A stretch of 61,881 nucleotides of DNA from the NCBI GenBank assembly GCA_005791535.1, contig SXWH01000058.1:1-61881 (forward strand), written 5' to 3'. The notes under the pieces are model-generated. The model worked only from the letters and a program-made list of their open reading frames with translations, did no database searches and was not told the DNA's origin. The DNA is from Verrucomicrobiaceae bacterium. GTDB taxonomy: Bacteria; Verrucomicrobiota; Verrucomicrobiia; Chthoniobacterales; Chthoniobacteraceae. Shown piece by piece: positions 1-61,881 of the stretch; positions within the stretch are counted from its first letter, which is position 1, and every line of letters begins with the position of its first letter. Made by a program: the position numbers and the translations under genes.

Positions 1-163
1 ACCATTATGGGATTCATTTTTTCCGCAGAGCGTTTCTGGTTTTCCACAGAGCGTTTCATTTTTGCTACAAAATGAGTCATTATCACCAAAGAGCGTTTGT
101 GATTTGCCGCAGAGCCGTTCAGTTTTACCGCAGAGCGATTCACGTTTCTTCCAGACTTTTTAA
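1..163. repeat. 21-bp tandem repeat, about seven units, possibly coding
   Basis: The core AGAGCG, or a degenerate form of it, recurs at exactly 21-bp spacing at 27, 48, 69, 90, 111, 132 and 153. The fuller unit is close to TTTTCCGCAGAGCGTTTC. Because 21 is a multiple of three, several frames stay open. On the plus strand a frame runs from base 2 to TAA at 161-163 and reads as heptapeptides of the type PQSVSxF/L, so this could be the 3' end of a gene starting left of the window. Two minus-strand frames are also open (heptads such as NETLCGK and QKRSAEK) but have no ATG at their right end. The units are too close together, with no spacers, for a CRISPR array. Whether the repeat is coding cannot be decided from this window. 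Confidence 0.8.
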
Positions 164-330
164 TGGTGAGCCATTAGCCCGTTTGGGTTCTTTTTGTGAG
201 CGGCGCGGGGGAAGGTGAGGATTTCGACGGACTGATTGGTGTGCTTGGAAGGTGGAGATCGCGATTTGGGTGTTCGGAAGTTTGTCAGGGGGCGTTGCTT
301 TGGCCGGCTGGCTGCGCTATTGCACGCGGT

Positions 331-933
331 ATGAATTACGCGGGGTTGTTCACTTTGCTTTCGGGGGAGAATTCGCCGGTCGTGTTGCTTGAGGGCGCGC
401 GGGAATTGCCGGAGCCGCAGGCGCCGTATCTCACCGCGCTCGCGGCGCATCTGGCGCGGACTTTTCCCAATGCCCGGTTTCGCACGGGGAATGCGAAGGG
501 GTCCGACGAGGCGTTTGCCGCGGGGGTGGCGAGTGTGGATGCGGCGCGGCTGGAATTCGTGCTTCCATACGCCACTCACCGCAGCAGCCGGCGTCCGGCG
601 GAGTCGTCGGCCACGGCGATTGCCGATATTTCCCCTGCGCGTGTGCAGGAGGTAGTGGATGCGACGCTCGCCGCTTCGCCGCAGTATGAGCGCGTGGCGG
701 CCAATTACCGCGAAGGCCGGATGCATCCGCGCCAGCGGGCCACGGCGCAGTTGATTTTGCGCGACACGCTCAAGGTCACGGGCGCGGAAAACATGGTGCG
801 ACCGGTCGCCGGGATTTTCTACGTACATGCCGCCGACCCCGATCGGGGCGGAACGGGCCACACGATGCGCGTCTGCCGCGCCATGGGCGTGCCGGTCATC
901 ACGCAATTTGAGTGGATGGGCTGGGAGTTCTGA
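331..933 (+). CDS. SLOG/DprA-like Rossmann-fold protein
   Basis: A 200-residue protein of unknown function. It has a glycine-containing stretch RTGNAKGSDEAFAAGV near residue 57 and a second one, GGTGHTMRVC, near residue 180. This arrangement resembles the SLOG superfamily (DprA, LOG and nucleotide-sensing relatives), in which such loops bind nucleotides or nucleotide-derived ligands. No signal peptide or membrane segment is visible, so it is probably cytoplasmic. I chose the ATG at 331 because homology-like sequence begins there; an upstream in-frame ATG at 196 would add 45 unconvincing residues. It is convergent with the phosphatase gene, with a 33-bp gap and no clear terminator. Specific function unknown. 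Confidence 0.6.
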   Translation: MNYAGLFTLLSGENSPVVLLEGARELPEPQAPYLTALAAHLARTFPNARFRTGNAKGSDEAFAAGVASVDAARLEFVLPYATHRSSRRPAESSATAIADISPARVQEVVDATLAASPQYERVAANYREGRMHPRQRATAQLILRDTLKVTGAENMVRPVAGIFYVHAADPDRGGTGHTMRVCRAMGVPVITQFEWMGWEF

Positions 934-966
934 GCGCCGGTCATCTCCCGCGGAGTCCCTTGCAAA

Positions 967-2439
967 TCACACCGCCCGCTCCGCTTTCCATGCGTAGGAC
1001 ACGTCGCCTTTCACGTCGCGATGCTCGAAGAGGATCGTGCTTTTTGCGCCGTCGCGCCGGAGCGTGACGGCGAGGAAGCCGCCCTGCACGCGGTGGAATT
1101 TGTGATACGCGGCATCGTAGCCGGGTGAGCCGCTTGCGTGTTCGTTGCTGGCGGGGCCGGCGCTGAATTCCTGCACGCCGGTGGCGGGATGCACGGAGTG
1201 GTACTGCCAGTGGCGGTCGCCGCAGATGACGAAGAAATTGTCCGGCACGTTTGCCTTCAGCCACGCGCGGAGCTCGTCGCCCTCGTGGGCAAAGCCTTCG
1301 TTTGCGTGGTTGTCGCGCTTGCCCTTGCGGTCGGGCCCGACGAGCGGCGTGGGCGATACGAGGACTTTCCACGTGGCGTCGCTTTCCTTCACGGTGCGCT
1401 TGAACCACTCCTTTTGCTCCGCGCCCCAGATGGTTTTTTCCGGGCCGTCGGGCGCTTTGTTCTTCGAGCGGAAGTCGCGCCCGTCCGTGAACCACATCTG
1501 CAGGTCGCGCCCCCACCGCACGGTGCGGTAGCTCGGGTCGCCGTGGTGCATTGGGGCCTGCTGGCGGAAAATCTCCTGCCCTTTTGCAAACGTAAGCTCG
1601 CCCATGCTTGCGCCGGGGCTGGAGTCGTTGCTGAGCGTGTCGTGGTCGTCCTTGAGCCAGTAGGTCGAGTGGTTGCTGTTGAAGGCGACCAGCCGCGGCA
1701 GGCTGAACATCCGCTCCCAATGATACCGCGCGAGCCGCTCCGTCACGGCTTTCGGGGCGTCATTGTCGTAATAAACCAGGTCGCCGGTGAGACACGTGAA
1801 CTGCGGCATCAGCGCGGCCATGGCGGGATAAATGGCATGCCCGTCCGGATGCCCGCGGTCGGCGTAGCCCTGGCACGTCATCACGCAAAAGCGCAGGTCC
1901 GGCGCCGCATCCGCCGCCGGTGCCGTCGCGAAGCTCCCGCGCGACGAGTTTTCCTTTTCCGCGCCGTACACCTCGCTCGCGTAAAAATACACCGTCCCCG
2001 GCTTCAGCTCGGCCAGTTTGAAATGGCAGATGAAATCATTCTCCGCCGCCGCCTCCATGAATTCCGAAACCGTCGCATCGCCGAGATCCTCCCGCGTGCC
2101 GTAGTGCAGCCGCACACGACCCGGCGCGCCGGGACATGCGCCTTCGAGCTGATCGGCGGGCACGGCTACTTCCGCTTCCGGCCTTCCGCGCTTAGCCTCG
2201 CCGGTTGCGCGTTTCGGAATCACCGTGCCGTCCGAATTTCGCTGCCGCGCGGCCGTGAGGCGGGTCCAGATGATGGCCGTCGTATCCGTCACCTCGCCCG
2301 CACGCGTGCCGATCGCCTGAAAAGGCCCGGCGTTCTCCGCGGCCCGGATGGAAGGCGCGCCGGCGAGCGCGCCGGCAATGGTGGCGGTGGAGCCTGCGAC
2401 AAAAGCGCGGCGCGTGATTCGGTGTGTTTCGAGGTTCAT
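967..2439 (-). CDS. PhoD-family alkaline phosphatase/phosphodiesterase, Tat-exported
   Basis: A 490-residue PhoD-like metallophosphoesterase, a family that hydrolyses phosphomono- and diesters outside the cytoplasm using Fe/Ca centres. The N-terminus has a twin-arginine signal (TRRAFVAGS at about 9-17, followed by a hydrophobic stretch and an Ala-x-Ala-like site). An N-terminal fibronectin-like PhoD_N region follows, with TDTTAIIWTRL at about 51-61. The metallophosphatase core carries CLTGDLVYYDN, KDDHDT, TDGRDFRSKN and ICGDRHWQYHS, which match PhoD metal-ligand motifs. Length fits the family. It is a single gene, transcribed away from the respiratory operon. No Pho box was recognised. Substrate unknown. 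Confidence 0.88.
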   Translation of the reverse strand: MNLETHRITRRAFVAGSTATIAGALAGAPSIRAAENAGPFQAIGTRAGEVTDTTAIIWTRLTAARQRNSDGTVIPKRATGEAKRGRPEAEVAVPADQLEGACPGAPGRVRLHYGTREDLGDATVSEFMEAAAENDFICHFKLAELKPGTVYFYASEVYGAEKENSSRGSFATAPAADAAPDLRFCVMTCQGYADRGHPDGHAIYPAMAALMPQFTCLTGDLVYYDNDAPKAVTERLARYHWERMFSLPRLVAFNSNHSTYWLKDDHDTLSNDSSPGASMGELTFAKGQEIFRQQAPMHHGDPSYRTVRWGRDLQMWFTDGRDFRSKNKAPDGPEKTIWGAEQKEWFKRTVKESDATWKVLVSPTPLVGPDRKGKRDNHANEGFAHEGDELRAWLKANVPDNFFVICGDRHWQYHSVHPATGVQEFSAGPASNEHASGSPGYDAAYHKFHRVQGGFLAVTLRRDGAKSTILFEHRDVKGDVSYAWKAERAV

Positions 2440-2850
2440 GGAGTTCGATGCGGCCTGCGAACGGTGAATCTCGCATTGGCGGGAACAGCACTGAAAGACG
2501 CAATTTCGACAAAACGCGACCCGATTCCGCGGTTGGTAAACGTCCGCGCCGTCGATGCGGATGCAAGAAATCCCTCGTTGCTGTTAGTCCAAATTGCGAT
2601 CAGCGAGCTCGGATTGGGGCAACGATTGGCGGGCTCTCAGAGCGGGATTCGACCTCGAAACCATGCAGTTCTCGGTGTCCCGATGGGATGAGTTGACACG
2701 TGCGGGCGGAATGATTCGTCTCTGGACAGAGAAGGAGCGGAGGCCTTGTGAAAATTTTCACAAAGTCCTTGCATCGCTCGTTTGTTTTTCCCAATCTGAC
2801 ACCCGTTTCGATCGAAAGTGACCTGCATTTTCCACCTTAATTCCTGACCG
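2440..2850. other. 411-bp intergenic region between phoD and actA
   Basis: This divergent spacer should hold the promoters of the phosphatase gene (leftward) and of the 21-kb respiratory operon (rightward). No convincing ORF or RNA gene was seen. The only strong signal is the palindrome at 2746-2763, described separately. A weak -35-like TTGCAT sits at 2769-2774, with no good -10 partner. Confidence 0.6.
2746..2763. promoter_or_regulatory. CRP/FNR-superfamily-type operator upstream of actA
   Basis: TTGTGAAAATTTTCACAA is a perfect 18-bp palindrome containing TGTGA-N6-TCACA, the half-site arrangement bound by CRP-type regulators. Its centre is 96 bp before the actA start codon, a plausible activator position. 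A perfect 18-bp palindrome is expected about once per 260 kb of random sequence, so finding one in this spacer is unlikely to be chance. The binding regulator is not in the window. It could also be an operator for another dimeric factor. Confidence 0.6.
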
Positions 2851-3585
2851 ATGCCGCAGATTTTTCAACGCGGAGCGAACCTCGTTCCGCTCAAGATTCT
2901 CCTTGTTCTCGGGGCTTTAGCCACGGGCGCCGTGGGGGCGGTGTGGTATTATTTCACACCTGAATACACGAAGGTCGGCTACCAGCCTTCGCAGCCGATT
3001 CCGTTTTCGCACAAGGTGCACGCGGGGCAGTTGAACATCGACTGCCGCTTCTGCCACAGCTTCGCGGATTCCGGCGCGCATTCGAATCTCCCGTCCACGC
3101 AGCTTTGCATGGGCTGCCACACGCAGGTGCAGAAGGATAGTCCGAAACTCGAGCCGCTGCGCCAGGGTTGGGCCTCGGGCAAGGGTGTTCCGTGGGTGCA
3201 GATCCACAAGACGCCGGACCACGCGTATTTCAATCACTCGGTCCATATCAACCGCGGTGTGTCGTGCGTGGAATGCCACGGTCGCGTCGATCAAATGGAC
3301 GTCGTCTATCAGGCGAAGTCGTTGACCATGAATTTCTGCCTCGAGTGCCATCGCGCTCCTGAGAATGCGCTGCGTCCGCTGGACAAGGTGACGGACCTCG
3401 GATGGAAGGCGCCGACGCAGGCAGATGAACTGGCTTCGCTGCTCGGCACGACGCCGGATAAATTGAAGCTGAAGGCGGGCGATCAGCTGACGCCCGGCAA
3501 GGCCCAGAAAGTCATGGGCGAACACTTTAAAGTTCAGCGCGGGGTGCTTCCGCCGGACAGCAATTGTGCTGGCTGCCACCGCTAA
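2851..3585 (+). CDS. actA: ACIII subunit ActA, pentahaem cytochrome c
   Basis: A 244-residue membrane-anchored multihaem cytochrome of Alternative Complex III, the quinol:electron-acceptor oxidoreductase that replaces bc1 in many bacteria. It has an N-terminal membrane segment at about 12-32 and five CXXCH haem c sites at 65-69, 86-90, 139-143, 163-167 and 239-243, matching the pentahaem ActA pattern. It sits on the periplasmic side and carries electrons from the ActB iron-sulfur centres. It is the first gene of the operon, 12 bp before actB, and lies just downstream of the CRP-like palindrome. The start is the first ATG after the spacer. Confidence 0.93.
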   Translation: MPQIFQRGANLVPLKILLVLGALATGAVGAVWYYFTPEYTKVGYQPSQPIPFSHKVHAGQLNIDCRFCHSFADSGAHSNLPSTQLCMGCHTQVQKDSPKLEPLRQGWASGKGVPWVQIHKTPDHAYFNHSVHINRGVSCVECHGRVDQMDVVYQAKSLTMNFCLECHRAPENALRPLDKVTDLGWKAPTQADELASLLGTTPDKLKLKAGDQLTPGKAQKVMGEHFKVQRGVLPPDSNCAGCHR

Positions 3586-3597
3586 CCGACACGGACC

Positions 3598-6500
3598 ATG
3601 AGCAAACGAGTTTTTGAACATCCGCAGGAAGAAGCCAATGGGCCGCAGTATTGGCGCAGCTTCGGGCAGCTCGCGAAGACGCCTGAATTCAAGGAATGGC
3701 AGGACCGTGAGTTTCAGGCCGGCGCGGCCGATTTGAACCCCGAAGTGGGTCGCCGCGACTTCATGAAATACATGGCGGCGAGCGCAGCGCTCGCCGGGCT
3801 GTCGCTGAGCGCATGCCGTCGCGAGGAGAAGACGCTGGTGCCTTTCGCGCAGACCGCGGAGTGGACGATTCCGGGCAAGCCGTTGTTTTACGCGACCTCG
3901 CGTCCGCATCGTCGCGGTGCGATCCCGCTGGTGGCCACGACGCATGACGGGCGTCCGACCAAAGTGGACGGAAATCCCGCGCACGGCACAAACAAAGGTG
4001 CGACGGATTTGCAGACTCAGGCTTCGTTGCTCGATGCTTACGATCCGGACCGCTCGCGCCGCTTCCAGCTTGATGGCAGGGAATCAACGGAGGCTGATTT
4101 CACGAAGTGGCTAGCCGGCGTTGTGGAGAAGGCCGGAGACGGACAGGGGATTGCGTTTTTGACCGAGCATTTCACCTCGCCGACTTACGCGCGCTTGAAA
4201 AAAGCGGTCGCGGCGAAGCTGCCGAAGGCGATGTGGGTTGTGTATGAGCCGCTGGGTGGCTCGGAGTCCGGCACGGCACAGGAAGCGGCGTTCGGCGAAG
4301 GTTTCCGTGCGGTTCCGCAGATCGACAAGGCCGACGTGATTTTGTCGCTCGACTGCGATTTCCTCGGTATGGACGAAGGTCGTCTCGAAGGCATCCGTGC
4401 GTTTTCCGCGCGCCGCAAGCCGGAGCAGAAGATGAATCGTCTCTACGTCGTGGAGAATCGATACACGACGACCGGCGGCATGGCAGACCACCGTCTGCGC
4501 TCGCAGGCCGGTAAAGTGGGCGCGGTGGCCCGTGCGTTTGCCGAGAAGATTGCGGCGGCGACGAATGATGCGGCGCTGAAGGCTGTCGTGGAAGCGTTCC
4601 CGAAAGTCGCGACCGACGCGGACGCGAAGTGGATCGAGGAAGCCGCGAAGGATTTGGTGGCGCAAAAGGGCAAGGCGCTCGTGCTAGTTGGCTATCGCCA
4701 GCCCGCAGCCGTTCAGGCGCTCGGATTTGCAATCAATGCGGCGCTCGGCGCTCTCGGCGAGACGCTCGTCGGACGCAAGACGCATGGACATGGTGGCGGG
4801 ACCACAATCGCCGACCTGACGAAGGCGCTCAACGACAAGCAGGTCAAAACGCTGTTCATCCTCGGTGGAAATCCGGTTTACAACGCGCCCGGCGATCTGA
4901 ATTTTGCGGCCGCAATCAAGAACGCCGAAGTCGTCCGTCACGGCTTCTACGAAGACGAAACAACGTATTCGGTCGATGTTGATGAAGACGGCAAGGTCAC
5001 AAAGCGCAACTTTGTGAAATGGCACGTCCCGGCTGCGCACTATCTCGAAGCATGGGGCGACGGCACGGCCAGCGATGGCTCTCATGTCTCGCAGCAGCCG
5101 ATGATTCTGCCGCTCCTTGGCGGATGGTCGGAAATCCAACTGCTCAATTTCATCCTCACCGCCAAGAAATCGGAGGGCTTGGAACTCGTTCAGGAGACTT
5201 TCAATGCTGTGGCGCGCGGAATCGACGCCGTGTCATGGGCGAAATTCCTGCGCGACGGCTTCCTTCCCGCCGCCGCGCCGCGTGAACCGCTTGCGTTCAA
5301 CAGCGCATCGGCCGCGCAACTCGCTGCGAAGTACACCGCTCCTGCCGAGGGGACGGAGGTTGTTTTCGCCGCCTGCCCGAAGGTCGATGACGGACGTTTT
5401 TCGAACAATGCCTGGATTCAGGAAATGCCGGATCCCGTCACGAAGGTGACCTGGGACAATGCGGCGATCATCAGCCCGAACACGGCGATCAAGCTGGGCC
5501 TGTCTGCGACGCAAGGAAACGGAAAATTCGAATTCAGCAACGGTGCATGGATCACCGTAGAGGTCGGTTCTGCGAAGCTGGACGTTCCGGTCGTCATCAT
5601 CCCCGGCACGGCGGATGACAGCATCACCATCGCCCTCGGATACGGTCGCACGCACGAAGGTCGCGTGGGCGGACGCGAGGGCAACTACATGTCGCACGGC
5701 GGTCTCTTTGCGAAGAAGAGTCAGGTCGGTTTCAACGCCTACCCGCTGCGCACCACCGCGAACCACTATTTTGCAGCGGCAAAGGTCCGGAAGTCGGAGC
5801 AGTCAGCGTATCAGCTAGCCATCACGCAAGAACACGGAGCGCTCGAAGGCCGCGGACCGGATGTCTATCGCGAAAGCACAGACCCGAAATTCAACGCCCG
5901 CGACAAGCATTGGCTGCACGAGAAGCACGCGATGGACGCGCACGCCGAGGAGTTTGACGCGAAGGGTTATCCCGCTGCGCGCAGCGCTTATTCGAATCCG
6001 CCGCTGAATGACAAAAATCATCAGTGGGCAATGGCTGTGGACCTCTCGGTTTGCACCGGTTGCTCGGCCTGCATGATTGCCTGCCAGAGCGAGAACAACA
6101 TTCCCGTTGTTGGCAAGGAACAGGTCATCGAAGGCCGCGAACTCCACTGGATCCGCATGGACCGCTACTTCGTCACTCCGATGAATGCGCGGGAGGACAA
6201 GACGATCGACTTTGAAAAGACCCGCATGGTCATGCAGCCGATGCCCTGCCAGCATTGCGAGAATGCGCCTTGCGAAACGGTCTGCCCGGTGAACGCCACC
6301 GTCCACAGCGACGACGGCCTCAACGTGATGGCTTACAATCGATGCATCGGCACGCGCTACTGCGCGAACAACTGCCCGTTCAAGGTGCGTCGCTTCAACT
6401 TCTTCGACTTCAACGAGCGCCAGAAGGACAAGTATTTTGTCCCGAACATCGTGAACGAGAAGGGTATGGCGGAAACGCTCAAGCTCTCGAAGAATCCAAA

Positions 6501-6849
6501 CGTCACCGTCCGCATGCGCGGTGTCATGGAAAAGTGCACATTCTGCGTCCAGCGCGTGCAGGAGGCGAAGATCGCCGCCAAGGTGAAAGCCAAGGACAGC
6601 AGCGATGTGAAAGTTCCGACCGACGCATTCAAGGTCGCCTGCCAGCAGGTCTGTCCGACGGGTGCCATTACGTTTGGAAACAAGCTCGATGCGAAGAGCG
6701 CCGTCAGCCGCGATATCGACAATCCCCGCGCCTACCGTGTGTTCGACTACCTCGGCATCAAGCCGCGCGTTCATTATCTTGCCCGTATCATGAATCCAAA
6801 TCCCGCGATGCCCGACGCACCGAAGGAAGAGAAAGGAGCGCACGCTTAA
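3598..6849 (+). CDS. actB: ACIII subunit ActB, molybdopterin-oxidoreductase-like/FeS fusion
   Basis: A 1083-residue fusion typical of ActB. Residues about 50-75 form a Tat-like signal ([14 protein letters not shown]). About 80-760 resemble a molybdopterin oxidoreductase, which in known ACIII carries no molybdenum cofactor. The C-terminal third is a ferredoxin-like domain with cysteine clusters starting at C819 ([11 protein letters not shown]), C884 ([13 protein letters not shown]), C916 ([11 protein letters not shown]), C980 (CTFC) and C1015 (CQQVC). That gives 15 cysteines, as expected for three [4Fe-4S] and one [3Fe-4S]. It moves electrons from quinol oxidation to ActA and ActE haems. The stop overlaps the actC start (TAATG), suggesting translational coupling. 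Confidence 0.95.
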
Positions 6850-8324
6850 TGGCTACCGCTTCACACAATACGTCCGAGGACGGAGTAGTTGTCCTGCATT
6901 GCCCGCCGGAACTCGCGAAGATTCCGCTGGTCAATCACGACCGCTCGCTCGGCTGGATCACGGAGAATGTTGCGTCCATCTGCGAAGAAAAGACCCGCCG
7001 CTACTGGTGGATTGGTTTCTTCCTCTTTGCGCCAATCGCGCTTTTGGTGCCGACCTTGCTCTCCTATCAGGTCGCAAACGGCGTCGGTGTCTGGGGCGAA
7101 AACCAGCCGTTCGGCTGGGCGTGGGACATCACGAACTTCGTGTTCTGGATTGGTATCGGTCACGCAGGAACGCTCATTTCGGCGATTCTGTTTTTGACGC
7201 GCCAAAAGTGGCGCACTTCGATCAATCGCGCTGCCGAAGCGATGACGCTCTTTGCGGTTATGTGCGCCGGTCTCTACCCCGGCTTCCATGTCGGTCGCTT
7301 CTGGAAAGCTTGGTATCTATTCCCGATTCCGAACTGGAACGGCATCTGGCAGAACTATCGTTCGCCGCTGCTCTGGGACGTGTTCGCGGTTTCGACCTAC
7401 TTCACGGTTTCGGTATTGTTTTGGTATGTCGGCCTGATTCCCGACCTCGCCACACTGCGCGACCGCGCGAAGTCCAAAATCAAGCAGTTCGCTTACGGCG
7501 TCGCTGCGCTCGGATGGCGCGGCGGCAACCGCCACTGGCAGCATTACGAAATGGCGTATTTGATCCTCGCGGGTCTCTCCACGCCGCTCGTTCTCTCGGT
7601 GCACTCGATCGTGTCATTCGACTTTGCGACGTCGGTCGTCCCCGGCTGGCACACGACCATCTTCCCGCCCTACTTCGTCGCAGGCGCTATTTTCGGCGGC
7701 TTCGCAATGGTGCTCACGCTCATGCTTCCGGCGCGGCTTTTCTATCCGCAGCTCGACGATATGATTACGCGGAACCACGTGGACAAGATGGCGAAGATCA
7801 TCCTGCTCACCGGCACCATCGTTGGCTACGCATACCTGATGGAGCTCTTCGTAGCGCTCGTTTACTCGGGAAATTTCTACGAATCGAACGCTTTCTACAA
7901 TCGCGCCACCGGCTGGTATGCATGGCATTACTACGCGATGATGTTCTGCAACGTCATTTCGCCTCAGATTTTCTGGAGCAAAAAGATGCGCCACAATTAC
8001 ATCGTGGTGTTCATCGTCTGCCAGTTCGTCAATGCGGGTATGTGGTATGAGCGGTTTGTGATTATTGGAACTACGCTGGCGCAGGACTTCCTGCCTTCCT
8101 CGTGGGGTCACTACACACCGTCGTGGGTGGAGGTCTTTACCTTCATCGGCACGTTCGGAATGTTCATCACACTGTTCCTTCTCTTCATGCGCTTCCTGCC
8201 GATGATTACCATCTTTGAGGTGAAAGCCGTGAAGCCTGAGGCCGACCCGCATTTCCACCCGGAAGGCGATCACGGTCACGACAGCCACGCAACTGCAAAG
8301 CCGAAGGAGGCGGCAGCTCACTAA
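6849..8324 (+). CDS. actC: ACIII subunit ActC, NrfD-like quinol-binding membrane protein
   Basis: A 491-residue polytopic membrane protein of the NrfD/PsrC family. About ten hydrophobic helices are visible from about residue 55 to 465. ActC is the main quinol-oxidising and possible proton-translocating subunit. The ATG at 6849 overlaps the actB stop by one base; an in-frame opening further upstream lies entirely inside actB and is rejected. The C-terminus is histidine-rich ([17 protein letters not shown]), a tail shared in style with the His-rich N-termini of oxidase subunits I and IV further along. It is followed after one base by actD. Confidence 0.94.
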
Positions 8325-8325
8325 C

Positions 8326-8889
8326 ATGGCCGAATTCAAAAAACTATTCGCCCTCGGTGCTGAGTTCAACAGCGCCACGGAAATCTACAACGCGGCGGAG
8401 AAGGTCCGTGACGCCGGCTACACTGTCTGGGACTGCCACTCGCCCTTCCCGATTCACGGGATGGACAAGGCGATGGGTATGAAAAAATCCTGGCTGTCTG
8501 CATTCGTGTTCGTCTGCGGTTTGACGGGATTCCTCACCGGTCTCGGACTCGTCACCATCACGAGCTTCGGCATTTATCCAACTATCGTGAACGGCAAACC
8601 GAATGACTGGGAGCATGGCTTGCGTGCGCTGCAGTTCTTCTTCCCCGTCATGTATGAGCTGACGATTCTCTTCAGCGCATTCGGTGCGGTTTTTGGAATG
8701 ATTATCCGCAACGGTCTCCCGCGCCTTCACCACCCGCTCTTTAACTGGAGCCGCTTCGGCAAGGTGACGGACGACAAATTCTTCCTCGTCATCGAAAGCC
8801 GCGACCCGCAGTTCTCGGAGACCAAAACCAAAGCACTGCTCGAAACGCTCGGCGGCGCTCACATCACGCCAGTTTACGACCGGGAGTAA
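8326..8889 (+). CDS. actD: ACIII subunit ActD (DUF3341)
   Basis: A 187-residue DUF3341 protein. It has a soluble N-terminal part (about 1-55) and two hydrophobic helices at about 58-82 and 102-125, separated by a short loop, with a soluble C-terminal part. This is the standard ActD layout. In known ACIII structures ActD is an integral subunit packed against ActC without its own redox centre. The start lies one base after the actC stop. It ends three bases before actE. Confidence 0.92.
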   Translation: MAEFKKLFALGAEFNSATEIYNAAEKVRDAGYTVWDCHSPFPIHGMDKAMGMKKSWLSAFVFVCGLTGFLTGLGLVTITSFGIYPTIVNGKPNDWEHGLRALQFFFPVMYELTILFSAFGAVFGMIIRNGLPRLHHPLFNWSRFGKVTDDKFFLVIESRDPQFSETKTKALLETLGGAHITPVYDRE

Positions 8890-8892
8890 GCC

Positions 8893-9558
8893 ATGATTCT
8901 TAAAATCGGATTTGGAGCACTCATCATTACAGGCGTCGCAGCCCTCGGGCTCGCGGGGTTCCGCGGCCAGAAAGGCGAGCAGACGCACGTGGAATGGTTC
9001 AACGACATGGCTCATCAGCCGAAGGTAAATCCGCAGGTGCGGAGCGATTTCTTCGCTGACGGTCGCGCGGAGCGCAAGCCGGTCGCCGGAACCATCCCGA
9101 TCGGATACAACATCGCGGGAACCTATTACCAGAACGACGGTAACAATCTCGGCACGGGAGTGGGCGCATTTGCGAATCAGCCCGACTACCTCAACACCGG
9201 TCGCATCGGCGAATTCTACGGTGATGGTATCCCGGAGAACCTCGCCTCCCGCGGAGCTGACCTCGTCAAGCGCGGTCAGGAGCGTTACGGTATCTACTGC
9301 AGTCATTGCCACGGAGTCGCGGCGAAGGGCAACGGCCCGGTCAAAGCCTTCGGCCTCATGACGGTCGCCGACCTGACCAGCGAGCCGATGCGGAAACAGC
9401 CTGACGGGCAAATCTTTAACACCATTACCCATGGCAAAAACACGATGGGTGCGCTCGGGCCGATTGTCACGATCGAGGACCGCTGGGCCATCGTATCCTA
9501 CCTCCGCGCACTGCAGAAGGTTGCCGAGGGCAAATTGAACGTCGCTGAAAAGAAATGA
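8893..9558 (+). CDS. actE: ACIII subunit ActE, monohaem cytochrome c
   Basis: A 221-residue protein with one N-terminal membrane segment (about 4-24) and a single class I cytochrome c domain. CSHCH at 136-140 binds haem, and the methionine in GKNTMG (about 185) is a likely axial ligand. ActE is a monohaem cytochrome in ACIII and a candidate exit point for electrons towards the oxidase. In some organisms ActE is a lipoprotein; no lipobox cysteine is present here, so it is probably anchored by the uncleaved helix. The stop overlaps the actF start (ATGA). Confidence 0.92.
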   Translation: MILKIGFGALIITGVAALGLAGFRGQKGEQTHVEWFNDMAHQPKVNPQVRSDFFADGRAERKPVAGTIPIGYNIAGTYYQNDGNNLGTGVGAFANQPDYLNTGRIGEFYGDGIPENLASRGADLVKRGQERYGIYCSHCHGVAAKGNGPVKAFGLMTVADLTSEPMRKQPDGQIFNTITHGKNTMGALGPIVTIEDRWAIVSYLRALQKVAEGKLNVAEKK

Positions 9559-10760
9559 GTCACCACATCGCCATACCGAACTCCGAGAAGTTCGACTCGA
9601 AAAAGGCTGCGTCTCTGAAAACCATTTTTCAGTTGATGGCCGTCATCGGGTTGATTGGAGCCGGCATCGTCGGCTTCGCGAGCCCGAAACTGTTCGCATT
9701 TAGCTGGCTGTTCGCCTTCTTCTTCGGCTTTACCATTTGTCTCGGCTGCTTCTTCTGGAACTGCCTGCATCATGCGACGGATTCCGAATGGTCCGTCGTC
9801 ATCCGCCGCCAGATGGAGAACGTCTCGGCGCTCCTGAAGGTCGTTGCAGTCCTGTTCATCCCGATCGCTGCGATTCTCGTGGTTAAACCCGACCTCCTCT
9901 ACTCGTGGATTAAGCCGCACCTTGAAGACTCCCTCATGCAGGGAACGAAGGGGAAATATTTGAACATCAGCTTCTTCTGGGTTCGTGCCATTGGAATCTT
10001 TGGACTTCTGTTCCTGCTCTCGACCGTGCTGCGCAATCGCAGCATCGCACAAGACGCGGACGGTGCCGCAAAGCACACATTCACAATGCGCAAGGCGGCA
10101 ATCGCCGGCATTCCGGTGATGGCCCTTTCGGTAACGTTTGGCGGTATCGACTGGCTCAAGTCGCTCAACCATCACTGGTATTCCACGATGTGGGGCGTTT
10201 ACCTCTTCGCTGGTGCCGCGGGTAGCTCGATGGCCGTGATTATTCTCGTTTGCAAATGGCTCAAGAGTCTCGGCTACCTCAAGCCAGTGACCGAGGAGCA
10301 CTTCCACACGATGGGTAAGTTCATCTTCGCGTTCACGGTGTTCTGGGGATATATCGGCTACAGCCAGTACATGCTCATCACTTACGCGAACATCGATGAG
10401 GAAACGATTTACTTCCGCCTTCGCAACACCGAGTCGTGGACCTACCTCAGCCATTTCCTCGTGTTCGGACGCTTCTTCTTCATGTTCGTCCCGCTCCTCT
10501 TCCAGGGAGTGAAGAAGAGCAGCAAAATCATCTTCTGCGCATCGTGGATTATCCTGATGCAGTGCCTCGACCTCTTCATGATTATCATTCCCGAATATGC
10601 GCCCGGCGGCTTCTCGTTCACCGGTCTCATCGCCTGCGGAATCGCCTGGCTGGCCGTGGTGGGAATTCTCGGCACCTTCTTTCTGCGCCACCTTTCGGAG
10701 GGATATCTTTTCCCGACCAAGGATCCCCGTCTGGCCGAATCACTGAAACTTACGAACTAA
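9555..10760 (+). CDS. actF: ACIII subunit ActF, NrfD-like membrane protein
   Basis: A 401-residue polytopic protein with about ten hydrophobic helices, homologous in type to ActC but shorter. ActF is the second membrane subunit of ACIII and is thought to take part in proton movement rather than in quinol binding. The ATGA overlap with actE supports this start. It completes the six-gene act set in the usual order A-B-C-D-E-F. Confidence 0.93.
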   Translation: MSHHIAIPNSEKFDSKKAASLKTIFQLMAVIGLIGAGIVGFASPKLFAFSWLFAFFFGFTICLGCFFWNCLHHATDSEWSVVIRRQMENVSALLKVVAVLFIPIAAILVVKPDLLYSWIKPHLEDSLMQGTKGKYLNISFFWVRAIGIFGLLFLLSTVLRNRSIAQDADGAAKHTFTMRKAAIAGIPVMALSVTFGGIDWLKSLNHHWYSTMWGVYLFAGAAGSSMAVIILVCKWLKSLGYLKPVTEEHFHTMGKFIFAFTVFWGYIGYSQYMLITYANIDEETIYFRLRNTESWTYLSHFLVFGRFFFMFVPLLFQGVKKSSKIIFCASWIILMQCLDLFMIIIPEYAPGGFSFTGLIACGIAWLAVVGILGTFFLRHLSEGYLFPTKDPRLAESLKLTN

Positions 10761-10761
10761 C

Positions 10762-11460
10762 ATGCGCCACAACGTCACCACACCGGGTGGATTTTTCGTA
10801 GGACTCGGCGGAATCGCCGCGTTCTGCGCAGTCTCTGCCGGTGTTTACCTCTGGGTGAGCAAACCCGCCGCCAGCACGGAACTGGAGCCGCAAAAAACGG
10901 CGCTCGGTCTCGTCTCCAAGGAAAAGGAAAAGCAGGTTGAAATCGATGCGCTGCTCGCGGCTGCTTCGAACGATTACAACGGCGGAAACAAGATTAACCT
11001 CAACAACATCGATGACCTCCGTGGAGTGGTTCGGCATCGTGAAGCCGCGAAATCGGCGAAGGACGCAGAGCTCCTTACTGCAAAGTCGAACGTCGAAGGA
11101 AAGACCGTTCTCGAAGCAGCGATTGCCCAGGTCGTGACCGAAATCGCAGCAAAGAAACCGGCGGCGAGTGCCGTGAAAATCGACTTGAATGCACCTGCTG
11201 CCGACGCTCCGCTGTCGATGCCCAATTTGCAGGGACGCGGAACGAGCACGATGACGTTCCCGCCAATCACCGCGCCGGCTTCAACAACAACGCCAGCTGC
11301 GCCCGCGACCGACACCTTGGAGAAACCCAAGGCCGACGCGGCCCCTGCTCCGGCACCCGCGCCTGCACCGCAGGCTGCTACCGCAACTCCGGCACCCGCG
11401 ATTGCCGCGGTTCCGGCTCCTAATCGTCCTCCGCTTCTTAACTGGTCTGACTCGAAATGA
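10762..11460 (+). CDS. Pro/Ala-rich single-pass membrane protein, function unknown
   Basis: A 232-residue protein with one membrane helix (about 10-32), a charged region (about 50-130) and a low-complexity Pro/Ala/Thr tail (about 165-225) that ends in a short conserved-looking stretch, RPPLLNWSDSK. No haem, copper or iron-sulfur motif is present. It lies one base after actF and overlaps the CcoN-like gene (ATGA), so it is translated with the supercomplex genes. A scaffolding or tethering role in the ACIII-oxidase assembly is an inference from position only. Confidence 0.75.
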   Translation: MRHNVTTPGGFFVGLGGIAAFCAVSAGVYLWVSKPAASTELEPQKTALGLVSKEKEKQVEIDALLAAASNDYNGGNKINLNNIDDLRGVVRHREAAKSAKDAELLTAKSNVEGKTVLEAAIAQVVTEIAAKKPAASAVKIDLNAPAADAPLSMPNLQGRGTSTMTFPPITAPASTTTPAAPATDTLEKPKADAAPAPAPAPAPQAATATPAPAIAAVPAPNRPPLLNWSDSK

Positions 11461-13064
11461 CCGATTCTCAAAACATCCTGCCTGCCGCGAGCGTGGCAAC
11501 TCCGACGGCAACTGCGCCTGAACCTGCAAAGGCTGTGGCGAAAGTCCAAACTGCACCAACAGCGAGCCCTGAATCCGTCGAGCGCGCGATTATCGACCAA
11601 TCCGCAAAAGGCCCGGTCCTGACATTCTTCAGCACCGCCATTTTCTGGCTGATTGTTTCGACCTTCCTCGGATATGTGGCATCGCGAAAGCTCCACACAC
11701 CGAACTTCGTTCCCGGGCCCGAATGGCTTTACAGCCTGCTCGGAGTCGACGGGATCATTCGCTCAATCTTCGACACGAACTTTACCTACGGACGTGTCTG
11801 GCCTGCCTACAACACGGCGCTCATCTACGGATGGTGCTCGCTCGCCGGAATGGGTGTTGCGACTTGGCTGATCGGACGCCTTTGCCGCGTCTCCATCCAG
11901 GCTCCGGGCGTTCTGCAGCTCGGCGCATGGTTCTGGAATGCCGGTGTGGCGCTTGGAATCGTGTTGCTTCTGGCGGGATACAACACCGGACTCGAGTATT
12001 TCGAAATCCATCGTGCCGCCCGGGCGTGCATCTTCATCGGCTACCTGTTCATCGGAATTTGGGGCCTGATTCTCTTCCGCTACAAGCGGACTGCTGCACC
12101 CTACATCTCGGTGTCTTACCTGGTAGCGGGATTTTTCCTGTTCCCTTGGTTCTTCGGTGCGGCGGATTTGCTCACGAGCGCACAGTTGCCGGGCGTGATG
12201 AAGAATGTTGTAAACGCATGGTTCCAGGGCGGACTGTTCAATCTGTGGATTGGGACGCTTGGCCTTGCAGCGGCATATTACTTCATCCCGAAAGTCATCA
12301 ACCAACCCATTTACAGCTACAACCTCTCGAAGATCGGATTCTGGGGCTGGGTTTTCCTCGGCGGCCTTACCGCGATGACAAAACTAAACGGTGGTCCCGT
12401 GCCGGCATACCTCGTAACGCTCAGCATCGCGGCGAGCATTCTGTTGATCATCCCAATCGCCTGTCTCACCGTCAATTTCGGACGTACGATGACCGGTCAC
12501 ACGGAAAAGATGGCGTATTCCCCGACACTGCGTTTCACCTACGTCGGCACCGTGTTCTTCGCAATCGCGGCAGGACTCTCCGTCCTCGGTGCGCTGCGTT
12601 CGGTGAATAGCTTCACCGGCTTTACGACGTGGGATTACGGTGTCAAACACGCGCTCGTAATCGGATTCTTCAGCATGGTGATGTTTGGCGCGATTTACTA
12701 CATCACGCCGCGTCTTGTCGGTTGTGAGTGGTTGAGCCGCACATTTATCAAACTTCACTTCCTCGGCACGGCCTACGGTGGTGCGACCATTATCGCGCTC
12801 TTCCTCATCGGTGGTCTTGCAACCGGTTTCACGCTCCACAACCCGACGGTGGACGTCACGGCTGCATACACTGCGCGGGAATTCACATTCGCAAACGTCG
12901 TGCAGGACGCCGGCGCATATCAGGCGGTGAAGTCGTACATCGGCTACACGTTCTTCGGGCTCGCGCAGTTGATCTTCGCGGTTCACTTCATGTTCATGCG
13001 TCTGCGCATCGGCCAGCCGGCCGGCGAGCCGACGCTTCTGGCCAACCCGGGGGAGGCACACTAA
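11457..13064 (+). CDS. CcoN-like haem-copper oxidase subunit I homologue lacking metal ligands
   Basis: A 535-residue protein with about 12-13 hydrophobic helices, clearly homologous to cbb3 oxidase subunit CcoN: GRVWPAYNTALIYGW, AYYFIPKVINQPIYSYNLS and FGAIYYITPRL align without gaps to CcoN landmarks (alignment by eye against my recollection of Pseudomonas CcoN). Yet five of the six canonical metal-binding histidines are replaced. The TM2 low-spin haem His becomes Y118, the three CuB His become G258, T308 and K309, and the high-spin haem His becomes V396. Only H398, the TM10 low-spin haem ligand, remains, and the cross-linked Tyr position is G302. It cannot be a normal oxidase. A structural role or a different cofactor is possible. 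An extra Ala/Pro-rich, probably cytoplasmic N-terminus covers about 1-50. Confidence 0.85.
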   Translation: MTDSQNILPAASVATPTATAPEPAKAVAKVQTAPTASPESVERAIIDQSAKGPVLTFFSTAIFWLIVSTFLGYVASRKLHTPNFVPGPEWLYSLLGVDGIIRSIFDTNFTYGRVWPAYNTALIYGWCSLAGMGVATWLIGRLCRVSIQAPGVLQLGAWFWNAGVALGIVLLLAGYNTGLEYFEIHRAARACIFIGYLFIGIWGLILFRYKRTAAPYISVSYLVAGFFLFPWFFGAADLLTSAQLPGVMKNVVNAWFQGGLFNLWIGTLGLAAAYYFIPKVINQPIYSYNLSKIGFWGWVFLGGLTAMTKLNGGPVPAYLVTLSIAASILLIIPIACLTVNFGRTMTGHTEKMAYSPTLRFTYVGTVFFAIAAGLSVLGALRSVNSFTGFTTWDYGVKHALVIGFFSMVMFGAIYYITPRLVGCEWLSRTFIKLHFLGTAYGGATIIALFLIGGLATGFTLHNPTVDVTAAYTAREFTFANVVQDAGAYQAVKSYIGYTFFGLAQLIFAVHFMFMRLRIGQPAGEPTLLANPGEAH

Positions 13065-13760
13065 ATGGAAACACCGAGCACACTTTTCACCGGCATCCTT
13101 GGAGCGTTCATCGTTTCCACAGGCGCGATGGTTTTGATTCCACACAGCCAGTTGAGTGGACTTCAGCCGCAGGTGGTTTGGGAAGAGAACCAGAACGCTC
13201 CGAGCGACGTCTATCCGTCGAAAATCGAGCATAGCCTCGGACAGCGCCACGGTCAGCGCATCTTCGTTGAGAACGGTTGTTTTTACTGCCACACGCAGCA
13301 GATTCGCGACCCGCAATTCGGTCCCGATGTCGAGCGCGGTTGGGGGCCTCGTCGTTCCGTTGCCCGCGATTACATTTATCAGGATACGCCTCTTCTCGGC
13401 GCGACGCGTCTTGGGCCGGACCTTGCGAACTACGGCTGGCGTGATTCGGAAGGAAAGCGCTTCTGGCGAAACGAACAGCCGAAGGAAGCTGAGCAAATCG
13501 TCCGCGACGAGGCGTTCATCTACAAACACCTGTTCAATCCCCGCGCGCGGATTTCCAATTCAAACTGCCCGTCAAATCCGGCGCTCTTCGAGCAGCGGGA
13601 AATCGGCTCCGGTGTTTCGCCGAATGCGGTGAAAGTCGAGAATGGCAAGCAGTGGGTGCCCACCGCGTCTGCCCGTAATCTTGCTGCGTATCTCCTTTCA
13701 CTCGACCGCAGTCATGAACTCAAGGAGGCGCCGGTCGCCAAGAAGGAGGCAAAGAAATGA
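13065..13760 (+). CDS. CcoO-like monohaem cytochrome c
   Basis: A 231-residue protein resembling cbb3 subunit CcoO. It has an N-terminal membrane anchor (about 7-27) and a haem site, GCFYCHTQQIRD, with CFYCH at 72-76. In CcoO the sixth haem ligand is a methionine in a segment like SxMPxYPWL. Here the matching segment is SNCPSNPALF, placing C168 at the methionine position. It starts directly after the CcoN-like stop and overlaps the next gene (ATGA). It is probably the partner of the unusual CcoN-like protein and may relay electrons or act structurally. The identity is clear; the ligand change is seen by manual alignment only. Confidence 0.85.
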   Translation: METPSTLFTGILGAFIVSTGAMVLIPHSQLSGLQPQVVWEENQNAPSDVYPSKIEHSLGQRHGQRIFVENGCFYCHTQQIRDPQFGPDVERGWGPRRSVARDYIYQDTPLLGATRLGPDLANYGWRDSEGKRFWRNEQPKEAEQIVRDEAFIYKHLFNPRARISNSNCPSNPALFEQREIGSGVSPNAVKVENGKQWVPTASARNLAAYLLSLDRSHELKEAPVAKKEAKK

Positions 13761-14992
13761 GCCAGCCAAACGAAGGACAAGATCGTATTGATTACCTCGA
13801 AACGTCGGACATTACCGAAGTCCACGCATCCATCGCGCGCGAGCACGCGGAACCGCGGTCCGGCACAATGCCAATCCCAACGTGGCTGGGAGTGCTCTGC
13901 GCAGGCGCACTGTGCTGGGCTGGTGCCTACATCGGCGTGTTCCACGGTGGATTCAGTTCGTCGGTCTACAACGAATACGAAAGCAGTCCCGTAGCGTTTT
14001 TCCCGTTGCCGAAGACCGACGGCGGAAATGGTGCCGGTGCGGCCGAACTCCCGCTCGTTCAACTCGGGCAGAAAGTTTATACCAAGAACTGCGCGGTCTG
14101 CCACCAGCCAACCGGCGTAGGACAACCCGGAGCAGTCCCGCCGCTTGCAGGATCCGAGTGGGTTGACGGAAGCGAAGCGAGCGAGAAGCGCCTCCTGGCC
14201 ATTCTGCTCCACGGAATTACTGGTCCTTTGACCGTGAAGGGCGCGAGCTATAACAGCGCGGCGATGCAGGGATTCGGCGCTCAGATGAAGCCACGTGAGC
14301 TGGCAGGTGTTCTGACCTACATCCGTCAGGAGTGGGGGAACAAGGCCGGCGAAGTAACGGAAGCTCAGGTGCTCGCAGCCAAGAAGATGTTTGCCGACAA
14401 GGTCGGTGCCTACACGGAAGCCGAGATCAAAGCGATTCCCGTGACGGACAAAATTGAAGGCGGCGCACCCGCTGGCGATGCGAAGCCGGTTGCCGACGCA
14501 AAACCAGCCGGTGATGCGAAACCTGCTGGCGATGCAAAGCCTGCCGCTGGTACTCCTGCTCCGTCGGCTGGCTCGTATGATTTGGCGGCGTCCGTTGCGA
14601 ATGGAAAGACGGTCTATATGCAGACCTGCATGGCCTGCCATCAGCTTACAGGAATGGGCGTTCCCGGAGCATTTCCGCCTCTTGCAGGAACGGAGTTTGT
14701 CTCGGGCGACACGCGCAGACTCGTGGCGATCGTGCTCAAGGGAATCACTGGTCCATTGAAGGTAAATGGAACCGTCTACGCAACCGGAATGCCGAACCCG
14801 GAGTTGTCATTCCCAATCCTGAAGGAAGACAAAAATGTTGCGGACGTATTGAACTACGTTCGGAGCAACTGGGGGAACAAACCTGAGCCTGTGATCACTC
14901 CCGAGTTCGTCGGAAAAATCCGCGACGAATTCAAATCCAAGACCGACCAGTGGACGGAAGCGGACCTTCTCAATTTCCCTGCAGCAAAGTAA
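13757..14992 (+). CDS. Membrane-anchored dihaem cytochrome c
   Basis: A 411-residue protein with a membrane helix at about 43-63 and two class I cytochrome c domains. The first has CAVCH at 112-116 and the second CMACH at 291-295. Between them lies a flexible linker with repeated AKPAGD units (about 235-270). The two-domain layout recalls CcoP, the usual third partner of CcoN and CcoO, though the domains look more like small caa3-associated cytochromes. The second domain is closely similar to the free cytochrome encoded next, even at DNA level, which suggests a recent duplication. Likely role: electron transfer from ACIII to CuA. Confidence 0.86.
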   Translation: MSQPNEGQDRIDYLETSDITEVHASIAREHAEPRSGTMPIPTWLGVLCAGALCWAGAYIGVFHGGFSSSVYNEYESSPVAFFPLPKTDGGNGAGAAELPLVQLGQKVYTKNCAVCHQPTGVGQPGAVPPLAGSEWVDGSEASEKRLLAILLHGITGPLTVKGASYNSAAMQGFGAQMKPRELAGVLTYIRQEWGNKAGEVTEAQVLAAKKMFADKVGAYTEAEIKAIPVTDKIEGGAPAGDAKPVADAKPAGDAKPAGDAKPAAGTPAPSAGSYDLAASVANGKTVYMQTCMACHQLTGMGVPGAFPPLAGTEFVSGDTRRLVAIVLKGITGPLKVNGTVYATGMPNPELSFPILKEDKNVADVLNYVRSNWGNKPEPVITPEFVGKIRDEFKSKTDQWTEADLLNFPAAK

Positions 14993-15013
14993 CCGGAACA
15001 AAGCAAAGAATCT

Positions 15014-15499
15014 ATGAAAACACTCATCATCGCTCTCGCTCTCACCGCAACAGCAGCCTTCGCTCAGGAGGACATTAAAGTCTCCGCAGATCGTGGAAAA
15101 GCCGTTTACATGCAGACCTGCATGGCCTGCCACCAACTCACCGGAATGGGCGTCCCCGGCGCTTTCCCTCCGCTCGCCAAGACCGATTATGTTACGGGAG
15201 ACACCCGCCGTCTTGTCGCGATCGTTTTGAAGGGCATTACCGGACCCATGACTGTGGATGGAAAAATCTACGCCACGGGAATGCCGCAGCCCGAGTTGAC
15301 CTTCCCAATCCTGAAAGAGGACAAAAACGTCGCGGACGTGCTGAACTACGTGCGCACAAGCTTCGGTAATGAAGCAAAGGAACCCATCACACCGGAATTC
15401 GTCGCGGAAGTTCGCAAAGAATTCGCCGCCCGCACCACTCAGTGGACTGAGGCGGAATTGAAAGCATTCCCGGCAAAGGGCACCGCTCCGGCGAAGTAA
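15014..15499 (+). CDS. Periplasmic monohaem cytochrome c
   Basis: A 161-residue exported cytochrome c with a cleavable signal peptide (about 1-18, ending TAAFAQ) and one haem site, CMACH, at about 36-40. The methionine in YATGMPQPE is the probable axial ligand. The mature protein is nearly a copy of the C-terminal domain of the preceding dihaem cytochrome, sharing for example VYMQTCMACHQLTGMGVPGA. As a soluble form it could shuttle electrons or replace the domain of the anchored protein. It is preceded by a 21-bp gap and followed by 55 bp before the oxidase subunit I gene. Confidence 0.88.
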   Translation: MKTLIIALALTATAAFAQEDIKVSADRGKAVYMQTCMACHQLTGMGVPGAFPPLAKTDYVTGDTRRLVAIVLKGITGPMTVDGKIYATGMPQPELTFPILKEDKNVADVLNYVRTSFGNEAKEPITPEFVAEVRKEFAARTTQWTEAELKAFPAKGTAPAK

Positions 15500-15554
15500 T
15501 TAAATACGCCGCGCCAGGAACGGATGCGGCAAACCTGAATACAGAACGAACATT

Positions 15555-17474
15555 ATGGCTCAAGACCACGCTCATGACGCCCATGGTCATCACGATGACC
15601 ACGGACACGACCACCACGAGCTAGGCTTCTGGCGCAAGTGGGTCTTTTCCACAGACCACAAAGTCATTGGCATGCAATACACCGTGACGGGACTCGCGTT
15701 CCTGTTCTTCGGTTTCATGCTGATGCTGCTCATGCGCTGGACCATTGCCAAAGGTGGCGCAGAGCCCCTTCCGACTGGTCTTGGCGAGTTAATGTTTAAT
15801 ATTTTCGGCGATGACGTCTTCACCGCCGTGATGAAAGACGGTAAGCAGGTCGGCTACACGCTGTCCTCGCAGGGTTACAACGTCTTTGGCGCCATGCACG
15901 GCACCATCATGGTGTTCTTCGGCATCGTGCCGATTGCGATGGCTGGGTTTGGCAACTTCGTGATGCCGCTGCAAATCGGCGCAATCGACATGGCCTTCCC
16001 GCGCCTGAATATGGCGAGCTTCTGGTGCTTCTTCGTGAGCTGCATCTTCATGGTCGCGAGCTTCTTCGTTCCAGGCAGCGCTGCGAAATCCGGTTGGACA
16101 AACTACCCGCCGCTCGCGGGAATCGCCGACCTTCCGGGAAGTGTCGATGCCTCGGGCGACTTGCTTGGGGTGTGGACAAACGGTGGCACGCTCTGGCTGC
16201 TGGGCATGGTGTTCAACATCACGGGCTCGCTTCTCGGTTCGATCAACTTCATCACGACCATTGTCCAGCTTCGCGCTCCGGGTATGACGTGGGGACGACT
16301 CCCGTTCTTCTGCTGGGCGCAGTTCATCACGGCCTATCTGCTTCTCCTCGCATTCCCGCCGCTTGAATCGGCCGCTGTGATGAACCTGTTTGACCGGGTC
16401 TTTGGTTCATCGTTCTTCCAGCCAACCGGCCTCGTGGTGACGCAGGCTGCGACGGCTGCGGGAATCGTGCCGCATTACTCTGGAGGCGGTTCGCCAATCC
16501 TCTGGCAGCACCTTTTCTGGTTCCTGGCGCATCCGGAGGTGTACGTGCTCATTCTGCCCGGTATCGGCATGATTACGGAAATCATCGCCTGCAACACCCG
16601 CAAGCCTATCTGGGGCTACAAGGCAATGGTCGGCGCTGTGTTCGTTCTCGCGTTTCTCTCGTTCATCGTCTGGGCGCACCACATGTATATGACCGGAATG
16701 GGGCCGAAGGTATCGGCATTCTTCCAGACGACGACGATCATGATTTCCGTTCCATCGGTCATCCTGCTCACCGCGTTGCTGCTGTCGCTGTGGGGCGGTT
16801 CGATTCGGTTCAATACGCCGATGCTGTTTGCCACTGCATTCCTTCCGATGTTCGGAATTGGAGGGCTCACCGGCATCCCGCTCGCATTCAATGCGATCGA
16901 CCTCTACATGCACGACACCTACTACGTGATCGCGCACTTCAACAACGTCGTCGCGCCGGTAACCATCTTCGCGATTTTCGCGGGTTGCTATCACTGGTAC
17001 CCGAAGGCGACCGGTCGTTTCATGAGTGAGTTCTTGGGCAAGGTCCACTTTTGGGGCTCGCTTGTATTCATAAACATCCTGTTCTTCCCCATGTTCATTC
17101 AAGGCATGGGCGGCGTGCATCGCCGGTGGTGGGATGGTGGACTGACCTATAAGGGAACCGTTGAGAATGTTTTGCACCTTAACAGTTGGTCATCATGGGG
17201 TGCTTGGGGGCTAGCCGCGTTCCAGCTCGTTTTCGTCTTCAACTTCTTCTACAGCATCTTCCGCGGTAAGAAGGTGCCGAACGATAATCCGTGGAATGCC
17301 ACGACGCTGGAGTGGGATACCCCGACTCCGCCGCCGCATGGCAACTTCACCAAACCAATCACCGTTTACCGGAACGCTTACGAATACAGCGTCCCCGGTG
17401 CGGAGAAGGACTTCACACCGCAATCCGAGCCGCCGGCCGGCACTCCCGCCGCGCAGCCTGCACCCGCGCATTAA
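15555..17474 (+). CDS. ctaD: aa3-type oxidase subunit I (CtaD/CoxA) with altered haem a and K-channel sites
   Basis: A 639-residue terminal oxidase subunit I with about 12 helices. Residues 5-22 are extremely histidine-rich. The binuclear centre is intact: H326-P-E-V-Y330 (CuB His, cross-linked Tyr), H375-H376 and H461 (haem a3). The TM2 haem a ligand is present as H115, and the paired arginines in GVHRRWW are kept. Two key positions differ: the usual HFHYV reads HFNNV, so the second haem a ligand is N463, and the K-channel lysine is replaced by L404 (ISVPSVILLT where families have IPTGxKV). The D-channel Glu E328 is kept. It probably reduces oxygen, but with modified electron and proton delivery. 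Substitutions were judged by eye against A-type oxidases. Confidence 0.92.
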   Translation: MAQDHAHDAHGHHDDHGHDHHELGFWRKWVFSTDHKVIGMQYTVTGLAFLFFGFMLMLLMRWTIAKGGAEPLPTGLGELMFNIFGDDVFTAVMKDGKQVGYTLSSQGYNVFGAMHGTIMVFFGIVPIAMAGFGNFVMPLQIGAIDMAFPRLNMASFWCFFVSCIFMVASFFVPGSAAKSGWTNYPPLAGIADLPGSVDASGDLLGVWTNGGTLWLLGMVFNITGSLLGSINFITTIVQLRAPGMTWGRLPFFCWAQFITAYLLLLAFPPLESAAVMNLFDRVFGSSFFQPTGLVVTQAATAAGIVPHYSGGGSPILWQHLFWFLAHPEVYVLILPGIGMITEIIACNTRKPIWGYKAMVGAVFVLAFLSFIVWAHHMYMTGMGPKVSAFFQTTTIMISVPSVILLTALLLSLWGGSIRFNTPMLFATAFLPMFGIGGLTGIPLAFNAIDLYMHDTYYVIAHFNNVVAPVTIFAIFAGCYHWYPKATGRFMSEFLGKVHFWGSLVFINILFFPMFIQGMGGVHRRWWDGGLTYKGTVENVLHLNSWSSWGAWGLAAFQLVFVFNFFYSIFRGKKVPNDNPWNATTLEWDTPTPPPHGNFTKPITVYRNAYEYSVPGAEKDFTPQSEPPAGTPAAQPAPAH

Positions 17475-17493
17475 GCAGAATATTTAGCGAACA

Positions 17494-18675
17494 ATGGAAA
17501 TCCCATACACAGTCCGGCCACGTCCCGATACGGGCCTCGCGAATCCGAAGCTCGGCATCTGGCTATTTCTGGCATCGGAAGTCATGCTCTTCGGCGGTCT
17601 CTTCGCCGGTTACATCTTCATGCGCCTCGGTGCTGAACCGTGGATGTGGCCGAAAGGCTGGCTGAATGTGCCCGTCGGCACCTTCAATACCTTTGTCCTC
17701 ATCCTCTCGTCAGTGACCGTTATTCTCGCTTGGGAATCGCTCAAGCTGCGGAACCTGAGGGCATACAAGGTCTGGCTCGCTGTAACATGGATCTGCGGCT
17801 TGCTCTTTCTCACGATTAAATTGTCCTATGAATGGCCCGCGAAGTTCCATCACTTCGGTGCCTACATCCAAAAGACCGCTGCGGAGAAGTACGAACCGCT
17901 CCTTGGAAACGACAAGCACGAAGGCAAGGACGGACACATTGGACGGAAAGGATACCCTCGCCTCTTCATCGGCGGTCACTTGGACTTGGAGAACGACAAG
18001 GACGCCATGAAGGCCTCCAGCGTGCCGTTCATCCCGGAAGCGAACCTCAACTCGGTCCTGGCACTTGGTAAGGACGAAAAGGATCCCGCGAAGCAAGCGA
18101 AGCTCTTCCACACTCGCGATGAAATGCTCAAGCAGATCGTCGTTCGTGAGGCGGACATCATTGCATTGAAAGCTCCGGACCTTGACCCGAAAAAGAAGGC
18201 CGAGATCCTGCATCGCATGAACACCATCAGCGTCCACAAGGTGGATGCCGAGAATGCAAAGCCTTACGACCCCGACAATGATAAGGCGCACTTCGTGCCG
18301 CGCGATCAGGTCCTGATTTCGGATCTCGGTCTCAAGGACAGTCCGATCGTCCACTCCGTAAAGGATGCGAAAACCGGCAAGGAAGACCAGCATCTGATCA
18401 TCGACAAACGTGACCTCGTCGCGGGCCATGGACCGCTCGTGCCGAAACTGAATACTTATCTGGCTACCTACTTCATGATTACCGGCCTCCACGGAGCGCA
18501 CGTGCTGGCGGGTTGCATTTGCTTCATCTACTTCTGGCTCCCAATCAAAGGTGGCTCAAAGCTCTTCTATACCAACCCTGAACAGCTCTGTAACCGCATC
18601 GAAGTGTCCGGTCTCTTCTGGCACTTGGTTGACCTCATCTGGATCTTCGTATTCCCAATCTTCTATCTCCTGTAG
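17494..18675 (+). CDS. ctaE: Oxidase subunit III (CtaE/CoxC) with a large insertion
   Basis: A 393-residue subunit III, about twice the usual length of about 200 for the five-helix form. Helices lie at about 20-42, 62-80, 92-111, 320-345 and 370-392, and family signatures are present (LGIWLFLASEVMLFGGLFAG and YFMITGLHGAHVLAG). Between helices three and four lies a charged insertion of about 190 residues (about 125-315) without recognisable domains or cysteines. From the expected topology this loop faces the periplasm. Subunit III stabilises proton uptake by subunit I; the insertion could contact the cytochromes or ACIII. It is 19 bp after subunit I and 5 bp before subunit IV. Confidence 0.9.
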   Translation: MEIPYTVRPRPDTGLANPKLGIWLFLASEVMLFGGLFAGYIFMRLGAEPWMWPKGWLNVPVGTFNTFVLILSSVTVILAWESLKLRNLRAYKVWLAVTWICGLLFLTIKLSYEWPAKFHHFGAYIQKTAAEKYEPLLGNDKHEGKDGHIGRKGYPRLFIGGHLDLENDKDAMKASSVPFIPEANLNSVLALGKDEKDPAKQAKLFHTRDEMLKQIVVREADIIALKAPDLDPKKKAEILHRMNTISVHKVDAENAKPYDPDNDKAHFVPRDQVLISDLGLKDSPIVHSVKDAKTGKEDQHLIIDKRDLVAGHGPLVPKLNTYLATYFMITGLHGAHVLAGCICFIYFWLPIKGGSKLFYTNPEQLCNRIEVSGLFWHLVDLIWIFVFPIFYLL

Positions 18676-18680
18676 CGACC

Positions 18681-19094
18681 ATGTCCGATCATTCCACACC
18701 TGCAGAGCACAAGCACGATGCCCACGGGCATGAAGGTCATCACGGAAGTTTGATGAGCCACAGCAAGGTTTACCTTATCATAGGCGCTCTGTTGTTTATT
18801 TTCACCGTAATCACTGTCGCGCTCTCCTACATTGATTTTGCGCATATTGGCATCTTCAAGTGGGCGTTCGGGTTGGTCGGTCTGAAGGGCGATGGCATCA
18901 ACATCGTGATCGGTCTGATTGTCGCGACGTTTAAAGTCTGCCTCGTCGGTGCGTGGTTCATGCACTTGAAGCAGGAGACCATGCAAATCTGGCGTCCACT
19001 GTTGTTCACGTTCTTCTTCGTGTTCGCGCTCTTCATGCTCTTCGTGCTCGCGTATCTCGATCCGATCCCGTCGAGTTCGCACTGGTTCCACTAA
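18681..19094 (+). CDS. ctaF: Oxidase subunit IV, prokaryotic type (CtaF/CoxD)
   Basis: A 137-residue membrane protein with three hydrophobic helices (about 30-52, 72-92, 98-122) and the subunit IV signature GAWFMHLKQE. The N-terminus is histidine-rich (HKHDAHGHEGHHG), like subunit I. The role of this small subunit is structural. The position directly after subunit III is the normal order. Confidence 0.88.
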   Translation: MSDHSTPAEHKHDAHGHEGHHGSLMSHSKVYLIIGALLFIFTVITVALSYIDFAHIGIFKWAFGLVGLKGDGINIVIGLIVATFKVCLVGAWFMHLKQETMQIWRPLLFTFFFVFALFMLFVLAYLDPIPSSSHWFH

Positions 19095-19108
19095 CCTGAA
19101 ACAAACCT

Positions 19109-19291
19109 ATGTCGCTCCGTTACTTCCATATCAGCTTCATCCTCCTCAGCGCCTTGCTCTGCGGTGGTGTCGCGTGGTGGAACTCGGAGAATCAGGGCAT
19201 CGCGCCACTCACGTACGGTTTCGGAGCGGCCGCAGCCATCCTTCCGTTTTACGGTGTGTGGTTTCTTCGCAAATCCAGAAATCTCGTATGA
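19109..19291 (+). CDS. Small two-helix membrane protein, function unknown
   Basis: A 60-residue protein with two hydrophobic segments (about 5-23 and 33-52) and a short basic C-terminus. No metal-binding motif. It is supported by its tight position, 15 bp after subunit IV, and by an ATGA overlap with the next small gene. It is probably an accessory oxidase subunit or assembly peptide; this is inferred from context alone. Confidence 0.6.
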   Translation: MSLRYFHISFILLSALLCGGVAWWNSENQGIAPLTYGFGAAAAILPFYGVWFLRKSRNLV

Positions 19292-19521
19292 AAACGCTCC
19301 GGGGACTTTCATTCATTTCCGCGGCCCTTTGTGCACTCTCGGCGAATGCACAAGCTTGCGCAGTCTGCATGGGCGGCGACGACGCCGTAATGCGCGAGGC
19401 CTCCAACACCACTCTCTGGGTCCTTCTTGGGCTCGTCGGGTTCATCTTCGTGGCCACTGGTGCCACCGCATTTTTCCTCTGGCGCAAAGCCATAAACGCT
19501 CCAACTACTTCCAACGCCTGA
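19288..19521 (+). CDS. Small exported membrane protein with CxVC motif
   Basis: A 77-residue protein with an N-terminal signal peptide (about 1-22, ending SANAQA). It has a short cysteine motif, CAVCMGGDD, just after the likely cleavage site and one membrane helix (about 42-64). The CxxC could bind a metal or haem, or be redox-active, but there is no following histidine, so it is not a cytochrome c site. The start at 19288 overlaps the previous stop; a longer in-frame reading from 19174 is inside the previous gene and is rejected. It lies directly before subunit II, which suggests a role in CuA-subunit maturation (inference). Confidence 0.65.
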   Translation: MKTLRGLSFISAALCALSANAQACAVCMGGDDAVMREASNTTLWVLLGLVGFIFVATGATAFFLWRKAINAPTTSNA

Positions 19522-19522
19522 T

Positions 19523-20368
19523 ATGACGATTGCCGCAATTTCCGACTGGCTCGACCTGAACAAGCTCATGGGCATCCTGCCCAACCACTCCGAGCATGGT
19601 AAGGAAATCGACCACATGCTGAACTTCTGTCACTGGTTCATGCTGATTCTATTCGTGGGATGGTTGTCCTACTTCGTTTACACGCTCTGGCGTTTCCGCG
19701 CTGGTCGCAATCCGAAGGCGGACTACCACGGTGTGACGAGCCACGTATCGACCCACCTTGAAGCAAGCGTTGTCATCGTGGAAGCAGTCATCCTTCTCGG
19801 GTTTGCGATTCCGTTGTGGGGCAAGCGCGTGAACGAAATCCCGACCGACGAAAAGAACCCGCTCCGTATTCGTGCAATCGGCTACCAGTTCGGTTGGTTC
19901 TTCCACTACGCCGGGCCGGACCAGAAGTTCGGTGCGCAACACCCTCGTTTTGTCGGCGGTGGAAACAATCTCGGCATCGATCCGAACGATCCGAATTCCG
20001 CGGACGACGTCGTTGTGACGAGCAACATGCATCTGCAAAACAATCGCGCCACCGTCGTGCGTGTCAGCAGCCGCGACGTGATTCACGGCTTCTGCCTCCC
20101 ACAAATGCGCGTGCAGCAGGACGCGACACCGGGCCTCGAAGCGCCGATGTGGTTCAAGCCGATTACCACGGGCGCTTGGGAAATCATCTGTGCGCAGCTT
20201 TGCGGCGCAGGCCACTTCGGCATGCGCGCGGATTACACAGTCGAAGAGCAGAAGGACTTCGACGCGTGGTTCAAGGACCAGCAGGACGCGACGCAAAAGG
20301 TTTTTGCGGCACAGCGTGAGACGCTGAAGAAGCAGGCTGCGGAAGCCGCTGCTCCAGCGCATCACTGA
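19523..20368 (+). CDS. ctaC: Oxidase subunit II with CuA centre (CtaC/CoxB)
   Basis: A 281-residue subunit II with two membrane helices (about 35-57 and 80-100) and a periplasmic cupredoxin domain. The CuA ligands are present: H188 (VIHGF), C223 and C227 (CAQLC), H231 and M234 (HFGM). The aromatic electron-entry stretch YQFGWFFHYAG lies at about 121-131. There is no fused cytochrome c domain, so the separate cytochromes upstream must supply electrons. Unusually the gene comes after subunits I, III and IV rather than before subunit I. It begins one base after the preceding stop. Confidence 0.93.
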   Translation: MTIAAISDWLDLNKLMGILPNHSEHGKEIDHMLNFCHWFMLILFVGWLSYFVYTLWRFRAGRNPKADYHGVTSHVSTHLEASVVIVEAVILLGFAIPLWGKRVNEIPTDEKNPLRIRAIGYQFGWFFHYAGPDQKFGAQHPRFVGGGNNLGIDPNDPNSADDVVVTSNMHLQNNRATVVRVSSRDVIHGFCLPQMRVQQDATPGLEAPMWFKPITTGAWEIICAQLCGAGHFGMRADYTVEEQKDFDAWFKDQQDATQKVFAAQRETLKKQAAEAAAPAHH

Positions 20369-20573
20369 GTAGCCTGCGCTTGCCTGCGCAAGTCCGGCGG
20401 GCCTTTCACTGGAATTGGACAGTCCGCGGGACGGCACGCAATCCCGCTGTTGTCCGTCGAAATTCACCGGCTAACTAGAGACTAGGCGTGCGCGCCGGTA
20501 TTTGGAGCTTTGCTTCCCATCCGTGAAACTGCGCACTTTTCGCGGGCGTTTCGTCCGATAAACTCAACTGCTC
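20369..20573. other. 205-bp spacer before ctaA
   Basis: The largest gap inside the respiratory gene set. It holds a GC-rich imperfect hairpin around 20415-20459 (arms GGACA and TGTCC with inner CGGGA and TCCCG) without a following T-run. No ORF was recognised. It may carry an internal promoter for the haem A/assembly genes, but no convincing -35/-10 pair was found. Confidence 0.4.
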
Positions 20574-21728
20574 ATGTCCACGACCATCGACAATCCCTGG
20601 CTCTCGCGACTCTCGAAGCTTTGCGTGCTCGCCACGCTGTTTCTCATTTTTCTCGGTGCCATAGTAACGACGTATGATGCGGGCATGGCGGCACCGAATG
20701 CGCCGCATGTCGATGGCGCGTTCCTCAATCCCAAAACGCCCGGAACCGACCTCCCATGGTATAAAAATCCGCCGCTTCTGAAGGAACACAGCCACCGGCT
20801 CGTCGCGATGACCGTCGGGCTGTCCATGGGTGCGCTCACGGCGATGCTTTGGCGGAACTGGACGGCATTCTTCGTCGCCGTAGCATTCATGGGTGCGGCT
20901 TCACTTGGAAAGAAGGCGGGGCTTTCACCGGAGGTTGTCGCGCAACTTCGCGTGTGGCCCGCGATGGGAATTTTCATAGGACTGCTGCTCGCCGGCGCGA
21001 AACGGCGCGGCGAGAAAATCAGCACGGATCAAAAGCTCGTGCTCGTGGCCTACATCGCGACGTGCATTCAGGCCGCGCTTGGTTCGCTGCGCGTGGAAAT
21101 CGAGACAGCCAGCGACCTCGCGTTTGCCGCAAACAACGCCGTGCTCGGTGCGCAGAAGCTCGCGCTCGCGACCAATATCCGGACTTTCCACGGGGTCTTT
21201 GCGCAGGTTTTCCTCGCGCTGATTGTCGTAATTGCCGCACGGCTCTCCCCGATTTGGAAACAGCTTGGCGACCGTCCGAAGCTCGATGGCGCGCAGAAGA
21301 TCCACGTCATGGCCATCGCCCTGCAATGGCTCTATATCATCCAGCTCGCCTGCGCCGCGTATCTGCGCCACCGCGGCCTCGGGCTCGTCATTCCTACGTG
21401 GCCTTCGGCCGGCGCGGGTCTGCTCCCGGAGCAGTGGACGCACGCGGTCGGAATCCACTTTCTCCACTCACGCGTGCTTCCCATTTTGATCACCGGTCAC
21501 GTCATCGGCCTCGCGATTGTTTGCGCAAAACGCGCTGCGGGTGAAGTCCGCATTACGCGGCTGGGGTGGGGGATTCTTGCGCTTGTGGTGATTCAGGTCA
21601 TTCTCGGTGTCATGGTCATCTGGAAAGGCCGGCATCCGCACATCACCAATACGCACGTAATGGTCGGCGCATTCATCTGCGCCTGCACGGCGCTGCTCGC
21701 CGCGCGAAGCTGGAGGGTGCGGGCGTGA
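20574..21728 (+). CDS. ctaA: Haem A synthase (CtaA/COX15)
   Basis: A 384-residue polytopic protein that converts haem O to haem A for the aa3 oxidase. About eight helices are visible. Expected haem-binding histidines are in LLKEHSHRLVAM (about 63-74), TFHGVFAQVFLAL and later helices (HFLHSRVLPILITGH). Family length is usual for the COX15 type. It overlaps ctaB, whose GTG start shares bases with this TGA. Confidence 0.9.
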   Translation: MSTTIDNPWLSRLSKLCVLATLFLIFLGAIVTTYDAGMAAPNAPHVDGAFLNPKTPGTDLPWYKNPPLLKEHSHRLVAMTVGLSMGALTAMLWRNWTAFFVAVAFMGAASLGKKAGLSPEVVAQLRVWPAMGIFIGLLLAGAKRRGEKISTDQKLVLVAYIATCIQAALGSLRVEIETASDLAFAANNAVLGAQKLALATNIRTFHGVFAQVFLALIVVIAARLSPIWKQLGDRPKLDGAQKIHVMAIALQWLYIIQLACAAYLRHRGLGLVIPTWPSAGAGLLPEQWTHAVGIHFLHSRVLPILITGHVIGLAIVCAKRAAGEVRITRLGWGILALVVIQVILGVMVIWKGRHPHITNTHVMVGAFICACTALLAARSWRVRA

Positions 21729-22618
21729 CGGACTCCACGAGCGTCCCGGCGGCAAACGCCGAACCGGGGATTCTGGCCGACCTTCTCGATCTGACGAAGG
21801 CGCGGCTGAACATGCTCGTGCTCATCACCACGTTCGTTGGATACTGGATGGGGAACCACGGCCCGATCGAGTGGTTGCGGTTGATTCAGGCGATGCTCGG
21901 CACCGCGCTGTGCGCCGCAAGTGCGGCTGCGCTGAACCAGCTTTGGGAGGTGAAAGTAGATGCCCGGATGCCACGCACCGCCGATCGGCCCATTGTTGCG
22001 GGTCGCATGAAGAAAAGCGCCGCGTTCTGGATCGCAGTCGCACTCGGTGCGGCCGGCGGCGGCTGGCTGTGGCTCGCGATCAATCCGCTCAGCTCGATTC
22101 TCGCCGTGAGCACCATCGTCATCTACGTGCTCATTTACACACCGATGAAGCGCGTCACTGCGTGGTGCACACTCGTCGGTGCGGTCAGTGGCGCGATTCC
22201 GCCCGTGGTCGGTTGGGCCGCCGCCACGCCGCATCTCACGCTCGGTGCCTGGGTGCTTTTTGGTGTGCTTTTTGCGTGGCAGATGCCGCACTTCCTTGCC
22301 ATCGCATGGATGTATCGCGACCAGTACCGCGCGGCCGGACTCGTAATGCTGAAGCGCGATGATCAAACCGGCCTGCCCACAGCCATCACGAGCCTCCTCT
22401 TCACGTTCCTGCTCACCGGCATCACGCTCGTGCAGTTCAACGCCGGCCTCGGTGGCAGTATTTATCTCGGCGGCGCGCTGCTTTTTAACAGCATCTTCTT
22501 CCTCGCTGCGCTGCACTTTTGCGCAGACCGCTCGCGGCCCGTTGCGCGACGCCTTTTCTTCGCGAGCATCCTCTATCTCCCGCTCATCCTGGGGCTCATG
22601 GTTCTCACCAAGGTATGA
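21725..22618 (+). CDS. ctaB: Protohaem IX farnesyltransferase (CtaB/CyoE)
   Basis: A 297-residue UbiA-type prenyltransferase making haem O from haem b and farnesyl diphosphate. About nine helices. The two Asp-rich sites are recognisable: NQLWEVKVDARMPRT (normally NxxxDxxxD, with Glu for the first Asp here) and YRDQYRAAG. I chose the GTG at 21725 because it overlaps the ctaA stop and the family homology starts soon after. A longer frame from 21566 would lie inside ctaA. The stop overlaps the Sco gene (ATGA). Confidence 0.9.
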   Translation: MTDSTSVPAANAEPGILADLLDLTKARLNMLVLITTFVGYWMGNHGPIEWLRLIQAMLGTALCAASAAALNQLWEVKVDARMPRTADRPIVAGRMKKSAAFWIAVALGAAGGGWLWLAINPLSSILAVSTIVIYVLIYTPMKRVTAWCTLVGAVSGAIPPVVGWAAATPHLTLGAWVLFGVLFAWQMPHFLAIAWMYRDQYRAAGLVMLKRDDQTGLPTAITSLLFTFLLTGITLVQFNAGLGGSIYLGGALLFNSIFFLAALHFCADRSRPVARRLFFASILYLPLILGLMVLTKV

Positions 22619-23241
22619 AAACTATCGTCATCGTCGCACTCGCCGCGCTCCTTGCCGGCTGTGGGAAAACGCAGCCGGCCGAGGCACCTTTGCCCGAGAA
22701 TAAAAGCCCGATCGCAGACATGCTCGATAACCCGCGCTTCACCGTGCCGCAGTTTATCCTGCTCGAGCGCAGCGGCAAGCCCTTCGATTCCACATCGCTT
22801 CGCGGCAAGGTGTTCATTGCCGACTTCTTCTTTGCCACATGTCTCGGCATCTGCCCTGCGCTCACGAGTGAAATGCAGAAAGTCCACCAGGCCACCGCCG
22901 GTATGGGCGACGTCCGGCTCGTCTCCATTTCCACCGATGAAAAGGACACGCCCGAAGTGCTTGCCGACTACGCCGCACGCTACAAGGCGGACGATCGCTG
23001 GTCCTTCCTCACCGGCAAAAAGGACGAGATTTTCAAGCTCAGCACCGAGGGCTTCAAGCTCGTGCTCGCCGACAACGACGCCATCGATGCGAAGGAGAAA
23101 TTCATCCACAGTGGCATGATGGTCCTCGTCGATCGCGAAGGGAAAATCCGCGGCTACTACGACGCCGTCGGTCCCGATGCCGAAAAGAACCGTGAGCGTC
23201 TTCTCAAAGATCTGAAACGTATCCTCGCCGACAAAAAATGA
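22615..23241 (+). CDS. Sco1/SenC-type copper chaperone lipoprotein
   Basis: A 208-residue thioredoxin-fold protein that delivers copper to, or reduces, the CuA site of subunit II. The lipobox LLAGC gives a lipidated Cys16. The copper-binding CxxxC is C76-L-G-I-C80-P, and the third ligand is the His in KFIHSGMM (about 163). The start at 22615 overlaps the ctaB stop; the longer frame is inside ctaB. The stop overlaps the next gene. Function is clear from motifs and neighbourhood. Confidence 0.92.
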   Translation: MKTIVIVALAALLAGCGKTQPAEAPLPENKSPIADMLDNPRFTVPQFILLERSGKPFDSTSLRGKVFIADFFFATCLGICPALTSEMQKVHQATAGMGDVRLVSISTDEKDTPEVLADYAARYKADDRWSFLTGKKDEIFKLSTEGFKLVLADNDAIDAKEKFIHSGMMVLVDREGKIRGYYDAVGPDAEKNRERLLKDLKRILADKK

Positions 23242-23711
23242 CCGCCGCCGACCTGCCCGCAATCAACGCCAGCCTCAACGCCACCGCCGGCGCACTTCTC
23301 ATCCTCGGGATGATCTTCATCAAAGCCGACCGCAAGCAGGCGCACGGCTACACCATGGGCGCGGCCTTTGTAGTCTCAAGCATCTTCCTCGTCTGCTACC
23401 TCCTCCATAAATACCTCGTCGCACAGGAACACGCCGCCGACCCCACGCGTGCGCTGCACACGCCGTTTGGCGGCGAGGGCATCTGGCGGACGGTTTACTA
23501 CGTGATGCTCATCTCCCACATCATCCTCGCCATCTGCGTTCCGCCGCTCGCCATCATCACCATGCGGCACGCGCTCGCCGGGCGGTATGAAAAACACCGC
23601 GCACTTTCGAAAATCACGCTCCCCATCTGGCTCTACGTCAGCGTTACCGGCGTGCTCGTTTACTTCTTCCTCTACCGCTGGTTTCCCGCCGCGGCGGCGT
23701 CAGTCCCGTAG
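23238..23711 (+). CDS. DUF420 membrane protein (CtaM/YozB-like)
   Basis: A 157-residue protein with about four membrane helices and several conserved histidines (LLHKYL, LISHIILA, MRHALAGRYEKH), matching DUF420. Firmicute members (YozB/CtaM) are needed for activity of aa3-type oxidases, so an oxidase-maturation role is likely. It is the last gene of the 21-kb operon. Its 3' end overlaps the convergent esterase gene by 12 bp, with no room for a terminator. Confidence 0.85.
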   Translation: MTAADLPAINASLNATAGALLILGMIFIKADRKQAHGYTMGAAFVVSSIFLVCYLLHKYLVAQEHAADPTRALHTPFGGEGIWRTVYYVMLISHIILAICVPPLAIITMRHALAGRYEKHRALSKITLPIWLYVSVTGVLVYFFLYRWFPAAAASVP

Positions 23712-24491
23712 CGCGTTCTTCAGCAGAAAGTCCACGATCGGCTTCGGGTCCTTCAGCGAGTGCGGATGATGATCCACGCCCAGCTTTTCGATCACCTCGA
23801 TCACGCCGCCCTCTTTCCGAATCTTCTCCGCAAACGGTTTCGTGTTCTCGTCGTAAGGCACCACTTTGTCCGCATCGCCGCACACGGAGATGATCGGAAT
23901 CTTCGCCTTCGCGAGCACCGCCGTTTTATCGATGGGGCTTCCCGTAAATGTCTTCGCTGTCTCCTCCGTGAGCCCGAATGCCTCCAGCGCCTGCTGCCAT
24001 TCGCGTGCACCGCCCTTGCCTTTGCCCTTGCCGCCCGGCCATGAGCGAATGTCGAGCACCGGCGCATCGAGATAAATCGCCGCCGTCTTCTCCGGATGCT
24101 CCGCAGCGAAATTCACCGCGTACAATCCCCCGCGGCTGAAACCCTCCAGCGCCACACGTTTCGCCAGCTTGTGCTCCGCCGTCGCGTGCGCGTGAAATTT
24201 GTCCATCAACTCCACCGCCGCCGGCGACCCATACATGTCGCTGATCCGGTAATACGCCACATGCCATCCCGCAGCCAGCAGCGCGATATCGCCCTGCGGT
24301 TCGTGACCGAAAAACTCCGTGCGCCAGATCCACGGATTCCCCGGCGCCGGCGTCTTCGGCTTCACGATCAACGCCGCGCGGTCCGCGAACTGGTAGTCGA
24401 TTTTTTCATACCCGTTCCACTGCGAGACCTTCGTCTCCTGGGCAAAAGCGGACGCGGCAAAAACAACGGCGGGAAGCAAAATGAAACGCAT
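23700..24491 (-). CDS. Exported alpha/beta hydrolase
   Basis: A 263-residue protein with a signal peptide (about 1-17, ending SAFAQ). The nucleophile elbow is GFSRGG (about 118-123), with likely acid in CGDADKVVPY and likely base in VDHHPHSL. The family includes esterases and carbohydrate-active hydrolases of this secreted type, common in the PVC group. A Gly/Lys-rich insert, GGKGKGKGG, is present. Substrate unknown. It is convergent with the respiratory operon. Confidence 0.8.
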   Translation of the reverse strand: MRFILLPAVVFAASAFAQETKVSQWNGYEKIDYQFADRAALIVKPKTPAPGNPWIWRTEFFGHEPQGDIALLAAGWHVAYYRISDMYGSPAAVELMDKFHAHATAEHKLAKRVALEGFSRGGLYAVNFAAEHPEKTAAIYLDAPVLDIRSWPGGKGKGKGGAREWQQALEAFGLTEETAKTFTGSPIDKTAVLAKAKIPIISVCGDADKVVPYDENTKPFAEKIRKEGGVIEVIEKLGVDHHPHSLKDPKPIVDFLLKNALRD

Positions 24492-25100
24492 CCCGCAATC
24501 ACGCCGCCTGTCCGCCCAAAACGCAAGCGCGGGATTGCAGCCACCGGTCGGCCGGATTCGCGCCGGCGCTCAGTTATCGAGATTCGCCCGCGCGAACCAC
24601 AACGTCAGCCCGGCGATGTCCCGCACGTGCAGTTTCGCGTAAATGTGCTCGCGATGAGTGCGGACCGTGTTGTCCGGACAACAATGACACAGACTCAAAG
24701 CAGGAAATAAGCGCTTGTGACTCTGTGAAACCCCGCTTTCCTCCCGGTCAAACAGCAGCAGAAATCCATGAGAACATGGCGATTGAAGGTGAATTCGGAG
24801 CACTGCGAGGCGCATTACCACTGAATTTACCGAGGGGTGGCGGTTTGTCTTTAGCGGTTCGGAGAAAGAAATGTTCTTCCAACGAAGACAAGCAGACAGA
24901 TTCAAACTAATCCGTTGGCGCTGCGGTGGACAGCACGATTTCGTGTGATTGTTCTCACGATGACGATGAGTGACTGACTGCACGAGGGAATCGGTTTTGG
25001 GCGCCGTTTTCATTTCGCGATGCAGCTCGGGTTTGTCCGCACGCGGGGCGGGGGTTCATTTTATAGTCCGGAACTGCGGATGTTGCGCTATGCAAGGGGT
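24492..25100. other. Spacer of about 600 bp with a LuxR remnant
   Basis: Apart from the LuxR-type fragment at its left end, I see no supported gene. A minus-strand frame continues to 25013 but its upstream part has no protein-like features. The right end holds the sulfatase leader with AAGGGG about 7 bp before the ATG at 25101. Confidence 0.5.
24570..24680 (-). pseudogene. Truncated LuxR-type response-regulator C-terminus
   Basis: The last about 33 codons before the stop read NTVRTHREHIYAKLHVRD and continue as a typical helix-turn-helix end of LuxR/NarL regulators (TV-x-x-H-x-x-x-I-x-x-KL-x-VR). Everything upstream in the frame is unrelated, so the receiver domain and the first half of the DNA-binding domain are missing. 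It is a decayed remnant. Confidence 0.6.
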
Positions 25101-26465
25101 ATGATGATCCGATTGTTTTGTGTGCTGTTTAGTTTTGCCGCTGCGTGTGTGGCTGCGGATGTGAGGCCGAACATTATTTTCATCCTGAGCGATGATCTGG
25201 CGCAGGGGGATTTGGGGGTTTACGGGCAGAAGTTGATCGCGACGCCGAATCTGGACCGGATGGCCGCGGAGGGGACGCGCTACACTCAGGCGTATTGCGG
25301 GACGAGTGTGTGTGCGCCGAGCCGGACGTCGCTGATGACGGGTCTGCACAGCGGGCATTCGCCGGTGCGGGGAAATTGGGAAATCGCGAAGGGCGAGGGG
25401 CAGTTGCCGCTTCCGGAATCGACGGTGACGGTGGCGCAGATTTTGAAGTCGGCGGGGTATGCGACGGCGTGCATGGGGAAGTGGGGGATGGGGATGTTTA
25501 ATACGACGGGAAGTCCGCTGAAGAAGGGGTTCGATCATTTCTTCGGGTATAATTGCCAGCGCCACGCGCATTCGTATTTCCCGACGTATCTTTACAACGA
25601 TGACCGGCAGTTTGAGCTTCCGGGGAATGACGGGAAGGGTGTGGGGAAGACGTATGCGCAGAATTTGATCGAGGAGGATGTGTTGAAGTGGGTGCGGGCG
25701 AAAAAGGACGGGCCGTTCTTTTTATACTACGCGATCACGCTGCCGCACGGGCGGAATGAGATCGATGATTTGGGGATTTATGCGGACAAGCCGTGGACGC
25801 TGGCGCAGAAGTCGTACGCGGCGCAGGTGACGCGGCTGGATGCGGATGTGGGGCGGCTGGTGGATTTGCTGAAGGAGCTGAAAATTGATGAGAAGACGCT
25901 GATTATGCTGGCGGGGGACAACGGGTCGTCGTGGGCGCCGAATTCGGAGATGGGGAAGCTGTTTGACCAAGCGAGCAACGGGCTGCGGGGTTTCAAGCGC
26001 GGGCTTTATGAGGGCGCGCTGCGGCAGGCGGCGCTGGCGCGCTGGCCGGGCGTGGTTCCGGCGGGTCGCGTGAGCGATGAGCCGTGGGCGTTTTGGGATT
26101 TTCTGCCAACTGCAGCGGAGCTGGCAGGCGCGAAAGTTCCCGCGGAGTGCAAAACGGACGGGCTTTCGCTGGTGTCGTTCCTCAAGGGCGGACCGGCGCC
26201 GAAGCGTGATGTGTTTTACTGGGAGTTGCACGAGGGCAAGCCGATCCAGGCGGTGCGATTTGGGAACTGGAAGGCCGTGAAGAATGGTCCGAACGCGGCT
26301 GTGGAGCTCTACGATTTGGCCGCGGATGCCGGGGAGAAGAACAATCTCGCGGCGTCAAAGCCGGATGTCGTGGCAAAGGCTGTGGAGCTTTTGAAATCGA
26401 ACCACACGCCGGATGAGAACTGGCCGCTGACGGGTCCGGCGGAAAAGCGGAAGAAGCAGAAGTAG
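25101..26465 (+). CDS. Secreted sulfatase, formylglycine type
   Basis: A 454-residue arylsulfatase-family hydrolase. A signal peptide covers about 1-19 (ending CVAAD). The metal-binding DD pair is in [10 protein letters not shown] (31-32). The modification motif C71-A-P-S-R with SLMTG downstream marks a Cys-type enzyme needing conversion to formylglycine. Further motifs are MGKWGMG and GDNGSS. It probably removes sulfate from polysaccharides outside the cytoplasm, a common trait in Verrucomicrobiota. I chose the ATG at 25101 for the signal peptide and nearby AAGGGG. The FGE-fold genes in this window lack the catalytic cysteines, so the maturase must be elsewhere. Confidence 0.9.
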
Positions 26466-26476
26466 GCCGCGCGGGG

Positions 26477-27112
26477 TTATTTGACGGGCTGGAATTTGAA
26501 GCGCTCGTCGTAGCGTCCGCCGGCGTGGGCACGGCAGCATTTGAGGCACGCCGAGGCTTTGCGCAGGGGTTTCACACGGGCGAGTTCCTGGCCGCAGGCG
26601 GGGCATTTGTAAAAGTAGCGCTTCGCAGCAGTGCGCGTCGGCAGCGGGAGGTCGTGCGTGCGTTTTTCATCGCGCAGACCGAGGTCGCGGCAGGCTTTGC
26701 GCCATTCGGGGCCGTGTGGCGCGATGCGGCGTCTGCCGGCGCGCTCGTACGCGAGGAGGTGGGCGAGTTCGTGGCGCAGCGTACGGTCGATTTCCTCGGC
26801 GCCAAACTGCGCGAGCCGGGGGTTCAGGGTGATGAGCGATTTCTGCGGAAACGCCATCCCGGCGGTGCTGCGCATGCGGGCATTCCAGCGGACATCCACA
26901 AGGCCGGTGAGCCGTGGCGAGCCCGCCGTGAGGAGAAGCACGCGCGCCTGCTGGAGCAGCTCGCTTTCCTTCGGGAGATTCGGTCCGGGAGGATTGAGGC
27001 GGAGGTCGAAACGACGTTCGCGCGGGTTCGGAAGCGGCTTGGATACAGGCTTTGCGGGCTCCGCAGGCTTGGGAGCAGGAGAGAACAGGCGCTTTATAAA
27101 ATCGAACTCCAT
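26477..27112 (-). CDS. SprT-like zinc metalloprotein
   Basis: A SprT-family protein of about 211 residues. It has the HELAHLLAY zinc motif, a third ligand candidate in APHGPEW 15 residues later, and a C-terminal zinc-ribbon (CPACGQE and CLKCC). In eukaryotes the family (Spartan) degrades DNA-protein crosslinks; bacterial roles are poorly known. A Pro-rich N-terminal segment precedes the domain. Start is uncertain: the ATG at 27112 gives a compact protein and another at 27151 adds 13 residues. Convergent with the sulfatase. Confidence 0.82.
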   Translation of the reverse strand: MEFDFIKRLFSPAPKPAEPAKPVSKPLPNPRERRFDLRLNPPGPNLPKESELLQQARVLLLTAGSPRLTGLVDVRWNARMRSTAGMAFPQKSLITLNPRLAQFGAEEIDRTLRHELAHLLAYERAGRRRIAPHGPEWRKACRDLGLRDEKRTHDLPLPTRTAAKRYFYKCPACGQELARVKPLRKASACLKCCRAHAGGRYDERFKFQPVK

Positions 27113-27458
27113 CGCGCTGCGGAGGGTGGATCTTCCGGCCATTTTCCGCAAGCCGCGAAAGCTTTTGCCCGCAACGTGCCCTTTGGTCGTCGAAAGCCCG
27201 ATTTGGCGTGGTTAAAAAAGCGCACAGTCCTCGAAAGTGGCGTTTTTTATACACACCTTCACACCTCCCAAAACAACCTGGAACAACTATTTTCCTCTGT
27301 AAAACGCCTCGTGGCACGCAGCTGGCATGGCCGTTGCTAAGGGCGGCGTGTCAAAACGACGGTCAGCTTTACGACACGATGCCGCACCAAGTGGCAAAAA
27401 TCGGACAGCAGGACGCGACGGTTTGTCAAAAAACAATAACCTACATCAGGAAACACGC
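27113..27458. other. Intergenic region upstream of amt
   Basis: Spacer of about 345 bp between the divergent SprT-like and amt genes. It contains the sigma-54-type promoter described separately and a leader of about 120 bp. No NtrC-type dyad was clearly recognised. Confidence 0.5.
27312..27327 (+). promoter_or_regulatory. Sigma-54-type promoter of amt-glnK
   Basis: TGGCACGCAGCTGGCA matches the -24/-12 consensus TGGCACRNNNNTTGCW at every fixed position but one (G for the second T of TTGC). The invariant GG and GC doublets are correctly spaced. The predicted transcript starts near 27338, about 120 bp before the amt ATG. Nitrogen-controlled sigma-54 expression is well known for amt/glnK pairs elsewhere. 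Confidence 0.7.
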
Positions 27459-29039
27459 ATGAAACTAATTCGAACCGTAACAAACCTCGCCGTGGCAGCC
27501 GCCATGATGCTGGGATTTGGCACAGCATCCCTTTCCGCGCAGGATGCCGCGCCCGCCACACCGCCCGCGGCAACTGAGACCGCGAAGCCAGCCGAGCCGG
27601 CCAAGCCAGCCGAGCCGGCCAAGCCTGCCGAACCAGCTCCTCCGAAGGCCGAGGAAAAGAAAGAGCCCACCACCGACGACAAGGTGGCGGACATCATGCA
27701 GTATTTTAACAACCTCGCGCCCACCGGTCCGCTGAAGGACATCGCGGGTCCCGGCCACAACGGCTTCCTGATGATTTGCGCCGCGCTGGTGCTCTTCATG
27801 ACGCTTCCCGGTCTGGCCCTCTTCTACGGCGGCCTCGTTCGCTCGAAGAACGTCCTTTCCATCTGCGGTCAATGCCTCGGTATCGCAGGCCTCGTCACCA
27901 TCCTGTGGTGGGTCTGCGGTTACTCGTTCGTCTTCGGCGCGAACTTCAACAGCCCCGTCCTTGGCGGCACTGAGTTCCTGTTCCTGAAAGACGTGGGCGC
28001 CGCGCCAAATACGACCTACGCCGGCTGGCCGTCGCAGAGCGTCTTCGCGATGTATCAGCTCATGTTCGCCATCATCACGCCTGCGCTCATCATCGGCGCA
28101 GTCGCCGAGCGCATGAAATTCTGGGCTGTGATGCTCTTCGTCACCATCTGGATGTTCGCAGTCTATTTCCCAATGGCCCACATGGTCTGGGGCGGCACCG
28201 GTCTCATGAACGGCGTCTGGAACGCCGACGCAAAGGTCACCGCAATCGACTTCGCAGGCGGCACCGTGGTTCACATGACCTCCGGATGGAGCGCCCTCGT
28301 CCTCTGCCTCATGCTCGGCAAAAGGCACGGCTTTGGAAAAGACAAGATGTCCCCGCACTCGATGGTGCTCTGCATGGTCGGCACCGGAATGCTCTGGGTC
28401 GGCTGGTATGGATTCAATGCAGGCTCCGCGCTCGCCGCTGACGGCGTCGCCGCCCAGGCCTTCATGACCACCACGCTCGCAGCCGGCACCGCCGGGTTCG
28501 TGTGGGCCTGCGCTGAAGCACTCTTCCGCGGCAAGCCTTCCATCCTCGGCTTCTGCTCGGGAATCGTCGCCGGCCTCGTGGTCATCACCCCTGCCTGCGG
28601 CTTCGTCACCGCAAACGGCGCGATGATCATCGGCGTCCTGGCTGGAATCGTCCCCTTCATCTTCGTGATGATTCTGAAGGCCAAGTTCGGCTACGACGAC
28701 GCGCTCGACACCTTCGGCGTCCACGCCGTCGGCGGAACGCTCGGTGCCATCCTGACCGCCTTCCTCGCGACCGACAAAGTGAACGCGAACCTCGCTCTCG
28801 CCGACTACGCCGGCAAGAACGGCCTCGCCAAGAAAGTCGGCGACGCATTCACGCTCGATTCCAGCGCGCTCATCAGCGGCCAGTTCAAAGCCATCGCCAT
28901 CACGCTCGTCCTGAGCATCGTGGCAACCATCGTAATTACCTTAATAGTGAAAGCCATCGTAGGCCTCCGTCCCGATACGGAGTCCGAAGTCGCCGGTCTG
29001 GACATTACCGACCACGGCGAGGAGGGCTACGAGCACTAA
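27459..29039 (+). CDS. amt: Ammonium transporter Amt
   Basis: A 526-residue Amt channel. It has a signal peptide (about 1-24, ending SLSAQ), a low-complexity region of repeated AKPAEP units (about 40-60) and about 11 membrane helices from about 102 on. The pore twin-histidine sites are in VVHMTSGWSALV and FGVHAVGGTLGAI. It imports ammonium at low concentration and is gated by PII protein. I chose the ATG at 27459 because it follows CAGGAAAC and gives the signal peptide; a frame from 27327 would start at the promoter itself. Followed by glnK, the usual pairing. Confidence 0.94.
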   Translation: MKLIRTVTNLAVAAAMMLGFGTASLSAQDAAPATPPAATETAKPAEPAKPAEPAKPAEPAPPKAEEKKEPTTDDKVADIMQYFNNLAPTGPLKDIAGPGHNGFLMICAALVLFMTLPGLALFYGGLVRSKNVLSICGQCLGIAGLVTILWWVCGYSFVFGANFNSPVLGGTEFLFLKDVGAAPNTTYAGWPSQSVFAMYQLMFAIITPALIIGAVAERMKFWAVMLFVTIWMFAVYFPMAHMVWGGTGLMNGVWNADAKVTAIDFAGGTVVHMTSGWSALVLCLMLGKRHGFGKDKMSPHSMVLCMVGTGMLWVGWYGFNAGSALAADGVAAQAFMTTTLAAGTAGFVWACAEALFRGKPSILGFCSGIVAGLVVITPACGFVTANGAMIIGVLAGIVPFIFVMILKAKFGYDDALDTFGVHAVGGTLGAILTAFLATDKVNANLALADYAGKNGLAKKVGDAFTLDSSALISGQFKAIAITLVLSIVATIVITLIVKAIVGLRPDTESEVAGLDITDHGEEGYEH

Positions 29040-29477
<438 letters not shown>

Positions 29478-29565
29478 CAAAACTTACGGGCGTCCAGCGA
29501 GGCGCCCGGCCAAATACATAGGACGTAAGGCCGTGCAGTGACGCGGCCACGGGAGGAGAGAGAGG

Positions 29566-29604
29566 CGCCGGTTTTCCGAAAGGGAAACCGGCGTTCTTCT
29601 TTTC
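29566..29604 (+). terminator. Rho-independent terminator after glnK
   Basis: A 12-bp stem (CGCCGGTTTTCC pairing with GGGAAACCGGCG, one T-G pair) closed by a stable GAAA tetraloop at 29578-29581 and followed by TTCTTCTTTT. It ends the amt-glnK unit. Confidence 0.85.
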
Positions 29605-29675
29605 CAAAAACCACGCCCCTCGCCGGACAGCGCAGCCCTTGCCGGGAATGGCTGGGGCTGTTAGTAAAAAGCACC

Positions 29676-30428
29676 ATGCTTCCCGAAAAACCCGCCACCG
29701 AGCCGCGCCGCAAATGGCATTTGCTGCGATGGACGTTTGTCGTGTTTGCGATCGTCGTCGGGTGGGGCGGATGGAGGCATTATGACTTCCGGCAGGCGGT
29801 GAAGGAGGCGGAGGAGCGCGGGTGGGAGTTTACCTACAATGACCCCGTCGTGATGATTCGTGCGGACTGGCGAGCCGCATTTCGCAAAGGGACGTGGAAC
29901 GGCACGAGACGGGATCTGTTCATTCGCACTGGCGCGGTTTCAGAGCGCGACTTCGACATGGTTCGGCGGCTTAAGCCAAAACAACTGCTAAGCTACCCTA
30001 GATTTCCATGGCGCGATTTGTCCCAGATCGAGGGCCTCTCGAATTTGACCGGGCTTGGGCTTGGCGACTGTCCAACTCTGACCGATATCGATGCGCTCAA
30101 GGACATGAAGAAGCTCACTGGGCTCGGGATCGTTGGCTCCCCCGTCCTCGCGAATATCGATGCGCTTAAGGAACTCAAAGGCCTGACGAGCTTGGGCCTC
30201 GAGCGGTGCCCCGCGCTCACAAATGTGGATGCGTTGCGGGAACTCAAGGCACTGAAATTCCTCATGGTTTCTGAATGCACCGGGCTTGAGAACGTGGACG
30301 GGCTTCACGGGCTCACAGGCTTGGAGAGACTCGATCTTCGTGGCTGCACCGAGCTCACAAGGGAAGCGGTGGATGCGGTAAAAGCGGCGCTCCCGAAGAC
30401 CGAAGTCTTCAGCAATTTCGATAAATGA
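29676..30428 (+). CDS. Membrane-anchored leucine-rich-repeat protein
   Basis: A 250-residue protein with one N-terminal membrane helix (about 15-34). The C-terminal half has about five LRR-like units of 23-24 residues (LTGLGLGDCPTLTDIDALKD, then similar). The repeats carry a cysteine in the CP/CT position, as in LRR proteins of the CC type. It is probably a surface or periplasmic binding protein. The ATG at 29676 lies after the terminator; the frame opens earlier at 29538 across the terminator, which is rejected. Confidence 0.75.
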   Translation: MLPEKPATEPRRKWHLLRWTFVVFAIVVGWGGWRHYDFRQAVKEAEERGWEFTYNDPVVMIRADWRAAFRKGTWNGTRRDLFIRTGAVSERDFDMVRRLKPKQLLSYPRFPWRDLSQIEGLSNLTGLGLGDCPTLTDIDALKDMKKLTGLGIVGSPVLANIDALKELKGLTSLGLERCPALTNVDALRELKALKFLMVSECTGLENVDGLHGLTGLERLDLRGCTELTREAVDAVKAALPKTEVFSNFDK

Positions 30429-30464
30429 CCCGCCGGGCCTCCGGAGGGCGGGGGGGCGGTTATT

Positions 30465-30561
30465 GGAGCGGCGACATTCCTGTCGCCGACAGCGTGCCAT
30501 GCTCGAAAATCTGCGCTTTCAGGCTTCGGAGCGCTTTCGGCGACAGGAATGTCGCCGCTCC
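30465..30561. repeat. REP-like inverted pair of 25-bp arms
   Basis: Two 25-bp arms (30465-30489 and 30537-30561) are perfect inverted copies, separated by 47 bp. Each arm has an inner palindrome, GGCGACA-TTCC-TGTCGCC or its complement. This resembles a bacterial interspersed mosaic element made of two REP units. A GC-rich dyad immediately precedes it at 30429-30460. Confidence 0.8.
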
Positions 30562-30673
30562 TGCGCCCTGCGCGACAAGTCGATTGCGTGACGGCTGTGA
30601 CAAGTCGCAGCAGTCCACGGGCGCGTTCGCGCCGGCGTTGCGCGGTGCGGATTTCGTGATAGGAACGGCGGCG

Positions 30674-31366
30674 ATGAAATTCGCCACGCTATTCCTCGCC
30701 CTGACATTCACCGCACCGCTTTTCGCAGCAGATAATGAGCTTTCCGCCGAGGAGAAGGCCGCGGGCTGGAAGCTGCTTTTCGATGGCAAGTCGACGGCGG
30801 GCTGGACGGGAATCGGGAAGCAGGAGTTCCCCGCGAAAGGCTGGGTGGTGGCCGATGGCGCGCTGAAGCACGAGGCGAAGGGCGGCGGCGGGGATATCGT
30901 GACGACGGAGAGTTTCGAGAATTTCGAGCTGGTGTGGGACTGGAAGGTCGCGCCGGTGGGGAACAGCGGGATCAAATACAATCTGCCCGACAAGACGAAG
31001 GGGCTCGGTTTCGAATACCAAATGCTGGACGACGAGAAGCATCCCGATGGCGTGAAGGGCGGACGTTTGCACCAGACGGCGGGGCTTTATGATTTGATCG
31101 AGCCGGCGGCGGACAAGAAGACGAAGCCGGTCGGCGAATGGAACACGAGCCGCATCGTGGTGAACGGGGCGAAGGTGGAGCATTGGTTGAACGGGGCGAA
31201 GACGCTGGAATTTGAGATGTCGTCGGTGGACATGAAGGAGCGCATCGCGAAGTCGAAATACAAAAACGCGCGCGGGTTCGGGGAGAAGACGGCGTCGCCG
31301 ATTTTGATCCAGGACCACGGCGACGAGGTGAGCGTGAAGAATATGAAGCTGCGGGCCATCAAGTGA
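30674..31366 (+). CDS. Exported DUF1080 (3-keto-disaccharide hydrolase-type) protein
   Basis: A 230-residue secreted protein with a signal peptide (about 1-19, ending LFAAD) and one DUF1080 beta-sandwich domain (WKLLFDGKSTAGW, NSGIKYNLP, GEWNTSRIVVNG). The family is a concanavalin-like fold abundant in Planctomycetes and Verrucomicrobia and linked to sugar breakdown. The start was placed at the signal peptide; the frame is open further upstream through the REP-like element. Substrate unknown. Confidence 0.85.
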   Translation: MKFATLFLALTFTAPLFAADNELSAEEKAAGWKLLFDGKSTAGWTGIGKQEFPAKGWVVADGALKHEAKGGGGDIVTTESFENFELVWDWKVAPVGNSGIKYNLPDKTKGLGFEYQMLDDEKHPDGVKGGRLHQTAGLYDLIEPAADKKTKPVGEWNTSRIVVNGAKVEHWLNGAKTLEFEMSSVDMKERIAKSKYKNARGFGEKTASPILIQDHGDEVSVKNMKLRAIK

Positions 31367-31372
31367 CGCAGG

Positions 31373-31693
31373 ATGCTGGACGAGAATCTTCGCGACTGGA
31401 TGTCTGCGGACCTCGCAGACATCGCGCGGACGGGGATGCCGTTCGGCAAATACGGCCCGGAGCATTATCCGCCGCGCGGGGTGCCGCTGTATGACCTGCC
31501 GGTGGAGTATCTGGCGTGGTTCGACCGCAAGGGCTTCCCGAAAGGGCGGCTCGGCGAGTTGCTGAAGATCGTGCATCAACTGAAGGTGGACGGTTGCGAC
31601 GAGGTGTTCGACAGCATCCGCCAGCAGCGCGGCGGCCGCACCTCCCTGCGCCCCGAGCGCATCCCGCTGCGAAGGAAATGGAAGGATGATTGA
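31373..31693 (+). CDS. DUF3820 family protein
   Basis: A 106-residue soluble protein. The segment MPFGKYGPEHYPPRGVPLYD followed by LPVEYLAWF matches DUF3820, a small family of unclear function sometimes annotated as a putative virulence factor. No signal peptide. It starts 6 bp after the DUF1080 gene, so the two may be co-transcribed. Confidence 0.75.
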   Translation: MLDENLRDWMSADLADIARTGMPFGKYGPEHYPPRGVPLYDLPVEYLAWFDRKGFPKGRLGELLKIVHQLKVDGCDEVFDSIRQQRGGRTSLRPERIPLRRKWKDD

Positions 31694-31717
31694 AGGACGA
31701 AGGGCGGTGTGGCGGGG

Positions 31718-32218
31718 TCAGTGAATCACGCGGATCCGGTTGCCTTTGTTCGTCGGGGGTTGCTTTCCATCGGGGCCGTTGTGTTGTTTGTTGACTGGGA
31801 TCGGCGGAGCGGAGCCACTGGCTTTCAACGCGTTTTCGTTGAAGCCGATTTGTTCCTCGATGCCGTCTTTTGCGAGCGTCACCTTGCTTTTTCCAAATGT
31901 GTCGGACCAGGCGATATGCCGGACCGTGATTCCGTCGGGACCGGGCGCGTCGCCCCAAAGGCGGATCGGCGATGATTCCTCGCCGAGTCGGATGAGGGTG
32001 ACGTACTCGCGGCCATCCGCACGCCCGAGGCCGACGACATACATGTTCGCGGTGAAGCGTGTTTTCGGCGCGGTGTTTTCGGTAACGGCGGGAGTGGCGA
32101 GGACAAATGGGGAGTTCGCGCGGGTTTGGTCGTAGCGCGTTTTTGTGAATGGCTGGGGCACGACGGGATTGGTCGCGAGGGCGGTGCTGGCGAGGGCGAG
32201 GAAGGCGATCACTTTCAT
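31718..32218 (-). CDS. Exported protein of unknown function
   Basis: A 166-residue protein with a signal peptide (about 1-15, LALASTALA). The rest is beta-rich and polar with no recognised motif; the C-terminus is Asn/Lys-rich. The start at 32218 was chosen for the signal peptide; upstream codons of the same frame lie opposite the next gene. Divergent from the metallopeptidase gene with a 100-bp spacer. Confidence 0.6.
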   Translation of the reverse strand: MKVIAFLALASTALATNPVVPQPFTKTRYDQTRANSPFVLATPAVTENTAPKTRFTANMYVVGLGRADGREYVTLIRLGEESSPIRLWGDAPGPDGITVRHIAWSDTFGKSKVTLAKDGIEEQIGFNENALKASGSAPPIPVNKQHNGPDGKQPPTNKGNRIRVIH

Positions 32219-32318
32219 AAGGGACTGAGACCTGCGGACGCGGCGGACGTTCAATATTCGCGTGCATCGGCGAGGGGCGGGCTTGTGAAGCGGCCGCGCT
32301 TCCGGCAGGGTGCGGGGC

Positions 32319-33449
32319 ATGAAACTCATCGCATTGTCGGCGCTCGTTGCGCTCCAAACGCTCGTGGCGGAGGAACCGCGCCCGAAGCTGCAGATCATCA
32401 ATGGCAGCAAGCAGACCGTGCAGGTCTTCTGGTTGAAATCCGACACCGAACGCGTGCCAAACGGCAGCGTGCGTCCGGGCCGCGACACGACGATCACGAC
32501 GACGCTCGGGCACAAATTCGCGCTGGTGGGCGCGGACGATAAAAAGGAAATCGTGGCGACGAGTACGGTGCCGGTGCAGGGCGTGCGCTTCGATCCGCCG
32601 GATCCGGCCGGCATCCCGGCATTTTACACGCAACGCACGAGCGCGGGCGGTTTCCCAATCGTGGCATCGGCGAAGGTGAATCCGTATGCGCTGAAGGAGG
32701 CCGCGCATTTGATCGACATGATGCTCGCCAGACGGCCCGACGTGCGGAAGGCGATGGTGGCGAGCGGCGCCCGGCTTTGCATCATGGCGCATGATGAATA
32801 CACGACCGATTTGCCGGAGTTCGCACGGCTGGGCCTGCCGGAGGATTCGCAGTATCCGGGGGTGTCGGTGAAGGATTTCTGGGATGCGCGGGCGCGCGGG
32901 CTGGGCGGAAGCGAGCACGATCCGTTTTGCAGTTGCGGCGAGGAGAATCTGCTCGGCTACAAGGGCGACCCGTATTCCACGGAGAACATTCTCATCCACG
33001 AGTTCGCGCACAATCTGCACCTGCGCGGGATGAACAATGTCGATCCTACTTTTGATGGTCGCGTTCGCGCGGCTTACGACTCGGCGATGAAGGCGGGGCT
33101 TTGGAAGGGCAAGTACGCGAGCGTGAATCACCACGAGTATTTTGCGGAGGGCGTGCAGTCGTGGTTCGACGACAACCGCGAGAATGACCACGACCACAAT
33201 CATGTGAACACGCGTGCGGAGTTGATCGAATACGACCCGGGACTTGCCGCCGTCTGCCGCGAGGTATTCGGTGACACTGAGCTGAAATACACAAAGCCCG
33301 CGACGCGCCTGACCGGGCACATGGAAGGCTACGATCCCTCGAAAGCCCCCGTGTTCACGTGGCCGGAGCGGACGCAGCTTGCGAAGCGGAAAATCCGCGA
33401 ATCCGCGGAGCAACGCGGAAAGGAAAAGGCCGCGCCGCCGCCGAAATAG
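32319..33449 (+). CDS. Exported VHL-beta-like domain fused to zinc metallopeptidase
   Basis: A 376-residue secreted protein with a signal peptide at about 1-17. Residues about 22-70 resemble the beta domain of the von Hippel-Lindau protein: INGSKQTVQVFWLKSD, then PGRDTTITTTLGHKFALV (pattern N-x-S ... V-x-W-L-x-x-D ... P-G ... I-x-T ... G-H). The C-terminal part is a gluzincin-like peptidase with ILIHEFAHNLHLRG and a downstream glutamate in EYFAEGVQSWFD. A CSCGEENLLGY motif precedes the zinc site. It probably acts on extracellular protein or peptide. The VHL relation is by eye. Confidence 0.75.
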   Translation: MKLIALSALVALQTLVAEEPRPKLQIINGSKQTVQVFWLKSDTERVPNGSVRPGRDTTITTTLGHKFALVGADDKKEIVATSTVPVQGVRFDPPDPAGIPAFYTQRTSAGGFPIVASAKVNPYALKEAAHLIDMMLARRPDVRKAMVASGARLCIMAHDEYTTDLPEFARLGLPEDSQYPGVSVKDFWDARARGLGGSEHDPFCSCGEENLLGYKGDPYSTENILIHEFAHNLHLRGMNNVDPTFDGRVRAAYDSAMKAGLWKGKYASVNHHEYFAEGVQSWFDDNRENDHDHNHVNTRAELIEYDPGLAAVCREVFGDTELKYTKPATRLTGHMEGYDPSKAPVFTWPERTQLAKRKIRESAEQRGKEKAAPPPK

Positions 33450-33500
33450 CGGCAACAAAATCATTTCGCCAAAGCGGTGCGGCGCGCTAAATATCCGCGC

Positions 33501-34934
33501 ATGCGTTGCTCCATTCTTCTCTCCGCACTCGCCGTCTCCGCCCTTGCCCTGGACGCCGTCAAACTTCCGCTCGGTGGTGGCGCGGAGATGGAAATGGTGC
33601 GCATTGCTCCGGGCGCGTTCCGGCTCGGCGAGGCGCCGGATGCGGTGCACGATGTCACGATCACGAAGCCTTTGCTGATCGGGAAACATCCCGTCACGCG
33701 CGGCCAGTTCGCGCGCTTTGTGGCGGCGACAAATTATCGCACGGAATCGGAGAAGGGCGTGTCGGGCGGCTTCGGCTGGGAGGGCGGAAAGCTCGTGCAG
33801 AAGAAGGAATACACGTGGAGGAATCCCGGCTTTCCGCAGACGGATGAGCATCCGGTGGTGATGGTGGATTTCGCGGATGCGAAGGCATTTTGCGCATGGA
33901 TGTCGCGCCAGACGGGGCGGTCAATCGTGCTGCCGACCGAGGCGCAGTGGGAGTTCGCGGCGCGAGGCAACGGAAGCGCGGGCGAAGCGTGGACGGCGGT
34001 AAATTCACCGGGCGGAACGCAGCCGGTCGGGCGCAACAAGGCAAATGGCTACGGACTACACGACATGCTCGGGAACGCGTGGGAATGGTGCGAGGACTGG
34101 TTCGCGCCCTACCAGCCAGCGCCCGCGGTCGATCCTGTGCAGACAAATGCGAACCTCTCGGACAAACCACGGCGCGTGTTGCGCGGCGGAGCGTTCAGCC
34201 GGCCGGCTGCCGATGCCGGCGTGGCGCGGCGCTATCGCAATGACCCCGGAAGCCGGAATGCTGACAACGGTTTCCGTGTGGTCGCGCTCGACGCGCCCGT
34301 AGTTCCCGCGGCTCCGAAGCCTGCCGCGCCGCCGGTGAACCTCGAACAGCCCGCGCAACCGGCGCAGGCGGCGGCCGAAGTTCCGGGCCGGATTTCCCCC
34401 GCGGCGCCCGCAGAGATTCACTACGATCACGAACCCGCCGCTCCCAAATCGTCCGGCGGTGGCTGGATAATTTATGCGTTTGTCGCAGCGGCAGCGCTTG
34501 TTGTGTGGAAACTCATCAAGAGCATCCTGAACGGCTCGCGCGCGCAGCCCTTGAGGATGCCCGATCCTTCACCGGCGTCGGCTCCCGATGTTCCCGCGGG
34601 CAGCGGGTTTTCAGTGCGTGTTGTGCAGGATGGATTCTGGATTCGCGGTTCCGTCGCGCTGGGAACGCGACTGCAAGTGCGGTGGACGGGTTCGACGGGA
34701 ACGCACTCGCGGACCATCGACTACCGGCCCGGAAGGGACGGACAGTTTGTCTTCACGAGCGACCAGCCGTCGAATGTCGCGGTGTCTGTCGTCGGTGACG
34801 ATTTCGGCGACGGCAGTTCGACGGATGCGCGGACCATTGGGAACTTCGGTGGAATGATGATGAACAATGATCCGGAGCCGCCGTCGAGGCCGCGCCGGAG
34901 CAGCGGATTCAGCGGTCATCCGTCGGCGTACTGA
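33501..34934 (+). CDS. SUMF1/FGE-fold protein with membrane segment
   Basis: A 477-residue protein. Signal peptide about 1-16, then a formylglycine-generating-enzyme-fold domain (about 20-270: GKHPVTRGQFARFV, LPTEAQWEFAARG, DMLGNAWEWCEDW, RRVLRGGAFSRP, NGFRVVAL). A Pro/Ala-rich linker is followed by a membrane helix at about 318-338 and a C-terminal beta-rich domain. The two catalytic cysteines of true FGE, expected around the RGGAF to GFR segment, are absent, so it is not the sulfatase maturase. A binding or structural role is likely. Confidence 0.8.
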   Translation: MRCSILLSALAVSALALDAVKLPLGGGAEMEMVRIAPGAFRLGEAPDAVHDVTITKPLLIGKHPVTRGQFARFVAATNYRTESEKGVSGGFGWEGGKLVQKKEYTWRNPGFPQTDEHPVVMVDFADAKAFCAWMSRQTGRSIVLPTEAQWEFAARGNGSAGEAWTAVNSPGGTQPVGRNKANGYGLHDMLGNAWEWCEDWFAPYQPAPAVDPVQTNANLSDKPRRVLRGGAFSRPAADAGVARRYRNDPGSRNADNGFRVVALDAPVVPAAPKPAAPPVNLEQPAQPAQAAAEVPGRISPAAPAEIHYDHEPAAPKSSGGGWIIYAFVAAAALVVWKLIKSILNGSRAQPLRMPDPSPASAPDVPAGSGFSVRVVQDGFWIRGSVALGTRLQVRWTGSTGTHSRTIDYRPGRDGQFVFTSDQPSNVAVSVVGDDFGDGSSTDARTIGNFGGMMMNNDPEPPSRPRRSSGFSGHPSAY

Positions 34935-34938
34935 GTCC

Positions 34939-37602
34939 GTGGAAGTGCCAAAAATCCCCGCGTTCATCCTCGGGCGAAATGCCCGCGTGGTGAATAGAAC
35001 GCGACGCGCGCTCGCCAACTCCGGATGCGAAGTGGAATGCGCGACGGACGATCTGCGTGCGCTCGCGGATCACATTTCCGCAGTCGGTGGAATGTGTGTG
35101 ATTGCCGGCGTCGGCGTGTGGTTTCCGGCCCGCGGGCGACTGCCGGAACTTCCGCCGCGGGGCGTCTGGATGGCAGTGGGTGCGTGGATTGGTGAAGGCA
35201 CCAAGGCTTCTGCGTGGGATGCCGCGCTCGCGGAATGCGGTGGGGATTTCTCGCTCGCAGGCGCGGCCTCGGAGCAGTTGTGCGCTCCGCCTGCGATGCT
35301 GCTTTCGCCGGATGCTGCGCAGCGTTTTGCAGAATGCTTGCGGGAGAGGGTGTCGTTTGAGGATGCATGGCGGCGGGCGTTACGTTCGGAGATCAAGACG
35401 GTTCATTTTCAGGAGCTCGACGGCTGTGCATCTGCCGGGTTGCGGGTGCTTCAGCTGGTAACGAGCATTCAGATTGGCGGCGCGGAACGCGTGACGCTCG
35501 ATCTGGCTGCTGCGATGCCTGCGCTCGGAGTCGCGACGCTGGTGGTCGCCGCTGGCAGGCCGCTGCGCGAGAGTTTTCCGGCACCGCCCGGGTTCGTGGA
35601 TTTATCCGCGCTGCGCGGCAATGCGGAGCGGCTTGCATGCGGGGTGCGCGATGCGGCGTTAAGTTTCGGAGCAGACGTCGTGCATGCGCATCTCATCCGC
35701 GCGGCGGAGGCTCGGGCGATTGTTGAAAAGCGTCTGCCGCTCATTCTGCACATTCACAACTTCTCGGCCGGATGGCCGCCGGATTACGCGACCATGAAGC
35801 GCGGCGACGCGACGCTGCTCGCCGCGTGTGCGATGGGCGTGGAGCGGGAGGTTTCCCGATTGCTTCCGCAGATGCCGGTCCGGACGGTCTGGAATGGCAT
35901 CGCGCCAGTCGCGCGAAAACAGACCGCGACGAGCGACGCTTTTACGGTGGTCACGCTCGCGAATCCGCGTCCGCAGAAGCGGCTCGAACGCATTCCTGCA
36001 ATCGCCCGCGCGACCGCGGAGATGCTTGCGCCGCGCCGGGTGCGGTTTGTGATTGCGGGAGCGCGCGATGCGCACAGTGCGGATTCTGCGACTTCGCTTG
36101 CCGCGCTGGATGCTGCGATCGCTCAGCACGGAGCGGAGAAGTGGATTGAGCGTCCCGGATTGATCGCGGACCCGGCGGCTTTGCTTGCGGAAGCGGATGC
36201 GATGCTGAGCGTAAGCGACTACGAAGGCCTGAGCCTCGCACACCTCGAAGCCCTTTCCGCAGGCGTGCCGCTTGTAGCCACGGACGCCTGCGCGACACGG
36301 GAGATCGCGGCGCAGTCGGCGGGTGTGACGATTCTTCCATGCGACGCGCCGCCGCAGGAATTCGCATGCGCTTTATCCCGGTGTCGCCGCGGAACGGCTG
36401 AACTTCCGCCATCATTCTCGCGGCAGAAAATGGCGGCGCGCGCTGCTTGGCTCGCGGCTGCTGTGGCGCGGACAGCGGCGGGAACGCAGGGCGAAGGGCT
36501 CTGGTTGATCGCGAACAATTTTTCCACGGGCGGCGCGCAATCGAGTGCCCGTCGGCTTTTGAACGCCTTGAAAGATCGCGGTGTGCGCGTGCGTGCGGCG
36601 ACGATTCAGGAGCAGTCGGAGTATCCCACGCCGGGCCGCCGTGCGCTGCTGGATGCGGGGATTCCGGTTCTGGCTGTCCCGCCCGCCGACGGTCGCCCGG
36701 TGGAGGAGGCTGCGGAGCCTCTGCTCGAAGCAATCGCGCAGGACCCGCCGCAGGCCGTGTTTTTCTGGAACGTGATTACCAGTTGGAAAGTGCTGCTAAC
36801 CGACGCGCTCCCCGGAATCCGGATTTTCGACATCAGCCCGGGCGAGATGCTTTTCTCATCGCTTGAGCGCTTTTTCTCCGCCGTGCCGGCCGGGCTGCCG
36901 TATCGTGAGCCGCGTGACTACGGTTTGCGGCTCGCGGGAATGGTGGTGAAGTATCACGCGGAGTCCGCCCGCGCCGCGGAACTCGGTGCGCCGGTGTCGG
37001 TGATCCGAAACGGCATCGCGCTTTCCGAGCCGGTGCGCCACGGTCCGCGCGATATCGTGGTGCTTGGAACGGCTGCACGACTTTCACCGGACAAGCGCGT
37101 GGATGAATTACTGCGAGCCGTGCGTATAGCAGCTCCGTCGATGCCTCCTTTCGTACTGCGAATTGCGGGCGGTCCGGAGCGAGATTTTCCAAATCATGCT
37201 GCGGAACTTCGTGCGTTGGCAGAGGGGCTGCCGGTGGAGTGGTGTGGCGAGATTGAGGAGATTCGCTCGTTCCTGGGCGCGCTGGACGTCTTCGTGATGA
37301 TCTCCGAACCTGCCGGGTGTCCAAATGCCACGCTCGAAGCCGCCGCCGCCGGACTTCCGGTCATTGCGACGGATCATGGAGGCGCCAGCGAGCAGGTGAT
37401 TGATGGACTGACCGGTCGCGTTGTTGGTCGGGGAAATTGCGAAGCGTTTGCCGAAGCCATCATCCAACTCGCTCGGGATGTAGAGCTTCGAGGTCGGTTT
37501 GGCGAGGCTGGGCGCCGGCATGTGGCGGCGAACTTTTCGATGAGTCAAATGACGGAAGCCTATCTGACTCTGGTGACGGGTGATGCGCCGCAGAGTCGAT
37601 AA
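34939..37602 (+). CDS. Double GT4-type glycosyltransferase fusion
   Basis: About 887 residues with two glycosyltransferase family 4-like modules. The first (about 170-525) has TSIQIGGAERV, HAHLIRAAE and the donor-site stretch SDYEGLSLAHLEALSAGVPL. The second (about 530-885) has NNFSTGGAQSS, RNGIALSEP, AARLSPDKRVDELL and ISEPAGCPNATLEAAAAGLP. An N-terminal region (about 1-165) of unknown fold precedes them. Likely makes a surface polysaccharide by adding two sugars. The start is uncertain: GTG at 34939 follows the previous stop by four bases; an earlier frame at 34867 overlaps the SUMF1 gene. Confidence 0.8.
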   Translation: MEVPKIPAFILGRNARVVNRTRRALANSGCEVECATDDLRALADHISAVGGMCVIAGVGVWFPARGRLPELPPRGVWMAVGAWIGEGTKASAWDAALAECGGDFSLAGAASEQLCAPPAMLLSPDAAQRFAECLRERVSFEDAWRRALRSEIKTVHFQELDGCASAGLRVLQLVTSIQIGGAERVTLDLAAAMPALGVATLVVAAGRPLRESFPAPPGFVDLSALRGNAERLACGVRDAALSFGADVVHAHLIRAAEARAIVEKRLPLILHIHNFSAGWPPDYATMKRGDATLLAACAMGVEREVSRLLPQMPVRTVWNGIAPVARKQTATSDAFTVVTLANPRPQKRLERIPAIARATAEMLAPRRVRFVIAGARDAHSADSATSLAALDAAIAQHGAEKWIERPGLIADPAALLAEADAMLSVSDYEGLSLAHLEALSAGVPLVATDACATREIAAQSAGVTILPCDAPPQEFACALSRCRRGTAELPPSFSRQKMAARAAWLAAAVARTAAGTQGEGLWLIANNFSTGGAQSSARRLLNALKDRGVRVRAATIQEQSEYPTPGRRALLDAGIPVLAVPPADGRPVEEAAEPLLEAIAQDPPQAVFFWNVITSWKVLLTDALPGIRIFDISPGEMLFSSLERFFSAVPAGLPYREPRDYGLRLAGMVVKYHAESARAAELGAPVSVIRNGIALSEPVRHGPRDIVVLGTAARLSPDKRVDELLRAVRIAAPSMPPFVLRIAGGPERDFPNHAAELRALAEGLPVEWCGEIEEIRSFLGALDVFVMISEPAGCPNATLEAAAAGLPVIATDHGGASEQVIDGLTGRVVGRGNCEAFAEAIIQLARDVELRGRFGEAGRRHVAANFSMSQMTEAYLTLVTGDAPQSR

Positions 37603-37796
37603 AATGCGAACCTGCAATTCGGTAGGAAAGAGTTTTATCGCTCTGGAATGGTTCCATGATAGCGGCCAAAATCGCTGTAATCGAGGATCTGATATCGCCC
37701 GCAATTTCAATCTGGCATTGAGTTTTCGCGAAAACGCGCCAATATTGCGGGTCGGAAGGGGTTGAATCTCTGGAATCAACCATCAGAACCAATTTC

Positions 37797-38606
37797 ATGA
37801 AATTATCATCACTCGCTTCTCTGGCGCTGGCCGTTGCTCTCGTTTCGTGCGGGAAGCAGGAAACCACGCAGGTTGAATCGTCGCGGCAGCCCTCAGTACC
37901 GCAGGGTGTGGATAGCCCGGAAGTTCCGCCGGCTTCAGAGACCGCTTCCAAGCCACAGACGCCGCAGACGCCATCGCCGCTTTCGAATGAGGACTCGGCG
38001 CAGCTCGAAGCTTGGTGGAAGAAATACAATCTCGACCCGAATGACCCCGCGCAACTCGTTGCGGATTCGGATGGCGACGGTTACTCGAACCGCGAAGAGT
38101 TTCTAGCTGATACAAATCCGCGCGACCCGAATTCACTTCCCGGTGTGATGGAAGGCGTGGCGATGAAAACGCTAAACGAAGTCACCGTCCCGATGGTCCT
38201 CCGCGAGGTGAAGGGCGGGAAGGCCCGCATTCAGCATTCGGACGGAACGGAGGAAACCCTCGTCGCCGGCGCAACGCCGAAGGGCAGTGCACTCAAAGTG
38301 AAAGCCGTTCGAAACGAGGTAAAAGCCGACAAACACGGAGTCTGGACCGATATGTCGCAGGTCATGCTTGAGAACCCGGAGACCAAGGAGACCGTGTTTT
38401 TAATGCGCGACCTCCCTGCGCGGAGCAGCCAGACGCACGCCGTCATCGCTGGCACCGACGGGAGCGAGCAGAAAGTGCATTTCGACGAAACTTTCACCAT
38501 CGCTTCCCACCCCGGGAAGCAGTTCAAAGTCATCGACCTTCGCGCCGATCAAGTCGTCGTGCAGGAAGTCGGAGGAAAGGCCGTCTTCACCATCCCGAAA
38601 CGCTGA
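37797..38606 (+). CDS. Lipoprotein with calcium-binding-like DxDGDG repeat
   Basis: A 269-residue lipoprotein: lipobox ALVSC gives lipidated Cys18, followed by a Pro/Ser/Thr-rich linker. A segment NDPAQLVADSDGDGYSNREE (about 81-100) is like thrombospondin-type-3 or EF-hand-like calcium sites. The C-terminal half is beta-rich with no known domain. A similar layout occurs in a pilus-associated protein of Akkermansia (Amuc_1099 family), but I am not certain of that match. It overlaps the next gene (TGATG), so the three genes to 40320 form a unit. Confidence 0.7.
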   Translation: MKLSSLASLALAVALVSCGKQETTQVESSRQPSVPQGVDSPEVPPASETASKPQTPQTPSPLSNEDSAQLEAWWKKYNLDPNDPAQLVADSDGDGYSNREEFLADTNPRDPNSLPGVMEGVAMKTLNEVTVPMVLREVKGGKARIQHSDGTEETLVAGATPKGSALKVKAVRNEVKADKHGVWTDMSQVMLENPETKETVFLMRDLPARSSQTHAVIAGTDGSEQKVHFDETFTIASHPGKQFKVIDLRADQVVVQEVGGKAVFTIPKR

Positions 38607-39796
38607 TGGGCACGACCTTCCATCCAGTTTCGACTGCGGATGTTCAGCGCTTCCTGTTCGATGTCGCGGACCATCTTCCGCTTGCGGCGACGCGTGCGCA
38701 GGAGCTTTCGCCGGCCGAATACGAGAAAAAGAAGGTCGCAAATATATACCGGGAGTTTCTCTGCTGGCGTGCTGAGGTTCCGCGTCGCGAGGCGCTCGGT
38801 GAAATCTCATTTGCCGGTACGTATGCGCGGACCATGGCAATCATCGCCGGCTTCCGGCATCCGTATTGGTATGCTGGAGACGCCAGCCTGAGCGCGCTTG
38901 CGAAGCATTCCGAGTCGCTCGCGAAGCTCTTCAAGCCACTCGGAAAATGCGGCACCGGACGTCTGAACACGGTGCCTGATCGCTCAAAGGGTCTCGTGGT
39001 GGAGCGCGAAGTGGGAAGCGGACTCATTACGGACCTGGCCGCGCTGAAGCGCGAGATTGAACGGCTGCGGCAGCCGCGGACCCGCTCGAAGATGCTCGGC
39101 TTTAAAAAGGAAACGATACCGGGTCTGCTCGATGAAATTTTTACGCCGGAGGCGATCGATTCGCTGAATCGCGCGATTGCATACGCCGAGTCGCGCGGGC
39201 TCGCGCTCATGGAGGCCTGCGGCATCGCGGTGCCGGGGCGCAGTGGTTCGACCCGATATGCAAATCTCCGCGGACACGAAGTGGGGGCGCTGGATGAGAT
39301 GACGCCGCCTCCGCCGATCGCTGGTGAGGAGCCGCTCTCGCCGCCGATACCCTTTGTGGCACCGCAGAGCGTTTCAAAGATTACGCATCTTCCCGTTGCC
39401 AATGCCGCCGGCCTATTCGACATCCGGGAAGATACATCGGAGGGTGGACTTTTTTCGGGCAAGGAAGTGCTCTCCGCGCGCCTCGGCTTCGCAGACGGCG
39501 ATTCGCCTGATGACAAAGTGAATCGATTCCTCACGCGGCTCTCGATCTGGAAAACGAAGCACGGGAAGCGATGCGCTGAGGTTTCGATCGCATGCTTCGC
39601 AACGGAGTCGCAAGAGGAGTCGATTTTCGATTACTTCCAGACGCGCCTTTCCGAGGACTATGGACTGCTGCAGTTCGTGAACGGACTTGGTGCTGTTACG
39701 CTCACGTTTGTGCATCCGGATGGGAGCGATAGGCGGCTCGTCTGGGCGGCTGATGAAACAGGACGGAAGACCTTCCTTGCGGAAGCCGCTGCGTGA
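38606..39796 (+). CDS. Protein of unknown function in a three-gene unit
   Basis: A 396-residue soluble protein without signal peptide or membrane helix. It has an alpha-helical N-terminal half (about 1-215), a proline-rich hinge (TPPPPIAGEEPLSPPIPFV, about 232-250) and a mixed C-terminal half. I recognise no family. Translationally coupled to the lipoprotein before it and the membrane protein after it (TGATG at both junctions), so it probably works with an envelope system. Confidence 0.65.
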   Translation: MGTTFHPVSTADVQRFLFDVADHLPLAATRAQELSPAEYEKKKVANIYREFLCWRAEVPRREALGEISFAGTYARTMAIIAGFRHPYWYAGDASLSALAKHSESLAKLFKPLGKCGTGRLNTVPDRSKGLVVEREVGSGLITDLAALKREIERLRQPRTRSKMLGFKKETIPGLLDEIFTPEAIDSLNRAIAYAESRGLALMEACGIAVPGRSGSTRYANLRGHEVGALDEMTPPPPIAGEEPLSPPIPFVAPQSVSKITHLPVANAAGLFDIREDTSEGGLFSGKEVLSARLGFADGDSPDDKVNRFLTRLSIWKTKHGKRCAEVSIACFATESQEESIFDYFQTRLSEDYGLLQFVNGLGAVTLTFVHPDGSDRRLVWAADETGRKTFLAEAAA

Positions 39797-40320
39797 TGAA
39801 TTTCATCCGGACTGTCATCGTAAAACTTATCGCGCTGGCATTGATCGCTCTCGGCTTTGCGGGAATGAGGGCGAACGAGTTCTCGCGGACCTACGTTCAG
39901 AACGCCAGCTACACGTTCGCCTCCGCGACACCGGAGGCTATTGATGAGATGTATGAGGAAGCTGCCTCCGGGTCGAGATATCGCGGCCACGACGCGGTAG
40001 TGAGTCGCGAGACGAGCAATAATGCAAACACGCTGAGGGTTGTCATTCAGGCGGATTCTTGGAGCGAACTCTCAAACGAGGAGTCCGCCTTCAGGTCGAG
40101 ATTGGAAAAGGCTGCGCGAGCACGAAATCTGACGATCAACGGAACGAGCACTTCGAGCGGAAGCCGGATGCCGGACATCTTCAAATCCCGACGGATGAAT
40201 TTCATCGCGTTCGCAGCCCTCGCGGCGTTCGGGTTCGCGGTGCTTGTTCTTTCGTTCCGCGTTTTTGGAGGCGGACGACGGGAAGAGGTGCCTGAACTCG
40301 ATTCGGCGTCCGCAAGCTAG
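39796..40320 (+). CDS. Membrane protein of unknown function
   Basis: A 174-residue protein with a helix at each end (about 3-22 and about 134-158) and a soluble domain of about 110 residues between. No conserved motif was recognised. The ATG at 39796 overlaps the preceding stop; a GTG one codon earlier is possible. Convergent with glcF, 10 bp apart. Confidence 0.6.
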   Translation: MNFIRTVIVKLIALALIALGFAGMRANEFSRTYVQNASYTFASATPEAIDEMYEEAASGSRYRGHDAVVSRETSNNANTLRVVIQADSWSELSNEESAFRSRLEKAARARNLTINGTSTSSGSRMPDIFKSRRMNFIAFAALAAFGFAVLVLSFRVFGGGRREEVPELDSASAS

Positions 40321-40330
40321 GGAGGGTCCC

Positions 40331-41701
40331 TTATTGCCTGCCGCGATACGCGCGCGCGAGCAGCGTCATCGGATGCGCGATTTCCACATCGGTGCCGTGT
40401 TTCCGGGTGCCAAACTCGAGCTGAACGGAGCATCCCGGATTCCCATTCGCGACGACCGGCGCCCCGGCCTTTGCGATGTCGGTCATCTTTCGTTCGAGAA
40501 GTTTCATGCTCATTTCCGGCTGTGTAATGTTGTAAACGCCCGCGCTGCCGCAGCACCATGAGCTTTCGGCGAGCTCGACGAGCTTCACACCGGCAATCAA
40601 CTTGAGCAGCTCACGAGGCTGCCGGGTGATCTTCTGTCCATGGCAAAGATGGCAGCTTTCGTGGTAGGTGATTTCCAGCGGCGAGCCGTCTGCATTTGCC
40701 AGTGAATGCGCCGGCTTTACAGGACCGAGCGCGAAGAGAAACTCATGGACGTCTTTCACTTTCGCCGACCAGACTTTCGCGCGCCCGGCATATTGCGTAT
40801 CATCATGAAGCAGGTGATCGTAGTGTTTCAAATGCGAGCCGCATCCGCCGGCATTGGTAATGATGGCATCGAGGTCGTCCAGCGAGCCTGCTGCGCGCTC
40901 CATCGCATCGATATTGCGGCGCGCCATTTCCTTCGCGGTCGAGAGTTCGCCGTTGTGACCGTGCAGCGAGCCGCAGCAATGCTGACTGCGCGGCGTGATG
41001 ACTTCGCAGCCGTTGGCGAGCAGCACGTCCACGGTATCACGGTTCACGTGGGAGTATGTGAGGTCCTGCACGCAGCCGGTCAGCATTCCGACGCGTGCCC
41101 GTGCGTTTCCGGTGGTCGTTTCCACGAGCGCGATCAGATCATCAGAAAAATCCCGCCGGATTCGTGGCGCTAGTGGCTCGAGTTCGCGAAGGCTCTTCGG
41201 CGCGAGTCTCACGAGTCCGGATTTGCGGACGAGCTTCTCCAGCCCGCTGGCCTGGTAGAAGTACATCGCCCGCCCGAGCAGTCGCAGCAGCCACGGGCGC
41301 GTGAAGACACCCCGCAACATCACGCTGCGAATCCACGTGCGCTTTTCCGTATTCAAAACGCCTGTGCGCTCAATGTCCGCGCGCGCTTCCTCAAACATCC
41401 GCGTGTAATCCACGCCCGCTGGGCACGCGGTTTCGCATGCGAGGCATCCGAGGCAGAAATACATTTCGTCGGAGAACGTTCTGGTGATGTCGAGCCGTCC
41501 CTCCGCGACATTCTTCATGAGTTGGATGCGACCGCGCGGGCTGTGCCGTTCGAGCTTTGTGGCGTCGTAGGTCGGGCACGTGGGAAGGCAGAGTCCGCAG
41601 TGAATACACTGCGCAAGCACGCCGAAATCCAGATCCTTCAAATAAAACGGACGCGCACCCGGCGAAGGTGGCAGCGGCGATTCGGCGGTCTGCGTATGCA
41701 T
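40331..41701 (-). CDS. glcF: Glycolate oxidase iron-sulfur subunit (GlcF-like)
   Basis: About 456 residues. Two [4Fe-4S] ferredoxin motifs lie near the N-terminus (CIHCGLCLPTCPTY and CLGCLACETACPAG). Two CCG domains follow (TGCVQDLTYS with SQHCCGSLHG; YHESCHLCHG with SSWCCGSAG). The pattern is that of GlcF, which passes electrons from the glycolate or lactate dehydrogenase flavoprotein to quinone. The GlcD partner is not in the window. Starts at 41701 or 41713 are both possible; a frame to 41794 would run almost to the divergent gene. Confidence 0.88.
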   Translation of the reverse strand: MHTQTAESPLPPSPGARPFYLKDLDFGVLAQCIHCGLCLPTCPTYDATKLERHSPRGRIQLMKNVAEGRLDITRTFSDEMYFCLGCLACETACPAGVDYTRMFEEARADIERTGVLNTEKRTWIRSVMLRGVFTRPWLLRLLGRAMYFYQASGLEKLVRKSGLVRLAPKSLRELEPLAPRIRRDFSDDLIALVETTTGNARARVGMLTGCVQDLTYSHVNRDTVDVLLANGCEVITPRSQHCCGSLHGHNGELSTAKEMARRNIDAMERAAGSLDDLDAIITNAGGCGSHLKHYDHLLHDDTQYAGRAKVWSAKVKDVHEFLFALGPVKPAHSLANADGSPLEITYHESCHLCHGQKITRQPRELLKLIAGVKLVELAESSWCCGSAGVYNITQPEMSMKLLERKMTDIAKAGAPVVANGNPGCSVQLEFGTRKHGTDVEIAHPMTLLARAYRGRQ

Positions 41702-41799
41702 CGTTCGCGACATGGGGCGGAAAAGCGCGGGCGCCGGCAAGCGCAATCGCTGGAGAACTCTTTCGCTAAGGATGCCGGCGCGCTTCGGTAGCATCCGGA

Positions 41800-44700
41800 G
41801 TGAAAAAACTGCTCCTTCTCATTCTCCTGGTGGCATCGCTCGCAACGCTCCGCGCGCAGACGCAAAAGCAAGCATCGCTTTACGATCTCTCGAATATCGA
41901 TGCCTGGTGCATCGTGCCATTTGACGCAAAACAGCGCACGCCGGAGCAGCGCGCGCAGATGGTCGTATCGCTGGGGCTGAAGCGCGTCGCCTACGATTGG
42001 CGCGACAAGCACGTGCCTGAGTTTGAGGCCGAGATCTTAGCGTATCAAAAGTATGGAATCGAATTCCTCGCGTTTTGGGGTGTGCACCCGAAGGCATTCG
42101 AGCTGTTCGCGAAGTACAGGCTCAGCCCGCAAATCTGGCTCATGGCGCCGAATCCGAGCGCACCGACGGACGCGGAGAAAGTGAAGCTGGCCGCTGAAGC
42201 GCTGCTTCCTTCCGTCGAGGAGGCGCGCAAAATCGGCTCGAAGCTCGCGATTTACAACCACGGCGGATGGAACGGTGAACCGGAGAACATGGCGGCCATC
42301 GCGGAGTATCTGCGGAAGAATCACGGAGCGTCGCACGTGGGCATCGTTTACAACTTTCACCACGGTCACGCGCACATCGAGAAGTTCGCCGAAAAGTGGA
42401 AGGTGATGCAGCCGTATGTGTTCGCCGTGAATCTCAACGGCATGGAGGTCGGCGTAGATGCGAAGGGGCGTAAAATCCTGCATCTCGGTGAGGGTGACCG
42501 TGAACTGGAGATGATGCGGATCATTGAGCAAAGCGGCTGGCGCGGCCCCGTTGGAATCATTGATCATCGCGAGGAGACCGATAGCGAAGTCACACTGCGT
42601 GCGAATCTGCGCGGCCTGGATTGGTTGCGAAAGGAGCTCGCGCAAGCGGGTTCCGGTGGTCCGAAACCCAAGGCGGCAGCAGCGCCTGCGCGTGCTCAAG
42701 GAAAGGAGCTCGCGCCCGGGAAGTATGGCAAAGCCTTGGATGCAGGCGCAGGTGGATTGCTGGTCGGCGGCGACGACAAATGGCGCACGGCACCGATCAC
42801 GGTCGAAGTGTGGGCGAAGCTGCGGAGCGCGAAGGCATTCAATGTCGTTGTCGCGAGCGACACGAAGGCATCCGGCGCGCATTGGGAACTTTATTCATAC
42901 GCGGGAGCGGGCGATTTCTCGGTCTATCTGCCGGGACAGGGAGGTGAGGTGCGAAGCGGCGTCGCGATTTGCGATGATGCGTGGCATCACCTCGCGATGA
43001 TTCTGGAGAAGGAACGCGTGCGACTTTTTGTGGACGGAAAGCTGGTGAAAGAGCAGGCGCTTCCGCCGCGCGTGAAAGCGGTCGTGCCCGGCGAACTGGG
43101 GATCGGACGCACGGTCGAGGACGGAATCGGCTGTGCCGGATTGGTGGACGATGTGCGCATCTCGCGCGGCGTGCGGGAAATTTTCGCAGCGCCGGCGGCC
43201 GCGCTCACTCGCGATGAAGCGACGCTCGGACTGTGGTCGCTCGACGAACTTCCCAAGGCTGCTGCTGTCACACTGCCCGAGCGCGAGCCGCTGATTCCCG
43301 AGGCTCACCCGCTTCACGCGCACCCGGTGAATCGCGACCGCATCTACGATTTCTACGCGAAGCAGGCGCGGGATTGGTATGCCGGTCCGAGCCCGCTCCT
43401 GCCCGAATTCCCTGGACTGGACTCGGGCCGCTATGGTCACTGGGGAAATCAGAATGAAGGCACGTGGAGCGACGGACGGTGGAACCAGATGGACATCGGC
43501 TGGCGGCTGGCCGGAGTCTTTCACGGCGCGGGAATCAAAGTGCCAAAAGCCGTGTGCGTGCGGCTTGGACCGAAAGGCGAGCGCTCTGCATGCTACGACC
43601 CCGTCACCGATGAATGGCACGCGGTTTGGGAAGGTGGCTTCATTAAGTTCAGCGCGACGCGGCACGGGCTTATGGACGGACTGCCGATGGCTGGAAAGCT
43701 GACTACCGATGTGCTTCCCAAGGCAGCCGGTGCTCTGCGGAAGTACCGCGGGTTTTACCAACACGGTCAGCGGACGATTTTTGCGTTCGATGTGAACGGC
43801 GCTGAAGAACTGATGTCGGCGAAGTTCGAGGACGGAAAAGTGCAGGTTGAAACCGGCGAGTCGCTGCGGAAACTGACAAAAGGCGGACCTGCGCTGTGGC
43901 CGCAGATTCTGGAAACGCGGGGCGCGACAGGCAAGCCGGTGCCGGGCTGGCCTTACGTCGTGGACACACTTACGCTGCCTTTCGACAATCCGTGGCGCGC
44001 GCTGTTCTTCATCGGAGGGCACGACTTTTTTGCAAACGGAGACCTGGCGGTTTGCACGATGACAGGCGATGTGTGGCGCGTGAGCGGAGTGGATGCCACG
44101 CTTGCAAAGCTGCGTTGGAAACGTATGGCCGCCGGGCTCCATCAGCCGCTCGGTCTCGTTGTCGTGGAGGACAAGGTGTGTGTGCTGGGGCGCGACCAAA
44201 TCACGCGACTCCACGATCTGAACGGGGACGGCGAGGCGGACTTTTATGAATGTCTCAGCAATGATTTCGCAACGCCGACCGGTGGACATGATTACCTGTG
44301 CGGGCTGGAGCGCGATGCGCTCGGAAATTTCTACACGGCGTCGGGCAAGGAAGGATTGCTGCGAATTCTGCCGGGGAAGAAAGCGGAGGTGATGGCGAGT
44401 GGCTTTCGCAATCCGGACGGCCTCGGTCTCGGCCCGGACGGCACATTGACGATGCCCTATTCGGAAGGCGAATGGACGCCGACCAGCGCCATCGCGCAGA
44501 TCGTGCCCGGCGGCTACTACGGCTACCCCGGTCCACGCGCCGGTTCAGCTACCCTTCCTCCGCTGGTGTGGCTCCCGCGCGGCGAGGATAATTCCGCCGG
44601 CGGACAAACGTGGGTGCCCGATGATCGATGGGGTGCGATGCGCGGACAGATGCTCCATTTCAGCTACGGAACCGGAACGCATTTTCTCGTGCTCCGGCAA

Positions 44701-45690
44701 AAGGTGGACGACGTTTGGCAGGGTGCCGCGGTTCCTCTGCCCGGCGATTTCAATGGCGGGGCACATCGCGCGAGATTCAGTCCGCACGATGGGCAGCTTT
44801 ACGTGAGCGGAATGACAGGATGGGGCACATACACGCCGGATGATGGATGTCTCCATCTCGTCCGCTACACTGGCGGGCCGGTGCAGATTCCCGAATCCAT
44901 CGAGGCGCGGGATAATGGAGTTTTGCTGACCTTCTCCGGGAAGGTGAGTTCCGCCGGACGTTTCTTCGCGCAGGCGTGGAATTATCGTTACAGCCAGTCG
45001 TACGGCTCGAAGGAGTATTCACCGAGTCAGCCCGATAAAGCCGGTCACGACCTGCTCGAGATAAAGTCCGCGCATGTGCTCGGCGACGGGCGCCAGCTTT
45101 TTCTGGAGATTCCCCAACTCCAGCCCGTTCATGTGCTGCATCTGCGTTGCGACATCGAAGGATTGGTCCCTCGCGACATCTTTTTCACAGTGCACCGCCT
45201 CGGCGCGCCGTTCACCGCATTCCCGGGTTATGCTGCGATCGCGAAAATTGCTCACGCGGGCCACGCAGCGGTGGCGAATGTTGCTGCGCAGCCCGTGAAA
45301 TGGGAGCAGGGCGAGCGCGGCCGCGAACTGCGAATCCAGACTGCGGCGGCGTTGCAGTTTGCCCAGAAGGAGCTGCGTGCGAAAGCGGGCGAACGAATCT
45401 CGCTCGTCCTAGAAAATCCGGATGTGATGCAGCACAACTGGGTGCTGCTGAAACCCGGCTCCACCGAGCGGGTCGGCGAACTCGCCAACAAGATGATCTC
45501 CGATGCCGACGCGTTGCCCCGAAACTATGTCCCGAACTCGCCGGACGTCCTCGTTCACACGCGGGTCATTGATCCGCAGAAGGCCACGACGATCCACTTC
45601 AATGCTCCCGCGCAGCCGGGCAGTTACCCTTACATCTGCACATTCCCCGGCCATTGGGCCGTGATGCGCGGAACGCTGGTCGTTGAGTAA
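41800..45690 (+). CDS. Multidomain secreted TIM-barrel/LamG/propeller/cupredoxin protein
   Basis: A 1296-residue exported protein (signal peptide about 1-19). Domains in order: a xylose-isomerase-like TIM barrel (about 30-275), a LamG/concanavalin-like domain (about 305-460, with GLVDDVRISRGVRE), a DUF6797-like region (about 500-660, with RYGHWGNQNEGTWSDG), and a beta-propeller of the sorbosone/glucose dehydrogenase-like type (about 720-1020, with FRNPDGLGLGPDGTLTMPYS). The C-terminal azurin/plastocyanin-like domain (about 1180-1296) keeps all type-1 copper ligands: His in MQHNWVLL, then Cys, His and Met in YICTFPGHWAVM. Probably an extracellular sugar oxidoreductase or binding complex. Divergent from glcF. 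Confidence 0.82.
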   Translation: MKKLLLLILLVASLATLRAQTQKQASLYDLSNIDAWCIVPFDAKQRTPEQRAQMVVSLGLKRVAYDWRDKHVPEFEAEILAYQKYGIEFLAFWGVHPKAFELFAKYRLSPQIWLMAPNPSAPTDAEKVKLAAEALLPSVEEARKIGSKLAIYNHGGWNGEPENMAAIAEYLRKNHGASHVGIVYNFHHGHAHIEKFAEKWKVMQPYVFAVNLNGMEVGVDAKGRKILHLGEGDRELEMMRIIEQSGWRGPVGIIDHREETDSEVTLRANLRGLDWLRKELAQAGSGGPKPKAAAAPARAQGKELAPGKYGKALDAGAGGLLVGGDDKWRTAPITVEVWAKLRSAKAFNVVVASDTKASGAHWELYSYAGAGDFSVYLPGQGGEVRSGVAICDDAWHHLAMILEKERVRLFVDGKLVKEQALPPRVKAVVPGELGIGRTVEDGIGCAGLVDDVRISRGVREIFAAPAAALTRDEATLGLWSLDELPKAAAVTLPEREPLIPEAHPLHAHPVNRDRIYDFYAKQARDWYAGPSPLLPEFPGLDSGRYGHWGNQNEGTWSDGRWNQMDIGWRLAGVFHGAGIKVPKAVCVRLGPKGERSACYDPVTDEWHAVWEGGFIKFSATRHGLMDGLPMAGKLTTDVLPKAAGALRKYRGFYQHGQRTIFAFDVNGAEELMSAKFEDGKVQVETGESLRKLTKGGPALWPQILETRGATGKPVPGWPYVVDTLTLPFDNPWRALFFIGGHDFFANGDLAVCTMTGDVWRVSGVDATLAKLRWKRMAAGLHQPLGLVVVEDKVCVLGRDQITRLHDLNGDGEADFYECLSNDFATPTGGHDYLCGLERDALGNFYTASGKEGLLRILPGKKAEVMASGFRNPDGLGLGPDGTLTMPYSEGEWTPTSAIAQIVPGGYYGYPGPRAGSATLPPLVWLPRGEDNSAGGQTWVPDDRWGAMRGQMLHFSYGTGTHFLVLRQKVDDVWQGAAVPLPGDFNGGAHRARFSPHDGQLYVSGMTGWGTYTPDDGCLHLVRYTGGPVQIPESIEARDNGVLLTFSGKVSSAGRFFAQAWNYRYSQSYGSKEYSPSQPDKAGHDLLEIKSAHVLGDGRQLFLEIPQLQPVHVLHLRCDIEGLVPRDIFFTVHRLGAPFTAFPGYAAIAKIAHAGHAAVANVAAQPVKWEQGERGRELRIQTAAALQFAQKELRAKAGERISLVLENPDVMQHNWVLLKPGSTERVGELANKMISDADALPRNYVPNSPDVLVHTRVIDPQKATTIHFNAPAQPGSYPYICTFPGHWAVMRGTLVVE

Positions 45691-45696
45691 AGCTGG

Positions 45697-46065
45697 TTAT
45701 TTCTGGAACGAAGAAATCCACATCTGCACGCCGAAGACGATGATCGCAGTTGCGAAGAAACGCTTGAGCGTCGTGTCCGAGAGTGTCTTGAGCCAGTCGG
45801 CTCCGAGCCAGCCGACGAGCGCGCCGGCAGCCCCTGCGATGAGTGCCGTCCGCCAGTGAACAAAGCCGTTCACGTGATTCTTTGCCGTGGTAAACATCGC
45901 GGTGAGCACAATCGCCGCGAGTGATGTGGCCACAGCGGTCTTCTGGCTCATTTTCAGTAACAGCACAAAGGCCGGGACCATCACTACGCCACCGCCCACG
46001 CCGCAGAGTGCCGCCATCACGCCGCCGAGTGCTCCGATGAGCAGGGTAATAAGAATGGGATTCAT
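45697..46065 (-). CDS. Half-size TauE/SafE-type membrane permease
   Basis: A 122-residue protein with about four helices, matching one repeat of the TauE/SafE family (LIGALGGVMAALCGVGGGVV near the N-terminus). Full members have two repeats and export sulfite or other sulfur anions. Single-repeat forms probably dimerise. The start at 46065 gives a typical hydrophobic N-terminus. It ends 6 bp from the convergent multidomain gene. Confidence 0.8.
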   Translation of the reverse strand: MNPILITLLIGALGGVMAALCGVGGGVVMVPAFVLLLKMSQKTAVATSLAAIVLTAMFTTAKNHVNGFVHWRTALIAGAAGALVGWLGADWLKTLSDTTLKRFFATAIIVFGVQMWISSFQK

Positions 46066-46150
46066 GCGGCCCTTGTGCCGTCGGGATTGTCCGTGAGAAA
46101 GCGCAAACTGCATTGCCACTGCGCGACCCTTCCGGCAACACGTGTGCATC

Positions 46151-46861
46151 ATGCCCAAATCCATCGACTCTCGCGACCGCCTCATTTTTGCCCTCGACGT
46201 TCCCACCATCGAAGACGCCCGTGCCTGGGTGGATCGGCTCGGCGACTCGGTGACGTATTACAAGCTCGGCCTCGAGTTCTGCATGGGCGGACGTTACTTC
46301 GAGCTCCTCGAAGACCTCCTCGCGGTCGGGAAAAAGGTCTTCGCCGACATCAAGTTCTACGACGTCCCCGCGACCGTCCGCGGAGCAGTGGCCAACCTCG
46401 CCCGCAGCGGCGCGACTTGCTGCACGCTGCACGGCGTCTCGTCGATTTACGCCGGAGCCGTGCCGGTGAAAGGCGACATGAAGCTGCTCGCTGTCACCGT
46501 GCTCACGAGCATGGACAAGGATGACATCGCCGAACTCGGCTGGAGCGGTCCTGTGGAAGAGCTCGTCTCGCTCCGCGCGAGAAAAGCCATCGCTGCCGGC
46601 ATCGACGGACTCATCTGCTCCGGCCTCGAAGCAAAGCGCCTGCGCAGCGAACTCGGCGACGCACCGCTCATCATCACACCCGGCATCCGCGGCGCAGGGG
46701 AAAAGGGCGGAGATGACCAGAAGCGCACGATGACCCACATCGAAGCATTTGAAGCCGGAGCCGACCACATCGTAGTAGGCCGCCCCATCCGCAACGCCCC
46801 CGACCCTCGCAAAGCCGCCGAAGCCATGCAGGCCGACATCGCGGCGTTTTTCGGGAAGTAG
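46151..46861 (+). CDS. pyrF: Orotidine 5'-phosphate decarboxylase (PyrF)
   Basis: A 236-residue enzyme of pyrimidine synthesis, making UMP from OMP. Catalytic motif FADIKFYDVPATV (about 62-74) supplies the Asp-Lys-Asp network; ITPGIRGAG and GADHIVVGRPI bind phosphate. Length is usual. I chose ATG at 46151; a GTG three codons upstream is also in frame. Divergent from the TauE gene. Confidence 0.93.
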   Translation: MPKSIDSRDRLIFALDVPTIEDARAWVDRLGDSVTYYKLGLEFCMGGRYFELLEDLLAVGKKVFADIKFYDVPATVRGAVANLARSGATCCTLHGVSSIYAGAVPVKGDMKLLAVTVLTSMDKDDIAELGWSGPVEELVSLRARKAIAAGIDGLICSGLEAKRLRSELGDAPLIITPGIRGAGEKGGDDQKRTMTHIEAFEAGADHIVVGRPIRNAPDPRKAAEAMQADIAAFFGK

Positions 46862-46883
46862 CGCGAAATTTTGCAACTCGTAT

Positions 46884-46912
46884 TTGACATAGTGTAACCT
46901 TCGCACTAAGTG
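46884..46912 (+). promoter_or_regulatory. Promoter of the ADP-ribose operon
   Basis: TTGACA at 46884-46889 is a perfect -35. A weak -10 (TAAGTG, 46907-46912) lies after a 17-bp spacer. Transcription would start about 46919, only a few bases before the ATG at 46922. No Shine-Dalgarno is visible, so the first gene may have a leaderless or nearly leaderless mRNA. Confidence 0.6.
46890..46908. promoter_or_regulatory. NrtR-type operator box
   Basis: TAGTGTAACCTTCGCACTA is a near-palindrome with outer TAGTG/CACTA arms and inner A/T, the form of known NrtR boxes. It sits exactly between the -35 and -10 of the operon promoter, so bound repressor would block RNA polymerase. The NrtR-like gene is second in the operon, giving probable autoregulation by ADP-ribose or related ligand. 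Confidence 0.75.
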
Positions 46913-46921
46913 TTCGTGTAA

Positions 46922-47287
46922 ATGAAACACGAAACACCACTTTTGACGCTCTATCGACCGACCGGTCCGAAAGAACTGGCTCTCATCGAGGCGTCCGGAT
47001 GGCGGGCATTTCCGCCGCGACTGCCGGATCAGCCGATTTTCTACCCGGTGATGAACGAGGAATACGCAACGCAGATCGCCCGGGACTGGAATGTGAAAGC
47101 GAGCGGCGCAGGCTTCGTGACGAAGTTTTCCTTCGATGCAGACTACGCCGCACGGTTCCGGGTGCAGCGGGTCGGAGGAGCGATTCACGACGAACTGTGG
47201 GTCCCGGCCGAGGAACTCGAAGAGTTCAACCGCCACATCATCGGCACCATCGAGGTCATCGCCGAGTTTCACGCCGCAACACGCTGA
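46922..47287 (+). CDS. Small protein of the 'ADP-ribosylation/crystallin J1' annotated family
   Basis: A 121-residue soluble protein: [47 protein letters not shown] and [17 protein letters not shown] are strong family markers of a short bacterial family often labelled ADP-ribosylation/crystallin J1. Its activity is unproven; the label suggests ADP-ribose chemistry and the operon agrees. First gene after the NrtR box, 2 bp before the regulator gene. Confidence 0.7.
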
Positions 47288-47289
47288 TT

Positions 47290-47979
47290 ATGCCACACAC
47301 CTACGAATATCCACGCGCTGCGCTGACTGTGGACTGCGTTGTCTTCGGCTTCGATGAAGGCGAACTGAAAGTGCTTTTCATCGAGCGCGGGCTCGCTCCT
47401 TTCAAAGGGCAATGGGCGATTCCCGGCGGCTTCGTCCGGGTGGACGAGACACTCGACGAGGCCGCCCGCCGCGAACTCGAAGAAGAGACCGGTCTGGGTA
47501 GTGTGTTCCTTGACCAGCTCTATACATTCGGCGACGTGAAGCGCGACCCTCGCGAACGAGTGGTGAGCGTAGCATACTACGCACTCGTGAAACTCGCCGA
47601 CGCCCGGACGCGCGCAGCGACCGATGCAGCGGATGCGCAATGGTTCCCCGTCTCGAAGCCGCCAAAGCTGGCCTTCGATCACGCCACCATCTTCGACACC
47701 GCGCTTGCCCGGCTCCGGGCGAAACTCCGCTACCAGCCAATCGGGTTCGAGCTACTGCCGCAAAAGTTCACACTCTCGCAACTCCAGCATCTCTACGAAG
47801 CGGTGCTCGGCGTGGAACTCGACAAACGCAACTTCCGCAAAAAGGTCCTCGGGTTCGACCTGCTCGTCCCGCTGAAAGAAACCCAAATGACCGGAGCCCA
47901 CCGCCCCGCCCAACTCTTCCGCTTCGACCCCGTGAAATACGAGCGTCTCACCAAACGCGGATTCCATTTTGAAATATGA
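47290..47979 (+). CDS. nrtR: NrtR-like Nudix domain/winged-helix regulator
   Basis: A 229-residue protein with an N-terminal Nudix domain and C-terminal winged helix (about 155-229, with [15 protein letters not shown] and NFRKKVL), the NrtR architecture. NrtR senses ADP-ribose or other NAD products and represses NAD genes. Here the Nudix box is fully intact (G47, E53, R61-E62, E65-E66, G68), whereas many NrtR proteins have lost it, so it may also hydrolyse ADP-ribose. The start follows the previous stop by two bases; longer frames upstream overlap that gene. The stop overlaps the next start. Confidence 0.88.
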
Positions 47980-48680
47980 ACGACAACGATCTCCTCACCA
48001 CACTTAAACTCCAGAGTCACGCGGAACAGGCACCGGAGTGGCCGGCTTCGGGCAGGCACATCCTCGCGCAGTTCGATTCCGAGTCGATAGTTGTCTATCA
48101 GGCTTACCGTCCTGCGATTGCTGACTACGCGGTGAAGCACCAACGCTTTGGCGGCGAATTCAGCTTCAACCGGATGAGTTGGATAAAGCCGAATTTCCTC
48201 TGGATGATGTTTCGCGCCGGATGGGCCACGAAAGAAGGACAGGAGCGTATTCTCGCAGTTAGAATCCGGCGACCGTTCTTCGATGAAGTTTTGGCGGGTG
48301 CGGTTGCGTCTTCTTTCGGAGTCAGTGGTTTCGGATCGCATGACGACTGGAAAAGCGCCCTAGGCTCGTCTGAAGTTCGCCTTCAGTGGGATCCTGACCA
48401 CGACCCGAAAGGGAATTGTTTACAACGCCGGGCTTTGCAACTCGGATTGCGCGGCAGAACCCTGCGCCGATATGGAACCGAAGAGGTGCTTGGAATCGAA
48501 GATATTACTCCTTTTGTTGAAGAGCAAAGGACGCATGTTGCGTCGGCGTCCGACCTCGTGGTGCCGGTCGAGCGGATGTATGTTCCTGAAAGGCAGGATG
48601 CGATTGCGGCCGTCGCGTTGGACGTACTTGGAACTGAAGTGCGCGGGAAGCGTGAACGACTTGACGCGAATCTTCCATGA
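47976..48680 (+). CDS. DUF4291 protein
   Basis: A 234-residue soluble protein matching DUF4291 ([45 protein letters not shown]). The family has no established activity but often appears near ADP-ribosylation genes. Several conserved Trp, Arg and Asp residues suggest an enzyme. ATGA overlaps at both ends link it to the regulator and the macrodomain gene. Confidence 0.82.
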
Positions 48681-49159
48681 AACCCTTCCCCACCATCAAA
48701 TATGCCACTGGCGATGCGACTCGGCCCGTTTCTGATGGTTCTGCCGTTATCGTCCATATATGCAACGACATCGGCGGATGGGGACGGGGATTTGTCGTAG
48801 CGATTTCAAAGCGATGGAAATCTCCGGAGGAAGCTTACCGACTCTGGCACGCTGGTAATGGAACGCCCTTTGCGCTCGGCGAAGTCCAATTCATTGAAGT
48901 GGAACCTCAATTGTGGGTTGCAAACATGATTGCACAACGTGACGTGCGTCGAACAGGCGGGGCACCGCCTATCCGTTACGAAGCGCTACGCTTGGCCTTG
49001 TCCAAGGTTGCCGCGTTCTGTGCCGAGAAGGAAGCAACTGTTCACATGCCGCGCATCGGCTGCGGCCTCGCCGGCGGGGATTGGGCAGAAGTTTCGCGAA
49101 TCGTTGATGACGAGCTTGGTGCAAAAGGAATCTCTGTGACTGTTTACGACTTTCCCTAG
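48677..49159 (+). CDS. Macrodomain protein (ADP-ribose or Appr-1''-P binding)
   Basis: A 160-residue single macrodomain. The ligand loop is VIVHICNDIGGWGRGFV (about 24-40) and the distal loop is MPRIGCGLAGGDW. The short N-terminus and loop resemble Poa1p/TARG1-type macrodomains, which act on ADP-ribose 1''-phosphate or ADP-ribosyl esters. Its position directly before kptA supports removal of the KptA product (inference). Confidence 0.86.
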   Translation: MKPFPTIKYATGDATRPVSDGSAVIVHICNDIGGWGRGFVVAISKRWKSPEEAYRLWHAGNGTPFALGEVQFIEVEPQLWVANMIAQRDVRRTGGAPPIRYEALRLALSKVAAFCAEKEATVHMPRIGCGLAGGDWAEVSRIVDDELGAKGISVTVYDFP

Positions 49160-49164
49160 AAGTT

Positions 49165-49716
49165 ATGACTGAAAAACAAACAACCCGCCTCAGCAAATTC
49201 CTCAGCCTCGTCCTCCGGCACCAGCCGGATGCCGCGGGTGTGGTGCTCGATTCCGCGGGATGGGTGGCTGTGGAGGAATTGCTTGCTGGTTGCGCGCGAG
49301 TTGGGAATCCGATGACACGCGCACAGCTCGATCACGTGGTCGCGACGAACGAAAAGAAACGCTTCGAATTCAGTGCGGATGGACTGCGCATCCGGGCGAG
49401 TCAGGGGCACTCGGTGGAGGTGGAGCTCGACTACGAGCCGCAGACTCCGCCGGGGCTGCTTTTTCACGGCACCGCGTCGCGATTCGTCGATTCGATTCGC
49501 ACGAGCGGTTTGCTGAAGCAGGCGCGGCATCACGTCCATCTATCGGCGGAATTGACCACGGCTGCGCAGGTCGGCGCGCGGCATGGAAAGTCGGTCGTTC
49601 TGAACATCCGCGCTGGCGATATGCACCGCGCGGGGCACACGTTCTTTCGCTCCACGAACGGCGTGTGGCTCGTGGATGCGGTGCCGCTCAAGTTCATTCA
49701 ATTTCCAAATCTATGA
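49165..49716 (+). CDS. kptA: RNA 2'-phosphotransferase KptA/Tpt1
   Basis: A 183-residue Tpt1/KptA enzyme. It transfers an internal RNA 2'-phosphate to NAD, releasing nicotinamide and ADP-ribose 1'',2''-cyclic phosphate. Motifs: LRHQP (R18, H19), IRASQGHSVEV, LLFHGTASRFVDSIRTSGLL and ARHHVHLS. Length is normal. It overlaps the phosphatase gene by ATGA. Natural substrates in bacteria are unclear; candidates are 2'-phosphorylated RNA ends or 5'-ends. Confidence 0.92.
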   Translation: MTEKQTTRLSKFLSLVLRHQPDAAGVVLDSAGWVAVEELLAGCARVGNPMTRAQLDHVVATNEKKRFEFSADGLRIRASQGHSVEVELDYEPQTPPGLLFHGTASRFVDSIRTSGLLKQARHHVHLSAELTTAAQVGARHGKSVVLNIRAGDMHRAGHTFFRSTNGVWLVDAVPLKFIQFPNL

Positions 49717-50264
49717 CACGACCAGTTCCCACACTCCCATTCACCCGCGCATACTGGGTGGAGCCTGGTCGGATGCTCGGTGGCTTTTATCCCGGCGACC
49801 GCGACCCTGCCGTTGCTTCGGCGAAGCTCACAGCGCTGCTCGATTGCGGCGTCACCGACATATTCTGCCTCATGGAGGAAAATGAGGGCGACCACGCCAA
49901 GCGTCCGTTTTCCGAATACCGGACGGAGTTTATGCGGCTCGGGCGTTTGCGCGGGACTGAGGTTCGCTGGAACCGATTTCCGATTCGCGACATGTTCATC
50001 CCGACGGTCGCGGAAATGGCGCGGACGCTCGATGCGCTCGACGCCGCCATCCGCACGGGATGCGCATACGTGCATTGCTGGGGCGGACGCGGGCGGACGG
50101 GAACCGTCATCGGATGCTGGCTGGCGCGTCATGGAATCGCCAACGGCGAAGGCGTCATTGCACGACTCGCCGAGCTGACGTCGCACGGGCGCGAGCACTT
50201 TCAGCGAATCCCGGAAGGCACGGAGCAGCGCGAGTTTGTGCGGAACTGGAGGGTCGGCCAATGA
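49713..50264 (+). CDS. Dual-specificity/tyrosine phosphatase-like protein
   Basis: A 183-residue cysteine phosphatase with the P-loop HCWGGRGRTG (C122 to R128, CX5R) and a candidate general acid in the region 90-100 (IRDMFIP). No signal peptide. In this operon it could act on phosphorylated ADP-ribose or RNA-derived phosphate rather than protein; that is inference. Linked by ATGA overlaps at both ends. Confidence 0.85.
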   Translation: MTRPVPTLPFTRAYWVEPGRMLGGFYPGDRDPAVASAKLTALLDCGVTDIFCLMEENEGDHAKRPFSEYRTEFMRLGRLRGTEVRWNRFPIRDMFIPTVAEMARTLDALDAAIRTGCAYVHCWGGRGRTGTVIGCWLARHGIANGEGVIARLAELTSHGREHFQRIPEGTEQREFVRNWRVGQ

Positions 50265-51208
50265 GTGCGCCGACCAGGCGTGAGCGCATTCTCGGTGGAT
50301 TGTGGGGCTCGCTTGTTGGCGATGCGCTGGGCGTTCCGGTGGAGTTCAATGCGCGCGCAGACGTGCAGCGAAATCCGGTCACAGGAATGCGCGGCTATGG
50401 CACACATCGTCAACCGCCGGGGACTTGGAGCGATGATTCATCGATGCTGCTCTGCACGGTGGAGAGCCTGAACGAACACGGCTTTTCACCCGCCGACATG
50501 GCTGCGCGTTTCCTGCGCTGGGGCCGCGAGTGCTATTGGACGCCGCATGGCAATGTGTTCGATATTGGTGTTGCTACGAGTCAGGCGCTGAACCGAATCG
50601 CGGCAGGAAAGCCGGCGCTGGAATGCGGCGGAGTGAGCGAATACGACAACGGGAACGGCTCGCTGATGCGCATACTGCCCGTCTGCTTGCGTTTTGCTGA
50701 CGGAGACACCATCACGCTCGCGGGGAAAGTTCAGGATGCTTCCTGCATCACACACGCTCACCGCCGGTCGCAGATGGCGTGTTTCTTCCACGCCCTTTTT
50801 GTTCGTGAGTTGCTGGCCAGCGGCGACTGTCGAGGAGCTCTTTCCGCCGCGCAGGCAGGATTCCAAACGTACTACGCAACGCCGTGGACGGATGAGTTCA
50901 TGGCGTTCACAAACGTCCTTGATGCGCGCCTGCCGGAGTTCCCCGAATCCGAAATCCGCAGTGGCGGCTACGTGATGGAGACGCTCGCGGCATCGCTCTG
51001 GTGCCTGCTGACGACCGACAATTTCCGCGACTGCGTGCTGAAAGCCGTGAACCTTGGCGGCGATACCGATACGACAGGTTGCGTCGCCGGCGGGCTCGCA
51101 GGCGTGCGATACGGAATCGAAGCCATCGACGCCGAATGGCTGGAAGCACTTGCGCGAAAAGATGACATCGAGCCTCTGTTCGATCGCTTTGCTGATCTGG
51201 TCGTATGA
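50261..51208 (+). CDS. ADP-ribosylglycohydrolase (ARH/DraG family), first copy
   Basis: A 315-residue all-helical ARH enzyme. Metal-binding motifs: GDALGVPVEF (about 20-29), WSDDS (56-60, D58-D59) and LGGDTDTTG near the C-terminus. It should cleave ADP-ribose from a protein, nucleic-acid or small-molecule acceptor with two Mg ions. Start at 50261 overlaps the previous stop. It has a second, divergent copy directly after it. Confidence 0.9.
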   Translation: MSAPTRRERILGGLWGSLVGDALGVPVEFNARADVQRNPVTGMRGYGTHRQPPGTWSDDSSMLLCTVESLNEHGFSPADMAARFLRWGRECYWTPHGNVFDIGVATSQALNRIAAGKPALECGGVSEYDNGNGSLMRILPVCLRFADGDTITLAGKVQDASCITHAHRRSQMACFFHALFVRELLASGDCRGALSAAQAGFQTYYATPWTDEFMAFTNVLDARLPEFPESEIRSGGYVMETLAASLWCLLTTDNFRDCVLKAVNLGGDTDTTGCVAGGLAGVRYGIEAIDAEWLEALARKDDIEPLFDRFADLVV

Positions 51209-52245
51209 ACGAAGACGCAACCACCATCGAAGCTCTGCGTGGCGTCCTCCTGGGCACCGCGGTAGGCGATGCGCTCGGTCTGCCCGCCGAAGGGCTCTCG
51301 CAGCGGCGGGTCGCGAGGTGGTGGAAAGGCGATTGGCGGATGCGTTTACTGCCCGGACTCGGAATGGTGAGTGATGACACCGAGCACGCTTTTGCGGTTG
51401 CAGAAGCGCTTTCAGTCGCGAATGGCGAAGTGGAGCGGTTCCGAACGGTGCTGGCCGCGAAACTCCGCTGGTGGTTTCTCGCGTTGCCTGCGGGTGTTGG
51501 CATGGCGACGGCCCGTGCGTGCATAAAGCTTTGGATGGGATTCCCTCCGAGAATGAGCGGCGTGTTTTCTGCGGGAAATGGACCGGCGATGCGGAGCGCT
51601 TTGATTGGCGTTTTCTTTCGCGACGATCCTGTGCGACGCCGCAAGTTCGTACGTGCGAGTGCGCGCATCACGCACACGGACCCGTTGGCTGAGACGGCAG
51701 CGCTTGCGGTTGCAGAGGCGGCGGCGTGCGGTGCGAACGGCGGTGATTATGATGCGTTCGCAAGATCGCTGCCGGATTTGATGGATTGTGACAAATGGCG
51801 GAGCGCTGTTTCGCGGATTGCCGGACATTTGGAATCCGGTGCCTCGACGCGGGAGTTTGCATGTGCGATGGGGTTGGAGCGTGGTGTCTCCGGCTACGCG
51901 CTGCATACGGTGCCGGTCGCGCTGTACGCGTGGCTCCGGCACCGCGATGATTTCTCCAAGGCACTGACTTCCGCGCTCGATTGCGGCGGTGATACGGACA
52001 CGGTTGGAGCGATTGTCGGAGCACTTGCGGGCGCGACGCTCGGATTCGACTCGATTCCAGCCGAATGGCGAAATGACGTGCGGGACTGGCCGCTTTCCAT
52101 GGCGCGCTTGGATACTGCCGCAACGGCGTTGGCTCAGTCGAAAGAAGTGCCTGCCGTCTTCTGGCCGTTCCGGTGCTTGCGAAATGTATTCTTCCTTTTC
52201 ATCATTCTCGCACACGGCTTTCGCCGGTTGCTGCCTCCTTACTGA
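51205..52245 (+). CDS. ADP-ribosylglycohydrolase, second copy with C-terminal membrane helix
   Basis: A 346-residue ARH protein with GDALGLPAEG (about 21-30), VSDDTEHAF (D57-D58) and CGGDTDTVG. It differs from the first copy by a C-terminal hydrophobic tail (about 322-342, VFFLFIILAHGF), suggesting attachment to the membrane, near the SPFH protein encoded next. Substrate likely differs from that of the first copy. Confidence 0.88.
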   Translation: MNEDATTIEALRGVLLGTAVGDALGLPAEGLSQRRVARWWKGDWRMRLLPGLGMVSDDTEHAFAVAEALSVANGEVERFRTVLAAKLRWWFLALPAGVGMATARACIKLWMGFPPRMSGVFSAGNGPAMRSALIGVFFRDDPVRRRKFVRASARITHTDPLAETAALAVAEAAACGANGGDYDAFARSLPDLMDCDKWRSAVSRIAGHLESGASTREFACAMGLERGVSGYALHTVPVALYAWLRHRDDFSKALTSALDCGGDTDTVGAIVGALAGATLGFDSIPAEWRNDVRDWPLSMARLDTAATALAQSKEVPAVFWPFRCLRNVFFLFIILAHGFRRLLPPY

Positions 52246-52278
52246 CGCGTCGAACCAACAACCAACCAGTCACACACC

Positions 52279-53304
52279 ATGCTCGGAATCCAATACATCA
52301 AAGTCCAACCCACCACGTATCTCATCCAGTATCAGGGTGGAAAAATCGTCCGTGAGGGCGCGGGAATGTCGTTCTTCTACTTCGCGCCGCGGACGTCGCT
52401 GGTGTCTGTGCCGATGGCGAGCACGGATGTGCCGTTCATTTTTGAGGAGCAGACGGCCGACTATCAGACTGTGACGCTGCAAGGGCAGATGACGTATCGT
52501 GTCAGTGAACCGAAGAAGCTCGCTGCGCTGCTCAATTTCACGCTGTCGGCGAACGGGAGCAGCTACGCGTCCGATGATCCGGAGAAGTTATCCCAGCGCG
52601 TCGTGAATTTGATTCACGTGCTGGCGCGCACGGAGATTGAGAAACTTTCGCTGCGCGACGTTCTTCGGGCTTCCGAGCAGATCGTCGCGGCATTGCGGAA
52701 GAATCTCGCCGCCGCGCCGGAGCTTGCGGCGCTGGGGCTGGAGATGCTTGGAGTTTCGATCCTTGCGATCAAGCCGACTCCCGACACTGCGCGGGCGCTT
52801 GAAGCGGAGACTCGCGAACGCCTGCTGAAGGAGGCGGACGAGGCAATTTGCGCGCGGCGTAACGCGGCCGTGGAGCAGGAGCGGGCGATTCGCGAAAACG
52901 AGCTCAACACCGAAATCGCCGTGGAGAGCAAAAAGCGGCAGATTCGTGAGACGCAGATGGATGCGGAGCGCGCTGTGCAGGAAAAGCAAACGCAGATGGA
53001 GAAGGAGAAACTCGCCGCCGATATCGCGCAGGAGGAACTGAGGAAGGCGCTCGTGGCGCTGGCAACGGCGAATGCGAAGACCGAAGCTGATGCGCGCGCA
53101 TACGGAATCTCTACGACGATGCAGGCCCTCGCCTCGGCAGACGCCGCCACATTGCAGGCGCTCGCGAGTTCGAGCATGAAGCCCGAGCAGTTGATTGCGT
53201 TTGCATTTCAGGAGCTGGCCGGGAAGGCCGAGAAGATCGGGCAGCTCAATATTTCCCCCGACCTGCTGCGTGAATTGCTCGAGAGGCCGCACGCGAAGAA
53301 ATGA
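52279..53304 (+). CDS. SPFH/band-7 domain protein
   Basis: A 341-residue protein with an SPFH domain (about 5-185) and a long charged coiled coil (about 185-265, Glu/Lys/Arg-rich). There is no clear N-terminal membrane helix, unlike most flotillin-like proteins, so it may bind the membrane peripherally or form cytoplasmic rings. It follows the ARH gene by 33 bp and overlaps the NAD-kinase-like gene (ATGA). Scaffold function inferred. Confidence 0.82.
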   Translation: MLGIQYIKVQPTTYLIQYQGGKIVREGAGMSFFYFAPRTSLVSVPMASTDVPFIFEEQTADYQTVTLQGQMTYRVSEPKKLAALLNFTLSANGSSYASDDPEKLSQRVVNLIHVLARTEIEKLSLRDVLRASEQIVAALRKNLAAAPELAALGLEMLGVSILAIKPTPDTARALEAETRERLLKEADEAICARRNAAVEQERAIRENELNTEIAVESKKRQIRETQMDAERAVQEKQTQMEKEKLAADIAQEELRKALVALATANAKTEADARAYGISTTMQALASADAATLQALASSSMKPEQLIAFAFQELAGKAEKIGQLNISPDLLRELLERPHAKK

Positions 53305-54218
53305 ACCGCCTGACCGAGCGAAAGATCGTCCTCGTGACGCGCGAGACGCGGCTTGGAGACTTGAAGGCGCGCTTTGCCACGAAGCTGCAGGCGAAGTTCC
53401 GGGTGCAGAGTCTCGGCGGCGATTTCGGCGACTACGAGCGCGAGGATGCCGCGTATCACGAGGCGGTCGCCGTGGTGCAGCAATCGATGTCTGCGATGGG
53501 GCGGGTTCAGCCGGTGGATCGGCGCTTTCTTCCAAACTTCGTCTTTGGTCCGGAGGACGTTGTCATTGCGCTCGGGCAGGACGGTCTCGTCGCAAACACG
53601 ATGACGTATCTCGACGGCCACCCGCTCGTGGGCGTGAATCCGGATCCTTCGCGATGGGATGGAAAGCTGCTGCCGTTCAAAGTGGAGGAACTCGGGAAAA
53701 TCATGCCGGAGGTCTTGAGCGGCAGACGCCCGACACGCCCGGTGGATATGGCGGAGGCTGTGCTGAACACGGGAATGCGGCTGCGCGCGGTGAATGATAT
53801 TTTTGTGGGAATCGCGGGGCACAGTTCCGCGCGGTATTGCATTACCGCCGGCGGGAGGTCCGAGAATCATTCATCGAGCGGTTTGATTGTCTCCACCGGA
53901 CTCGGCTCGACGGGTTGGTACCGGAGTCTGATGACGGGTGCCTCGGTCATCGCGGGGAGGTCCGTGCCGGAGACGGATTTTGCGTGGGACTCCGGCGAGC
54001 TTCGCTACACGGTGCGCGAACCGTTTCCCAGCCGGACGACGGGAGCATCGCTTGTGACCGGACGAATCACCGCAGGCGAACCGCTGGTCCTTGAGTCGCA
54101 CATGGGAGAGCGCGGCGTGATTTTTAGCGATGGGATCGAGAGCGACTTTCTGGAGTTCAACTCGGGAACCAAAGCCGTGATCGCGCTGGCGGAGAAAAAG
54201 GGCGTGCTCGTGGTGTAG
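53301..54218 (+). CDS. NAD-kinase-like protein with altered motifs
   Basis: A 305-residue member of the NAD kinase superfamily. The GGDGT motif reads GQDGL (92-96), while the Asp is kept. HPLVGVNPDP, AVNDIFVG (163-170) and STGLGSTGWYRS correspond to the other canonical sites (GVNxG, N-E/D, TPTGSTAY). The changes suggest a different substrate or a sensing role rather than housekeeping NADP synthesis. Last gene of the ADP-ribose operon. Confidence 0.78.
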   Translation: MNRLTERKIVLVTRETRLGDLKARFATKLQAKFRVQSLGGDFGDYEREDAAYHEAVAVVQQSMSAMGRVQPVDRRFLPNFVFGPEDVVIALGQDGLVANTMTYLDGHPLVGVNPDPSRWDGKLLPFKVEELGKIMPEVLSGRRPTRPVDMAEAVLNTGMRLRAVNDIFVGIAGHSSARYCITAGGRSENHSSSGLIVSTGLGSTGWYRSLMTGASVIAGRSVPETDFAWDSGELRYTVREPFPSRTTGASLVTGRITAGEPLVLESHMGERGVIFSDGIESDFLEFNSGTKAVIALAEKKGVLVV

Positions 54219-54231
54219 GGTTTCGCCTCTA

Positions 54232-54271
54232 CCGGTCAAACCGGACACGCCCGCAAACGCGTGTGTTCTTC
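54232..54271 (+). terminator. Possible weak terminator after the ADP-ribose operon
   Basis: Two short hairpins: CCGGT-CAA-ACCGG (54232-54244) and ACACGC-N8-GCGTGT (54245-54264), the latter followed by GTTCTTC. The T-run is poor. It lies between the convergent NAD-kinase-like and NagZ genes. Confidence 0.35.
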
Positions 54272-55397
54272 AATACACCTCGACGGGCGAACGTTTCCCG
54301 TCCTCGGGACTGCGCTCGGCGCCGCGTTCTGCGCCGAGGGTGTCGATTCGCAGCTTCAGCACTTCCGCGTCGCGGCGGATGAACTCCGCTTCGTCCCACG
54401 GCTCCGGCGGCGAAAGCTTCGCTTTGAATGCCGCCATGTTTGCCAGCGCGCGATCCAACTCGGGTTGTGCGACTCCGGCGAGATAGCCGTGCGCCTTCTC
54501 CACCATCTCGACGCGGTGGCAGATCATCGCGAGATCGTTTCCGGCGGTGATCGCGCGGTGGATGACCTGCTCCATCCCGCTGTCGCCGGTGCCGTATGGA
54601 TTCAGGATCGCGCCCATGTCGAGGTCGTCGGTCATCACGAGTCCGCGGAATCCGAGTTCGCCGCGGAGGATATCCGTAATCACGCGGCGTGAGAGTGAAG
54701 TCGGCACACCGGTGTCATCGAGCGATGGGTAGAACGCGTGGCCGATCATCATGGAGTCCACAGGGCTCGGGCTCGATGGCGAGGCAAAGTGCATGAAGAC
54801 GGCGAGTTCGTTGGCATCGAGGTCCGCGCGGGAAAATGGAACGGTCGGCAGTTCGTGGTGCGCATCCGCCGGGCAGCGTGAATAGCCGGGGAAATGCTTG
54901 CCGCACGAGAGCGCGCCCGCCGCGCGGAGGGCGTCGTTGAAAAGCGTGGCGTTGCGAATCACGTGCGCCGCGTCGTTGCCGTAGCAGCGACCACGAAGGG
55001 AGTTGTCCGCCTCGTCGTCGAACGAAATGTCGAGCACGGGGCAGAGGTCGAGATTGAAGCCGAACATCCGCAGGAGCCCGCCGGTGATGCGGCCGTGTGC
55101 GGTGATGAGCGCCGCGTCGTCCTTGTCGCGAAGCTGGTTTGCATTCGGCGGTTCGTTGCCGATGAGCTTCAGCCGCGAGACGCGTCCGCCCTCCTGATCG
55201 ATCGTGATGATGGGTGGCGTATCCGAGACATCGCGGAGGTCGTCGCACAATTTGCGAAGCTGCGAGGGAGTCTGAATGTTGCGCCCGAAAAGGATGAACG
55301 CGCCGGGCTGGATGCGGCGGAATGTCGCCGCCGTCTGCGCGTCCAGCACCGGACCCGGCACGCCGGTCATCAGGAGCTGGCCGAGTTGGTCCGCCAT
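54270..55397 (-). CDS. nagZ: Beta-N-acetylhexosaminidase (NagZ-like, GH3)
   Basis: A 375-residue GH3 enzyme that removes GlcNAc in peptidoglycan recycling. Signature KHFPGYSRCPADAHHELP (about 165-182) carries the catalytic His/Asp dyad, and VMTDDLDMGA has the nucleophile Asp. ITIDQEGGRVSRL is the substrate-binding strand. No signal peptide, so it is cytoplasmic. The start overlaps the stop of the thuA-like gene upstream (TAATG), so both are co-transcribed. Confidence 0.9.
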   Translation of the reverse strand: MADQLGQLLMTGVPGPVLDAQTAATFRRIQPGAFILFGRNIQTPSQLRKLCDDLRDVSDTPPIITIDQEGGRVSRLKLIGNEPPNANQLRDKDDAALITAHGRITGGLLRMFGFNLDLCPVLDISFDDEADNSLRGRCYGNDAAHVIRNATLFNDALRAAGALSCGKHFPGYSRCPADAHHELPTVPFSRADLDANELAVFMHFASPSSPSPVDSMMIGHAFYPSLDDTGVPTSLSRRVITDILRGELGFRGLVMTDDLDMGAILNPYGTGDSGMEQVIHRAITAGNDLAMICHRVEMVEKAHGYLAGVAQPELDRALANMAAFKAKLSPPEPWDEAEFIRRDAEVLKLRIDTLGAERGAERSPEDGKRSPVEVY

Positions 55398-56368
55398 TAG
55401 CGTTTTCCTTTCGGGTCGAGGTTCGCCTTCATTTCCTCGTCCGTCACCTTGCTGGCGATGCCGTCAGCGGGGACCTCGGCTTTCGCCGTCCACACGATCG
55501 CATTCAGCACAAGCTTGCGCTGGTCGTCATTCGCCCAGCCGGCATGGAAATGGCCGCCTGTGAAGCCGAAGCCGCGTCCGCCGTCCTCGCGCTCCACGGC
55601 CCAGGCTACGTGTTGCGGAGCTTTCAATTCGAGCACTGCTTTCTTCTGTTCGGGATTTCCCGCGTGCGGGCCCTCGCCGCGCTTCGTGGTGTCCTCAGGC
55701 GGCAGCGCGCTGAGGATCGGCGTCACGCCCTGCATCCCGCGGCGGAAGCGCATGTGGTAATACCATTCGTCCTTCGTGCTGAAGGGCTTCACGCCGGAGC
55801 TGATGACATGTTTTGGCAGCGTGCTGAAATCCGCCGTCCAATGCGGATTCACGCTCCACCATTGCTCAAAGTAACCGCCGAGCCAGTTGAGAAATTCCGG
55901 CGAACCTTTACCCTTCGAGCCGCGATCTGGCGGCGGCGGTGTCTTCGTCGGCTTGCCGTCGGGACCGGGCGCGCCATCGGGCCAGTTGGTCTTTTCGTAC
56001 GCGGGCTCCACCGCGTAGTGCAGGCACACGAAGCCGCATCCGCGCTTCATCTCCTTTTCCAGTTGCTGGAGGCGGTCGCCCTGGATGGCTGGATGTCCGC
56101 CACCGCCGTCCGAGTAAACGAGAATGGTATTCGCCGCCGCCATCTCCTCCGCGGAGGGCCACTCGGCGTTGAGCTTCACCTTCACCGAGACGCGGTCCGC
56201 GGCACCCTGCTCAAGGCATTTCGCGAGAAGCTGAACGCCCGCGTTGTGCTCATGTTCACCCGGCCCGTGCGATGGACGGCCTGCGATGAGAAGGACATTC
56301 TTTTTGTCGGCAGCAAAGCCAAGGGTGGAAACGGCGAGTGAAAGCAGAAGGGTCAGTTTCATGCGCAT
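55397..56368 (-). CDS. Exported ThuA-like protein
   Basis: A protein of about 323 residues with a signal peptide (about 1-19, ending LGFAAD) and a ThuA (trehalose-utilisation-like) class I glutamine-amidotransferase-like fold: VLLIAGRPSHGPGEHEH, LVYSDGGGGHPAIQ, GCGFVCLHYAVE, GFTGGHFHAGW. The family is common in PVC bacteria and probably acts on sugars. Starts at 56368 (MRMK) or 56362 are both plausible. Divergent from the SUMF1/Ig-like gene, with a 224-bp spacer containing no recognised site. Confidence 0.85.
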   Translation of the reverse strand: MRMKLTLLLSLAVSTLGFAADKKNVLLIAGRPSHGPGEHEHNAGVQLLAKCLEQGAADRVSVKVKLNAEWPSAEEMAAANTILVYSDGGGGHPAIQGDRLQQLEKEMKRGCGFVCLHYAVEPAYEKTNWPDGAPGPDGKPTKTPPPPDRGSKGKGSPEFLNWLGGYFEQWWSVNPHWTADFSTLPKHVISSGVKPFSTKDEWYYHMRFRRGMQGVTPILSALPPEDTTKRGEGPHAGNPEQKKAVLELKAPQHVAWAVEREDGGRGFGFTGGHFHAGWANDDQRKLVLNAIVWTAKAEVPADGIASKVTDEEMKANLDPKGKR

Positions 56369-56592
56369 GGAATGGAGAATCCCGGCGCCAAGTGCAAGCC
56401 TTGGGAATGGGGTTGTCGCTCTGGGCGGGAGCCGCATCTTCACGTGGTGTTGCTTCGCGATGACGCGTGCGGCGAATCGGTCAGCGACGATTCCAACCAT
56501 CCATGCCCGGGTGCGTGCAATCCCAGTTCTTCATATGCCAAAATCGGGGAGGATCTCTCACTTAGTCTTTCGTGATTCTCCGGGCAATTCCT

Positions 56593-58329
56593 ATGGCCCA
56601 TATCCTACATTCCGAAATTCGCATTCAAGGAGCGCAAAATGCGCTCGTCAGATTCGCAAAAGGTCCAATCCGTGGTGTGCTTGCCGCGGTCGTCTGCGTT
56701 GCCGGTCAATCGGACGCATTTTCGCAGATTGGTCTCGAATTCATTACAATCGGCAATATGGGCAATGCTCCGGATGCTACCACCTACGGACGAGTCGACT
56801 ATCCGTACCGAATCGGGAAGTACGAAGTCACAATCAACCAATACACCGCATTTCTTAATGCAGTGGCTGCCTCCGACAACTACAGTCTCTACGCTCCGGA
56901 GCTGGCAACTGACGCGACTGTCGCGGGTATTTCCCGATCGGGTGCGCCGGGCTCTTACATATACTCGGTCATAGGTGACGGAAACCGTCCGGTAAGCTAC
57001 GTGAATTGGTTCGACGCTGCGCGCATGGCGAACTGGATGCACAACGGTGAACCAACTGGTCCTCAGGATGCCTCTACTACGGAGGATGGAGCATACACAC
57101 TGAATGGAGCCATGTCCGGAATCATCAACCGCAATAACGGCGCCCGAGTTTACGTCCCCTCTGAAAATGAGTGGTATAAGGCAGCCTACTACGACCCGGC
57201 CTTGAACGCCGGCACCGGAGGTTACTGGCTCTATCCGATGCGGAGCAACTCAACGCCGAACAACCTAGTCGGTTCGCTTCCAAATCAGGCCAATTTTTAT
57301 ACTGCAAGCTCTGCGCCGGGCGGTTTGCTCTCGGTTACACAGCAGAGCACGATTGCGCCTGGGCAGACCTACCTCACGCCTGTCGGAGCTTTTACCGCCT
57401 CGGCGAGCGCGTATGGCACGTTCGATCAGGCTGGAAATGTTTACGAGGTCCTTGACGCTGTTTCGGGCGGGAACCGTGTTGCCCGAGGCGGCACTTGGTG
57501 GGCCAATAACTCCGGTTACCTGCTTCAACTTCAGAGCGCCGGCCGAAACCTGAGTCTCCCACCGACTTCTAAGAGCGCCTTTTTTGGCTTTCGTCTCGCC
57601 GGAAGTTCGGTTCCTGAGATCGTGCTTGAGCATCCGGCAGGTACTGCCTTGGTGGACGGCGTGGCCGCGATAAATTTCGGTGCCGTGACCATTGGCGGGT
57701 CTGGGGCCAAGACTGTCGTGATTCGGAATACGGGCGCCGGCTCGTTGAACGTCAGTGGGGTGACGTTCGATGGCCCGGATGTGCCCGACTTTTCGGTAAA
57801 TCCATCCTCCACTGTGATCGCACCCGGGCAGCAGGCATCGGTCGTCGTAACTTTCGCTCCGGGTGGAACCGCTTCCGGAAGCCGGAGTGCGGGAATTCAT
57901 ATCGCCAGTGATGATGGTGATGAGAGCCCGTTTGATATTGCGCTCGGAGGAATGGCGTATTCTCCGACGGCGGACGTGGACGGAGACGGTCTGAATGATG
58001 CGGCGGAGTTTCGTCTCTCGGCCCTCGGCTTCGATTGGCAAACTAGCCAGCCGGCGCTGGTTTCCACTCTGTACTCAGGCGCAAACATCGCAGGCCTCTA
58101 CACAGCATCTCAGGTTCAAGCTCTGCACGTCGGAACGCCGCTCATCTCTCGGAATCCGGTATCCGGCAAATTCAAGCTGACCATTGGTGTCCGCAAATCG
58201 ACTGATCTAATTGGATTCTCGTCGTTTCCGATGACTGCCCCGCAGATTCAGCTGAATGGGACTGGTGAGTTGGAATTCGAGTTTGACTCGGGTGACAACG
58301 CAGCATTCTTCCGGCTCGAATCACGGTAA
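56593..58329 (+). CDS. SUMF1-fold/choice-of-anchor-like secreted protein
   Basis: About 578 residues with a weak export-like N-terminus. An FGE/SUMF1-like domain (about 40-340: YRIGKYEVTINQYTAFLNAV, RPVSYVNWFDAARMANWM, YVPSENEWYKAAYYDP, FDQAGNVYEVLD, RVARGGTWW, FFGFRLA) is followed by an Ig-like HYDIN/ASH-type 'choice-of-anchor D' domain (about 345-455). A DVDGDGLNDAAEF calcium-like motif lies at about 459-471. No catalytic cysteines. Resembles predicted surface proteins of Verrucomicrobiota. A GTG at 56572 is an alternative start. Confidence 0.75.
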   Translation: MAHILHSEIRIQGAQNALVRFAKGPIRGVLAAVVCVAGQSDAFSQIGLEFITIGNMGNAPDATTYGRVDYPYRIGKYEVTINQYTAFLNAVAASDNYSLYAPELATDATVAGISRSGAPGSYIYSVIGDGNRPVSYVNWFDAARMANWMHNGEPTGPQDASTTEDGAYTLNGAMSGIINRNNGARVYVPSENEWYKAAYYDPALNAGTGGYWLYPMRSNSTPNNLVGSLPNQANFYTASSAPGGLLSVTQQSTIAPGQTYLTPVGAFTASASAYGTFDQAGNVYEVLDAVSGGNRVARGGTWWANNSGYLLQLQSAGRNLSLPPTSKSAFFGFRLAGSSVPEIVLEHPAGTALVDGVAAINFGAVTIGGSGAKTVVIRNTGAGSLNVSGVTFDGPDVPDFSVNPSSTVIAPGQQASVVVTFAPGGTASGSRSAGIHIASDDGDESPFDIALGGMAYSPTADVDGDGLNDAAEFRLSALGFDWQTSQPALVSTLYSGANIAGLYTASQVQALHVGTPLISRNPVSGKFKLTIGVRKSTDLIGFSSFPMTAPQIQLNGTGELEFEFDSGDNAAFFRLESR

Positions 58330-58330
58330 A

Positions 58331-58357
58331 AACTTGCTCGCCTGCGCATCGGGCGAG
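58331..58357 (-). terminator. Terminator for the leftward esterase gene
   Basis: Stem CTCGCC/GGCGAG (58337-58342 and 58352-58357) with a 9-nt loop. Read on the minus strand it is followed by CAAGTTTTTACC, a T-run. It lies just past the stop of the esterase gene. Confidence 0.5.
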
Positions 58358-58399
58358 GGAAAAATCGGCCGACCGCTTCATTCCTGATCGGGACTTATG

Positions 58400-59293
58400 T
58401 CATTTCGTGCGGGCAATGAACCCCCGCTCGCGCAGCCACTCGATGGACTGCTTTTGCCATGCGTCCCACATGGGGCCTTTGTAGCCGTTGAGGCCGTGGC
58501 CTCCGGAGGGGAGTTCGAGGTATTTGCTCTCCACGCCCGCGGCTTTCAGGGCTTCGTGAAACATCCTGCTGTTTTCGGGGACGACGACGGTGTCGTCGAG
58601 CGCGTGGGTGAGAAATGCGGGCGGGGTCTGCGCGGTGACCTGCTTTTCATTTGAGAAAAGCGTGATGAGCTCCGGCGTGGCGTCGGCGCCGAGGAGGTTG
58701 CGCGCGGAGCCCTGGTGTCCTTTGGCGCCGAAGCTGATGACCGGATACACGAGGATCATGAAATCGGGGCGGCTGCTTTGTTTCGCGACCGGGTCGGTGG
58801 ATGCGGCGTCGCCTGCATCGAAATGCGTGCCGGCGGTGGAGGCGAGGTGCCCGCCCGCGGAAAAGCCGCAGATGCCGATGCGTTTTGCGTCGATGCTCCA
58901 TTCGGCGGCGCGGGCGCGGGCGGTGCGGATGGCGCGCTGGGCATCCAGCAGCGGGACGCGGGCCTTTCCGCGCGGCAGACGGTATTCGAGGACGATCCCG
59001 GTGATGCCGTGTTCGTTCAGCCATTTGGCGATGCCGTGGCCTTCCCCGCCGGTGACGAGTCCGCCGTAGCCGCCGCCGGGGCAGATGACGACTGCGGTGC
59101 CGTTCGGTTTCGGCGGGCGGTGCAGCGTGATGAATGCGTCGGCCTCCTGAAATGTGCCGTCGCCGACGGGTGCGCGGTTATTCCACAGGGCGATGCGCTC
59201 GGGTTTCGCGGGCGCCTCGTCGGCGGTGGCGGGTTGGTGGATGCACGCGGCGAAGGCGAGCGTTGCGAGGAGAATGCGGGCGATGATTTTCAC
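58400..59293 (-). CDS. Exported or lipidated alpha/beta hydrolase (esterase family)
   Basis: A 297-residue protein. GTG at 59293 gives a good signal sequence with a lipobox-like LAFAAC. Oxyanion-hole motif CPGGGYGG, nucleophile GFSAGGHLA, acid HALDDTVV and base SGGHGLNGY match the BD-FAE/acetyl-xylan-esterase-like family. Probably de-esterifies plant or algal polysaccharides. An upstream ATG at 59329 would hide the signal peptide. Confidence 0.82.
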   Translation of the reverse strand: MKIIARILLATLAFAACIHQPATADEAPAKPERIALWNNRAPVGDGTFQEADAFITLHRPPKPNGTAVVICPGGGYGGLVTGGEGHGIAKWLNEHGITGIVLEYRLPRGKARVPLLDAQRAIRTARARAAEWSIDAKRIGICGFSAGGHLASTAGTHFDAGDAASTDPVAKQSSRPDFMILVYPVISFGAKGHQGSARNLLGADATPELITLFSNEKQVTAQTPPAFLTHALDDTVVVPENSRMFHEALKAAGVESKYLELPSGGHGLNGYKGPMWDAWQKQSIEWLRERGFIARTK

Positions 59294-59344
59294 GCATCCG
59301 GAGTTATGGAGTCGCGCCGCCGCGGGCAACGCGAAAGACGCGTA

Positions 59345-61084
59345 TCAGTCTTTGCGCTTCCAGACTTCGAACTGTTCCTTTTTGTCGAACGTGCCGAGCA
59401 GTTCGTATTTCGCCTGGATGTGCGCGTAAATCGATGCGCCCCAGTTTTTGAAACGCGAGGCGTCGGTGCCGTTGATGTCCCAGTTGCTGATCACCACAAT
59501 GCGCGGCTTGCGCAGCTCCATGCGCTCGATGGCGCGGGTGTTCCAGTCGCCCTTCGCGATCGTCTCGTCCACATACATGCGGCGCTCGTAGCTGCGGCGG
59601 TTGGCGAGCACGTTGAACGACGGATGATACGGCCACGCCACGAGCAAGTCCGCGTCCGTGCTGTTATCGCGGATGACGCGATGGGCTTCCTTCATCCACT
59701 CCGCGGTCTTCTTTTGCTCGAAAACGCGAACACCGTTTTCTCCTTCAAACAACGTCTCGCGATTTTCGCGGGCCGCGATCGTGCCGCACCACCGGTCGGG
59801 CAGAATGCGCCAGCACCACACCGCGCAATGCACGACAAGATACACGGCGAGAATGCGCGAAGGCATCCGCCAGCAGTTTCCGTTTGTCCCCACGAGCGCG
59901 AACGCGCCGGCGACCGCCACCCAGTAGCCCGGGCCGAATTCCGATAAATGCGGTGCATCCGGCCGCCAGAAAAAGTACTGCGGAAACATCGTGAGCGCCG
60001 CACCGATGAGCGTCAGCGCTGCGAGCGCGAACCGCGGGTCGCGCCGCTCGACCACCGCGCGGAACCAGCGTCCTGCTGCGAGCAGCGCAAGCGGGATGAG
60101 CGAGAGCAGCGGCGCGTAGGTGAGCAGGAACAGCCCGAGTTTCTCCGCGAATTTCTTTTCGCCCGCGGCCTGCACTTCGGCCCACGACACGCGGTCCTTG
60201 CCGCCGAAGTCCGTGTTGATTTTCACCGGCGACTGCATGAGCACCATGCCGAGCGATTTGCTGGGCGGCGGTGCTGGAAGCTGAATGCCCACACGACGCG
60301 CGGCGTCACGCCAGAACGCAGAGTACGACGCAGCGAGGTCCGGCCCGAATCCGCGACGGTAGGCATCGGCAAACACGGGAACGTGCAGCGCGGTCACGCC
60401 GCTGATGAGCAGCAGCGACGAAACGCCAAGCAACCGCAGGCGTTCCGTTCCTTCAAACAGCCGCGCCATCAGAACGCCGAGCCACAGCACCGTGAAAAAC
60501 GAGCCGAGGTCGATGCGCACGAGCCACGTCGCGCCGAGGATCAATCCGCCGCCGAGCGCCCACTTCCACGACTTCCGTACGCTTGGTTGCGCGAGCACAA
60601 AGCCGAGCAGGCACCATGCATTTGCGACCGTTGCGAGCGGGTTGTAATTTTTGAACATCATCCCCGGGGTGACGATCAGCAGCACGCCGGTCGCCACGCC
60701 CAGCCCGATGGCCGCGCGCTTCAGCCCTGCGAAACGCGCCGCTTTCTCCACGGCGAGAAACCCGAGGATCGCCGCGAGCGTGCTCAGAGCCATGAAGAAA
60801 ACGCGGAGCGCGACGAAGCTCACTCCCGTGATTTTGAAAAGCGCGACCAGCGGATAAAACCAGCCAACGTTGTAGCCGAGCAGCACTTCGCGAATCGGGA
60901 TCTCGCCCGCCATGAGGCGCTGCGTTTGATGTGTGAGCATCCCGCCTTCGTCCTGGAAGTTGATCCCGTGCCGGTAGTAGTTGCCGTAGTAACCCGCGGC
61001 GACCGCGAGGAGGACACAGACCCAGAGCCATCGGCTCAGCCAGAGCGGGCCCCGGGCGGCTGGTCGTTTGTCGGTTTCGTCCAC
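59345..61084 (-). CDS. Polytopic membrane protein, GT-C glycosyltransferase-like
   Basis: A 579-residue protein with about ten hydrophobic helices in the first 430 residues and a soluble C-terminal domain. An acidic pair in the first periplasmic loop (INFQDEGGMLTHQTQ) resembles the catalytic region of GT-C enzymes using lipid-linked sugars. No closer family was recognised. It lies 12 bp downstream of rfbA and is probably co-transcribed with surface-sugar genes. Confidence 0.65.
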   Translation of the reverse strand: MDETDKRPAARGPLWLSRWLWVCVLLAVAAGYYGNYYRHGINFQDEGGMLTHQTQRLMAGEIPIREVLLGYNVGWFYPLVALFKITGVSFVALRVFFMALSTLAAILGFLAVEKAARFAGLKRAAIGLGVATGVLLIVTPGMMFKNYNPLATVANAWCLLGFVLAQPSVRKSWKWALGGGLILGATWLVRIDLGSFFTVLWLGVLMARLFEGTERLRLLGVSSLLLISGVTALHVPVFADAYRRGFGPDLAASYSAFWRDAARRVGIQLPAPPPSKSLGMVLMQSPVKINTDFGGKDRVSWAEVQAAGEKKFAEKLGLFLLTYAPLLSLIPLALLAAGRWFRAVVERRDPRFALAALTLIGAALTMFPQYFFWRPDAPHLSEFGPGYWVAVAGAFALVGTNGNCWRMPSRILAVYLVVHCAVWCWRILPDRWCGTIAARENRETLFEGENGVRVFEQKKTAEWMKEAHRVIRDNSTDADLLVAWPYHPSFNVLANRRSYERRMYVDETIAKGDWNTRAIERMELRKPRIVVISNWDINGTDASRFKNWGASIYAHIQAKYELLGTFDKKEQFEVWKRKD

Positions 61085-61096
61085 GGGTGGTGCGGG

Positions 61097-61881
61097 CTAT
61101 TTGGATTCGCCAAGCACCATTTCCAGATACTCGCGATACGGGCTTTTCGGGATTCCCGCGATGCAGCGCTGCATCCCTTCGCGGTCGATGAATCCTTGCG
61201 CAAACGCGATTTCCTCGAGGCACGCGATTTTGAGTCCCTGCCGGTTTTCGATCGCGGCGATGTAGTTGCTCGCATCGAGCAGGCTCTGCTGCGTGCCGGT
61301 GTCGAGCCACGCCATGCCGCGTCCGAGCACTCGAACGTGTAGCGAATTGCGGCGCATGTATTCCACGTTCACGTCCGTGATTTCGAGCTCGCCGCGCGGA
61401 CTCGGCTTCAAGTCGCGCGCGATTTGGATCACGTCGTTGTCGTACACATACAACCCCGGCACCGCGAACGGGCTCTTCGGTTTCGACGGCTTTTCCTCGA
61501 TCGAAATCGCGCGTCCATCCGCACCAAACTCCACCACGCCGTAACGCTCCGGGTCCTTCACCTGATAACCAAAGACGCACGCGCCGCCCTCCGTGCCCAC
61601 GAGCCGCAGCGCCTCGCGATAAAAGTCCAGTTTCCCGTAAAAAATATTGTCCCCGAGAATCAGCGAAACCGAGTCCTTGCCCACAAAGTCCGCGCCGATG
61701 ATGAATGCCTGTGCAAGTCCTGCCGGCTTTGGCTGCTCGGCATATTCGATGCGCATCCCCAGCCGCGAGCCATCGCCCAGCAGGTCGCGGAACATGGGCA
61801 AATCCTTTGGCGTGGAAATGATGAGCACCTCGCGCAGTCCGCCCAGCATCAGCGTCGCCAGCGGGTAGTAAATCATCGGCT
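61097..61881 (-). CDS. rfbA: Glucose-1-phosphate thymidylyltransferase (RfbA), 5' end outside window
   Basis: The last about 260 residues of RfbA, the enzyme that makes dTDP-glucose for dTDP-rhamnose. Visible motifs: MIYYPLATLMLGGLREVLII, LILGDNIFYG, GYQVKDPERYGVVEF, EEKPSKPKS and RGMAWLDTGT. The first about 25 residues, including the GGxGTRL nucleotide loop, lie beyond base 61881; the frame is open to the edge. Confidence 0.93.
   Translation of the reverse strand, partial: PMIYYPLATLMLGGLREVLIISTPKDLPMFRDLLGDGSRLGMRIEYAEQPKPAGLAQAFIIGADFVGKDSVSLILGDNIFYGKLDFYREALRLVGTEGGACVFGYQVKDPERYGVVEFGADGRAISIEEKPSKPKSPFAVPGLYVYDNDVIQIARDLKPSPRGELEITDVNVEYMRRNSLHVRVLGRGMAWLDTGTQQSLLDASNYIAAIENRQGLKIACLEEIAFAQGFIDREGMQRCIAGIPKSPYREYLEMVLGESK

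Follow-up and report, generated by a model that had tools for sequence, protein, structure and literature searches.

The CcoN-like gene of the window (by which we mean the whole stretch of 61,881 nucleotides that was analysed) encodes a homologue of subunit I of the cbb3 oxidases, with a predicted cbb3 fold but without the cbb3 metal site. Our preferred reading, to which we give a probability of about 0.6, is that it comes from a former oxidase linked to alternative complex III (ACIII), in which catalysis was lost and CcoN was kept as a scaffold for CcoO and cytochromes c. At roughly even odds we would go further and suggest that in Verrucomicrobiota two or more such conversions, probably three, have made an oxidase a catalytically silent wiring subunit of ACIII that carries cytochromes c to a separate oxidase, that the cbb3 annotated in methanotrophs is the same thing and leaves them with no working C-type oxidase, and that His/Cys ligation is possible in CcoO of the window's clade.

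The window comes from an assembly of 294 contigs with 86.6% completeness. The genes of interest form a single run on one strand, in which actABCDEF is followed by a gene for a 232-aa protein, then CcoN, CcoO, two cytochromes c, coxA, coxC, coxD and coxB, so that the ACIII gene cluster and the cox genes of an oxidase belong to one neighbourhood. The ActA to ActF names are what we take these genes to be from knowledge of the family, applied to gene order and sequence.

2851..10760, + strand: actABCDEF, ACIII, from order and sequence
2851..3585, + strand: ActA
3598..6849, + strand: ActB
6849..8324, + strand: ActC
8326..8889, + strand: ActD
8893..9558, + strand: ActE
9555..10760, + strand: ActF
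10762..11460, + strand: 232-aa protein encoded between actF and the CcoN-like gene; hydrophobic stretch at the N-terminus, tail rich in Pro and Ala
11457..13064, + strand: CcoN-like subunit I of 535 aa without the haem b, haem b3 and CuB ligand sets, from Pfam, phmmer, alignment, AlphaFold and Foldseek
13065..13760, + strand: CcoO/FixO-like mono-haem cytochrome c, CxxCH at residues 72-76, Cys168
13757..14992, + strand: CcoP-like cytochrome c, third in the cassette, CxxCH present twice, N-terminal hydrophobic stretch seen by eye
15014..15499, + strand: cytochrome c with one CxxCH, from motif and family match
15555..17474, + strand: CoxA, aa3-type subunit I, from NCBIfam match and comparison with relatives
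17494..18675, + strand: CoxC
18681..19094, + strand: CoxD-like
19523..20368, + strand: CoxB, CuA motif seen by eye

The 232-aa protein matched no family in Pfam and NCBIfam scans, and is matched at the equivalent position in all nine close loci (L004-L012).

The CcoN-like frame is open and undamaged. The Pfam COX1 model (PF00115) matches residues 54-487 with 120.5 bits, and the NCBIfam ccoN model (TIGR00780) gives 102 bits, missing its cut-off of 583 by far. In the PDB phmmer matches it to CcoN of P. stutzeri (3mk7_A, 90 bits), seven residues of which we take to have the haem, CuB and cross-link roles in cbb3. In the phmmer alignment six of these are replaced in the window (His60 by Tyr118, His207 by Gly258, Tyr251 by Gly302, His257 by Thr308, His258 by Lys309 and His345 by Val396) and only His347 has its counterpart, His398. 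The bis-His pair for low-spin haem b is reduced to Tyr118 and His398, the haem b3 histidine is Val396, the three CuB histidines are Gly258, Thr308 and Lys309, and the cross-linked tyrosine is Gly302. MAFFT alignment with relatives gives identical ligand columns, and neither alignment puts any other histidine at the haem or CuB positions. A shifted alignment that would restore histidines is ruled out, as the flanking GR..P, GGPxP and GFFSMVMFG align gap-free. Sequencing damage and chance are also ruled out as the cause of ligand loss, since the same six sites are non-canonical in all eight close relatives whose columns can be read (L004-L010 and L012).

The fold is preserved in prediction, with an AlphaFold model of pTM 0.85 and mean pLDDT 82.3 for which the best Foldseek match is again 3mk7_A (TM 0.89 by target). 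A preliminary description of this DNA had claimed five replaced haem and CuB histidines, with only His398 kept and Gly302 at the tyrosine site, in an undamaged frame with an intact fold, and all of this was borne out. The window protein resembles P. stutzeri CcoN in predicted fold, homology and gene order (CcoN, CcoO with its mono-haem CxxCH, cytochrome c), but six of the seven active-site residues present there are missing. With these gone the known haem b3/CuB site could not form, and the protein is almost certainly not an O2 reductase. It is a CcoN by descent; in function we do not count it as a cbb3 oxidase, because the ligands that define one were tested for and are absent.

The state is a common one. 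A first scan of genome contigs gave 61 loci, and a survey of the phylum searched 288 genomes, of which 80, the source genome included, had a match. Of the phylum loci 59 were used (at least 147 bits), each with about 9 kb per side where the contig allowed, and four loci of family f9 were added. For the 20 phylum genomes with lower scores (best match at most 115 bits) four were read, one being ligandless (G265) and three keeping all seven residues (G127, G035 and G216); the other 16 are outside the counts. Also dropped before counting were L048, whose ORF is cut, L063, in which a ligand column is empty, L011, which has unknown bases and is ligandless in the columns that can be read, L002, a canonical form truncated at the end of its contig, and OUT_L161 (wrong frame). 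The 122 usable sequences, window included, fall into two sets with nothing between: 65 keep all seven residues, 57 keep 0-3, and none keeps 4-6. Among the 57, which we call ligandless, 11 keep none of the seven residues, 39 one, 5 two and 2 three. By position (window numbering) the residues kept are Tyr302 and His308 in none, His396 in 1, His258 in 8, His398 in 12, His309 in 14 and His118 in 20. The two that keep both low-spin haem b ligands are L095 and L096, in which the haem b3 and CuB ligands are lost. We found no description of a ligandless CcoN beside ACIII among open-access papers, going by titles and the starts of abstracts.

A genuine cbb3 appears to be encoded elsewhere in the source genome, as L002 (contig 230) is a canonical-looking CcoN, cut by the contig end, in which the first ligand motifs, RPLHTN and YGHN, are present.

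The tie to ACIII, also proposed in the preliminary description, is borne out. All 59 phylum loci (38 ligandless, 21 intact) lie beside act genes, with ActF in 59/59 and ActC within 56 of the 59 stretches, and overall act genes are beside CcoN in 56 of the 57 ligandless loci, the exception being L060, where the contig begins at the gene. In the window's class 53 genomes, its own included, match the window ActC with at least 600 bits in one piece, and 52 of them carry a CcoN-family gene; the remaining one is G008. Outside the class G046, G126 and G235 have such an ActC match and no CcoN-family match (G235 only 92 bits), so that ACIII without a CcoN-family gene does exist. Where the flanks analysed hold no act genes, the relatives (mostly from Betaproteobacteria and Gemmatimonadota) are intact as far as they can be read, with the exception of L060. 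Two ActC-like matches per genome were seen in one family (G042, G054, G072, G152 and G265), which would be a second ACIII or a related complex.

Intact CcoN is found in the same setting. L097, L118, L013 and L014 have the same operon position and partners as the window protein, to which they are 36-39% identical, and differ from it in keeping all seven residues; L013 and L014 are from Planctomycetota, with the order act-CcoN-CcoO-cytochrome c. As intact relatives occupy this place in other Verrucomicrobiota and in two Planctomycetota, the ligandless form is, on the sequence comparison, derived. A maximum-likelihood tree was built without the seven ligand columns from 86 of 128 aligned rows, near-duplicates having been removed by hand (OUT_L161 was in a first, quick tree only). 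The best tree has three ligandless groups, which require three changes by parsimony, with intact outgroups; we named them clades A, B and C after the tree was seen. Clade A, with the window, has 35 of the 57, clade B has L026, L059, L060 and L129, and clade C has 18. A single clade for all 50 ligandless rows of the tree is rejected by the AU test (p-AU 0.0007), which rules out one ancestral loss. The union of A and B (p 1.3e-6) and that of B and C (p 0.008) are also rejected. That of A and C is not (p 0.056), so that two losses would suffice, and we put the number at two or more, with three on the best tree. Clade A has support 86/81. L098, which is intact and has cox genes already in its operon, is its sister with weak support (75/45 for the union). 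L144 moved from clade B in the quick tree to clade C in the careful tree.

The distribution of other oxidases bears on how the site came to be lost. CoxA lies within the stretch taken around the gene in 15 of 38 ligandless phylum loci and in 1 of 21 intact ones. Of the 23 ligandless phylum loci with no CoxA in the stretch, 18 make up the whole of clade C, one is in clade B (L129) and four are in clade A (L095, L096, L112 and L130); the clade B loci L026, L059 and L060 likewise have none. In these the electron acceptor must be unlinked. A rule that CoxA in the operon means a dead CcoN is only partly true, given the 15/38 and the intact L098 with CoxA. Looking at whole genomes, a further COX1 match of at least 418 bits is present in all 39 ligandless genomes examined versus 17 of 21 intact ones, for which the one-sided probability is about 0.012, uncorrected for kinship and with the 418-bit line drawn after the tables had been seen. 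In G001 and G146 the ACIII-linked intact CcoN is the sole COX1 match. The contrast fits the idea that loss of the site required the presence of another oxidase.

In the window CoxA is the likely true oxidase partner. HPEVY, the HH pair and the final two histidines are conserved in all of 35 distinct CoxA relatives (31 in linked clusters and 4 elsewhere), and the pattern of the first haem a histidine is in 33 of them, being unmatched in L098 and L139.

We suggest the following course. ACIII, as is established for the family, oxidises menaquinol and passes the electrons to haem c. The ancestor would have been an active ACIII-linked oxidase of cbb3 type, with an act-CcoN-CcoO-cytochrome c operon in which CcoO and the third cytochrome fed CcoN's own site. 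Once an aa3-type oxidase was available as acceptor the haem and copper site of CcoN could be lost while the fold and the partners stayed, and ligandless CcoN would now be a redox-silent membrane scaffold that holds the haem c domain of CcoO beside ACIII. The CcoP-like cytochrome, which has a match after CcoO in 57/59 phylum loci, is probably held by the same scaffold. The electrons would then enter an aa3 oxidase through the CuA domain of its CoxB; in the window's group the genes of that oxidase lie alongside. What the analysis shows is the ligand loss, the fold (by prediction), the kept CcoO haem c motif, the gene linkage, purifying selection and repeated loss, whereas the place of CcoN in a supercomplex and the electron path are inferred. 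This comes closest to the structural bridge between ACIII and oxidase that the preliminary description offered as one option, and we find that role the best fit. Speaking against the scaffold are the ligandless loci that have no CoxA in the stretch, the frequent loss of the CcoO methionine, the long ligandless branches with their few retained positions, the lower omega of CoxA, and the change at Trp254, all given in this report.

The alternative that fares best, which we still consider unlikely, is that CcoN binds one haem with an unusual ligand pair and acts as an electron relay within the membrane. The pair Tyr118 and His398 is present in the window, in L004-L010 and in L012, the pair His118 and His398 in L095 and L096, and Glu180 and Glu183, invariant among intact forms, are kept in the window. 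However no ligand pair is common to the ligandless clades, with His398 in 12/57 and both histidines in 2/57, and Arg115 is lost in 53/57, the window included. In addition Gly262 (64/65 intact, 4/57 ligandless) and Gly497 (65/65 and 2/57) have mostly given way to bulkier side chains, with Asn, Phe, Leu, Trp and Tyr frequent among them, which looks like a filling of the space of the haem, if these positions line it as we infer. Counting against a simply filled pocket is Trp254, invariant in intact forms and Ala in 35/57 ligandless ones. The single unusual cofactor that was earlier put forward finds some footing in the Tyr118 and His398 of the window clade but does not extend to ligandless forms in general.

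Turning to CcoO, it adjoins CcoN in 59/59 phylum loci, and its CxxCH is kept in 57/57 ligandless loci, both of which could point to CcoN as an assembly or stability factor for CcoO alone, outside the final electron-transfer complex. Linkage to act is equally tight, with ActF found in as many loci as CcoO, and we hold this to be quite improbable. The S-x-M-P methionine of CcoO, which we take to be the axial haem ligand for this fold, is present in 65/65 intact partners versus 33/57 ligandless partners. Of the 24 that lack it 18 have Cys, among them the window (Cys168, codon 13566-13568); Cys is found in the window clade and in L112, L114-L117, L131, L132, L135 and L138. As the methionine has gone in 24/57 the haem may have another role, and CcoO of the window clade may have His/Cys haem c ligation.

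An ion- or quinone-handling module coupled to ACIII, to which the proton handling raised in the preliminary description belongs, would account for retention of a large polytopic fold, and cofactor-free NrfD-like subunits that interact with quinones are mentioned in PMC8076601. Among the 110 positions that intact forms conserve, 33 are still at least 90% conserved in ligandless ones. Most of these are aromatic, Gly or Pro, and the charged residues and His among them are Asp47, Arg113, Arg141, Lys279, Arg419 and His434. We consider such a module very improbable.

The preliminary description also held that the gene is under selection, though not as an oxidase, and the substitution rates agree. 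In window-clade pairs with dS below 1, CcoN omega is 0.056 (L004-L010), 0.075 (L009-L012) and 0.142 (L007-L008), in the ligandless pair L121-L123 it is 0.055 (dS 0.85), and in two ligandless pairs with dS above 1 it is 0.084 and 0.140. These are six of eight ligandless pairs; L116-L117 and L133-L136 were excluded for implausible CcoN identities of 35% and 31%, presumably due to a wrong cut. Two of four intact pairs gave 0.029 and 0.064, the other two being saturated. In the six ligandless pairs ActF and CcoO have omega similar to CcoN, and CoxA is lower in all six. On these values the ligandless CcoN gene is under purifying selection. A decaying relic, merely co-transcribed and on its way out, would suit the long ligandless branches and the many relaxed positions, but with frames of at least 461 aa in all ligandless loci except L060 (where the contig starts inside the gene), omega below 0.15 and near that of ActF and CcoO, even if CoxA is lower, and the gene kept across whole families, it is just as improbable as the ion or quinone module.

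There are partial parallels to a protein of this kind. CydA' and similar proteins are inactive paralogues of cytochrome bd subunit I that lost catalytic ligands while the gene was kept, which is like ligandless CcoN in both loss and retention, although the superfamily is different. To our knowledge the CcoN-CcoO pair is absent from the ACIII-aa3 supercomplex of Flavobacterium johnsoniae. That supercomplex (Sun et al. 2018, as cited in PMC8498564) is, as presented there, like the window cluster in having ACIII with an oxidase of aa3 kind. On our preferred scaffold reading, which predicts a new kind of ACIII supercomplex, the loci would form a natural series from intact, through intact with a second oxidase alongside, to ligandless, in which an energy-converting enzyme becomes a structural part of another complex.

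There is also a warning for annotation, as a cbb3 oxidase called by homology next to ACIII may be a mistake in Verrucomicrobiota, including the methanotrophs. Five genomes of family f9 have genes that belong to the AMO/pmoA family (PF02461). In G265, G042, G054 and G072 a ligandless CcoN lies downstream of actF, followed by a CcoO-like gene with a haem c motif, one for a cytochrome c, and then coxA. In the fifth genome, G008, the search found no match to this CcoN. An intact C-type oxidase was not found among the COX1 matches of the four genomes. Two of the other matches there score 428-437 bits and resemble aa3. One or two more, at 249-270 bits, read as B-type: L185, L187 and L188 do so by eye, and L177-L179 hit no ccoN model and fit CoxA and SoxB models best. 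The last, at 177-199 bits, looks NO-reductase-like by eye in L181 and L186, though an NCBIfam scan of L181-L183 gave no family. The loci reported in verrucomicrobial methanotrophs are likely the same as those in these four genomes, and with all four ligandless and no other C-type oxidase found the reported "cbb3 beside ACIII" is probably not an oxidase.

Some details of individual loci may be added. In L154 there is a 140-aa ORF between actF and CcoN. L168 (G072) has about 7 kb of extra DNA between ligandless CcoN and ActF (about 10820-18088), where L154, L166 and L167 have about 0.4 kb or less. Finally, window CoxA has AHFNN where all 35 distinct relatives have HFHY or HIHY (residues 463-464, 16941-16946). 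The histidine lost aligns with the second His of AHFHY in 6pw0, which we take to be a haem a ligand, and this change, seen only in the window, would be either an assembly error or real damage.
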